39,817 bases of DNA, taken from contig JAMPHJ010000013.1 of the NCBI GenBank assembly GCA_023663465.1, positions 1-39,817 on the forward strand, given 5' to 3'. The notes under the pieces are model-generated. The model did no database searches and was not told where the DNA came from. It saw only the letters and a list, made by a program, of their open reading frames with translations. This DNA is from Muribaculaceae bacterium. Lineage in GTDB: Bacteria; Bacillota; Clostridia; Lachnospirales; Lachnospiraceae. Position 1 is the stretch's first letter; each line of letters starts with the position of its first letter. Below are positions 1 to 39,817 of this stretch, one piece after another. Made by a program: the position numbers and the translations under genes.

Positions 1-94
1 CAACGGAACATTTTGTGCAATCTGCCCTTCTCATAAACTAAAAGAGCCTTTTGACACCTGAATCCTAATTTCCAACAAGAAAATCACTCCCCGA

Positions 95-940
95 TTATCT
101 TGCCACACTTTCCCGGTAAGCGTCTTTCATTTTTTCCGTAAGCGTTTCTATCTCGTCGTAATACGCCGCATTGCCTGCCGTAATACTGCCCTCTTCCTTG
201 TATACCCGCAGGGTGAAAAGCATCCTGTTTTCCTCTGTGGCGTCAAACGCCTCTGTGGCGCGTTCGATATTTCGCTCCACCTGCATCGAGACTTCATGCA
301 GCTCCGGGTGATCTGCAATGTAGTTTACATAATCTCTGTTATTATCCCGCAGCCGCTGCGCCGTCAGAAACTGCTCCAGACTATCCCTGCTGCCGTTTAT
401 CTGATACGCCTCCAGAAATTCCGCCTGGGCGCGCTCAAACAAAAACAGTCTGGCATGAATCACTCCCAGATTGTGAAGTATCCTGCCCCGCAATTCCTTT
501 TCTTCTACAGGCAGTCTGGCAAGCAGTTCGCTATAGCGCTCTATCGCCGCACTGTAGCGTTTATTCTGTAACAGATAGTCCGCTTTTGCCTTTTGTTTCT
601 CATAAGGGTTTAGTCCCGCGCTGCTTTTGACAATCGCCTCCACACGCATAATTTCTTCGGACGGATAGAGCCCCGCATATTCCAGAATCCTGCTCACAAA
701 GGCGTGGGCAGAGCCTTTCTGGTTCATCAGGGCATACAGCGCATGGGCAAGTTCCGAAAGCCCGCACTGCTCGTCCAGAAAACGTACCAGCTTCTCACTG
801 ACGATATCGTTATCCAGCAGTTCGGCATTCTCTACCAGACAATAGCAAATTTCTTCCAGAGAATACACATTCACATAAATTTTTTCAAAAAAATAGGGAA
901 TTTTTGCATAGTTTCCCGTTCCCAATATCATTTGACCCAT
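95..940 (-). CDS. TPR-like helical protein, third gene of the DUF5717/DUF5716 cluster
   Basis: I do not recognise a named function for this 281-aa soluble protein. It is mostly helical. Residues about 117-190 have the spacing of two tetratricopeptide-like helix pairs (KADYLLQNKRYSAAIERYSEL, then LGVIHARLFLFERAQAEFLEAY). No signal peptide or membrane segment is visible. It starts 20 bp after the stop of the Hsp70-like gene, with AAGGA upstream, so it is almost certainly the last gene of the unit running down from 5912. TPR proteins usually act as binding scaffolds, and in eukaryotes some TPR proteins bridge Hsp70 and Hsp90. A co-scaffold role for the two upstream proteins is inference. The start could also be the Met four codons in. 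I am sure it is a real gene and unsure of its role. Confidence 0.8.
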   Translation of the reverse strand: MGQMILGTGNYAKIPYFFEKIYVNVYSLEEICYCLVENAELLDNDIVSEKLVRFLDEQCGLSELAHALYALMNQKGSAHAFVSRILEYAGLYPSEEIMRVEAIVKSSAGLNPYEKQKAKADYLLQNKRYSAAIERYSELLARLPVEEKELRGRILHNLGVIHARLFLFERAQAEFLEAYQINGSRDSLEQFLTAQRLRDNNRDYVNYIADHPELHEVSMQVERNIERATEAFDATEENRMLFTLRVYKEEGSITAGNAAYYDEIETLTEKMKDAYRESVAR

Positions 941-960
941 ACGCTTGCCATATCCTTATC

Positions 961-2286
961 TTAGGTTACTTCAAACTGTTTCTTCCACACCTTGCCTGTA
1001 GACGGAAACAGTTCCCCAAATCCCAAATCCGTGACTGTCACTTCCGCGCATTCTACGGAAAGCAGTCTCATATCCATGCCATATCTGCTAAAGGCGCCTT
1101 CCCGCACAGGAGCATCTTCCAGCGTGATTTCCCGAAGCTTTGCGCTTTTGCCTGTAAGCGGCGTAATCAGGAAAGAAATAGCATTCTCTTCCCCCGGCAG
1201 AAGGATTTCCCATTCTTTATGCGCCTCGTACCAGTTTTCGCCCGCATCTAACAGGGCATAATAAGATTCTTTCCCACGCTTATATACATTCATTCCGATA
1301 TTGGACTTTAATTTATCCGCTCCCAGAAAAATATGGGCTTTTCCCATCTCGGAAGGTTCTATCCGCTCTAGCAGCCCGTAACAGGCGCCCTTGCCGAACA
1401 GGTTGTTGCCCTGAAAGACCCGGCGGTTCCTGCATAAGAAACGCTGGGATTCCTGCGCCCAGCCATCCCGAAATCCTGCCCCCAACAGATACGCCGCAGA
1501 AATGATTCTGCCGTCGCACTGTTTCTGCAGAATCGTAAGCAGTTTCTCATCGGCAAGCCGGTAACTGTCCCGCTTGATTTCCTCATCTTCCTGCTCACCG
1601 GCAATGACAAATGCCGGATATACCTGCTCTTCAATCAAAACTACGATGGGCGTCGTCTTCTTATTGCACTCCATCCGGTAAGTTTTCAGCCGCATCCCGT
1701 CATGTTCACAGGCAAGCGCCTGATAATGCCACAACTCCTGGGGCTGATGCAGCACAAAATAATAGAAACTTTCCGTATGGCTCTGAAAGGAAATCGCGGA
1801 AGTTTTCAGATGCAAATTCGCCGCCGCCCTCGTCAGCGCTTCTATCATCCCATCGTCCAGACTATCTACCGTAAACATCAATGCCGCAATATTTTCCGGG
1901 GACGTTATGAAATTCAGCAGCGAAAGGCTTCTTTTGATAAACAGTGTCAGCAGCGCCACACAGTCAAATTCTTCCTCTTCTATTGTAATCGTTTCTCCTT
2001 TTCTTGCAAGCTCTACCAGATTCGTGATAAGGCTGCCCTCTTCCTCCTGCTGGCATTTTAGGGCATCTTTTCCATAAAGCCATTGGTTCGTCCCCTTGCG
2101 TTTCCACAATACCGTGGGAATATTGTACTGCTTCGTCCCAATGACGGTGGCTGCGCTTTCCACGCTTTCCCTGCCGTTTCCTTCATAGACACAATAACTA
2201 ATCTGCGAAAAATCGTTTCCCAGATCATACCCGGCAAGGACACTGCCTTTTTCTATTTTTCCTTCCTCTTTCCTCTCAAAGAACAT
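961..2286 (-). CDS. Hsp70/actin-fold-like protein (DUF5716-type)
   Basis: This 441-aa soluble protein seems to be a divergent Hsp70-like ATPase. Residues 19-28 (GYDLGNDFSQ) fit the phosphate-1 loop of the actin/Hsp70 fold. LLGAGF at 267-272 and QGNNLFGKGACYG at 292-304 sit where Hsp70 has its adenosine motif (VGGxSR...) and the following AxGAAxxG helix. Residues about 320-441 are beta-rich, including TPLTGKSAKLREITLED, and could replace the substrate-binding beta domain. The phosphate-2 region (about 190-204, ACEHDGMRL) is poorly conserved, so ATP hydrolysis is not assured. The start has GAGGTGGG a few bases upstream. It lies 56 bp after the 1189-aa gene and 20 bp before the TPR-like gene. 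The DUF5716 label is from memory; the fold is inference from motifs. Confidence 0.75.
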   Translation of the reverse strand: MFFERKEEGKIEKGSVLAGYDLGNDFSQISYCVYEGNGRESVESAATVIGTKQYNIPTVLWKRKGTNQWLYGKDALKCQQEEEGSLITNLVELARKGETITIEEEEFDCVALLTLFIKRSLSLLNFITSPENIAALMFTVDSLDDGMIEALTRAAANLHLKTSAISFQSHTESFYYFVLHQPQELWHYQALACEHDGMRLKTYRMECNKKTTPIVVLIEEQVYPAFVIAGEQEDEEIKRDSYRLADEKLLTILQKQCDGRIISAAYLLGAGFRDGWAQESQRFLCRNRRVFQGNNLFGKGACYGLLERIEPSEMGKAHIFLGADKLKSNIGMNVYKRGKESYYALLDAGENWYEAHKEWEILLPGEENAISFLITPLTGKSAKLREITLEDAPVREGAFSRYGMDMRLLSVECAEVTVTDLGFGELFPSTGKVWKKQFEVT

Positions 2287-2342
2287 AGCCCACCTCTTTG
2301 AAAATTCCCACGCTGCACCTTCGTCTGCGCGCTATTTTGCCA

Positions 2343-5300
2343 CTATTGCGGACTAAACAGTTTTTCAACAATAAAATCCTTCTTATAATATTCCTCTAAC
2401 AATGCATCGACTGTATCATAGTCCTGCAGCGTCCGCCCAATCATGATATCGTTAATCATATGAAATCTGCTGTTCTCATGTTCGATGCTGCCTGCATCGT
2501 TTATGCCCGCCGTGCCGCTCTGTGTCACTTTTTCTACGCCGTCTTCCATCTCCGTAATATAGTATTGCAGCTTTTCCCCAAAAAACAGGATAAAGTCTTT
2601 CACGCAGATTCCGGCAAAGACATCCCGCATCTTTTCCTCACAATACTCCGCTTCCCCGCCATCTTCCCGCAGGATTTTATAATGAATGACAACCCGTCTC
2701 CCCTCTCTGGCGCGATACTCTAAGATGGTCTTATCCTGTAACATATCGACTGCCGGCAGATAATCCTGATAGGTTTTAAACAGAGGCAGTATGATTTCCC
2801 GGTTTAATAATTCCCCTAAAAACTCCCGGATAGGCGCTTTGATTTCTTCCGTGACATCCTTTGGATTCTCTGCGTAATATTGCAGATACGCCAGTTTACA
2901 GACAAGCGGCAGTTCTGCTTTCTCCCGATAGAGCCTGAAAATGCTCTGGATAAGAAAAGGCTCCGTAATTTTTTCCTTAATTACATAGTCGTAAGCGCAC
3001 TGTGAAAGAAAGGCGGATATCACGTCCTCTTTGCCGCCGGCACGCAGATAGGCGCCGAAAATTTCCATCTTTTCCCCGATGTATGCCCCGGTATAAAGCA
3101 TTTGTACGATAATCCGTTCAGCAAGTTCATAACTATCCACTCCGAAAGAAACCGCCGCTTTCCAGATATCCCGCATATCCTTGATGCTGCCGTTAAAATG
3201 CCCAATCAGATAACTTAGAATCGTATCGTCATATTTTCCTTTTTTCAGTACCGTATGAGCGATGCCTAGTAATAGCAAATCTTCCTGCTGCCCTTCCTGC
3301 ACCAATAGTCTGCTGCACAGTTTCACTAACGTCTTAGCGTCAATCCCATAAGGTCCGCTCTTTTCAATCCATGCATAAGCTTCCGGGTACATGCCCCGCA
3401 GCGTCATAATACGCACAATTTCCTGTCTATCGTCAGCTGCCACATCTTCTGGCTGTAAGCAGGAAAGATATTCATCCAGCTCCCACATTCTGTTTTTTTC
3501 ATAATAAAACCGGACTAGCGCCGCCCGGATTTCCCGGCGGTTTCTCTCTAACAAGAAATCTGTATCCGCCAGATAACGGAAGCGTGACACGGTATCTTCC
3601 TGAATATCCAGCGCGCTTTTATGGTCGTAACAGACATAGAGCGCATAGCCTAAATGCTCCCGCACAAAAGGCGCCGCCCATAAAGCAAGCTTGCCCGTCG
3701 TAATCAGGGGCTCCATCCGGTAAGTAATCGTATTCGTATAACGGTTGCCCCTCTCATCTTCCAGCACAATCTTACATTCCTCGTCATAGATGGGCACTCT
3801 GGCATGTCCATCTATGATGGGATATGCAGCCTGCTTTTTCCCGTAAGGATAGACGAGGACAATCTGTCTAATCGTATCGCTTTCCACCGTAATCTCTTTC
3901 ATAAACAAAAGGGGCATCAGCTTCCCTGCCACCTCTTCATCCACCATGGACTGAACGATGAGATTGCGGTAAAGATAGGCAAGGTCTTTGTTAATCCTGC
4001 CGCGTTTTATCTGTTCCACTACAAAACGCTCCATCGTGGAAGCGTAACTTGCGTATATTTCCGGCATTTCTTCCTGATGTTTATGGACATAGGCATATAA
4101 ATACGCCGCCCTGTCGTAAGTCAAATCGTTCTGATAAGAAAAGTACATCAAAATCATCTTCGGCAACGCTTCCCTGCCATCTAGCGGGTGCGACAGCATG
4201 TAGTACTCATACAGCCGGGTAATGCGCAGATTCTGTTCTACGCCGGCACGATACCATTTAAAATACTTCGCGCCATAGAGATTGCCCTTAATCAGCGTGG
4301 AACAAATGGCATGAAGGATATCCTCCCGCGCTTTCTGCCCATAGCAAGTTATCAGAATCCGCAGCAAGGATTCTGAGTAATTCTTCTGTTTCTGCGCCAG
4401 ATAGAGCAGCTGCATCAAAACGTCATCTTTCATGACCTCGTTTTTCGCCGCATAATTTAGAACCTGCAGCTCGAAGGCGCCAAGCCGCAGCAGCATGGCG
4501 GGATTCATACAAAGTAAGAGCCATGCCTCCAGATATAGAATCGGACTGCAGCAGTGGTTGGTAAAAAGCTCCTCTAACAACGTCCATTTGGCGGACAAAC
4601 TTCCATAATACTCGTCCGATACGAACAAAAGCAGCCATGCAATCCGCCAGTCTGCGCGGTTTCTCTCATAGAAAGCGGCTATCCGGGCGGCTGCCCCTCC
4701 GGTATATTCATCATTGTCTTCACATAATGTCGTCAGATACAGGTAATAACAGTAAACCGCCGGCTTCTCCGCCTGCATTTCCTCTGCATCGTCGCTGTAT
4801 AAATCCAGAAGAAACTTCGCTTCATGGAAACACTGTTTTGTAAGTAAAAGCTGCGCCTTAAACAGCTGCGCTACAATATCCCGTCCGTCCAGCTCCTGTA
4901 AACGCTCCACCAGCTTGCCGGTTTCCTCCATCCAGGTCTTGCTGTTTATTTTCTTGAGCCGGAATGCCTGATAATACTGCATTAGCTGCAAAATAAGATG
5001 TTTCTTCTCCCGATGCATACCAAACAGCCGTTTCCTATCCTGTACCGGACGAATCACCGTAAGCGGGATTTCTATCGTCTTCCCGGAACCAATCAGGCGG
5101 ATCCGCCCGTAATTTCTGCCCTCATGGAGCTTGTCCTCCCGGATATAATAGTACAATCTATATAAATTCCCCAGAAATGCTTCTTCTGTAACGTTTTTTT
5201 CCGGGACTTCCAGAAAATCACCGTCTGTTTCTATCTGCAATTGCGTATATCCCCAACCGTTGCGATGAACAACAAGTGCGTAGCGGACCAACGACGCCGG

Positions 5301-5912
5301 CGCTTCTATTTTAATACTCTTTTCATCCGGGATAAATTCTACCGGCTTCTTTTTATGGATTTCCAAGAGAAACTCTTCTACGTTGCGCTCGTTTCCGGGA
5401 TTGCCGGAAAGCCCTTTATACGCCGCAAAGTACTGCTCATCGTTTCCTGTCAGGATTTGTTCAAATTCTTCCTCGTAAAATAATCTGACGGCTTCCGCCC
5501 AGTTGCTTTTCGCAAGATTTGTAAAGTGAAACAAATTTTTTATCTCACCAAGACTAGAAGCAATGGCGCTATTGATAACTTGAATGGAAAAAGGAATCTG
5601 ATATTCCCCCTGATTGGAAATAATAGTAAAAGCGCCTTTTATCTTGTCCCCCGCCTTCATCGCCGTCGTATCGATACGGTAAAAAATCTCATCCCTGCTG
5701 CCGCCGAAAGAAGAGGTCAGGCACTCCATGCGCAAATCGGAAGAGACCACATAGCCTTCCGTTACCGCGCCTTCTAATCCGTATATGAGAAAAGAACCTT
5801 CCTCAATCCTTCCCTGCTCCACGGACAATGCGATATCCGAGCAGGAAAAGTCAAGGGAGCCGCTTTCCAATCTGAAATTTCCTTCTAATATTTCACGGAC
5901 AACCTGTTTCAC
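2343..5912 (-). CDS. Giant solenoid protein (DUF5717-type), function unknown
   Basis: This 1189-aa protein is, to my recollection, a DUF5717 family member common in Lachnospiraceae; no biochemical function is known to me. The first ~110 residues are beta-rich and include alternating-strand segments like an Ig/beta-sandwich (GDKIKGAFTIISNQGEYQIPFSIQV). A second beta-rich region spans about 205-290. From about 310 to 1000 it is helix-rich with irregular TPR-like pairs, consistent with a long alpha-solenoid, interrupted by a beta insert near 680-740. The C-terminus returns to mixed alpha/beta. No signal peptide, transmembrane segment or nucleotide-binding P-loop is visible. The start is GTG with only a weak ribosome binding site; no better in-frame start precedes it. 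It is the first gene of the three-gene unit, behind the extended -10 promoter at 5966-5995. Confidence 0.8.
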   Translation of the reverse strand: MKQVVREILEGNFRLESGSLDFSCSDIALSVEQGRIEEGSFLIYGLEGAVTEGYVVSSDLRMECLTSSFGGSRDEIFYRIDTTAMKAGDKIKGAFTIISNQGEYQIPFSIQVINSAIASSLGEIKNLFHFTNLAKSNWAEAVRLFYEEEFEQILTGNDEQYFAAYKGLSGNPGNERNVEEFLLEIHKKKPVEFIPDEKSIKIEAPASLVRYALVVHRNGWGYTQLQIETDGDFLEVPEKNVTEEAFLGNLYRLYYYIREDKLHEGRNYGRIRLIGSGKTIEIPLTVIRPVQDRKRLFGMHREKKHLILQLMQYYQAFRLKKINSKTWMEETGKLVERLQELDGRDIVAQLFKAQLLLTKQCFHEAKFLLDLYSDDAEEMQAEKPAVYCYYLYLTTLCEDNDEYTGGAAARIAAFYERNRADWRIAWLLLFVSDEYYGSLSAKWTLLEELFTNHCCSPILYLEAWLLLCMNPAMLLRLGAFELQVLNYAAKNEVMKDDVLMQLLYLAQKQKNYSESLLRILITCYGQKAREDILHAICSTLIKGNLYGAKYFKWYRAGVEQNLRITRLYEYYMLSHPLDGREALPKMILMYFSYQNDLTYDRAAYLYAYVHKHQEEMPEIYASYASTMERFVVEQIKRGRINKDLAYLYRNLIVQSMVDEEVAGKLMPLLFMKEITVESDTIRQIVLVYPYGKKQAAYPIIDGHARVPIYDEECKIVLEDERGNRYTNTITYRMEPLITTGKLALWAAPFVREHLGYALYVCYDHKSALDIQEDTVSRFRYLADTDFLLERNRREIRAALVRFYYEKNRMWELDEYLSCLQPEDVAADDRQEIVRIMTLRGMYPEAYAWIEKSGPYGIDAKTLVKLCSRLLVQEGQQEDLLLLGIAHTVLKKGKYDDTILSYLIGHFNGSIKDMRDIWKAAVSFGVDSYELAERIIVQMLYTGAYIGEKMEIFGAYLRAGGKEDVISAFLSQCAYDYVIKEKITEPFLIQSIFRLYREKAELPLVCKLAYLQYYAENPKDVTEEIKAPIREFLGELLNREIILPLFKTYQDYLPAVDMLQDKTILEYRAREGRRVVIHYKILREDGGEAEYCEEKMRDVFAGICVKDFILFFGEKLQYYITEMEDGVEKVTQSGTAGINDAGSIEHENSRFHMINDIMIGRTLQDYDTVDALLEEYYKKDFIVEKLFSPQ

Positions 5913-5965
5913 CTTTTATCCATCCGCCTGCCTTAGCAGACATCTTCCTTTCACCTTTTGCAGAT

Positions 5966-5995
5966 ATTATAACATCTAAGGGACTGACTCCGCAA
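5966..5995 (-). promoter_or_regulatory. Promoter of the DUF5717-DUF5716-TPR unit
   Basis: On the minus strand TTGCGG is followed after 18 bp by a perfect TATAAT preceded by TGT, giving an extended -10 (TGTTATAAT). It lies about 54 bp before the GTG start of the 1189-aa gene and after the terminator of the preceding gene, so the three-gene cluster probably forms its own transcription unit. Confidence 0.65.
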
Positions 5996-6000
5996 GGTAA

Positions 6001-6053
6001 AACGGATACTCCGTTAAAATGGGCCTTGCCGAACATAAATTCCGGCAAAGCCC
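6001..6053 (-). terminator. Tandem hairpins ending the htpG / SpoIID-like unit
   Basis: On the minus strand GGGCTTTGCCG (6043-6053) pairs with CGGCAAGGCCC (6021-6031) around an 11-nt loop and is followed by ATTTT. A second, short hairpin (AACGGA-gta-TCCGTT, 6001-6015) follows at once and leads into TTTT. They lie just after the stop codon at 6067 and before the next promoter. Probably factor-independent, but the T-tracts are short. Confidence 0.6.
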
Positions 6054-6066
6054 TGTCTGATTCACA

Positions 6067-7332
6067 TTAACCTGGTTCCGAAATGCGGCTGACGCCTACA
6101 TAAATCCGGGAAATCTCATACCAGGTAGGAAAATCTGTAATTCCGCTCTGCGGCAGTCCAAACACTTTCTGGAAAACCCGTACCGCCTCTGCGGTCCTTG
6201 CGCCGTAGATGCCGTCCGCCGTCACTCTGGGAATCGCCGGATAGTTCTGGGCGATGCGGTTGAGCTGTTGCTGCAACTGTCTGACTTTATCCCCGGAAGC
6301 CCCGATAGTCAGATTATAGCCCGGAAAAGAGGATGGCACCCCGGAAACGCTGACTGCGGTATTGATATACATATCGCTGCCATAATAATAACGGATGATT
6401 TCGATTGCCGAATATCCCTCATCCCCCAGATATTTCGAGCCCCACTGACTGAGTCCTTCGCAGGTGACTCTCTGCCCATCGCAGTAAGATGTAAAAATGG
6501 GTTGTCTGACGCCCGGTCTGGACAGGTAATTTAGGAAGATGCTGTCCACTAACCTGTCAATATTCTCGTAGGTATTCCTGCCCCGAATCCATTTCTGGTC
6601 ATAAGCGGTCGAGGACGTAATCGTGAAGTTATATCCCTGATTACGATACCACTCCGTATACACCCTGTTCAGCGTAAAAGACATAATCGCCAGAACATTA
6701 GCATAAATCGTGCTTTCCGGCCATGTCGCATAAATTTCCGAGGACGCCACGTTCTTGATATATTCTTTGTAGTTTACATAATAATTCGGTGCGCTACTGT
6801 CAGAAGGAACCCCGTCATGTACTACAACATATTCGGGAACGACCACACGGCTTAAAACGATTTCGCCGGTCTCATCCATCGGTTTGATTTCATCTTCGGG
6901 AATTTTCGGCGGATATTCCCCATATAACGTATGATCAGGTATCAGAAGCGTCTCTTCCGTCCCTTGTGCGGTCTCTGTCGGCGTCATACGGATATCCTGC
7001 ACCGCCGTCACATCTGGCAGCACTTCCACGCCGGATACCATTACCGGCTCATATCCCGGCGCTTCTACGGTCACATTGTATTCCGAATAGGGCATGGGCG
7101 ATTCCGGCGTCAGGCTGTAGGAAAGGGGCGGCGCCTGAAGCTGTACCTCCTGCGCCTGACCGGATATGTCCGTTTCGAGTGTCTCTATCGTCGTTTCCGG
7201 CGTCCCTGTGTAGGCGATAGTAATCACGGCATTCTGAATCGGTATGAATCCGATATCTGAGGTCACGTTAATCTGCAGACTGCCGGTCTGTTCGCCCTCC
7301 ATCTGTGCACTTTTTAGCGCTTTTTGGTTCAT
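6067..7332 (-). CDS. SpoIID-like peptidoglycan enzyme with C-terminal peptidoglycan-binding domain
   Basis: The 421-aa product reads as three parts. Residues about 18-118 resemble a carboxypeptidase-regulatory-like beta domain. About 185-320 is SpoIID-like: KNVASSEIYATWP matches the region holding SpoIID's catalytic Glu (here E199), and GLSQWGSKYL matches the GMSQxGA motif, followed by EIIRYYYG. About 345-410 is a PG_binding_1 domain (GDKVRQLQQQLN...DGIYGARTAEAVRVFQ). SpoIID is a lytic transglycosylase that trims denuded glycan during engulfment. No signal peptide or membrane anchor is visible, which is odd for a wall enzyme. I chose ATG at 7332; an in-frame TTG at 7413 would add 27 residues but still gives no signal. 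It lies 96 bp after htpG and probably shares its transcript. Confidence 0.75.
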   Translation of the reverse strand: MNQKALKSAQMEGEQTGSLQINVTSDIGFIPIQNAVITIAYTGTPETTIETLETDISGQAQEVQLQAPPLSYSLTPESPMPYSEYNVTVEAPGYEPVMVSGVEVLPDVTAVQDIRMTPTETAQGTEETLLIPDHTLYGEYPPKIPEDEIKPMDETGEIVLSRVVVPEYVVVHDGVPSDSSAPNYYVNYKEYIKNVASSEIYATWPESTIYANVLAIMSFTLNRVYTEWYRNQGYNFTITSSTAYDQKWIRGRNTYENIDRLVDSIFLNYLSRPGVRQPIFTSYCDGQRVTCEGLSQWGSKYLGDEGYSAIEIIRYYYGSDMYINTAVSVSGVPSSFPGYNLTIGASGDKVRQLQQQLNRIAQNYPAIPRVTADGIYGARTAEAVRVFQKVFGLPQSGITDFPTWYEISRIYVGVSRISEPG

Positions 7333-7428
7333 ATGGTTACCTGCTTTTACCTTATTATCTTTCTCCTTATCATAATATGCAGGAAAAAGAAAAGCGGTCA
7401 CTCCATACGCCAAAAGAAACGCATCCTT

Positions 7429-9579
7429 CTATTTCGTCAGCAGCATCATAATATCATTGCTTCTTGCGACGAATTTCGTCATTGCTTCCGGCTCAAGCGG
7501 CGCCTGTTGTAACAGGGCAAGGTCATAGAGCTGTTCACAAATCATTTTCACATTCTCGCCGTCTTTATGTTCCAGAATATACTGTACTAAAGGATGATTG
7601 GCATTTAAAATAAGCGTTTCCCCTTCTTTGTTGCCGAACATTCCCATATCCATACCCGGCATGGAATACATCTTCATCATATCCTGCATTCTTCTGCTTT
7701 CCTCGGATAAGGTAATCATGGAAGAAATCTTCTTATTCTTTAATTTCTCTACTTTTACGGTAATTGCGTCCTTCTTTAACGCCTTTTTCATAATCTTGGC
7801 AATCTCTTCCGCCTGCTCTTCCATCTCTTTCTCGGCTTTCTTGGAAGTCTTTGCCTTGAATGTATCGGTCAAATCCGCGTCGATTCTCTGGAATTTAATG
7901 CCTTCGTTCTTTGCCTCTAACTGGGATACGAAAGGCTGGTCGATATTGTGGGTAAGAATCACCGCGTCCATCTTCGCCGCCTTGAACATATTGATATACT
8001 GGCTCTGCTGTTTCTCGTCGGTCACATAATAAATGACCTTTTCCTTCTTCTCTTCCGTCTCTTCTTCATCATCTGCGACGTTATTCTCATTCTCGTCCAC
8101 AATTTCGGCTTCTACTTTCTCGCCGTTTTCGTCTACTGCGGAAGCTGTCGTGCTGCCTTCTTCGCCCGCTGTAGAAACGTCGCTGTTTTCTGCGCTTTCA
8201 TCTACTGCGGCTGTTGCGTCTGCATTTTCTTCCTGTTCATCGGGGTCGATTTTGTTGACCTCTAAACATTCTGGCAGGGTCAGGTAGTTGCCGTCTAAGT
8301 TCTTAAATAGAATATAGTCCGTCATTTTCTCGCAGAATTTATCGTCCTTCAAGCAGCCGAATTTGATGAAAGGACTGATATCGTCCCAATATTTCTCATA
8401 TTCTTCTTTCTCGGTCTTACACATGCCGGAAAGTTTGTCTGCGACCTTTTTCGTAATATATTCGTTGATTTTTTTCACAAAACCGTCGTTCTGCAAGGCG
8501 CTTCGAGAAACATTCAGTGGCAAATCCGGGCAGTCGATAACGCCTTTTAACAGCATCAGAAACTCCGGGATAACCTCTTTGATATTATCCGCGATAAATA
8601 CCTGATTGTTATATAATTTAATCGTGCCCTCGATGGATTCATATTCCATGTTGATTTTCGGGAAGTAGAGGATTCCTTTTAAATTGAACGGATAGTCCAT
8701 GTTCAAGTGAATCCAGAACAGCGGCTCCTTGTAATCCTGGAAGACTTTGCGGTAAAATTCCAGATATTCTTCCCTCGTACACTCATTCGGATGCTTGCTC
8801 CATAAGGGAGTGGTCTCGTTTAAAAGCTCCGGGCGTTTCATAATCTTGAGTTTCTGCTCGTCTTCTTCTTTTTCCTTTTTCAGCTCTTCTATGACGGTAT
8901 CGGTATCCAATTTCTCGGCTTCGGTAATAATCTGGGTTTCCGTCGTATTGGCTTTGGATAAATAGATTTCCATAGGCATGAAGGAGCAATATTTCTTGAT
9001 GACCTCCCTCGCCCTGTACTCATTACAAAATTCCAGGCAGTCCTCGTTCATGTAAAGCGTAATTTCCGTTCCAACCTCGCTTCTCGTCCCCTCGTCCATG
9101 TCAAATTCCGTACCGCCGTCGCATTCCCAATGAACAGGCGCAGCGCCTTCCTGATAGGAAAGGGTGTCAATATGCACCGCGTCCGCTACCATGAACGCAG
9201 AATAGAAGCCGAGACCGAAATGCCCGATAATCTGGTCATCATTCGTTTTATCTTTATATTTCTCAATGAAATCCGCTGCTCCCGAAAAAGCAATCTGATT
9301 GATGTACTCTTCTACCTCGTCGGCGGTCATGCCGATGCCGTTGTCGATAAATTTAAGCGTCTTTTCCTCTGGATTGACAATAATCTGAATTTTCGCCTTA
9401 TAGTCATTAGGAAGCGCATATTCTCCCATCATGTCCAGCTTTTTCAGCTTCGTAATCGCATCGCAGCCGTTCGATATCAGCTCCCGGAAGAAAATATCAT
9501 GATCCGAATAGAGCCATTTCTTAATAATTGGAAAAATATTGTCGCTATTGATAGATAAATTACCATGCTTTCCTGCCAT
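7429..9579 (-). CDS. htpG: Molecular chaperone HtpG (Hsp90)
   Basis: A 716-aa Hsp90 family ATPase that remodels client proteins in the cytoplasm. The GHKL ATP site is intact: ELISNGCDA (33-41), DNGIGM (79-84) and GHFGLGFYS (119-127). The middle-domain arginine is in NVSRSALQ (R359). The protein is longer than the usual ~620-650 residues because of an acidic, low-complexity insert at about 445-513, just before the middle-domain strand KVIYYVT. The C-terminal dimerisation domain follows. It has its own promoter (9635-9663) with a perfect CIRCE element immediately upstream, so HrcA-type heat-shock control is expected. AAAGGA precedes the ATG. Confidence 0.97.
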   Translation of the reverse strand: MAGKHGNLSINSDNIFPIIKKWLYSDHDIFFRELISNGCDAITKLKKLDMMGEYALPNDYKAKIQIIVNPEEKTLKFIDNGIGMTADEVEEYINQIAFSGAADFIEKYKDKTNDDQIIGHFGLGFYSAFMVADAVHIDTLSYQEGAAPVHWECDGGTEFDMDEGTRSEVGTEITLYMNEDCLEFCNEYRAREVIKKYCSFMPMEIYLSKANTTETQIITEAEKLDTDTVIEELKKEKEEDEQKLKIMKRPELLNETTPLWSKHPNECTREEYLEFYRKVFQDYKEPLFWIHLNMDYPFNLKGILYFPKINMEYESIEGTIKLYNNQVFIADNIKEVIPEFLMLLKGVIDCPDLPLNVSRSALQNDGFVKKINEYITKKVADKLSGMCKTEKEEYEKYWDDISPFIKFGCLKDDKFCEKMTDYILFKNLDGNYLTLPECLEVNKIDPDEQEENADATAAVDESAENSDVSTAGEEGSTTASAVDENGEKVEAEIVDENENNVADDEEETEEKKEKVIYYVTDEKQQSQYINMFKAAKMDAVILTHNIDQPFVSQLEAKNEGIKFQRIDADLTDTFKAKTSKKAEKEMEEQAEEIAKIMKKALKKDAITVKVEKLKNKKISSMITLSEESRRMQDMMKMYSMPGMDMGMFGNKEGETLILNANHPLVQYILEHKDGENVKMICEQLYDLALLQQAPLEPEAMTKFVARSNDIMMLLTK

Positions 9580-9634
9580 GTTATCCCATTCCTTTCTTTT
9601 CTATGATGAATCTGCATCAAATTATCTAAAAAAC

Positions 9635-9663
9635 AGTTTAATTCGCCTTCTGCTAAAAGTCAA
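9635..9663 (-). promoter_or_regulatory. htpG promoter
   Basis: On the minus strand TTGACT (9658-9663) and TAAACT (9635-9640) are separated by exactly 17 bp, about 56 bp before the htpG ATG. The CIRCE element ends 7 bp upstream of the -35, where bound HrcA would sit against RNA polymerase. Confidence 0.7.
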
Positions 9664-9670
9664 GAAAAAA

Positions 9671-9697
9671 TTAGCACTCATCTTGCATGAGTGCTAA
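9671..9697. promoter_or_regulatory. CIRCE operator (HrcA binding site)
   Basis: TTAGCACTC, nine bases, then GAGTGCTAA: a perfect match to the consensus CIRCE inverted repeat bound by the heat-shock repressor HrcA. It lies between the parvulin lipoprotein gene and the htpG promoter, which reads away to the left, so htpG is the likely target. Confidence 0.95.
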
Positions 9698-9754
9698 CAA
9701 TTCCTTGAAAAGCTTGTATTTACTGCATTTCTGAATTTCTAAATTTTTTCTAAA

Positions 9755-10810
9755 CTACTTGAAATATGTCCTATAGATGTCAAAAAAACGCGAGGTCGTC
9801 ACATTTTCATCATGAATGAAATGCACGCTGTCCCAGAGTTCTTCGTTCAGCTTTCTAGTCAGTGTTTCTACAAAAGCGTCATACTCCTGTCCGAATACTT
9901 CTTCTTTGCGCTGTTCCACAATCTTGACCTTATTACTGTCCGTTTCCTCTTTATCAAAAGTGTTGACGCATCGGATGATATGATATCCATAAGAAGATTC
10001 CACGATATCACTGATTTCCCCGGTTCCTAAATTGAAAGCAGCCTTCTCAAACGCCGGATCCATCTCACCCTTCCCGAAAGAGTAAGTGCTTTTATCATCC
10101 TCGCTGTAATGTCTGACCAGTTCGTCGAAATCCTCGCCCGCCTTCGCTTTTTCCCACACATCACATGCAGCAGCATAAGCGTCCTCTTTCGCTTTCTGCG
10201 TATACTCGATACGCGCTCCGGTGCCGTCGATGGCGCAGGTCTTGAACAGGATATGCTGAATCGTTATAGTTCTCGCCTCGTCGTCGCTGATTTCGGGGTT
10301 GATATCTTTGATGATATACTGATAAACTTTTTCCGCTACAGCGTACTCCGTATACAGATTGCGGATAACGCCCTCGTCCACGCCCATTGCTTCGATCTCT
10401 GTCTCATTTAAGGATTGGTAGTAATCCCCGGCGGCGTGTTCTACCTGCGCTTTTTCCTCTTCCGTCAGCTCCACCTTGTACGTTCCTGCCATCAGGTTCA
10501 TCGTCTTAATCTGGGCAATCTGCGCTAATGCAATATCTTTGACATTCTGCTCCAAGGTCATGCCGCCTAAGTCGATATCCCATATCTGAACGCCATAGGC
10601 GCTTTCGTACTGATTCTGGATATTGGTCAGATAGACCATAATTTCCGGCAGGGTACAGGAAACGGTTTCAATACGGAAAATCTCATCCTTATGGAAACCG
10701 GTGGTCAACACCACTTTCACCCCGTCGTTATTTCCGGCGCCGCAGCCCGTCAATTGAAATGCCATCAGCAAGGCAAGCAGTATCGCCAGGATTTTCCTAT
10801 TTGATAACAT
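9755..10810 (-). CDS. Parvulin-type peptidyl-prolyl isomerase lipoprotein (PrsA-like)
   Basis: A 351-aa lipoprotein with a signal peptide and lipobox ending in LTGC (Cys23). A helical N-terminal region precedes a rotamase domain at about 180-290 (TIQHILFKT...EDFDELVRHYSED...GEMDPAFEKAAFNLGTGEIS...YGYHIIRC). PrsA-like proteins sit outside the membrane and assist folding of secreted proteins. The start lies inside the last codons of ilvE (14-bp overlap) with AAGGATGG upstream, implying co-transcription with ilvE. The domain order resembles PrsA/SurA; client proteins are unknown. Confidence 0.9.
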   Translation of the reverse strand: MLSNRKILAILLALLMAFQLTGCGAGNNDGVKVVLTTGFHKDEIFRIETVSCTLPEIMVYLTNIQNQYESAYGVQIWDIDLGGMTLEQNVKDIALAQIAQIKTMNLMAGTYKVELTEEEKAQVEHAAGDYYQSLNETEIEAMGVDEGVIRNLYTEYAVAEKVYQYIIKDINPEISDDEARTITIQHILFKTCAIDGTGARIEYTQKAKEDAYAAACDVWEKAKAGEDFDELVRHYSEDDKSTYSFGKGEMDPAFEKAAFNLGTGEISDIVESSYGYHIIRCVNTFDKEETDSNKVKIVEQRKEEVFGQEYDAFVETLTRKLNEELWDSVHFIHDENVTTSRFFDIYRTYFK

Positions 10811-11822
10811 GAATCCATCCTTCCGGCGCTTTGATACGTCCCATCTGAATCCCTGTCAGCGTATCGTAGAGTTTCTGCGTAACAGACCCCATCTGCGTCA
10901 TGCCGCTTGGAAATGCGATTTCTTTTCCATGATCCACAATCTTTCCAACCGGGGATATTACTGCTGCCGTACCGCACAGCCCGCACTCTGCAAAGTCTTT
11001 CACTTCCTCTAAAGTTATCTGTCTCTCTTCCACTTCCAGATTCAGATAATCTTTCGCCACCACCATTAACGAACGGCGTGTGATGGAAGGCAGGATGCTG
11101 CCAGACTTGGGGGTAACGACTTTGTTATCCCTGGTTACAAATAAGAAATTGGCGCCGCCTGTTTCTTCCACATACTGTCTGGAAGCTGCGTCCAGATACA
11201 TATTTTCATCAAATCCTTCCTCATGCGCGGTTACAATCGCATGAAGGCTCATGGCATAGTTTAAGCCCGCCTTGATATGTCCCGTACCGTTTGGCGCTGC
11301 CCTGTCAAAATCACTGACTTTGATGGTCAATGGCTTAACGCCGCCTTTGAAATAAGGACCTACCGGTGTCGTAAAGACTCTGAACTGATATTCCGCCGCC
11401 GGTTTTACGCCGATTACGGCGGAGCTTCCAAACATATAAGGGCGGATATATAATGTCGCGCCGGAACCATAAGGCGGTACATACGCCTCATTGGCGGCTA
11501 CGGTCTGCGTCACTGCTTCCACGAAACGCTCCTTCGGAAATACAGGCATTTCCAGTCTCTTACAAGTATCTTCCATACGCTGCGCGTTTAAATCCGGGCG
11601 GAAGGTCACGATATGCCCGTCTTCTGTCGTATAAGCTTTCATGCCTTCAAAACAGGTCTGCGCATATTGGAGCACGCCCGCGCATTCGTTCATGATGATA
11701 TTAGCGTCTGAAACAAGCGCGCCGCCGTCCCATGCGCCGTCTTTATAATTCGCGACATAGCGCTTGTCCGTCTCGTGATACTCAAAACCAAGGTTGGCCC
11801 AGTCTAAATTTTTCTTTTCCAT
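10797..11822 (-). CDS. ilvE: Branched-chain amino acid aminotransferase
   Basis: A 341-aa fold-type IV PLP enzyme exchanging amino groups between leucine, isoleucine or valine and 2-oxoglutarate. The PLP lysine is K184 in GHIKAGLNYA; the N-terminal motif LQYAQTCFEGMKAY and the EETGGANFLFV stretch near 240 are typical of the larger ilvE subgroup. AAAGGAG lies upstream of the ATG. A possible weak promoter lies in the 66-bp gap after the kinase gene. No T-box or attenuator fits in that gap, so leader control of the usual branched-chain kind is absent here. Confidence 0.96.
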   Translation of the reverse strand: MEKKNLDWANLGFEYHETDKRYVANYKDGAWDGGALVSDANIIMNECAGVLQYAQTCFEGMKAYTTEDGHIVTFRPDLNAQRMEDTCKRLEMPVFPKERFVEAVTQTVAANEAYVPPYGSGATLYIRPYMFGSSAVIGVKPAAEYQFRVFTTPVGPYFKGGVKPLTIKVSDFDRAAPNGTGHIKAGLNYAMSLHAIVTAHEEGFDENMYLDAASRQYVEETGGANFLFVTRDNKVVTPKSGSILPSITRRSLMVVAKDYLNLEVEERQITLEEVKDFAECGLCGTAAVISPVGKIVDHGKEIAFPSGMTQMGSVTQKLYDTLTGIQMGRIKAPEGWIHVIK

Positions 11823-11856
11823 TTTGTATGTGTACTCCTTTCCCTTGTATTCCTAC

Positions 11857-11885
11857 ATTATTATACTTTTATTATGAGAAGTCAA
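11857..11885 (-). promoter_or_regulatory. Possible ilvE promoter
   Basis: On the minus strand TTGACT (11880-11885) is followed after 17 bp by AATAAT (11857-11862). A better -10, TATAAT at 11860-11865, has only a 14-bp spacer. It sits in the 66-bp gap before ilvE. Weak evidence; read-through from the kinase gene is equally possible. Confidence 0.4.
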
Positions 11886-11888
11886 GCA

Positions 11889-13877
11889 TCACTCCTGAAG
11901 CTCCGTCGCGAGAATTTCCATCGCCACGTCGTAGGCGAAATCGTTGACGGCTTTTTCGCACATCTTGAAGAATTTCTTACGCTTATCTGATAAATGACAG
12001 CCTTTCAGCTCTTCCATGCTCTGGGCGATGCCGTCCGTATCGAAATCGTCTAAGCGTTCGTTTAAGATACGCAGCTTCTCTTTCCACTCCTCGTCGGATA
12101 GCGCCAGCTTATCCCCCGGCTGCTGCGGTTCTTCTTCTACCGGATTAGAATCGTCCAGTTTCAGATATCTATCCAGATTTTCCCGCATCGTGCGCATCAT
12201 GCTAAAGAGAATCGGCGACTGCACTTCCACTTCTTCCAGACTGCCCGCCTTGCTCTTCTTTTCCAATTCAAAGGCTTCCTCCGCCAGCTCGTCTGCACCG
12301 ACATTGCGCGCGTTGCCCTTGAGGGCATGTACGATAATCGCATAGCCGGATATATCCTCTTTACTCAACATTCCATTAAGCTGCTCTTCCTTTTCAATCA
12401 GGATTTCACGGAAGTCTTTCAAAACCCTCTTATACAGGGCGTGGCTTCCGCCCATATATTTCAGTCCGTGGGATGCGTTAATGCCCATGTCGATGAGACT
12501 TTCCTCATCCATACCGCCCATATCCACCTCTTCCGGGCTGGCCATTTCTTCATCCCCGGAAAGGTAGACAAGCTCTTTGGGCAGATATTTTATCATCATA
12601 TCTTCCAGCTTCTCCGGCTCAATCGGTTTCGTCAGATAATCTTCAAAACCGGCGTCTAAGTAAAATTCCTTCGCACCCACTACCGCATTTGCAGTCAGCG
12701 CAATAATCGGAATATCCCTGGACGGATTGCCTTCCATTTCCCGGATGGCATGCAGCGTATCCACGCCGTCCAGTCCCGGCATCATATGGTCCATACAGAT
12801 TAGATGATATTCCTTGCGTTTCAGCATTTCCAGACATTCTTCCCCGCTGGAAGCCACGTCAATCTGCAATTTCGTCTTCCGCAATAAATCCTGCGCCACC
12901 GCCAGATTCATCGCATTATCGTCCACTACCAGAATCTTGCCGAGGGGCGCAATAAATTTTTCCCGGTAGCCAATGGATTTTCTGACACTTCTGTCATATT
13001 GTTTCTGGAAGTCCCCTAACGGTTTGTTGTCAATAACCTTCTGCGGAATCGCAAAAGAAAATATAGAGCCTTTTCCATAAGCGCTGTCCACACGCAGCGT
13101 ACCACCCATCATTTCCACCAGCCGGTTCGTCACGGCAAGCCCCAGCCCGCTCCCTTCCTCTGTGCGGCTCGCTTCCATGTCCAGACGGGTGAAAGTCTCG
13201 AAAATCTTCTTCATATCTTTCTCTTTGACGCCGATTCCCGTATCTTCCACGGCAATTTCCAAAAGAATATTATCCTCTTCTAACGGCTTCCAGGAAAGAC
13301 GCAGCGTCACCATGCCAGCCTTCGTATATTTGATGGCATTGGACAATAAATTCCCGACAATCTGGCGCAGATGGATTTCATCACCCGATAATTTATAGGG
13401 CACGTCCGAAGCGATATCCAGCGTCAGGCGGAGTTTCTTTTTCCGCAGGGGGATGGAAATACTGTTAATCAAATCGTTTAACAGGGAGCTGACGTCATAG
13501 ATGCCATCAAGCAGCTCCATTTTGCCGGACTGGATTTTGGAAAAATCCAGAATATCACTGACAAGCGACAGCAGCACGTCCCCCGCCTGCTTGATATCGA
13601 GCGCGTATCCCCTGATTGTTTCATCCTGGCTTTCCCTTAAAATCAGCTCATTAAGCCCCAGCATCGTATTAATCGGCGTCCTGATTTCATGGGACATGTT
13701 CGATAAAAAGAGGTCCCTTGCCCTGCCGGCTTTTCTGGCCTCTTCCATCGCTTTTTCCAGCTCTATATTCTTTTTTTCCAATTCATCTTTGGCGAGCAGC
13801 AGGGAAACCGCCTGCTTTTCCAGTTTGGAAGTAAAGCCGCCCTTTGTATCCTTTTCCTCGTCCTTTTGACTACGCAT
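11889..13877 (-). CDS. Soluble hybrid histidine kinase (HisKA-HATPase-REC-Hpt)
   Basis: A 662-aa phosphorelay protein with no transmembrane segment and no recognisable sensor domain. A coiled coil (about 17-50) leads into HisKA with the phospho-His in SNMSHEIRTPIN (H63). The HATPase domain (about 165-280) carries N-box NLLSNAIKY, DTGIG and GSGLGLAV. A receiver domain (about 313-430) has D363 in CMDHMMPG and lysine in LTKPIE. An Hpt domain follows with HALKGNARNVGA (H518). The chain thus holds the complete His-Asp-His relay; the C-terminal 100 residues are helical and unassigned. It starts 28 bp after folA with GGAAGAAGGA upstream, so it is probably co-transcribed with thyA-folA. The stimulus must come through the coiled coil or a partner protein. 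No output regulator lies next to it. Confidence 0.92.
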   Translation of the reverse strand: MRSQKDEEKDTKGGFTSKLEKQAVSLLLAKDELEKKNIELEKAMEEARKAGRARDLFLSNMSHEIRTPINTMLGLNELILRESQDETIRGYALDIKQAGDVLLSLVSDILDFSKIQSGKMELLDGIYDVSSLLNDLINSISIPLRKKKLRLTLDIASDVPYKLSGDEIHLRQIVGNLLSNAIKYTKAGMVTLRLSWKPLEEDNILLEIAVEDTGIGVKEKDMKKIFETFTRLDMEASRTEEGSGLGLAVTNRLVEMMGGTLRVDSAYGKGSIFSFAIPQKVIDNKPLGDFQKQYDRSVRKSIGYREKFIAPLGKILVVDDNAMNLAVAQDLLRKTKLQIDVASSGEECLEMLKRKEYHLICMDHMMPGLDGVDTLHAIREMEGNPSRDIPIIALTANAVVGAKEFYLDAGFEDYLTKPIEPEKLEDMMIKYLPKELVYLSGDEEMASPEEVDMGGMDEESLIDMGINASHGLKYMGGSHALYKRVLKDFREILIEKEEQLNGMLSKEDISGYAIIVHALKGNARNVGADELAEEAFELEKKSKAGSLEEVEVQSPILFSMMRTMRENLDRYLKLDDSNPVEEEPQQPGDKLALSDEEWKEKLRILNERLDDFDTDGIAQSMEELKGCHLSDKRKKFFKMCEKAVNDFAYDVAMEILATELQE

Positions 13878-13905
13878 GTAATTTTTCCTTCTTCCTTTTT
13901 ATTTT

Positions 13906-14409
13906 TTACTTCCGTGCCTGTTTCTTACGTTCATATCTGACAAAATGATAAGCAATATCGAAATAGGTCTGTTCCTCGCTCTCTTCTACGATTTCCCATT
14001 CCCCCGTCTCATCCAGATTGGGAAAATAGGAATCTGCCTCATAAACATGGTCGATTCTGGTCACATGCGCCACATCACAATAAGGCAGCATCATCCGGTA
14101 AACGCTTTCCCCACCGATAATATAAATTTCCTCTTCCTCATAGCGCTTTAATTCTTCCAGCAATTCCTCTTCACTGTGCGCCACAACCGCATCTTTTACA
14201 TGATAATCAGGATTCCTGGAAAGAATGATATTGGTCCTTCCCGCAAGGGGCATTCCCTGTGGAAAAGTCTCTAACGTTTTCCTGCCGTAAACGACTACCT
14301 TCCCCATCGTTTCCCTTCTGAAATTCTTATGGTCGTTCGGAATGCGCACAAGCAGACTGCCTTTGCACCCGATTGCCCAATGATTATCCACTGCAACTAT
14401 CAGCTTCAT
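13906..14409 (-). CDS. folA: Dihydrofolate reductase
   Basis: A 167-aa enzyme reducing dihydrofolate to tetrahydrofolate with NADPH. Typical features are IVAVDNHWAIG at the N-terminus, the substrate-binding acid in RIPNDHKNFR (D26), the cofactor motif VVVYGRKTLETFP and IYIIGGESVYRMMLPYCD. It follows thyA by 71 bp; the product of thymidylate synthase is its substrate. AAAGGA lies about 19 bp upstream of the ATG, a rather long spacing. Confidence 0.97.
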   Translation of the reverse strand: MKLIVAVDNHWAIGCKGSLLVRIPNDHKNFRRETMGKVVVYGRKTLETFPQGMPLAGRTNIILSRNPDYHVKDAVVAHSEEELLEELKRYEEEEIYIIGGESVYRMMLPYCDVAHVTRIDHVYEADSYFPNLDETGEWEIVEESEEQTYFDIAYHFVRYERKKQARK

Positions 14410-14480
14410 GTTTCTGATAACCGTCCTTTCCCGGCGCCTTGACGGCGTCTGCCTAAATCTCCTTAATATTATATCGCAAC

Positions 14481-15341
14481 TTATATCGCAACCGGAATGT
14501 TTTCCACCTGCGGTCCTGTCACATAATTTTCCAAAGATACGTCGTTTCTCGTAAACTGATAGAAATCTTTAATATCCGGGTTCAGCCGGAAAATCGGAGC
14601 GCCGTAAGCAGGGCGTTCTAGTAACCCCTGGATAATCGGGATATGCCTGTCATAAATGTGGGCGTCCGCAATGACATGGACAAGCTCGCCAACCTGCATG
14701 TCGCAGACCTGTGCCAGCATATGTACTAAAACCGCATACTGTACCACATTCCAGTTGTTAGCGGTCAGCACGTCCTGGGAACGCTGATTGAGTATGGCAT
14801 TCAGGGTCAGCCGCTCTTCGCCTTTTTTCTGGGTGACGTTAAATGTCATGCTGTAGGCGCAGGGATAGAGTCTCATTTCATGCAAATCCTGATGTACATA
14901 GAGGTTCGTCATGATGCGCCTGCTGAAAGGATTGTGTTTCAAATCATAGATGACCCTGTCCACCTGGTCCATCATGCCTTCCTGATATTGATGCTTCACG
15001 CCCATCTGATAACCGTAGGCTTTACCGATAGAGCCTTCTTCATCCGCCCATTCGTCCCATATATGGCTGTGCAAATCGTGGATATTGTTCGATTTCTGCT
15101 GCCATATCCAGAGCATTTCATCCGTCGCGCTCTTAATTGCCGTCTTGCGCAGTGTGATGGCAGGAAATTCTTTTGACAAATCATATCGATTCACAACGCC
15201 GAATTTTTTTACCGTATAAGCGGGCGTGCCGTCCTCCCAGTGGGGTCTGACTTTTTCCCCCTCCGTGCTTGTCCCGTTTTCCAGGATATCTTTGCACATA
15301 TTGATAAAAATGGTATCCGCTAAACTCATTTTCCCATCCAA
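14481..15341 (-). CDS. thyA: Thymidylate synthase (B. subtilis ThyA / phi3T type)
   Basis: A 286-aa enzyme converting dUMP to dTMP with methylene-tetrahydrofolate. The catalytic cysteine is C161 in LYPCAYSMTF. The histidine that follows this Cys in the common E. coli-type PCH motif is replaced by Ala, as in the B. subtilis ThyA/phage phi3T branch (TPCVY). RSQDVLTANNWNVVQY covers the nucleotide-binding Asn region, and the chain ends in the usual hydrophobic IPVAI. The start used has AAAGG just upstream; a Met four codons in is an alternative. It sits between the beta-CASP gene and folA in one minus-strand run. Confidence 0.96.
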   Translation of the reverse strand: MDGKMSLADTIFINMCKDILENGTSTEGEKVRPHWEDGTPAYTVKKFGVVNRYDLSKEFPAITLRKTAIKSATDEMLWIWQQKSNNIHDLHSHIWDEWADEEGSIGKAYGYQMGVKHQYQEGMMDQVDRVIYDLKHNPFSRRIMTNLYVHQDLHEMRLYPCAYSMTFNVTQKKGEERLTLNAILNQRSQDVLTANNWNVVQYAVLVHMLAQVCDMQVGELVHVIADAHIYDRHIPIIQGLLERPAYGAPIFRLNPDIKDFYQFTRNDVSLENYVTGPQVENIPVAI

Positions 15342-15389
15342 GCCTTTCTCTTCATCCGCCTCTTCGTCATAAGACGCGCCGCTTCTTTC

Positions 15390-16988
15390 TTATTTATCAT
15401 ATTTATCGCAAAGCGCGTTAATCTGGTCTGCAAACCTTGCCATGTCTTTATTGGCGCTGCCCTCGTTCTTATAGATAACCGCGACAAGCCGCTGTCCAGC
15501 CGCCACAAGCCTTGCAAAGACATCGGAAATACCATGCACTTTCTTCTTCAGCAGAACAGGCTCCGCCTCGTAAATAAACCGGTCTGCTAGTAAATCGTAT
15601 CTTGTTCCGCTGTAAGGCGCATAGGCATTCATGCCATACTCGATTTTCAGACACTCCGTAAAAAGTTTACAGATACTATCCTCGCCATGTACGACGAAAA
15701 CTTTATCCGGCTTTCTCTCAAAACCGTTGATAAACCGAAGCAGTCCCGCCTTGTCCGCATGTCCGCTCATGCCGATTATTTTTTCGATTTCCGCCCGGAC
15801 TTCGATTACTTCGCCAAAAAGTTTCACGCTCTTTGCGCCTTCCACAATTGCCCTGCCCAATGTCCCGTTTGCCTGATAGCCGACAAATAAAATCGTACAC
15901 TCCGGTCTCCACAGGTTATGTTTTAGATGATGTCTGATACGCCCCGCCTCACACATGCCGGAAGCGGAAATAATGACTTTGGGCGTATATTCAAAGTTAA
16001 TTGCCTTAGATTCGTCGCTCGTAATCGCCAGATGCAGCCCCGGAAAGGTCAACGGATTAATCCCCCGCTTCACAAGCGCCAGCGCCTCTTCATCGAAACA
16101 GTCCACACTGTTGCGCCCGAAAATCCCGGTTGCTTCCACGGCAAGCGGGCTGTCCACATAGACCGGGAAGTCCTCATGCCCTTCCACGAGCCCATCCTCT
16201 TTAATCTGACGCAGGAAATACAATAGTTCCTGGGTTCTTCCTACCGCAAAAGAAGGAATGACCACATTGCCGCCCCTGTCAAAAGTCTTCTTTAAAATCT
16301 TCACCAATTCCCCGATATAATCTATCTTCGTATCGCTATGGTTCCGGTTTCCGTAAGTGGATTCCATCACCACATAATCCGCTTCTTTCGTCCCTTTCGG
16401 GTCTTTAATCAGCGGCTGGTCAATGTTCCCGATATCACCCGAAAATACGAGTTTCTTCGTGACATCCCCTTCCGTCGCCCAGACCTCGATACTCGCTGAG
16501 CCGAGCAGATGCCCGATATCCGTAAACCGAATCGAAACGCCTGGACATACTTCTATCGTTTTCTCATAATCGCAGGGAATCAGCCTTTTAATCACACCGT
16601 CCGCATCTTCCATCTTATACAGAGGCTCCATTGGGGCATTGTCCGCACTCCTTTTCGCCTTCCGGTTCTTCCACTCCGCCTCCTGCATCTGAATGTGCGC
16701 ACTGTCGCGCAGCATGATACTACACAAATCCGCCGTCGCATCCGTCGTATAAATACTCCCCCGGAATCCTCTGGCATACAGAAACGGCAGCATTCCCGAA
16801 TGGTCGATGTGCGCGTGGGTGAGCAAAATATAATCGATTAAGGCAGGTTCTACAGGCAGCTTGCAGCTTTCAAATACCTGCGTTCCCTGCTCCATCCCGT
16901 AATCCACCAGAATATTCTTATCATTTACACGAAGATAATGACAGCTTCCAGTTACTTCATGGTCCGCTCCGATAAACATTAACTCCAT
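15390..16988 (-). CDS. Beta-CASP metallo-beta-lactamase fold hydrolase (CPSF-like RNase family)
   Basis: A 532-aa cytoplasmic protein. The MBL domain has the zinc motif THAHIDHSG, an upstream LVDYGMEQG, a further histidine in TDIGHLLGSASIE and FSGDIGNIDQPL. The beta-CASP insert has the STYGNRNH segment and the motifs IPSFAVGRTQELLYFL, SASGMCEAGRIRHHL and SGHADKAGLLRFI; VVHGEDSICKLFTECL is the RMMBL segment. Relatives are mRNA-processing nucleases (CPSF73, YSH1 and their bacterial homologues). I chose ATG at 16988 because AGGAG lies 7 bp upstream; a GTG 11 codons earlier lacks such a site. It is the first gene of the run leading to thyA and folA. Confidence 0.9.
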   Translation of the reverse strand: MELMFIGADHEVTGSCHYLRVNDKNILVDYGMEQGTQVFESCKLPVEPALIDYILLTHAHIDHSGMLPFLYARGFRGSIYTTDATADLCSIMLRDSAHIQMQEAEWKNRKAKRSADNAPMEPLYKMEDADGVIKRLIPCDYEKTIEVCPGVSIRFTDIGHLLGSASIEVWATEGDVTKKLVFSGDIGNIDQPLIKDPKGTKEADYVVMESTYGNRNHSDTKIDYIGELVKILKKTFDRGGNVVIPSFAVGRTQELLYFLRQIKEDGLVEGHEDFPVYVDSPLAVEATGIFGRNSVDCFDEEALALVKRGINPLTFPGLHLAITSDESKAINFEYTPKVIISASGMCEAGRIRHHLKHNLWRPECTILFVGYQANGTLGRAIVEGAKSVKLFGEVIEVRAEIEKIIGMSGHADKAGLLRFINGFERKPDKVFVVHGEDSICKLFTECLKIEYGMNAYAPYSGTRYDLLADRFIYEAEPVLLKKKVHGISDVFARLVAAGQRLVAVIYKNEGSANKDMARFADQINALCDKYDK

Positions 16989-17030
16989 AGGCAGGCTCCT
17001 TTCCGGCGATATAAATTCCACTATATATAC

Positions 17031-17039
17031 ATAATACCA
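17031..17039 (-). promoter_or_regulatory. Extended -10 promoter for the beta-CASP gene
   Basis: On the minus strand TGG directly precedes TATTAT, giving an extended -10 about 43 bp before the chosen ATG. No good -35 lies at 17 bp (a TTGACT is 22 bp away). It would drive the beta-CASP-thyA-folA-kinase run, divergently from ytaF. Confidence 0.45.
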
Positions 17040-17114
17040 TTTTTCGACGAAAGCGTACAGTCAAAATCTAAAGAATTACATATGATAAGAATAAATATTC
17101 CTTGAGGTGGCATT

Positions 17115-17750
17115 ATGTTTCTTTCCATTCTGCCCATGCTGCTCTTTTTGTTTGCCGTGTCGATTGACTCTCTGAGCGCGGGATTTGCTTATGGCGCTTC
17201 CAGGGTCCATATAAAACCGCTTGCCGGAGTTTTTCTTGTATTCATTCCCTCTATCACGATTACGTTTATGACCAGAATTGGGGCTTTGCTCTTTTCCCTG
17301 TTTCCTGCGGGGCTTTTTTCGGTGCTTTCGTTTCTGCTGCTATGCGTTCTTGGCTGCGAGAAACTCTTAGAAAGCCTGCTGCGGTATCTGTCCCGCAGAT
17401 ATCCGCATATTGTCGGCAACTGGGCGTGCAAAATCAAACAACTGAATATCATTTTTACGATTTACTTTTCCCCCGAAGACGCCAACCGGCAGGACGTCCA
17501 GGTTTTAAGCGCTAAAGAAGCTTTCTTTTTAAGCCTTGCGCTTTCCTTAGACAGCGTCCTTGCGAGTATGGCGTTTTCCTGTCAGGTCTCTTCCCTGCTT
17601 CTGTTCTTCCTGCTGGCGTCCCTCTTCCACTTCCTGCTCTTTTTAGCGGGCTTTTTGTTAGGCGCCCTCGCTGCCAGAAAGTCTTCCGTGGATATGTCGT
17701 GGATTAGTGGGCTGTTTCTTCTGCTGCTTGCCCTCTGCACGCTTGCGTAG
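17115..17750 (+). CDS. ytaF: YtaF-like sporulation membrane protein
   Basis: A 211-aa protein with about six hydrophobic membrane segments. Two similar halves start with LLFLFAVSIDSLSAGFAYG (about 9-27) and LSLALSLDSVLASMAF (about 139-154); such paired helices with an Asp-Ser are typical of the MntP/YtaF family. MntP exports manganese, while YtaF is a sporulation-associated relative of unknown substrate. Length fits YtaF. GAGGTGG precedes the ATG. Its last 47 bp overlap the 3' end of the convergent P-type ATPase gene, so the two transcripts would be antisense to each other. The precise substrate is not shown by the sequence. Confidence 0.85.
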   Translation: MFLSILPMLLFLFAVSIDSLSAGFAYGASRVHIKPLAGVFLVFIPSITITFMTRIGALLFSLFPAGLFSVLSFLLLCVLGCEKLLESLLRYLSRRYPHIVGNWACKIKQLNIIFTIYFSPEDANRQDVQVLSAKEAFFLSLALSLDSVLASMAFSCQVSSLLLFFLLASLFHFLLFLAGFLLGALAARKSSVDMSWISGLFLLLLALCTLA

Positions 17751-20454
17751 CCACTCTTTTTTCCATGCCGCCATGCACGGCGACAAGCAGTTCATGGACG
17801 ATGACCGGCGTCAGGGACAAGGCGAGCAGCTGAATCCACTCCATTCCCCCTAGTTTTATCGTGCCAAACAACACAATCAGCGGTTCCACTTCCGTCACGA
17901 TAAATTGTAAAAAGAGTCCCACCGCCAACGCCAGCAGCATATATGGATTCTTCTTATGGTTCATGCGAAAAACGGAGCGGTTCACATCCCGCATTCCTAC
18001 CGCATGAAAGAGCTGGCTCATCCCCAGCACCATAAACGCATGGGTCTGCGCTTTGGCCAACACGGCGGAAATCTGATAGCTTTGTATGATGTTATGTAAA
18101 CTCACCGGGAGACCTTCCGCCACCAGCCTGTCATAAGGCACTTTCAAAAATGCGGCAAGGCTGACGCCGCCTATGACCAAACCGTAACAAAGGACACACA
18201 AAAGTCCACCCTTTGCAAAAAGCGACTCTTCTTTCCTCCTGGGCGGCTCCTTCATCAATAAATCTGTCTCATTATCGTCCACTCCCAGCGCCAGCGCCGG
18301 TAGAGAATCCGTAATCAGATTAATCCAGAGAATAAAGCTTGCTTTCAGGGGGCTTGGAAAACCCGCGATGATAGTCACTAACATTGTCATAATCTCGCCT
18401 AGATTGGACGAGAGCAGGAACAGAACCGACTTTCTGATATTTTCATAGATGCCCCTGCCTTCCCGGATGGCGAGATGGATGGTGGCAAAATTATCATCCA
18501 TTAAGACAAAATCGGCGGCATTTCTTGCAACGTCCGTCCCATTTTTCCCCATGGCAATCCCGATATCCGCCGCCTGTAAGGACGGTGCATCATTCACGCC
18601 GTCGCCTGTCATCGCCACTGTTTTGCCAAGTTTTCGGAAGCCCTCGACAATTCTGACCTTATGCTCCGGCGTCACTCTGGCAAAGACTTTTAACTCTGGC
18701 AGTTTCTTTAGGAAAACGTTTTCCTCCATTTCGTCCAGCTCCCTCCCCGAAATACACTCTTTCATGGAAGAGGCCAGTCCTAATTCCTTCGCAATGGAAA
18801 ATGCCGTATTTCTATGGTCTCCAGTAATCATGACCGTATCTACGCCGGCCTTTTCAAATTCCCTTACTGCCTCTACGGCTTCTGGTCTGACCGGATCCTG
18901 TATTCCCACAAACCCAAGAAAACAAAGCTTCTCTTCCCCCATATCCCCGTCCGGGTTCATGGCGATTCCCAACACCCGTCTGCCATCGTTCATCAGCTTG
19001 TCTGAGATGCGGTAAAGGGCTTCCTTGTCTCCTTCGCTTAAAATATGTCTTTTCCCATCCTGATAAAAATAGGCGCAATTTGCCACGATTTTTTCCGCAG
19101 CGCCCTTAGAATAAGAAACCAGACTCCCGTTTTTTCCAAACGCCAGATTGCAGGTCGTCATCATTTTTCTCTCAGAGTCAAACCCTCTCTCGTCCTGTCT
19201 TGCACATTTTTCCCGCAGCATGGTAACCGGAACCGCACACGCCTGCGCCATATGAAGCAGCGCCATTTCTGTTGGATCCCCCCAGTCCCCTTCCCCAGAC
19301 GCCACACCGTCATTACAGAGGATACAGCCTAACATAAAATGCGCTTTTTCGCTGTCCATTCCTGCCGCGCCCTGCCAGAGTTGTCCTGTAAAAAATCCCG
19401 GAAACTTCGGGGCATCTATCATCCTGCCATCCAGATAACATTCCGTAACCGTCATTTTATTCTGGGTCAGTGTGCCTGTCTTGTCCGAACAGACCACGTT
19501 GACTGCCCCCAAAGTTTCCACGGAAGAAAGTTTCCTTACGATGGTTCTGGCTTTCACCATGCGCGATACGCTCAGGGCAAGCACGATGGTCACGATTGCG
19601 GGCAGCCCTTCCGGCACCGCAGCTACCGTCAGGGATACGGAAGTCAAGAGCATCTCGCCGATATTGCGTTTCTGCAAAACCGCTATGAAAAACAGCAGAG
19701 CGCAGATTCCCACGGCAAGGATACTCAGCGCTTTGCCAAGCTCACCCAATTTCACCTGAAGGGGCGTCAGTTTTTCCTCGCTTCCATGAAGCATGTCTGC
19801 TATGTGTCCGATCCGGGTGTCCATACCAATTGCCGTAACGATGCCCATGCCCCTTCCCCGCGTCACAAAGGTGGACATGTATGCCATATTGGCGCAGCTA
19901 TTGTCCCCCTGCACACTTTCTACATAGTCCGCATTCTTCTCAATCGGCGCAGACTCTCCTGTAAGGGTAGACTCTTCTATCTGCATTCCCTGTGTTTCCA
20001 GTAGCCGCAAATCGGCGGGAATCATATTGCCGGCTTCCAACAGCACGATGTCGCCTACCGTCAGTTCTTCGGCGGATATTTTCATGGTCTTTCCTTCCCG
20101 GATGACAACAGCCTGCGGACTCGATATCTTCTTCAAGGCTTCTACCGCCTTCCCTGCCTTGCCTTCCTGAATCACGCCGATTGCCGCATTTAAGACCACT
20201 ACCGTAATAATAATCATGGCGTCGCCGACTTCCCCTAACAGGATAGAAACCGCCATCGCCACAATCAGAATCAGAATCAAAGGGTCGTTTAACTGCCCAA
20301 GTATCATCCGCCAGAGCGTCTTCTTTTCCTGGTCCTTTAGACAATTCGGACCCTGCTTCGCCCTCCGTGTCAAAACTTCCCGCCCGTCCAGTCCTTTCTT
20401 TCTATCGGATTTCAGCAGCCTAATAGTCTCCGAAGCCGTTTTCATTTCATACAT
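17704..20454 (-). CDS. Calcium-transporting P-type ATPase (P2A type)
   Basis: A 916-aa ten-helix cation pump. The phosphorylated Asp is D324 in CSDKTGTLT; the actuator loop has TGES (165-168); the hinge is MTGDGVNDAPSL. Calcium-type specificity is supported by PEGLPAIVTIVLALSVSRM in helix 4 and NLITDSLPALALGVD in helix 6, as in SERCA/PMR1-like pumps. The N-terminal cation-ATPase segment (about 1-60) and the C-terminal helical domain are present. GGGGG lies 8 bp before the ATG; a second Met three codons on is also possible. It follows the greA terminator, so it needs its own promoter, which I could not define in the AT-poor gap. Its 3' end overlaps ytaF on the other strand by 47 bp. Confidence 0.93.
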   Translation of the reverse strand: MYEMKTASETIRLLKSDRKKGLDGREVLTRRAKQGPNCLKDQEKKTLWRMILGQLNDPLILILIVAMAVSILLGEVGDAMIIITVVVLNAAIGVIQEGKAGKAVEALKKISSPQAVVIREGKTMKISAEELTVGDIVLLEAGNMIPADLRLLETQGMQIEESTLTGESAPIEKNADYVESVQGDNSCANMAYMSTFVTRGRGMGIVTAIGMDTRIGHIADMLHGSEEKLTPLQVKLGELGKALSILAVGICALLFFIAVLQKRNIGEMLLTSVSLTVAAVPEGLPAIVTIVLALSVSRMVKARTIVRKLSSVETLGAVNVVCSDKTGTLTQNKMTVTECYLDGRMIDAPKFPGFFTGQLWQGAAGMDSEKAHFMLGCILCNDGVASGEGDWGDPTEMALLHMAQACAVPVTMLREKCARQDERGFDSERKMMTTCNLAFGKNGSLVSYSKGAAEKIVANCAYFYQDGKRHILSEGDKEALYRISDKLMNDGRRVLGIAMNPDGDMGEEKLCFLGFVGIQDPVRPEAVEAVREFEKAGVDTVMITGDHRNTAFSIAKELGLASSMKECISGRELDEMEENVFLKKLPELKVFARVTPEHKVRIVEGFRKLGKTVAMTGDGVNDAPSLQAADIGIAMGKNGTDVARNAADFVLMDDNFATIHLAIREGRGIYENIRKSVLFLLSSNLGEIMTMLVTIIAGFPSPLKASFILWINLITDSLPALALGVDDNETDLLMKEPPRRKEESLFAKGGLLCVLCYGLVIGGVSLAAFLKVPYDRLVAEGLPVSLHNIIQSYQISAVLAKAQTHAFMVLGMSQLFHAVGMRDVNRSVFRMNHKKNPYMLLALAVGLFLQFIVTEVEPLIVLFGTIKLGGMEWIQLLALSLTPVIVHELLVAVHGGMEKRVATQACRGQAAEETAH

Positions 20455-20521
20455 ACACTTTCCCCCTATAACATGTCCTGTTTCTATACCTTATGCTTGT
20501 TCGGGAAAAGTTATGCCACGC

Positions 20522-20564
20522 CAAAAAAATTCCCATAAGGGCGAAAACTCTGCCCTTATGGGAG
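20522..20564 (-). terminator. Rho-independent terminator after greA
   Basis: CCCATAAGGGC (20532-20542) and GCCCTTATGGG (20552-20562) form a perfect 11-bp stem with a 9-nt loop. On the minus strand it is followed by AATTTTTTT. It lies 18 bp after the greA stop codon. Confidence 0.92.
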
Positions 20565-20579
20565 TCTTATAATTGCAAG

Positions 20580-21083
20580 TTAGAAACTTCTTAGTTTATC
20601 CGTCCCGTCGTCCGTCGTATTCTCGATAGAGCGGATGACCACATAATAACCGTACCCTGCATTGACCTCTACATAAACCCGGTCGCCAACCTTATGCCCA
20701 AGAAGCGCCTTACCCAAAGGCGACTCGGTACTGATAAGCCCTTCCAGCGAATTGCCCCGGACAGTCGTTACCAGTTTGTAGGTTTCGGTTACATCATCCT
20801 CCTCGAAATAGACTTCCACCGTATTGTTCATGCCGGCTTCGTCTTCCGCAGATTCATCGGAAACAACCACCGCCGTTTTTATCATCCTTTCCAGATAACG
20901 GATACGGCTCTCGTTCTGATTCTTCACTTTCTTGGCGGCATGATACTCGAAATTCTCACTCAAATCGCCATGCGCACGCGCCTGCTTCACATCTTCAAGG
21001 GCTTCTTTGCGCACGACAACTTTACGGTATTCGATTTCTTCCTGCATCTTTTCGATATCCTGACGGGTCAATTCATTATGCAT
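20580..21083 (-). CDS. greA: Transcription elongation factor GreA
   Basis: A 167-aa factor that enters the RNA polymerase secondary channel and stimulates cleavage of backtracked RNA. The N-terminal coiled coil carries the acidic tip GDLSENFEYHAAK (D40, E43), and the C-terminal FKBP-like domain has STESPLGKALLGHKVGDRVYVEV. GGAAGGAG lies upstream of the ATG. It starts 53 bp after the glgD stop, with no terminator between, and ends at a strong terminator, so it is probably the last gene of a glgC-glgD-greA unit. The sequence suggests a GreA-type rather than a bacteriocidal Gfh-like factor because both tip acids are kept. Confidence 0.94.
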   Translation of the reverse strand: MHNELTRQDIEKMQEEIEYRKVVVRKEALEDVKQARAHGDLSENFEYHAAKKVKNQNESRIRYLERMIKTAVVVSDESAEDEAGMNNTVEVYFEEDDVTETYKLVTTVRGNSLEGLISTESPLGKALLGHKVGDRVYVEVNAGYGYYVVIRSIENTTDDGTDKLRSF

Positions 21084-21136
21084 GAATGTCTACTCCTTCC
21101 AGCCGGGAACCGTCAATACTGCCCAGACGTCCCAAA

Positions 21137-22282
21137 CTAGACGGTCTGGAATTTACCGATATAAACCGGAAACGTATCCGTTCCTTTCATTTCCTTTCCT
21201 GCGGTCACTGTAACGTTTTTATCCGTAACAAGATATTCGATATCCGCGCCCGCTTCCACTACCGTATTCTGCATCAGGACACAGTTTTTCACCTTCGCGC
21301 CCTTGCCAATCTTAACGCCTCTGAAAAGTACGCTGTTTTCTACTTCGCCTTCAATCACGCAGCCGTCCGCCGCCATGACTTCCCGCACTTTCGCCCCTTC
21401 GATATACCGGGTGGGGTCGCCGCCGTGCAGCTTCGTATAAATCGGCGGTCCAGAGAACAAGGCGTCCAGATTATAATCGTCCAGCAGTTTCATGTTCTCG
21501 TCAAAGTAGCTCTTCATATCGCTGATACGCGCCACATAGCCCGTATACTTATAAGCCTGTACGTTTAACTGATTCAGCCGCGGCAGTATCACGTCCCGCT
21601 CGAAATAATGCTGTCCATGGACAAACGCCGTATCAATCAGCTCAACCAGCAAATCTTTTTCAATGATATAAATATTCATCGAAAAATTCTGGATGCCCGA
21701 TTCCTTCGGATTCACATAAATCTTCGTAACCCTGCCATCCTCAATATCAAACGTATAATAAAGACCCTTGTCGTTCGCCCTGGAATTTCTGATATTCACC
21801 GGAAGTTCCTGTTCATTATAGGCAATCGTCACATCGGCGCCGCTGTCGATATGCGCCTGAAGCATCGCCTTGAAATCAAAATTCACCGCCATGTTGGTAT
21901 CCGTCAATATCACATACTTCTCTTTCTGGTCCCGGATAAAATTCAGAATCCCCGCCAGCGCTTCCACACGCCCGGTATAAGGCTTGGAATCCTTCTCCGC
22001 AAAAGGCGGAAAAATGTTGAGTCCGCCGTTCTTACGCACCAGATCCCACTCACGCCCGGAGCCCAGATGATCCATCAGGGAATGATAATTATTATTGACC
22101 ATGATAGAAACATTATCAACGTCGCAGTTTGTCATACTGGATAGGATAAAGTCAATCAGACGATAACGGCTGGCGAAAGGGATGGACGCCATCAGCCGGA
22201 CATTGACCAGCTCCGGCACCAGCGCATCATAACTGTTTGGGAACAAAATACCCATTGCACTCTTCTCATTAGAATTTAACAT
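21137..22282 (-). CDS. glgD: GlgD, regulatory subunit of ADP-glucose pyrophosphorylase
   Basis: A 381-aa homologue of GlgC that lacks the catalytic nucleotide-binding motif. Where GlgC has [10 protein letters not shown], this protein reads [15 protein letters not shown]. The [12 protein letters not shown] segment and the C-terminal left-handed beta-helix repeats (about 290-360) are kept. In Firmicutes GlgD pairs with GlgC and raises its activity in glycogen synthesis. It overlaps glgC by 7 bp, indicating translational coupling. No glycogen synthase or branching enzyme lies in the window. Confidence 0.94.
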
Positions 22283-23484
22283 ACCTCTTCACCGCCTTCC
22301 ACATTTCTATTCACCATTGCTTTCGCACCGATCCTGGCATTCTCGCCTATCGTAATGCCCGCGCCAATGGTTGCGACGTTATTCTCATCACCGGAAGGCA
22401 TTTCGCCTACTACCGCATTCTCACCAATGGTCACATTTTCCGCTATAATGCAGTGCCTTACAACAGCGCCCGCCTTAATCACCGTATTGCCCATAACGAC
22501 CGCATCTTCTATCACTGCGCCCTTTTCTACCCGGACGCCTTCAAATAGAATCGAATGCTTTACACACCCCTTAATCCGGCATCCGTCAGTCACCATGGAA
22601 TTTTCGATTTCCGCGCCTGCGCTTACTTTATGCCCGGTCATCCCACTCTTGCGGCTGTATATTTTCCAATCTTCATCAAACAGGTTAATCCCGCTATGCT
22701 CCGGGTCTAAGACCTCCATGTTGGCTTCCCACAAAGACGTAATCGTACCCACGTCTTTCCAGTATCCGCTGAAATGATAAGCGTACATCCTGCGGTTATC
22801 CCGCAGAAGGTTAGGAATGATGTTATTGCCAAAATCATTCTCAGAATTGGGATCCGCCTCATCTTCTTCCAGGTACTGTTTTAAAATATCCCAGTTAAAG
22901 ATATAAATACCCATAGAAGCCAGATTGGACTTAGGCTCTTTCGGTTTCTCCTGAAATTCCGTAATCCTGTCATTCTCATCCGCCACCATGAGACCGAAAC
23001 GGGACGCCTCTTCCCACGGTACTTCCATGACGGCTACGCTGAACTCCGCGTCTTTTTCCTTATGGAAACGCAGAAAATCGCTGTAGTCCTGTTTACAAAT
23101 CTGATCGCCTGATAAAATAATGACATATTCGGGGTCATATCTCTCTATAAAAGAAAGATTCTGATAAATTGCATTCGCCGTCCCCTTGTACCAATCGGAT
23201 TTATTCGCCTTCTGATAAGGCGGCAGGACATGTACACCCCCATACAGCCTATCCAAATCCCAAGGTTGTCCATTTCCAATGTACTCATTCAGCACGAGCG
23301 GCTGATATTGCGTCAGGATTCCTACCGTATCAATCCCCGAATTGACACAGTTAGACAACGGAAAATCTATGATACGGTATTTCCCGCCAAAAGGAACAGC
23401 CGGTTTTGCCAGCTTCTCTGTCAGCGCGTACAAACGGGAACCTTGTCCGCCGGCGAGAAGCATCGCAATCATTTCTTTTGCCAT
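22276..23484 (-). CDS. glgC: Glucose-1-phosphate adenylyltransferase GlgC
   Basis: A 402-aa enzyme making ADP-glucose from glucose-1-phosphate and ATP, the committed step of bacterial glycogen synthesis. It has [14 protein letters not shown] (8-21), [20 protein letters not shown] and the catalytic [21 protein letters not shown] and the C-terminal beta-helix repeats with the usual hexapeptide pattern follow. I placed the start at ATG 23484, because GGAGG lies 8 bp upstream and the in-frame TTG at 23502 would put that site inside the gene. It heads the glgC-glgD-greA unit and is divergent from the unknown gene at 23755. Confidence 0.95.
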
Positions 23485-23515
23485 AATGTTACCCTCCTTC
23501 AATACCTTTAGGAAA

Positions 23516-23521
23516 ATTATA
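23516..23521 (-). promoter_or_regulatory. Possible -10 of the glgC promoter
   Basis: A perfect TATAAT on the minus strand about 30 bp before the glgC ATG. The -35 position (TATTCT) is weak, so it may need an activator. The surrounding 23485-23754 gap is AT-rich, with repeats of GATTTCAT near 23599-23637 but nothing else recognised apart from the plus-strand promoter. Confidence 0.35.
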
Positions 23522-23650
23522 CCTTAAAATTTGGAAAAAGAATAGTCTTTTTATTCAATTTATACAAATAGATTGATACAATTATCGGGTTTTTATCCGG
23601 ATTTCATCAGATTGCATCAAATTTCACTTGATTTCATGACAGATACAACA

Positions 23651-23679
23651 TTGTAATGAAAATAAGGATGTGCTATAGT
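23651..23679 (+). promoter_or_regulatory. Promoter of the unknown gene at 23755
   Basis: TTGTAA and TATAGT are separated by 17 bp, and TGC before the -10 gives an extended -10. Transcription would start near 23686, leaving a leader of about 70 nt. Confidence 0.6.
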
Positions 23680-23754
23680 TTTCTTAACAGCAATGCGGAA
23701 TCACGAATCCAGCAATTATGACCATGACAGAGAATCGAGAGAGAAGGGGTTTTT

Positions 23755-24423
23755 ATGAATATTCATCCTACAACGACTATCAATAACGCCAATTTTTATT
23801 CCAAACAAGGCAAAGAACTGCAGCAGCCGGACAGGGAATCCTTGCAGACTGACAGGCAGGTTTCGGACAAAGCTGTCCCTACGCGGCAAAAGGTAGTTTT
23901 TACAAATGGCTCCCATATCAGCAAAGCATTGGCGGATGGCAAGATAACCGTGGACGGTGTTTCCATCGATTTATCCGAGGACGCGCTGCGTGCGCTTTCC
24001 GAAGCCCAGAATAAACTCTATGCCGACCGGGAGACGGAAGCTGCTCGTTATATGGCTGAGTTTAGCAGCTACGCCGCCAAGCGTCAGCAGGAAATGTCCG
24101 AGGATACGACGGAAGATATGGCAAAAGCCTTGGAAACCGCAAGAAGAATTGCCAGAGGAGACATCGTACCGGCAATCGATGAAAAAAAGCTCCTCGAATA
24201 TGATGCGGAGCTCTATCAGATAGCCAAAAACGCTGCAATGCTTCATGCTATGGAAGAACATAGGAAAGATAAATCGCTTTATGAAGAAAAGGAAGAAAAA
24301 CGCGAATACACAGACCCGGAAGCAGAAACCGCGCCAATCCAAAAATATGGCGTAGAACTGGAAGTTTCCCTAGGGGAAACTCCTGCGGTCACAAATGTAA
24401 CGGAAGGACCGATAACGGAGTGA
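23755..24423 (+). CDS. Hypothetical protein, helical and charged
   Basis: I do not recognise this 222-aa protein. It has no signal peptide or membrane segment. The first ~45 residues are polar and probably disordered; a short beta-like stretch (ITVDGVSIDLSEDAL) follows, then long charged helices to about residue 185 and a Pro/Glu/Thr-rich tail. The start ATG has AAGGGG upstream and a good promoter. It is transcribed away from glgC and ends 7 bp from the convergent lipoprotein gene. Some secreted or flagella-associated proteins have such N-termini, but nothing here proves that. Real gene by codon pattern and signals; function unknown. Confidence 0.75.
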   Translation: MNIHPTTTINNANFYSKQGKELQQPDRESLQTDRQVSDKAVPTRQKVVFTNGSHISKALADGKITVDGVSIDLSEDALRALSEAQNKLYADRETEAARYMAEFSSYAAKRQQEMSEDTTEDMAKALETARRIARGDIVPAIDEKKLLEYDAELYQIAKNAAMLHAMEEHRKDKSLYEEKEEKREYTDPEAETAPIQKYGVELEVSLGETPAVTNVTEGPITE

Positions 24424-24446
24424 GATTTCTTTATCTCAGCTCCGTT
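24414..24446. terminator. Hairpin over two convergent stop codons
   Basis: AACGGAGTGAGAT (24414-24426) pairs with ATCTCAGCTCCGTT (24433-24446) in a 13-bp stem with one bulged G. The plus-strand TGA lies in the left arm and the minus-strand TAA begins in the loop. There is no T-run on either side, so it may protect 3' ends or stop polymerase weakly in both directions. Confidence 0.45.
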
Positions 24447-25216
24447 TCCGCTTCCAGAATCTTACCGGTCTCTCCATGAATGGTATATTCGTATTCCTTG
24501 CCGTCTGCATAAAATTCTATCTCGTACTCCGTATGCCCATCCTCGACGTCCTGCTCCAGTTTGGTATAGCTGACCTGACTTGCGTCCAGTCCGGCATGTT
24601 CCAGTGCAATTTCTTTGGCTTCTTCAAGGGTAACGGAACCCTGCGTTCCCATATTACTTATCCTGCGCTCAATCGCTTCCACCGAAGCATTCAGGATTGC
24701 TCCGTCGTCCGCCTTGATTTCGTACTCATATTTCTGGTCTGTCGTTACAAATTCGATTTCATATTCCGCCCTGCCATCATCATAATCCAGTTTTTCTTTG
24801 GTAAAAGTAACCTCGGATGCTTCCAATCCGGCATGGGACAATGCCGTGCTCTTCGCCTGTTCCACTCCAATATCTGTCTGGGCTGCGCTTCCCTGTATCG
24901 CTGCATCCCCCGTAGTCTGCACAGACTGAGACTCATTTCCCTGCACGGCTGTATCTGCCGTATCCTGCACCGGCTGGGACACATTTTCCTGCACAGCCGT
25001 ACTTGCCGTATCCTGTACCGACTGAGATTCATTTTCCTGTACAGCGGTGGCTGTTGTATCCTGTACCGGTTGGCTTCCCTCTCCCGCCTGACTCGTCTGC
25101 GGATTTTTATTTGCGCAAGCCGTTACCGCCAAAAGACAGCCCATTAAAATGCTGCAAAGAAAAATGCTGCACCTTCTGCTTTTTCTTTGGCTGCCCAGGC
25201 TATTTTCCTGTTTCAA
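24431..25216 (-). CDS. PepSY-domain lipoprotein with tandem repeats
   Basis: A secreted lipoprotein of about 261 aa. A basic N-terminus, a hydrophobic stretch and a lipobox ending AVTAC mark a lipid-anchored protein. A Gln/Thr/Ser-rich linker made of four 16-residue repeats follows. Then come two PepSY-like units: GVEQAKSTALSHAGL...YEIEFVTTDQKYEYEIKADDGAIL, and TLEEAKEIALEHAGL...YEIEFYADGKEYEYTIHGETGKIL. PepSY domains are thought to restrain proteases or bind at the cell surface. The start is uncertain: no ATG fits, and I used TTG at 25216, which follows AAAGGA by 11 bp; GTG at 25225 is an alternative. It is convergent with the gene at 23755. Confidence 0.85.
   Translation of the reverse strand: MKQENSLGSQRKSRRCSIFLCSILMGCLLAVTACANKNPQTSQAGEGSQPVQDTTATAVQENESQSVQDTASTAVQENVSQPVQDTADTAVQGNESQSVQTTGDAAIQGSAAQTDIGVEQAKSTALSHAGLEASEVTFTKEKLDYDDGRAEYEIEFVTTDQKYEYEIKADDGAILNASVEAIERRISNMGTQGSVTLEEAKEIALEHAGLDASQVSYTKLEQDVEDGHTEYEIEFYADGKEYEYTIHGETGKILEAETELR
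24884..25075 (-). repeat. Four 48-bp tandem repeats in the lipoprotein gene
   Basis: Four in-frame 16-codon units encode SQPVQDTTATAVQENE-like repeats (SQ[PS]VQDT..TAVQ.N.). The first three are close copies and the fourth is more diverged. They lengthen the linker between the lipid anchor and the first PepSY unit, and their number could vary between strains. Confidence 0.9.
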
Positions 25217-25310
25217 GATATTCACGTTCCTTTCGATAATATATTTTGCACAACTACACACTTTTAAGCTTTAGTATATGCCATTTACCAAAAAAATAAA
25301 ACCTTCTCCC

Positions 25311-25338
25311 CAAAAATTTACGGGTGCTTTCGCACCCG
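25311..25338 (-). terminator. Terminator after the EAL-HDOD gene
   Basis: CGGGTGC (25321-25327) and GCACCCG (25332-25338) form a 7-bp stem with a 4-nt loop. On the minus strand it is followed by TAAATTTTT. It lies 16 bp after the stop codon at 25354. Confidence 0.85.
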
Positions 25339-25353
25339 CTTTCAATCCCTCTG

Positions 25354-26574
25354 TCATACAAACAACTGCCGATACCACTGTAAGGATCTCGTATAAGCGT
25401 CGTACACATGGTCGATATCAATATTTTTCAACACCATCTGCCTGGATACTTCCTGCCAGGAAGCGTTTTCATAGTGAAGAATGAAATCCAACACCGGTGC
25501 AAGCTCGCCTTTTTGTTCTGTCAACGCATCTTTGACGCTCTTAGAAACCTTGACCATTTCCAGCGCTTCCGTCATGGGTTTGTTCAGAATCAAATCCAGC
25601 ACGGAAAACAGCCCCATCAAAAACAACTCGGATGAATGGATTGCCAGCTCAAATACCGGTGCAAGGTTTTCCGCAAACTTGGCGCGTAGTAAAGACAGCC
25701 TCGTAATTTCATTGGGCTTATCCGCGCACAGCTCGCTCGTGACTACCGTATTAATCCATTTCTTCAATTCCCGCTGTCCAAGCATCGCCGCTGCGTGCCT
25801 GATAGACGTAATTTCCGAATTAACTGTCATTCTGTTTACAATCTTTAATAAAGAAATGACAAGCGCCGTATCTCTTCCGACTACATCTGCGACTTTGGTT
25901 AAATCAAAGTCACTGTCGTTTACCAGATTCAGCAATTCGATATAGTTTGCTTTCAGCGGTGCAACCTCTGACTCCCCTTTCGTAACGGGCACTCGGAAAA
26001 ATCCGCCTTCATAGAGGTCGAACCCGCCACTGCCTTTGAGTCTGTCGAAGTCTTCCTGGGTATCAATGCTGACAGCACACAATTTCAATTTCGGATAGAG
26101 CTTGGAAAAATACTGTTTCGCCTGATTAATATCCAGTTTCTTATGGTCCAGTAGAATATAATCCATGAGAAGAAGCACTTCCCGGTATTCTTCTACCCTG
26201 TCAAAAGGCAGCTTCCTGATTGCCAGCTTATATCCCATCCTTTTGAGTTCTTTGAGACGGTTGACGTACATCTCCTCCGGCGTAATCGTCTTATCCGCTA
26301 ATAAAACCAGTCTCTCATGGGGCGTCTGGCACTGCTTATCAATCTCGGAAAATACAGAAATGTGATTGATTTCCACAAAAATTTCCTTATCCGCAGATAA
26401 TGTCTCAATTCCCATCGCCTCAATAATATCCAGCCCCACAATATTTCCAGCGCCGTCATTACTGCCCGTTCCAAGAAAACTTGGATTCAGAAGGAAATTT
26501 TGCTTCTGCGCAAATAAGGAATAAGCCTTGACCGCCACGGTTTCATCAAATAATGGTATTAGTGTTGAAAGCAT
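25354..26574 (-). CDS. Degenerate EAL plus HDOD signalling protein (YuxH-like)
   Basis: A 406-aa soluble protein. The first half (about 1-200) has the outline of an EAL domain, ending in FDRLKGSGGFDLYEGGFFRVPV, but lacks the catalytic EAL signature and the DDFGxG metal motif (here YKLAIRKLPFD). It is unlikely to hydrolyse cyclic-di-GMP. The second half (about 205-395) is an HDOD domain (LLNLVNDSDFDLTKVADVVGRDTALVISLLKIVN, SIRHAAAMLGQRELKKWI). This EAL-HDOD pairing is known from the YuxH/CdgJ group. I chose ATG at 26574 because AGGAG lies upstream; the longer frame has no such site. It is alone between a glycosyltransferase gene and its own terminator. Confidence 0.88.
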   Translation of the reverse strand: MLSTLIPLFDETVAVKAYSLFAQKQNFLLNPSFLGTGSNDGAGNIVGLDIIEAMGIETLSADKEIFVEINHISVFSEIDKQCQTPHERLVLLADKTITPEEMYVNRLKELKRMGYKLAIRKLPFDRVEEYREVLLLMDYILLDHKKLDINQAKQYFSKLYPKLKLCAVSIDTQEDFDRLKGSGGFDLYEGGFFRVPVTKGESEVAPLKANYIELLNLVNDSDFDLTKVADVVGRDTALVISLLKIVNRMTVNSEITSIRHAAAMLGQRELKKWINTVVTSELCADKPNEITRLSLLRAKFAENLAPVFELAIHSSELFLMGLFSVLDLILNKPMTEALEMVKVSKSVKDALTEQKGELAPVLDFILHYENASWQEVSRQMVLKNIDIDHVYDAYTRSLQWYRQLFV

Positions 26575-26676
26575 ATGATTTCTCCTATCAAAGATGTGAT
26601 AACTTGGTCTACTATTTAATAATACTATATTTTTTCTAATATGAACATATTTTTTGTGTAAATTTATCAAAAAATT

Positions 26677-27849
26677 TTATAGACACAAATTTTCAATCTT
26701 ATCCGCTGCGCCCTTTGCCCCGGAACATGCCTTAAATCCGTCGGAAATGGCGGCTGCGTTTTCCCGGTAAGAAGGCGTGTGCATCACCTGACAGACCGCC
26801 TGGCGAATCGCATCAGGGGTTATTTTATGAAGACGAAGCCCCGCGCCTAGCTGCTCCACCCTTGCTGCTACGCCTTCCTCCTCTTTCGTCTGGGGATATG
26901 TCACAAGCGGAACCCGGTAATATAAACTTTCGTTGACGCTGTTCATACCGCAGTGGGACAAAAATACATCGGCTTTTTCCAACACAGCAATCTGATCCAC
27001 GAAACTTCTGATGGATATATTTTCCGCTACATCGCCCAAATCTTCCATCGCAACCAGATTTCCCACGGACATCACCACCTGATATTTTGTACCTGCAAAT
27101 GCCGCAATGCACTGTTTATAAAACTTTAAAGAATTATTTACTACGGTTCCCATCGAAATATAGACTAATTTTTCCCTGTCCTTCGTTATCTCTTCCGTCA
27201 CCGGTCTGATAGTGGGTCCTACGAAAGTATATTTATCGGAAAAGGTTTCCGCGCAGGGCTGAAATTGCGGCGACGTGTAGACAATCGTATTGGTCTCGTT
27301 ATCATTCTGGATAATATCCAGGATATTTTTCACCGGATAGCCCTTATCCTGCAGTCTTTTCAGGTTCTTATTGATTTTGGGCATGGAAAACATCATCCCG
27401 AACAACTGCCCGATACTCTGCTTCATAATCTTGGCGGAATACTGATTAAAGGCAAACGTGGTAGTCGAAGAAATAAAAGGGATTCCCAGCTTCCTAGCGA
27501 TTGCCTTTCCCCAGACCGCCATAGAATCGGCAACGATACAGTCCGGCTGCAGCGCCTGCATATCCCGGCATACCATATCATCCAGCGCCAGCGTCGTATC
27601 CACCAATATCTGGGTCGAAAATGCCAGGTCTTTCCCTATGCGCGTCGCCTCTTCCGGTTTCAGTTTCTGCTCCATATCATAATCATCGCAGCCGACAAAC
27701 ACCGCGCCAAGGCTTTCTATTTTTTCCCGGAATGGGGCATAGGAATAGTACCTGACCTCATGTCCGCGCTTTACCAGTTCCTCCACCACTCCCAGCGTCG
27801 GATTGACATGTCCGTGCGCCGGAATACAAAAAAATACGATTTTACTCAT
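26677..27849 (-). CDS. MGT-type (GT1) glycosyltransferase
   Basis: A 390-aa cytoplasmic enzyme of the macrolide glycosyltransferase/YjiC group in GT1, which moves sugars from UDP-sugars onto small hydrophobic acceptors. The N-terminal domain begins IVFFCIPAHGHVNPTLGV; the conserved donor-binding region is LSHCGMNSVNESLYYRVPLVTYPQ (near 295-320), and VYISMGTV starts the C-terminal domain. AAGGAG precedes the ATG. It starts 34 bp after abrB with no terminator between, so it is probably controlled with it. The acceptor is unknown; natural products, antibiotics and lipids are all possible. Confidence 0.92.
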   Translation of the reverse strand: MSKIVFFCIPAHGHVNPTLGVVEELVKRGHEVRYYSYAPFREKIESLGAVFVGCDDYDMEQKLKPEEATRIGKDLAFSTQILVDTTLALDDMVCRDMQALQPDCIVADSMAVWGKAIARKLGIPFISSTTTFAFNQYSAKIMKQSIGQLFGMMFSMPKINKNLKRLQDKGYPVKNILDIIQNDNETNTIVYTSPQFQPCAETFSDKYTFVGPTIRPVTEEITKDREKLVYISMGTVVNNSLKFYKQCIAAFAGTKYQVVMSVGNLVAMEDLGDVAENISIRSFVDQIAVLEKADVFLSHCGMNSVNESLYYRVPLVTYPQTKEEEGVAARVEQLGAGLRLHKITPDAIRQAVCQVMHTPSYRENAAAISDGFKACSGAKGAADKIENLCL

Positions 27850-27883
27850 TTTAACAGCCTGCTCCTTCCTTAGATGTCATTCT

Positions 27884-28102
27884 TTAGTTTTCTGTAGACA
27901 GTTCCCCAAATATCATGGATATATACTTATCCATCATGGATTTAGGCGGAATTGCAATGCCTCTTTCCACATCGCCCAGCACCAGAATCGTATCGCCGGG
28001 ATGAATCCCCAGCATATCCCTGGCTTCCTTGGGTATTACGAACTGTCCTTTCTCACCGATTTTCACGGTCCATGCATTTTTCCCCTGCGGTTTTTCACCC
28101 AT
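27884..28102 (-). CDS. AbrB-family (SpoVT/AbrB) transition-state regulator
   Basis: A 72-aa DNA-binding protein. WTVKIGEKGQFVIPKEARDMLGIHPGDTILVLGD is the swapped-hairpin AbrB fold; a short helical tail follows. I chose ATG at 28102 because AAGGAGG lies just upstream; the frame opens at a TTG seven codons earlier, inside that site. A palindrome covers its own -10, which suggests autoregulation. It precedes and probably shares a transcript with the glycosyltransferase, so it may control that gene. It could also be an orphan global regulator. Confidence 0.92.
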   Translation of the reverse strand: MGEKPQGKNAWTVKIGEKGQFVIPKEARDMLGIHPGDTILVLGDVERGIAIPPKSMMDKYISMIFGELSTEN

Positions 28103-28129
28103 AAAATTCCTCCTTTTTCCCAAAAAAAC

Positions 28130-28164
28130 AAAAAGTATGATTGGTTATACTAATCATACTTTTT
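28130..28164. promoter_or_regulatory. Palindromic operator over the abrB -10
   Basis: AAAAAGTATGATT (28130-28142) and AATCATACTTTTT (28152-28164) are perfect inverted repeats with a 9-bp centre (GGTTATACT). The right arm contains the -10 box of the abrB promoter. This position fits repression, probably by the AbrB-like product; the binding protein is inference. Confidence 0.7.
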
Positions 28165-28181
28165 ATCCATTAAAAAGTCAA
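28153..28181 (-). promoter_or_regulatory. abrB-glycosyltransferase promoter
   Basis: On the minus strand TTGACT (28176-28181) and TATGAT (28153-28158) are separated by exactly 17 bp. The start point would fall inside the palindrome, about 45 bp before the abrB ATG. Confidence 0.8.
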
Positions 28182-28202
28182 GTAAAAACAAAATATACGG
28201 TT

Positions 28203-28769
28203 TTATCCCTCTATCATATCTGCAAAATACTTATGTACCCTTAAATCATCGGTGAGTTCCGGGTGAAACGCTGTAACCAGATGATTTCCCTGCCTTGCCG
28301 CAACCATGCGTTCATTGACGACGGCGAGTATCTGCACATCTTTACCGGCCTTGGTGATATAAGGCGCCCTGATAAAAACCATAGGGATTTTCCCGATGCC
28401 GCCAAAATCTGCATCCGCCCGGAAGCTCCCCAACTGCCTTCCATAAGCATTTCTTTTCGCCGTAATATCCATCGTCCTGATTCCATAGGATTCTTCCTCC
28501 TCTATATGCGAAGCAAGAAGAATCAACCCGGCACAGGTTCCAAACACAGGCATTCCGTTTTCTATTTCCGTTTTTACCGGTTCATGCAGTCCCGTATCAT
28601 GTAGCAATTTTGCCATAACAGTGCTTTCGCCGCCCGGAATAATGATACCGTCATGTTCCTTTTCCATGTCCTTCTTCCCGCGTATCTGAAAGTGTTCTAT
28701 TCCCAGCCTGTCCAGGCAGCTTCCATGTTCCGCAAAGGCTCCCTGTAATGCCAATACTCCTATTTTCAA
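28203..28769 (-). CDS. pdxT: PLP synthase glutaminase subunit PdxT
   Basis: A 188-aa class I glutamine amidotransferase that frees ammonia from glutamine for PdxS. The nucleophile is C79 in FGTCAGLILLA; the partners are H169 and E171 in AFHPELTDD. The N-terminal GVLALQGAFAEH and PGGESTVMAKLL are hallmarks of the family. It follows pdxS after 1 bp, so the two are co-translated. Confidence 0.97.
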   Translation of the reverse strand: MKIGVLALQGAFAEHGSCLDRLGIEHFQIRGKKDMEKEHDGIIIPGGESTVMAKLLHDTGLHEPVKTEIENGMPVFGTCAGLILLASHIEEEESYGIRTMDITAKRNAYGRQLGSFRADADFGGIGKIPMVFIRAPYITKAGKDVQILAVVNERMVAARQGNHLVTAFHPELTDDLRVHKYFADMIEG

Positions 28770-28770
28770 T

Positions 28771-29646
28771 CTATTTCCCTCTTTCCGCCATCAGCAGGGC
28801 AATTTCGGACTCATTGATGCCGACCATTGCCTCTCCTAAATCTTCCGATAATTCAGCAATCAGTTTTGCATCCTGATAATTCGTTACCGCCTGGACAATG
28901 GACGCCGCTCTTTTTTCTGGATTGCCTGATTTGAAGATTCCAGAACCGACGAAAACGCCTTCCGCCCCAAGCTGCATCATAAGCGCTGCATCCGCAGGAG
29001 TCGCCACCCCGCCGGCAGCAAAATTCACAACAGGCAGTTTCCCATTTTCATGCACATAACGCAGCAGTTCCACGGATACCTGGAGCTGTTTTGCCGCTTC
29101 ATACAATTCCTCCCCGGAAAGATTCTGCACACGCCTTATTTCCGCATTCATGGCTCTCATATGGCGGACTGCCTGAATGACGTCCCCTGTTCCCGGCTCG
29201 CCTTTCGTCCGAATCATGGAAGCACCCTCGCTGATTCTGCGTAATGCCTCTCCTAAGTCCTTTGCCCCGCAGACAAATGGGACTTTAAATTGATGCTTAT
29301 CAATATGGTACACATCATCCGCCGGGGAAAGCACTTCGCTTTCATCAATATAGTCAATCTCTATCGCTTCCAGAATCTGCGCTTCCACAAAATGTCCGAT
29401 TCTGCACTTTGCCATCACAGGGATGGAAACCGCTTCCTGGATTCCTTTTATCATTTTGGGGTCGCTCATTCTGGAAACGCCACCCGCCGCCCTGATATCC
29501 GCCGGGATTCTCTCAAGCGCCATGACTGCGCACGCACCGGCTTTTTGCGCTATTTGTGCCTGTTCGGGCGTCGTCACGTCCATGATGACTCCGCCTTTTA
29601 ACATCTGGGCAAGATTTTTGTTTAATTCATATCTGTCTTCTGACAT
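28771..29646 (-). CDS. pdxS: PLP synthase subunit PdxS
   Basis: A 291-aa TIM-barrel enzyme that builds pyridoxal 5'-phosphate from ribose-5-phosphate, glyceraldehyde-3-phosphate and ammonia. The key residues are D23 in [13 protein letters not shown]80 in [15 protein letters not shown] and the second lysine in [16 protein letters not shown] lies upstream. It follows nifU by 54 bp without a clear terminator, so it may share the cysK-nifS-nifU transcript. This locus holds several PLP enzymes (NifS, CysK, PatB-like, MetC-like) that need its product. Confidence 0.98.
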
Positions 29647-29700
29647 TACAATGACCTCCGTTTATTTTTCCGCTGCGCCGAGTCTTACTTTTTATTGATT

Positions 29701-30150
29701 CTATCCAACACAATCCTCTCTTTCCTCTATGTCATCCACCGGGGGTTTTAAACCTTCTATCTGTAAATTATTTTTCCTGGCATAATCCCACAATGCTGCA
29801 TGGACTGCCTCTTCTGCTAAAAGGGAACAATGCACTTTTACGGCGGGAAGTCCGCCAAGCGCTTCCTGCACAGCCTTATTGGTAAGCTTTAGAGCCTCTT
29901 CTATCGATTTGCCTTTAATCAACTCTGTCGCCATACTGCTGGTTGCCACTGCCGCACCACAGCCAAAGGTCTTAAACTTACAGTCCCGAATCATCTGGTT
30001 TTCGTCGATGTCAAGATAAATCCTCATAATATCGCCGCATTTCGCGTTTCCTACGGTTCCGACGCCGCTGGCATTCTCGATTTCTCCCACATTTCTTGGA
30101 TTGCTAAAGTGATCCATGACCTTTTCACTGTATTCTATAATCTGACTCAT
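29701..30150 (-). CDS. nifU: Iron-sulfur cluster scaffold NifU/IscU-like protein
   Basis: A 149-aa scaffold on which Fe-S clusters are assembled. The three ligand cysteines are C38 (NAKCGD, with D40), C64 (FGCGAA) and C108 (VHCSLLAEEA). The C-terminus extends past the IscU core by a short acidic tail. It lies 19 bp after nifS, its sulfur donor. It has the NifU N-terminal domain only, lacking the central [2Fe-2S] and C-terminal Nfu domains, as usual for this group in Clostridia. Confidence 0.95.
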   Translation of the reverse strand: MSQIIEYSEKVMDHFSNPRNVGEIENASGVGTVGNAKCGDIMRIYLDIDENQMIRDCKFKTFGCGAAVATSSMATELIKGKSIEEALKLTNKAVQEALGGLPAVKVHCSLLAEEAVHAALWDYARKNNLQIEGLKPPVDDIEEREDCVG

Positions 30151-30169
30151 CTATAACCATGCTCCTTTC

Positions 30170-31360
30170 TCAACCTTCGCCCCGTTCTTTTTTCATAAAA
30201 TCTTCATAGAGCGGCGACATACTGCGGAGTCTCTCTACGATTTTTTTCAGTTCCTCAATCACATAGTCCAGTTCCTCTTTCGTGGTCTCATCAGAAAGCG
30301 TCAAACGAAGGGAACCATGCGCTATTTCATGGGGAAGCCCGATTGCAAGCAGCACATGGGACGGGTCAAGGGAACCGGAAGTGCAGGCGGAACCGCTGGA
30401 TGCGGCTATCTCTTTCTGGTCAAGCAATATCAGCAGCGACTCTCCTTCGATAAACCGGAAAGAAAAGTTCGCATTATTGGAAAGGCGCCTGTCCTTATGC
30501 CCGTTCAGTCTCGTATAGGGTATCTCTGCAAGCACCCTGTCTATCAGATAGTCCCGTAATTCGCTTTCATAGGCATGCCGTTTCTCAAGCTCCCTATCTG
30601 CTATTTCCGTCGCCTTTCCAAAACCGATAATTCCCGGCGTATTATGGGTTCCTGCCCTCCTGCCCCGTTCCTGCGCTCCGCCGTGGATAAAAGAACCGAT
30701 TTTTACTAAATTACGGATATATAAGATGCCTACGCCCTTAGGACCATTGATTTTATGGGCGCTTGCACTTAATAAATCAATGTTTAATTCCTCGACGTCA
30801 ATCCGTTCATGCCCGTATGCCTGCACCGCATCTGTGTGGAACAGGATTCCGTTTTTGCGCGCAATTTCCCCGATTTCCTGAATCGGCTGAATCGTTCCTA
30901 TCTCATTGTTTGCAAACATCACCGTAATGAGGATTGTGTCTTCTCTGACTGCCGCCTTTAATTCCTCCAGTCTTATGACCCCGTTTTCATCCACTCCCAC
31001 ATAAGTAATCTCAAAACCAAGTTTTTCCAGATACCCGCAGGTATGCAGGATTGCATGATGTTCTATCGTAGAGGTTATAATATGTTTTCCTTTCTCACGG
31101 TTTGCAAATGCAGCCGCTTGTAACGCCCAGTTGTCTGACTCGCTGCCGCCCCCCGTAAAATAGATTTCTTCCGGTTTCGCATTCAGGAAATCCGCAATTA
31201 CGGCTCTTGACTCATCAATCGCTTTCCTGCTTTTTCCTGCGAAACGATAAATGCTAGACGGGTTTCCATACTGCTCTTTAAAATAAGGCAGCATTGCCTC
31301 ATACACTTCGTCCCTTACCTTGGTTGTTGCTGCGTTATCCAGATAAATCAATCTACTCAT
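30170..31360 (-). CDS. nifS: Cysteine desulfurase NifS/IscS-like
   Basis: A 396-aa PLP enzyme that takes sulfur from cysteine and passes it to the scaffold protein. The PLP lysine is K203 in SAHKINGPKG, the persulfide cysteine C326 in SSGSACTSGSLDPSH, and the N-terminus reads IYLDNAATT. I placed the start at ATG 31360, 20 codons inside the open frame: GAGGTGG lies upstream and the family begins here; the upstream GTG has no site. It lies 59 bp after cysK, next to nifU. Confidence 0.96.
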   Translation of the reverse strand: MSRLIYLDNAATTKVRDEVYEAMLPYFKEQYGNPSSIYRFAGKSRKAIDESRAVIADFLNAKPEEIYFTGGGSESDNWALQAAAFANREKGKHIITSTIEHHAILHTCGYLEKLGFEITYVGVDENGVIRLEELKAAVREDTILITVMFANNEIGTIQPIQEIGEIARKNGILFHTDAVQAYGHERIDVEELNIDLLSASAHKINGPKGVGILYIRNLVKIGSFIHGGAQERGRRAGTHNTPGIIGFGKATEIADRELEKRHAYESELRDYLIDRVLAEIPYTRLNGHKDRRLSNNANFSFRFIEGESLLILLDQKEIAASSGSACTSGSLDPSHVLLAIGLPHEIAHGSLRLTLSDETTKEELDYVIEELKKIVERLRSMSPLYEDFMKKERGEG

Positions 31361-31419
31361 CCTGCTAACCACCTCTATCGTATATTTATGCTCCCTATTC
31401 CTCACGCCTGTAAGGAACA

Positions 31420-32355
31420 CTAATTTGCAAAAAGCGGCGTAGACAGATATCTGTCCCCGGAATCCGGCAATAATACCACGATATTCTTACCCGCATTCTC
31501 TGGTCTGGATGCCAGAATCAAGGCTGCTTTTAATGCCGCCCCGGATGAAATTCCCACAAGAATCCCTTCCGCTAAAGCAAATGCTTTTCCTTCTGCAAAA
31601 GCGTCTTCATTTTCTATGGTAATTACTTCATCATAAATCTTGGTGTTCAATACTTCTGGCACGAAGCCCGCGCCAATCCCCTGAATCTTATGCGCTCCCG
31701 GTGTCCCTTTAGAAAGAACGGGGCTTGTTGCCGGTTCTACCGCCACCACTTTGATATTCGGATTCTGTTCCTTTAGGTATTCTCCTACACCGGTCACTGT
31801 ACCGCCTGTGCCGACGCCCGCCACGAAAATATCCACCTTTCCATCCGTCTGCTTCCAGATTTCGGGACCTGTGGTGGCTTTATGGACTGCCGGGTTGGCA
31901 GGATTTACAAACTGCCCAAGGATAATGGAACCCTCTATTTCCTGATTCAGCTCTTCCGCCTTTGCGATTGCCCCTTTCATTCCCTTTGCGCCTTCCGTAA
32001 GCACTAATTCGGCTCCGTATGCTTTCAAAAGATTCCTGCGCTCTACGCTCATCGTATCGGGCAGCGTCAGGATTGCCTTATAGCCTTTGGCTGCTGCCAC
32101 TGCTGCAAGACCGATTCCCGTATTGCCGCTGGTCGGCTCGATAATCGTTGCGCCCGGTTTTAACTTTCCCGCTTTTTCTGCATCTTCAATCATGGCAAGG
32201 GCAATCCTGTCCTTTACCGAACCTGCCGGATTTAAGTATTCCAGCTTCGCCAAGATAGCTGCCCCCTCGATACCTGCCTTCTGACTGTAACGATTTAACT
32301 TTAAGATGGGGGTCCCCCCGATTAATTCCAATGCGCTTTCTTTGATTTCAGACAT
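31420..32355 (-). CDS. cysK: Cysteine synthase A (O-acetylserine sulfhydrylase)
   Basis: A 311-aa PLP enzyme making cysteine from O-acetylserine and sulfide. The PLP lysine is K48 in [11 protein letters not shown]; the substrate loop [10 protein letters not shown] and the phosphate-binding [10 protein letters not shown] are present. The start used is ATG 32355, with GGAGG 8 bp upstream; an ATG five codons earlier has no site. A near-consensus promoter and a palindrome (32390-32408) lie upstream. The cysteine it makes is the substrate of the downstream nifS product and of the glutamate-cysteine ligase. Confidence 0.97.
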
Positions 32356-32389
32356 ATCCTCTACCTCCATTTTCTTTGCTTCATTTATT

Positions 32390-32408
32390 ACCTATCTTTT
32401 TAATAGGT
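32390..32408. promoter_or_regulatory. Operator-like palindrome downstream of the cysK start point
   Basis: ACCTAT, seven bases, ATAGGT. It lies about 24-42 bp downstream of the -10, suiting a repressor that blocks elongation or early initiation. A close relative lies at the lysR promoter (38451-38476), and half-sites lie in the Rrf2/metC gap. An Rrf2-type (CymR/IscR-like) regulator is the obvious candidate; this is inference. Confidence 0.6.
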
Positions 32409-32431
32409 GTTATAAGTTTTAATTTAAAAAT

Positions 32432-32460
32432 ATTATAGTGCCTTGATAGAGAACTGTCAA
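32432..32460 (-). promoter_or_regulatory. cysK promoter, full consensus
   Basis: On the minus strand TTGACA (32455-32460) and TATAAT (32432-32437) are separated by exactly 17 bp, an ideal sigma-A promoter. Such a strong promoter is usually held down by a repressor, which fits the palindrome just downstream. Confidence 0.92.
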
Positions 32461-32521
32461 TCCCTTTTTTCCATTTCCTCTCTTTGTGTTACTTATAGTC
32501 AGTCATAACCGGAGCTGATAA

Positions 32522-33784
32522 CTACAGTCTGCTTTCCGCAAGTTTTACTCCATTTTTTACATATCCGTCCCCGAACCGCTCCCTTATCTGCCATGCATAC
32601 CGCTCCTTAGCGTCTATGAATTTTTTCTCTTGAAAGCGTAAAACTTCCTGCACCTTTTTGGGGTACTCCCGATAAAACCGCTCCATTTCCTGTATCACAG
32701 CCAGGGCTGCATCTGCCCCGGAATAAGTTTCTCCGTCTGGCATTACTATTTTTACTGTTTTCAAATCGTAGTGCGCGGCATTTTTATAATTCTGTACCGC
32801 CTGTATCTGCTGTTTTTCATTAAGCTCTAACGCCGGTGTGGCAGCCAGCCAGCAGATTAACAACTGGGCAAAAGCCACATCCCGCACGTCCAACCCGTAT
32901 TCCGCTAAAGGATTACAATCAATCATCCGCAGCTCCACATGATTTACCCCGTTTTCTACCAGGGAATCCAGGTCATTTACGCCTTTTGGCTTCAACCGGA
33001 TTGGATAGTATAACTCGGAAGGCGCCTGTATCATTCCTTTGTCAATATATCCGCGTATGCTGTCCGCATAACTGACAAGACTCGCATAATCAAAGATGGG
33101 CGTGAAAAAATTCCAATACCCAAGCTCGCTGCACCGCACAGAAGCAAGCCCCAGAAATACATCTTCCCCGCATTTTCCTTTTTCCACATAGGAGCGGTCA
33201 AGCAGCGGACTTGCCGCAGTTGCAGCAACCATAATCCAGCCGTATGCAGCCAGCTTTTGCGCCAATTCCAGATATAGTTTATTTTTAAACTCTTTATAGT
33301 CATTTCCCCTGCTTTGCGCAAAAGCAGCGTTTAACAACTCTTCTGAAAAAGAATAGTTTAAATGAATCCCGCTGAATGCCATCTTATATCTTCCATACCT
33401 GTCGGAAAGATAATTCCGGTAACTTGTTTTTACACTTTCACTGCCGGTAAATTCCGCCACCGGGATATCCCCTTCGTTTTTTATGTAAGGCGGATTGGAA
33501 AAAGCCCACAAAAGTTCGGGCTGCGGCAAATGGTTTAAGGTATCCTGAATCCGGCGGTAATATTTTCCCAGCGCCTCTACGGCTCCCTGCGGGCTATACT
33601 CCACCCCCGTATTAATCTCTATCTGATTTTCGCAAAAGTCACGGACAATATGACTATCCCCTGGAAACGGATGCGGCGTATGCGCCAGATAACCGTCTTT
33701 ATCCGTCCGCAGACTTTCCAACTCCAATCCAAATTCACCAAGCAAAAGCTTTTCTTTTATTTTTTCGATTGTAATATCTAACAT
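32522..33784 (-). CDS. Glutamate-cysteine ligase, GshAB N-terminal type, without the synthetase half
   Basis: A 420-aa ATP-dependent ligase that would join glutamate and cysteine through the gamma-carboxyl. It matches the ligase half of bifunctional GshAB: FGLELESLRTD...LAHTPHPF near the start, DFCENQIEINT, YRNYLSDRYG, SGIHLNYSF and HVELRMIDCNPL. No ATP-grasp glutathione synthetase domain follows and none is encoded nearby. So the product may be gamma-glutamylcysteine, or the acceptor may be another amino compound. I placed the start at ATG 33784, which has GGAG 9 bp upstream; ATG 33799 is possible. It begins 19 bp after the amidotransferase gene and is the last gene of the four-gene operon. 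Confidence 0.88.
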   Translation of the reverse strand: MLDITIEKIKEKLLLGEFGLELESLRTDKDGYLAHTPHPFPGDSHIVRDFCENQIEINTGVEYSPQGAVEALGKYYRRIQDTLNHLPQPELLWAFSNPPYIKNEGDIPVAEFTGSESVKTSYRNYLSDRYGRYKMAFSGIHLNYSFSEELLNAAFAQSRGNDYKEFKNKLYLELAQKLAAYGWIMVAATAASPLLDRSYVEKGKCGEDVFLGLASVRCSELGYWNFFTPIFDYASLVSYADSIRGYIDKGMIQAPSELYYPIRLKPKGVNDLDSLVENGVNHVELRMIDCNPLAEYGLDVRDVAFAQLLICWLAATPALELNEKQQIQAVQNYKNAAHYDLKTVKIVMPDGETYSGADAALAVIQEMERFYREYPKKVQEVLRFQEKKFIDAKERYAWQIRERFGDGYVKNGVKLAESRL

Positions 33785-33803
33785 ATCTGAATGCTCCATT
33801 TTA

Positions 33804-34577
33804 TTATAATGCAGAATAATCCAGAAATAAGGCTTCCATATCTTCTGGATTGTCAATATACTCATAATGATGATTGGTTCCCCTATATATCAATTCCCCA
33901 GCTTTCCACACGCCAAGTACGGACATGGGCACCGGCTTCCATTGGCGTTTTCCCAGCGGTCTTGTGGAAAAATAAACACAGCCTTCTTCTTGTAGGTAAA
34001 ATAAAGAATCCGCGTAATTTGTATGCACATAAAGGCATTCCCCGTCAAAAATCAAAAGATTGGCCTTATTCCCTTCCACAATCCCGCATAAGATCCTATC
34101 AACCACAGTAAAACGCTCCTGCTCTGTCAGCGGATACCCCGTTTCTTCCTGCTTTTCGTCAATCTGGTCGATTAGATAGTAAAGAATCCGCTCACTGTCC
34201 GTCTGCCCCTCCTGTTTATAAAAATAGGAATCCAGCACCGGACACCGGAACATGGTCCCATTGTGCGCCAGCGTCCACCGTCTGCCAGAGCTGTCCTGTC
34301 TCACGAAAGGATGACAGTTTTCATATTCCATATTTCCCTTCGTCGCCAGCCGGATATGGGCGATGGCTTCCCGGATAGAAATCTCATGACGCAGCCGTTC
34401 TTTCAGGTAGACGCTGGCATCCGCCCGGATTGGCTCTTTTTCCAGGGAAGCCATGCCGTGATAGAACAATGCCAGCCCCCATCCGTGCGGGTGTTCCCTG
34501 CTATGGGAATAAAATTCCCATAAAAAATCATTGATTTTCGTTTTTTCCCTGCTGCATACACCAAATAATTCGCACAT
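33804..34577 (-). CDS. Class II glutamine amidotransferase (YafJ/EgtC-like)
   Basis: A 257-aa Ntn-type amidohydrolase. Cys2 follows the initiator Met (MCELFGV) and is the likely nucleophile after Met removal. HSREHPHGWGLAL, AHIRLATKG, NCHPFV and LAHNGTM are the class II glutaminase motifs. There is no synthase domain, so it is a free-standing GATase like YafJ or EgtC; EgtC removes a gamma-glutamyl group during ergothioneine synthesis. Its place directly before a glutamate-cysteine ligase suggests it cleaves a gamma-glutamyl bond in the same pathway. That is inference; no EgtB or EgtD is present in the window. GAGAGGAT precedes the ATG. Confidence 0.88.
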   Translation of the reverse strand: MCELFGVCSREKTKINDFLWEFYSHSREHPHGWGLALFYHGMASLEKEPIRADASVYLKERLRHEISIREAIAHIRLATKGNMEYENCHPFVRQDSSGRRWTLAHNGTMFRCPVLDSYFYKQEGQTDSERILYYLIDQIDEKQEETGYPLTEQERFTVVDRILCGIVEGNKANLLIFDGECLYVHTNYADSLFYLQEEGCVYFSTRPLGKRQWKPVPMSVLGVWKAGELIYRGTNHHYEYIDNPEDMEALFLDYSAL

Positions 34578-34615
34578 TACCGCTATCCTCTCTTCACTTC
34601 TGCTTCAGACATCTT

Positions 34616-35815
34616 TTAGGATTTCGCATTTTCCTGCCGGACGGCTTCCTTTAGCTGCGCCAGCGCTTTTTCCAGAATCACGCGCGGACATGCCACATTG
34701 AATCTCTCAAATCCCTCCCCGGCTTTGCCAAAGATGGCGCCGGAATCCAGCCAGAGATTTGCCTTTTGCACAATGAGTTCTTCCAGCTTAGCTTCCGATA
34801 ACCCAAGCCTTCTAAAATCCACCCAGACAAGATACGTCCCCTCTGTTTCTATCATCGTAAGCTGTGGCAGTTCCCTTTCCAGATATTCTTTCATAAACCG
34901 GATATTGGCTTGTACATATTCCATCATTGCCTCATACCATCCGTTTCCGCAGCGGTACGCTGCCTCGCAGGCGGTCAGCCCTATGACGTTTAACTGGCTG
35001 TATCCTGCTGCCGCAATCTGTTTCTTAAACCGGCTGCGGAGTTTTCCATCGGGAATCAAAATATTCGATACCTGAAGTCCTGCAAGGTTAAATGTTTTGG
35101 CCGGCGAGGTACAGACAATGGATACTTCTTCCAACTCTTTTCTCAGATTGGCGAATACAAGATGCTTTCTGTTTCCCCACACGAAATCCTCGTGAATCTC
35201 ATCGCTTACGACAATCACATGATGTTTTAAACATATTTCCCCTATTTTCAGCAGTTCTTCCTCTGTCCACACCCTGCCTACCGGATTATGGGGACTGCAT
35301 AAGAAAAAGAGGGTTATTTTCTCTTCCACGATTTTTCTTTCAAAATCCTCAAAATCAATCCTATATTTTCCATCTTTTGTCAGAAGTAAGTCATTACTAA
35401 CCACTTTCCTGCCATTATCCTCTATCACTTCTGAAAAAGGATAGTATACAGGGCGTTGAATCAGGACCGCGTCGCCTGCTTTCGTATATGCCTTTACCGC
35501 CATCGCCAGTGCAAACACTACGCCCGGTGTTTTCACAAGCCAGTTTTTTTCTATTTTCCAGCTATGCCGCCTGTCCATCCAGTCCGCCACTGCCTCAAAA
35601 TAGCTATCTCCGCTCTCCGTATAACCAAAAATTCCATGTTCTATCCTTTTATGGATTTCATCCAGTATCTTTTCCGACGTCTGAAAATCCATATCCGCCA
35701 CCCAGAGCGGCAGAACATCTTCCGGTTTCCCGCGCTTTATAGCAAAATCATATTTCAGGGAGTCCGTATTTCTTCTGTCAATCACTGTATCAAAATCAAA
35801 TGTTTCTTCCCGCAT
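34616..35815 (-). CDS. PatB/MalY-like cystathionine beta-lyase (C-S lyase)
   Basis: A 399-aa fold-type I PLP enzyme. The PLP lysine is K240 in TSPAKTFNLAGLQVSN. The N-terminus (DTVIDRRNTDSLKYD...LPLWVADMDF) and CSPHNPVGRVW are typical of PatB/MalY. Members cleave carbon-sulfur bonds of cystathionine or S-substituted cysteines, releasing thiol, ammonia and pyruvate. GGAG lies upstream of the ATG, which is 14 bp after the metC-like stop. The substrate cannot be told from sequence. Confidence 0.93.
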   Translation of the reverse strand: MREETFDFDTVIDRRNTDSLKYDFAIKRGKPEDVLPLWVADMDFQTSEKILDEIHKRIEHGIFGYTESGDSYFEAVADWMDRRHSWKIEKNWLVKTPGVVFALAMAVKAYTKAGDAVLIQRPVYYPFSEVIEDNGRKVVSNDLLLTKDGKYRIDFEDFERKIVEEKITLFFLCSPHNPVGRVWTEEELLKIGEICLKHHVIVVSDEIHEDFVWGNRKHLVFANLRKELEEVSIVCTSPAKTFNLAGLQVSNILIPDGKLRSRFKKQIAAAGYSQLNVIGLTACEAAYRCGNGWYEAMMEYVQANIRFMKEYLERELPQLTMIETEGTYLVWVDFRRLGLSEAKLEELIVQKANLWLDSGAIFGKAGEGFERFNVACPRVILEKALAQLKEAVRQENAKS

Positions 35816-35829
35816 AAATGCACTCCTTT

Positions 35830-36981
35830 TTATCCAAACGATTCTATTGCCTGTTTCAAATCTGCTATTAAATCATTCTTATCTTCAATCCCTGCCGAAA
35901 GCCGCAGTATCCTATCGGTAAGCCCGTTTTTTATCCGTACTTCTTCCGGCACATCCGCATGGGTCTGCGTTACCGGATAGGTAAGAAGCGTTTCCGTTCC
36001 GCCCAGACTTTCTGCGAAAGGAATCAGCCTGGTGGACTTTAAGATATGAAGCGCAAGTTCCCTGCTTTCCACCTCAAAAGTCAGCATACTGCCAAACCCG
36101 CTTGCCTGGCTTTTACAGACTTCATACCCCTTGCTGCCCGGTATCCCCGGATAATAGACCTTTTTCACGTTAGGCTCGCACAAAAGATATTCCGCCAGAG
36201 CCTTCGCGTTTTCCTGCGCTTTTTCCATACGAAGCGGCAGTGTTTTCACTCCCCGGAGAATCAGCCAGCTATCAAAGGGCGAAAGTCCCGAACCCACCGT
36301 CTTTATGAGGAACCGGAGTTTATCCGATATTTCCTGCGAATTAGTCACGATAAAACCTGCCAGCGTATCATTGTGCCCGCCCAAAAACTTCGTGCCGCTA
36401 TGAATCACGATATCCGCACCCAGCTCAAAGGGTTTCTGGAAATAAGGGGACATAAAAGTATTGTCCACAATCAGGATAAGACCATGTTTCTTGGCAATTC
36501 CAGCGATTTTACGGATATCTACCACATTCATCATCGGATTGGTGGGCGTTTCAATATAAATTGCTTTGGTATTTTCCTGTATGTAATCTTCTACATCTTC
36601 TGTAGAACAGTCGATATGACTGAATAAAATACCATTTTTCTCATTCACATTCTGGAAAAGCCGGATACTGCCACCGTACAAATCTGCATCCGTAATCAGA
36701 TGGTCTCCCGGTCTAAACAATTCCATCATCGCTGTAATCGCCGCCATCCCGGAAGAAAATGCCAGTGCATCGATTCCTCCTTCTAAGGCAGCCACTATTT
36801 TTTCCACCTGCTGCCTCGTAGGATTCTGCAACCTGCTATAATCAAATCCTGTGCTTTTCCCCACTTCCGGGTGCGCATAAGTCGCCGTCTGATAAATTGG
36901 AAAGCTGATTGCTCCTGTCCTATCCTGCTCATAATCCCCGCCGTTTCCATAGATACATTTGGTTGCAAAATTATAATTCAT
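35830..36981 (-). CDS. Cys/Met-metabolism PLP enzyme (cystathionine gamma-synthase/lyase type)
   Basis: A 383-aa enzyme of the MetB/MetC/CGL family. The PLP lysine is K198 in IHSGTKFLGGHND; YSRLQNPTRQQVE, SSGMAAITA and ETPTNPMMNVVDI are family motifs. It could make cystathionine, split it, or degrade homocysteine or cysteine; the members are not safely separable by eye. It is the first gene of the operon that continues with the patB-like, amidotransferase and ligase genes. It is divergent from the Rrf2 regulator with a 98-bp gap, which suggests control by it. AAGGAAAGGG precedes the ATG. Confidence 0.92.
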   Translation of the reverse strand: MNYNFATKCIYGNGGDYEQDRTGAISFPIYQTATYAHPEVGKSTGFDYSRLQNPTRQQVEKIVAALEGGIDALAFSSGMAAITAMMELFRPGDHLITDADLYGGSIRLFQNVNEKNGILFSHIDCSTEDVEDYIQENTKAIYIETPTNPMMNVVDIRKIAGIAKKHGLILIVDNTFMSPYFQKPFELGADIVIHSGTKFLGGHNDTLAGFIVTNSQEISDKLRFLIKTVGSGLSPFDSWLILRGVKTLPLRMEKAQENAKALAEYLLCEPNVKKVYYPGIPGSKGYEVCKSQASGFGSMLTFEVESRELALHILKSTRLIPFAESLGGTETLLTYPVTQTHADVPEEVRIKNGLTDRILRLSAGIEDKNDLIADLKQAIESFG

Positions 36982-37003
36982 TATTTTTTCCCTTTCCTTG
37001 ATT

Positions 37004-37030
37004 ACCTACGTTTTCTGTGGTAAGATAGGT
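37004..37030. promoter_or_regulatory. Rrf2/metC-like intergenic operator half-sites
   Basis: ACCTAC (37004-37009) and ATAGGT (37025-37030) face each other in the 98-bp gap between the divergent metC-like and Rrf2 genes. TTACC...GGTAA also forms an inverted pair here. The ATAGGT half-site matches those at cysK and lysR. No promoter of good quality is visible in this gap. Confidence 0.4.
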
Positions 37031-37079
37031 TTTAAAATAACAAACCGCATCCTATTGACGGAACAAGGAGGTAATCAAT

Positions 37080-37511
37080 TTGAAAATTTCTACTCGTGGA
37101 AGGTACTCCTTCCGCATGATGATAGACTTAGCGCAGCACTATAATGAAGGTTTCATCGCACTCAAAGATATTTCTGCCAGACAGAATATTTCCAAAAAAT
37201 ATCTGGAACAGATTATCCCGTTTTTAAACCGCAATAACCTGCTTCTTGCCAACAAGGGGCATATGGGCGGCTATCAGCTTGCAAGACACCCCAGCGAAAT
37301 TACCGTCAGGGAAATCTTAGAAAGTGCGGAAGGCAGTCTTACGCCGGTAAGCTGCATGGACAACACTCCCAACCGTTGTGAAAATGCAAACAACTGCATT
37401 ACCCTGCCTGTCTATCAGGGGCTTTATAAGGTCATACTCGATTACCTGAATGGAATCACACTTGCCGACGTCATTAACAGAAAAAATGACAATTGCGAAT
37501 ACTATATCTGA
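37080..37511 (+). CDS. Rrf2-family transcriptional regulator (IscR/CymR-like)
   Basis: A 143-aa winged-helix repressor. The N-terminal ISTRGRYSFRMMIDLA and DISARQNISKKYLEQII with NKGHMGGYQLAR are the Rrf2 DNA-binding region. Cysteines C92, C100 and C106 lie in the loop where IscR binds its [2Fe-2S] cluster (IscR spacing is 92, 98, 104), so it may sense iron-sulfur status. CymR, by contrast, senses cysteine synthase. The start is TTG with AAGGAGG 8 bp upstream. It is divergent from the metC-like operon and tail-to-tail with lysR, 1 bp apart. Likely targets are the neighbouring sulfur genes. Confidence 0.93.
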   Translation: MKISTRGRYSFRMMIDLAQHYNEGFIALKDISARQNISKKYLEQIIPFLNRNNLLLANKGHMGGYQLARHPSEITVREILESAEGSLTPVSCMDNTPNRCENANNCITLPVYQGLYKVILDYLNGITLADVINRKNDNCEYYI

Positions 37512-37512
37512 C

Positions 37513-38424
37513 CTATCGCCCTTTGTCGCTGCCATATTTTTTTAAAATCTGAATATATTCCTGCCCTATGATGCTCAAGGGCATATTCTTCCTCTTGATG
37601 TATCCGATTGTCATGGAATCGGATGTGTCCAAAGGAACGGAAACATAATTTCCGCCATTCAGATTTCCGCAGATAATGCCGGAGCAGAGCGTATACCCAT
37701 TCATGCCCACCATGAGGTTCAGCATGGTTGCCCTGTCATTCGCCTTGATAATCTGTTTATAATGCAAGGTACTGAGTACTTCCTCTGCAAAATAAAAGGC
37801 ATTTTTATCTCCCTGGTCAAAGGATAAGCATGGATAAGGTTCCAATTCCTCAAAGCTGATTTTCGCCCTGTCCGCCAGCGGATGTCTGCCGGAAAGATAG
37901 ACGGAAATTCCGCAATCAAATAACGGTACAAATTCCAATCCATTTTCCTTAAAAATCTTATCTAACGCTTTCTGGTTAAAATCATTTAAATACAACACGC
38001 CGATTTCACTGCGCCTGTCCCTGACATTTTCTATCACTTCATAGGTTTTGGTTTCATGCACTGCAAGCTCAAATTCATTCATGGAAAATGTTTTCCCAAG
38101 CTCGATAAAGGCTTCCACCGCAAAGGAGTAATGCTGCATGGATACGGAAAATTTTTTCTTCTGCCCCTTATCCTGTGTATAGCGTTCACTGACCATCTGG
38201 CTTATTTCCACTATTTGCCGGGCATAACTTAAAAACTCCTCCCCTTCCGCCGTTATCACGATTCCCTTATTAGAGCGAAGGAAAATCTGCGTATGCAATT
38301 CTTCTTCCAAATCCCTGATTGCCCCGGATAGGGCCGGCTGGGAAACAAATAGCTCCGCCGCTGCTTTATTCATGGACTTTTTTTCTGCAACTTTTACTAC
38401 ATAAATTAGCTGTGATAGTGTCAT
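37513..38424 (-). CDS. LysR-family transcriptional regulator
   Basis: A 303-aa regulator. The N-terminal helix-turn-helix reads SMNKAAAELFVSQPALSGAIRDLEEELHTQIFLRSNKGIVIT; the rest is the usual effector-binding domain (about 90-295). AGGAG lies 8 bp before the ATG. It ends 1 bp from the stop of the convergent Rrf2 gene. Sharing an operator-like sequence with cysK, it may belong to the same sulfur circuit, as do CysB, CmbR and CysL among LysR regulators. The effector is unknown. Confidence 0.92.
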   Translation of the reverse strand: MTLSQLIYVVKVAEKKSMNKAAAELFVSQPALSGAIRDLEEELHTQIFLRSNKGIVITAEGEEFLSYARQIVEISQMVSERYTQDKGQKKKFSVSMQHYSFAVEAFIELGKTFSMNEFELAVHETKTYEVIENVRDRRSEIGVLYLNDFNQKALDKIFKENGLEFVPLFDCGISVYLSGRHPLADRAKISFEELEPYPCLSFDQGDKNAFYFAEEVLSTLHYKQIIKANDRATMLNLMVGMNGYTLCSGIICGNLNGGNYVSVPLDTSDSMTIGYIKRKNMPLSIIGQEYIQILKKYGSDKGR

Positions 38425-38450
38425 CCCTGTGTCTCCTTATGTCTAGTAAG

Positions 38451-38481
38451 TCTATTGTTTTAATAGGTTATTATTATAACA
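38451..38481 (-). promoter_or_regulatory. lysR promoter with cysK-like operator
   Basis: On the minus strand an extended -10 (TGTTATAAT; TATAAT at 38473-38478) lies about 48 bp before the ATG; the -35 is poor. On the plus strand TCTATTGTTTTAATAGGT (38451-38468) covers the expected start point and matches the cysK operator CCTATCTTTTTAATAGGT at 15 of 18 positions. A second ATAGGT lies at 38481-38486. Confidence 0.6.
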
Positions 38482-38527
38482 TAGGTTTGGGAAATCTACT
38501 ATAGATTAATTTCTGTTTTCTTACAGC

Positions 38528-38739
38528 ACTTAATTTTCAGTCAGCATTTAGGTTTCGTGCCGTCAGGACAGACATAAATCCCTTAAAGGCGCGCTTTCGC
38601 TCCGTGAAAAACGCAGCGGTACTAAGTTCAAAAGCCGCGCTGCGCCTTTTTCACTAAGTGCCGGCGTTTTTCAAGGGCCTTCGCGGGATTTATGTCTGCC
38701 CTGCCGATTCAACAGTAAAGAGCTGACTGAAAATTGAGT
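38528..38739. repeat. 212-bp structured inverted-repeat element (MITE-like)
   Basis: The ends form 18-bp inverted repeats (38528-38545 and 38722-38739, 17 of 18 paired). Inside, GGACAGACATAAATCCC (38566-38582) pairs with 38685-38701 (16 of 17). CCCTT/AAGGG, TGAAAAACGC/GCGTTTTTCA and a GC-rich core follow, so the element folds almost end to end. It is more GC-rich than its flanks and has no open reading frame of note. It may be a non-autonomous mobile element or a REP/BIME-like repeat; no clear target duplication is visible. It occupies most of the gene-free 38425-38856 stretch. Confidence 0.75.
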
Positions 38740-38856
38740 TCCTTGCAGTCCCTGGTGCGCCTTCCGAATCCGTAACGGATACCCTATTATATCTTGCTAT
38801 TTGTTCTTTGTATAATATCAATATCTTAGAAGTTGTTATAAGGAAAAGTTATAGCA

Positions 38857-38964
38857 ATGAAAAATATAAGCCAGTCTATTAATTTAGGCTGGCTATTGAC
38901 AACACTTGCAATTACAATTATATTCTTTCTAAACTTGGATATTCACTCTTTTCTATTAAAGTAA
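38857..38964 (+). CDS. Possible 35-aa hydrophobic peptide
   Basis: A short frame starting ATG at 38857 encodes a peptide with one hydrophobic span (LGWLLTTLAITIIFFLNL). TATAAT lies at 38811-38816 with a poor -35, and AAGGA lies 12 bp before the ATG. It overlaps the NYN gene terminator and its 3' end on the other strand. Membrane peptides of this size occur in type I toxin systems, but the frame may be chance in AT-rich DNA. Confidence 0.2.
   Translation: MKNISQSINLGWLLTTLAITIIFFLNLDIHSFLLK
38860..38894 (-). terminator. Terminator after the NYN gene
   Basis: AGCCAGTCT (38869-38877) pairs with AGGCTGGCT (38886-38894), a 9-bp stem with one G-U pair. On the minus strand it is followed by TATATTTTT. 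It begins 23 bp after the stop codon at 38918. Confidence 0.8.
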
Positions 38965-39490
38965 TATTATCAACTGTTTCTGATAACTCCTGCGCATCTC
39001 CTTTGGAATCTTCAAATAATACTAGTTCAACATTTTGTCCCAAATCTTTTATAATTTTCACAACACCTGCGAAGTCAGCGTCCCTTGAAATTAATATGGC
39101 AATATCATAAGCTTTATTATAAGCATGTTTTAACATTTCTACAGCAATATTTACATCTGTTCCCTTGTCTACTTGTGTGACAAACGTATCCAAAATATCT
39201 TCATTGCATTTTGGACACTTAACCCCTGCACGAGTATCAATTTTGATTGTTTTATTTTGCAATCTTCCTGTCACTACCTGTGTATACGGAATTTTATTTA
39301 TCTGTTGTAAAAACGGACCATTGGTAGCAGTCTGACTTGTAAAATAATATGTACGAAGAACATCTACATCTACATATTTCTGCTTTATAAGTTCAATATA
39401 TTTTTGAATATCCAGTTGTTTTCCAGACATGGCTTTCTTCCAATCATAAAAAACATTACTGCCATCAATAAAAATCATTCCCTTTTTCAT
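38918..39490 (-). CDS. NYN-domain (LabA/DUF88-like) putative ribonuclease
   Basis: A 190-aa soluble protein with the PIN-like NYN fold. Acidic active-site residues appear in IFIDGSNVF (D9), KGTDVNIAVEML (D112) and LISRDADFAGVV (D137, D139). A single CxxC (C92, C95) sits in the middle insert and may bind metal together with another molecule. Such proteins are thought to cut RNA, and some take part in phage defence or RNA turnover. It is clearly AT-richer than the genes to the left and sits beside a tRNA fragment, which suggests recent arrival. GGGG lies 6 bp before the ATG. No partner gene is visible in the window. Confidence 0.88.
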   Translation of the reverse strand: MKKGMIFIDGSNVFYDWKKAMSGKQLDIQKYIELIKQKYVDVDVLRTYYFTSQTATNGPFLQQINKIPYTQVVTGRLQNKTIKIDTRAGVKCPKCNEDILDTFVTQVDKGTDVNIAVEMLKHAYNKAYDIAILISRDADFAGVVKIIKDLGQNVELVLFEDSKGDAQELSETVDNITLIEKSEYPSLERI

Positions 39491-39512
39491 TTGTAACCCC
39501 CAAAATAAAATT

Positions 39513-39574
39513 ACCCATCACTTTATAAAATTATAAAAGCGATGGGTGGTTTAATTACATGGTTACCCATGGGT
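39513..39574. promoter_or_regulatory. Palindromic leader of the NYN gene
   Basis: ACCCATC (39513-39519) pairs with GATGGGT (39541-39547), extended inward by CTTTATAA and TTATAAAAG. A further perfect palindrome, ACCCATGGGT, lies at 39565-39574. All lie between the promoter and the start codon. Repeated ACCCAT half-sites fit a protein operator; the longer one could also fold in RNA near the ribosome binding site. Confidence 0.5.
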
Positions 39575-39587
39575 TTAAATTGATTTG

Positions 39588-39615
39588 ATTATATCACACA
39601 CAGAGAAATAATCAA
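39588..39615 (-). promoter_or_regulatory. NYN gene promoter
   Basis: On the minus strand TTGATT (39610-39615) and TATAAT (39588-39593) are separated by 16 bp, with TGA giving an extended -10. The leader would be about 90 nt. Confidence 0.8.
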
Positions 39616-39729
39616 GTCATTTTTAGTATTTCCATAAACAAATACTATTATAAATTTAAAATCCACAATAAATAAAGACCTTTCAAAGCAAAATTCCCTT
39701 GAAAAGCCTTCATTTTCAACCTTTGTGAG

Positions 39730-39774
39730 AGCTGCTGACGGGAATCGGACCCGTGACCTCCGCACTACCAATGC
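39730..39774 (-). tRNA. 3' half of tRNA-Thr(GGU), partial; possible att site
   Basis: On the minus strand the sequence reads anticodon loop TTGGTAG (anticodon GGT), stem TGCGG, variable AGGTC, T-arm ACGGG-TCCGATT-CCCGT, then acceptor strand CAGCAGC and discriminator T. The 5' side does not match: only three of five anticodon-stem pairs form and no D-arm or GCTGCTG acceptor strand precedes it. The T-loop has TCC in place of the usual TTC. No CCA follows. This is best read as a displaced tRNA 3' end, of the kind left by tyrosine-recombinase integration, not as a working tRNA. Confidence 0.5.
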
Positions 39775-39817
39775 CCGATACCGCTTTTTCTGCGTTATCA
39801 CAGCTTGTTCCAAGTGG

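Follow-up and report, generated by a model that had tools for sequence, protein, structure and literature searches.

A conserved and uncharacterised gene set of a gut anaerobe probably caps cysteine with glutamate, later uncaps it and breaks a C–S bond. We tentatively read its four-gene operon, found in the analysed stretch of 39,817 nucleotides (the window), as an anaerobic gamma-Glu-Cys cassette resembling EgtA–EgtC–EgtE, without ergothioneine, which may combine ligation, conjugation, deglutamylation and C–S cleavage. The genes are tightly packed on the minus strand in the order metC-like, patB, GAT and GCL, with gaps of 14 nt between metC-like and PatB and 38 nt between PatB and GAT, and the coordinates originally given for them were confirmed (Table 1).

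Table 1. Features of the operon and its surroundings in the window
Feature	Position	Strand	Basis
PdxT (PLP synthesis)	28203..28769	-	ORF reading
PdxS (PLP synthesis)	28771..29646	-	ORF reading
NifU-type Fe-S scaffold	29701..30150	-	TIGR03419 over cut-off
NifS/IscS cysteine desulfurase	30170..31420	-	TIGR03402 over cut-off
CysK, cysteine synthase	31420..32370	-	TIGR01139 450 bits, cut-off 350.95
ACCTATTAAAAAGATAGGT dyad upstream of cysK, candidate Rrf2 operator	32390..32408	-	dyad match
Sigma-70-type promoter-like site TTGACA-17-TATAAT before cysK	32432..32460	-	direct reading
GCL, GshA-type glutamate-cysteine ligase without synthetase half, 420 aa	32522..33784	-	PF04262; ORF open to 33865
GAT, free-standing protein of class II amidotransferase fold and predicted gamma-glutamyl amidohydrolase	33804..34577	-	PF13230
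PatB-family C-S (beta-)lyase	34616..35815	-	TIGR04350 476.9 bits, cut-off 340
First operon gene, MetC-like; PLP enzyme of the cystathionine gamma-lyase/beta-lyase/gamma-synthase family	35830..36981	-	PF01053 476 bits
Half-sites ACCTAC and ATAGGT in the interval from metC to the divergent Rrf2 gene, spaced by 15 nt	37004..37030	.	not the standard dyad
Rrf2-family regulator, IscR/CymR-like, divergent from the operon	37080..37511	+	PF02082; TIGR00738 over cut-off
LysR regulator	37513..38424	-	PF00126, PF03466

Enzymes of the Operon

The family profiles (PF01053, TIGR04350, PF13230 and PF04262) agreed with the gene identities of the original prediction, which had named two C-S lyases beside the amidotransferase and the ligase. 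For the lyases this holds in part. PatB passed its curated cut-off and is a true PatB-family C-S lyase, but the MetC-like protein has a family assignment without a specific reaction: its best NCBIfam model, PRK07671, gave 457.6 bits, under the cut-off of 594, and 0 of the 25 NCBIfam models among the matches listed reached the cut-off.

GCL scored 186 bits against PF04262 (gathering cut-off 27). Against the GshAB model NF002688 it reached 253 bits, under the cut-off of 425 and over profile positions 10–411 of 756 only, which indicates that it is not a full-length GshAB and that the synthetase half is absent. Its PDB relatives are GshAB (3ln7/3ln6) and E. coli GshA (1v4g); mapped to 1v4g, the residues that we take to serve catalysis and the cysteine pocket are kept. 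In the class survey, the GCL profile gave 423–690 bits for the free-standing set and 286–315 bits for proteins of GshAB length. PF08886, tried as a GshA family, proved to be the wrong family and matched nothing in the own genome or the controls. The start of GCL was placed at the ATG at 33784, 19 nt past the GAT stop, because the starts of several aligned relatives and a GGAG site 9 nt upstream favour it; the start implied by 33865 was rejected as too far upstream.

GAT has the fold, the catalytic Cys2 and the gamma-glutamyl-binding residues of an EgtC/YafJ-fold N-terminal-cysteine hydrolase, and it is predicted to act as a gamma-glutamyl amidohydrolase. Its score against the EgtC model TIGR03442 was 47.2 bits, far under the curated cut-off of 218.65, and the structural scores gave no separation of EgtC (24.4) from PurF (23.6), the GlmS fold being likewise close to EgtC.

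A separate glutathione synthetase, which would complete ordinary glutathione synthesis, was looked for with PF02955 in 16 genomes and found in none of them (control matched in 9 of 14; own genome, G000, 86% complete), as the earlier reading expected. Two weak matches to the C-terminal half of GshAB in the own genome were considered as synthetase halves and turned out to be D-Ala-D-Ala ligases. The expected absence of EgtD also held, with none found in the 16 genomes; this is moderate evidence only, as the control was weak (1 of 14, below the cut-off). Within the window, Rfam gave no match at gathering scores. A neighbouring gene encodes a 206-aa C39-peptidase-like protein, with a Pfam match below the cut-off.

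Conservation of the Ligase–GAT Pair

The ligase–GAT gene set is conserved and no accident. The survey of the gene pair called for earlier was carried out over two sets of 200 and 391 genomes, and a glutamate-cysteine-ligase-type gene stood in one row with GAT in 26 of 32 GAT-bearing genomes. We also compared 80 GAT loci, the best 80 of at least 553 relatives by likeness to the window's GAT and thus biased to near relatives; they include near-copies (L051/L052, L049/L050, and L084, L086, L105 and L106, which are contigs of genomes G130, G183, G188 and G010), and 33 have less than 4 kb of sequence on one side of GAT. GCL or a piece of it accompanied GAT in 68 of these loci, always on the strand of GAT.

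The ligases beside GAT belong to three families, namely GshA-type, plant-type GCS2 and a divergent GCS2, which we call GCSx. The last occurs in 32 of the 80 loci (3 of them pieces), and all six GCSx matches above 500 bits in the 391 genomes lie in a row with GAT, five adjoining it directly and one (G395) with GCL between. Fused ligases were found in both orders: GCL–GCSx at L027 (880 aa), and GCSx–GCL at L144 (887 aa) and at L056 of Anaerobutyricum hallii (819 aa; the GCSx part covers model positions 29–386 of 463). The varied families beside one GAT, together with these fusions, suggest that the ligase is exchangeable and that GAT is the constant part. A 995-aa GCL frame at L076 was rejected as a fusion; it is an over-long ORF whose sole match, PF04262, lies in the C-terminal half.

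The pairing has exceptions. GAT stood without a ligase neighbour in 6 of the 32 GAT-bearing genomes, among them G060 of the same genus, where no GCL was found, and no GAT was found in the GCL-bearing genomes G198, G012, G062 and G548. PatB was present at 15 of the 80 best-matching loci, and hence the gene set does not always include the C-S lyase; Anaerostipes sp. 992a (L070) is one with both GCL–GAT and PatB. The own genome yielded no second ligase of GCS2 type (PF04107 and the GCSx model), and the 12 genomes with a PatB-type locus yielded no GCSx, the same model having matched in 10 of 22 in another search. Mutual exclusion of PatB and GCSx was considered, both occurring in 1 of 80 loci (Fisher p 0.003), yet it was dropped: both are present 8 kb apart at L043, GAT, GCSx and PatB are consecutive at L042, the 33 loci named above are short on one side of GAT, and independent pairs were not significant. 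No description of the GAT–ligase pairing was found in the literature searched, which is no proof of its being unpublished.

Regulation and Neighbouring Genes

In many relatives the dyad ACCTAY-N7-RTAGGT lies upstream of genes for the ligase, GAT and CysK. Its final form was set once a looser pattern had given 15 matches in the loci that were also counted, so counts there are not independent; for the independent hold-out, L032, L043, L045 and L046 were excluded as copies. The dyad before cysK is the window's only site with at most one mismatch, and no standard dyad precedes the metC operon. The cysK gene, which has its own promoter-like site, is probably the next transcription unit after the operon.

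The Rrf2 protein encoded at the locus perhaps reads this dyad. It carries a CX7CX5C motif (Cys 92, 100 and 106) and scored under the cut-offs of both IscR (TIGR02010, 115.2 vs. 207.55) and CymR (NF047409, 100.3 vs. 195). Relatives of the LysR regulator occur at 8 of the 80 GCL/GAT loci and those of PdxS at 3, with PdxT relatives beside PdxS at L053, L093 and L108; cysteine genes recur beside the pair in relatives. The relatives' third ligase, the dyad and the LysR, Rrf2, CysK and PdxST surroundings had not figured in the original prediction.

Proposed Pathway and Alternatives

The idea of a gamma-glutamyl-thiol pathway not described before is strengthened by the exchangeable ligases beside one GAT, the fusions, the shared dyad and the recurring cysteine genes. 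We infer its enzyme activities, conjugation step, acceptor and direction of flow as follows. GCL would couple glutamate and cysteine to gamma-Glu-Cys, whose thiol would then acquire an organic group, by spontaneous reaction with an electrophile or by way of an enzyme outside the known set; the analysis found neither an acceptor nor a conjugating enzyme. GAT, as an EgtC-like N-terminal-cysteine hydrolase, would strip the gamma-glutamyl cap to leave a cysteine S-conjugate, and PatB, perhaps also the MetC-like enzyme, would cleave its C–S bond to a thiol, pyruvate and ammonia. Such a route would in effect correspond to the mercapturate/C-S-lyase route, run anaerobically and without glutathione, and may be linked to cysteine supply via CysK and the Rrf2 dyad. 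Several observations speak against this reading, namely the distance of GAT from the EgtC cut-off, the low frequency of PatB, the genomes with GAT but no ligase neighbour or with GCL but no GAT found, and the lack of a standard dyad before the metC operon; PatB and MetC could also serve cystathionine metabolism and share regulation only.

The main alternative, which is possible although rather unlikely, takes gamma-Glu-Cys as the end product, which, as in haloarchaea, would serve as a low-molecular-weight thiol and keep cysteine in a protected form. GCL would then store cysteine and GAT return it, PatB and MetC merely lying in the cysteine regulon. The absence of a second GCS2-type ligase from the own genome, of GCSx from the PatB-type genomes and of glutathione synthetase from the 16 genomes agrees with this, as do the adjoining CysK and dyad and a thioredoxin-reductase-like gene directly after GCSx at L073 and L098, with a relative after CysK at L120 (family scan on the L073 member). 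A title cited in PMC7278568 likewise names gamma-Glu-Cys as a major thiol of halobacteria. However, an operon that makes the ligase together with the hydrolase would achieve nothing if GAT had no preference for a substrate other than gamma-Glu-Cys, and the genes seen around the operon in the window include no disulfide reductase.

The window could also hold a reduced form of a two-ligase pathway, in which GCL forms gamma-Glu-Cys, a group X is attached to the cysteine carboxylate by GCSx or an ATP-grasp enzyme, and GAT frees a Cys-X thiol by removing glutamate. The frequency of GCSx beside GAT, its fusions to GCL and an ATP-grasp-type gene cluster at L077, L096, L101, L110 and L117 (family scan on the L096 member) speak for it, but GCSx was found neither in the own genome nor in the 12 PatB-type ones, and the reading is improbable.

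Dietary salvage, raised in the original prediction, would have GAT strip glutamate from imported gamma-glutamyl-S-substituted cysteines and PatB and MetC release the thiol. Amino-acid-type ABC importer genes do adjoin GAT at L024 (G060), L095, L069 and L051 (some members scanned, others read from ORFs); salvage leaves the ligase without a role, however, and no importer was seen beside the operon in the window, which makes this reading quite doubtful. Class II amidotransferases often feed ammonia to a partner enzyme, and PurF and GlmS score near EgtC, but a GAT acting as glutaminase for an amide-forming ligase is very unlikely, given that GAT also occurs without a ligase and beside importer genes, that GAT–ligase fusions were found in 0 of 80 loci and that GCL keeps its presumed cysteine-pocket residues.

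Returning to the conjugation and cleavage reading, a broader proposal, which we regard as distinctly uncertain and on balance unlikely, is that Clostridia including the human gut species A. hallii possess an undescribed gamma-Glu-Cys small-thiol system built from one EgtC-like hydrolase and any of three ligase families. Its full form (GCL–GCSx, sometimes fused) would yield gamma-Glu-Cys-X and a new Cys-X thiol, and the window's form would conjugate gamma-Glu-Cys and cleave the product by C-S lyase in an anaerobic mercapturate-like route. To our knowledge, the small thiol, if any, of anaerobic, glutathione-free Clostridia is poorly known, and the gene set is a hint of a pathway for small sulphur molecules that has gone unstudied in such bacteria. 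The conserved ligase–hydrolase(–lyase) cassette with its cysteine/Fe-S-type regulator is a defined gene set with testable substrates, and it could underlie the handling of thiol-reactive drugs and of sulphur compounds in the diet by gut bacteria.

Comparison with Known Systems

The N-terminal ligase half of bifunctional GshAB (GshF) resembles the window's GCL, which lacks the synthetase half. The haloarchaeal gamma-glutamylcysteine thiol system also makes gamma-Glu-Cys without glutathione; we know of no dedicated gamma-glutamyl hydrolase or C-S lyase in it. Like the operon described here, mycobacterial egtABCDE unites a glutamate-cysteine ligase, a gamma-glutamyl hydrolase of class II amidotransferase fold and a PLP C-S lyase (EgtA, EgtC and EgtE), which supports the suggested kinship to the EgtA/EgtC logic. 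The window differs in that its GCL is GshA-type (PF04262) rather than GCS2, its lyase belongs to the PatB family and its GAT falls far below the EgtC threshold; no EgtD was found in its genome, and oxygen-dependent coupling is not expected in an anaerobe. Finally, as in the CymR/IscR cysteine and Fe-S regulons of Firmicutes, an Rrf2 regulator stands beside cysK and nifS/nifU, but the window's candidate regulon also includes a gamma-glutamylcysteine ligase and a hydrolase.

Gene organization of the operon

The four genes of the operon and the neighboring features are listed in the table below. The intergenic gaps within the operon are 14 and 38 nt, and the most likely start of the glutamate-cysteine ligase without synthetase half (GCL) lies 19 nt past the stop of the class II amidotransferase-fold gene (GAT); the same start methionine was found in several of 12 aligned relatives. 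The window PatB exceeded its NCBIfam cut-off, the MetC-like enzyme passed none among the models shown, and the GAT score was far below the EgtC cut-off. Further along the minus strand is cysK with its own TTGACA-17-TATAAT, followed on the strand of the operon by nifS and nifU and then, in our reading of the ORFs, by pdxS/pdxT.

Features of the window
Feature	Position	Strand	Remark
metC-like	36981-35830	minus	within the operon
patB	35815-34616	minus	within the operon
GAT	34577-33804	minus	PF13230
GCL	ORF 33865-32522, likely start 33784	minus	PF04262
Perfect dyad	32390-32408		upstream of cysK
Dyad half-sites	37004-37030
Rrf2 regulator	37080		divergent from the operon; LysR gene next
DUF5716_C + DUF5717	961-5912		two large adjacent proteins of unknown function

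Glutathione and ergothioneine as products

Glutathione and ergothioneine are unlikely products of the operon. The window GCL aligns with the GshAB model over its ligase half alone. We searched 16 genomes, namely that of the window (G000), 12 with a PatB-bearing GAT locus (PatB-type), G056, G079 and G188. The original prediction that no glutathione synthetase accompanies the ligase is supported, as PF02955 was found in 0 of the 16 (control 9/14). No GshAB match exceeded the cut-off in the same 16 genomes, and the ligase half of the model matched in all of them. EgtD was found in 0/16, with a weak control (1/14, below cut-off). G000 is only 86% complete, so single-genome absences are soft. Weak matches to the GshAB C-terminal half occurred in G000 and in other genomes; the two in G000 proved to be D-Ala-D-Ala ligases and not synthetase halves.

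Conservation of the GCL-GAT pair

The pair is conserved. GCL was present in 13 and GAT in 19 of 200 genomes drawn from the family, and a GCL-type match in 29 and GAT in 16 of 391 drawn from the class. Ten of these 29 scored >420 bits, one (G535) was in two pieces and 18 scored 175-315 bits, 11 of the latter being open frames of 765-790 aa, a GshAB-like length. Three GAT genomes were common to both draws, giving 32. The survey across Clostridia proposed with the original prediction showed that the pair recurs: in 26 of the 32, GAT shares a row with a ligase-type gene (GCL, the divergent GCSx or the plant-type GCS2b). The other six were G060, G155, G124 (contig edge), G184 (fragments), G200 (GCL on a different contig) and G577. 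GCL without GAT was seen in G198, G012, G062 and G548. In G060, of the same genus, GAT was present and neither GCL nor GCSx was found in the genome; its GAT (contig C25, locus L024) adjoins an amino-acid-type ABC importer.

Among the best 80 of 553 relatives' loci (scan of named genomes), 40 held GAT+GCL, 27 GAT+GCL+GCSx, 5 GAT+GCSx, 1 GAT+GCL+GCS2b and 7 GAT alone. GCL and GAT shared a strand in all 68 GCL loci and lay within 150 bp in 63; five of the 68 had a mere piece of GCL (<300 of 427 model positions).

Exchangeable ligases

The ligase partner of GAT is exchangeable. GCSx (~460 aa) gave no Pfam match when the L046 member was scanned alone, and a profile of nine sequences matched plant glutamate-cysteine ligase structures (E 6e-15). 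GCS2b, at L026, L028 and L139-L142, is TIGR01436/PF04107-like (L026 scanned). GCL precedes GCSx in a fusion at L027 (880 aa), whereas GCSx comes first at L056 of Anaerobutyricum hallii (819 aa, with its GCSx portion cut down to model positions 29-386 of 463) and at L144 (887 aa); this difference in order indicates at least two fusion events. All six GCSx matches >500 bits in the 391 genomes were in one row with GAT, five directly adjoining it and one (G395) with GCL between. Another 19 genomes, none of them GAT genomes, matched at 171-260 bits, which is probably another subfamily. GCSx was not found in G000 by a genome-wide model search (genome 86% complete), nor in any of the 12 PatB-type genomes; the same model matched 10/22 genomes in another search. 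At L106:1444-2781 (= L045), GCS2b and GCL are separated by a 445-aa protein that matched neither Pfam nor NCBIfam models and that, in our reading of the sequence, looks like a permuted ATP-grasp ligase.

Cysteine genes around the pair

Neighbor families were assigned by best match to the window proteins. In the best 80 of 553 loci, MetC-like genes were present in 25, CysK in 24, Rrf2 in 14, LysR in 8 and PatB in 16 (15 at ≥45% identity), with MetC, PatB or CysK in 37. At about one PatB per 3-Mb genome, we estimate a chance expectation for PatB of <1 in 80. On a GCL tree of 63 rows built by a quick method, PatB requires 7 changes in the 39 rows that carry a PatB or GCSx label, supported branches forcing at least 6 of them, and 9 changes with every row counted. 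Shuffles averaged 11.6; the label is therefore clustered but also recurrent, and gains are indistinguishable from losses.

A 206-aa C39-peptidase-like protein (YDCGPTAM motif, just below the Pfam cut-off) recurs beside or near GAT (L070, L081, L083, L086, L094, L102, L107, L108, L123; also L031, L043); at L123 it and GAT are directly upstream of an ethanolamine-utilisation gene (EutA). A variant module around GCL-GAT at L076, L077, L096, L101 and L110 carries an esterase-like gene, with an ATP-grasp-type gene in four of the five and a tandem duplication of the block at L101. Loci such as L048, L077, L101, L104 and L105 bear titles such as Muribaculaceae, Myxococcales and Planctomycetales and look clostridial to us; they may come from MAGs that are mixed or wrongly labelled. 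L048 is close to the Blautia locus L047.

Candidate Rrf2 operator

The dyad ACCTAY-N7-RTAGGT was first noticed in the window. Allowing ≤1 mismatch, the 957 kb of 79 relatives contained 45 sites (10 perfect), whereas six shuffles gave 0-6, and 30 of the 45 fell within the 8.9% of the sequence immediately upstream of GCL, GAT, GCSx, GCS2b, CysK, MetC, PatB, Rrf2, LysR or NifS. With the dyad permuted in twelve ways, perfect matches numbered 0-1, versus 10. The pattern was fixed after 15 looser-pattern matches in the same loci, and a hold-out is therefore the fair test: of 11 sites in 30 further loci, 4 were upstream (5.3% of DNA, p 0.002) and 7 elsewhere, two of the four preceding one GCS2b-GAT pair (L142). 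The metC operon of the window has only wide-spaced half-sites, so its control by the dyad is putative. CX7CX5C is present in the window Rrf2 protein, and 14 of 21 Rrf2 frames (best 80 of 553 loci) share a three-cysteine arrangement of that type. CymR and IscR motifs are reportedly similar (PMC3828012), and the rrf2-iscS-iscU genes of C. perfringens are up under cysteine limitation (PMC2940859).

Proposed function

The constant element is GAT, a predicted γ-glutamyl hydrolase, and the variable one is the ligase, of whatever family, that would form the γ-glutamyl cysteine compound. That the operon keeps a store of γ-Glu-Cys comes second and is rather doubtful. Our analysis points, tentatively, to ligation, conjugation, γ-glutamyl removal and then C-S cleavage. 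According to PMC4493562, the hydrolase of ergothioneine synthesis follows conjugation. We prefer the order given because, if GAT likewise acted after conjugation, a futile cycle would be avoided, and the PatB/MetC pair of the window would give the next step, C-S cleavage.
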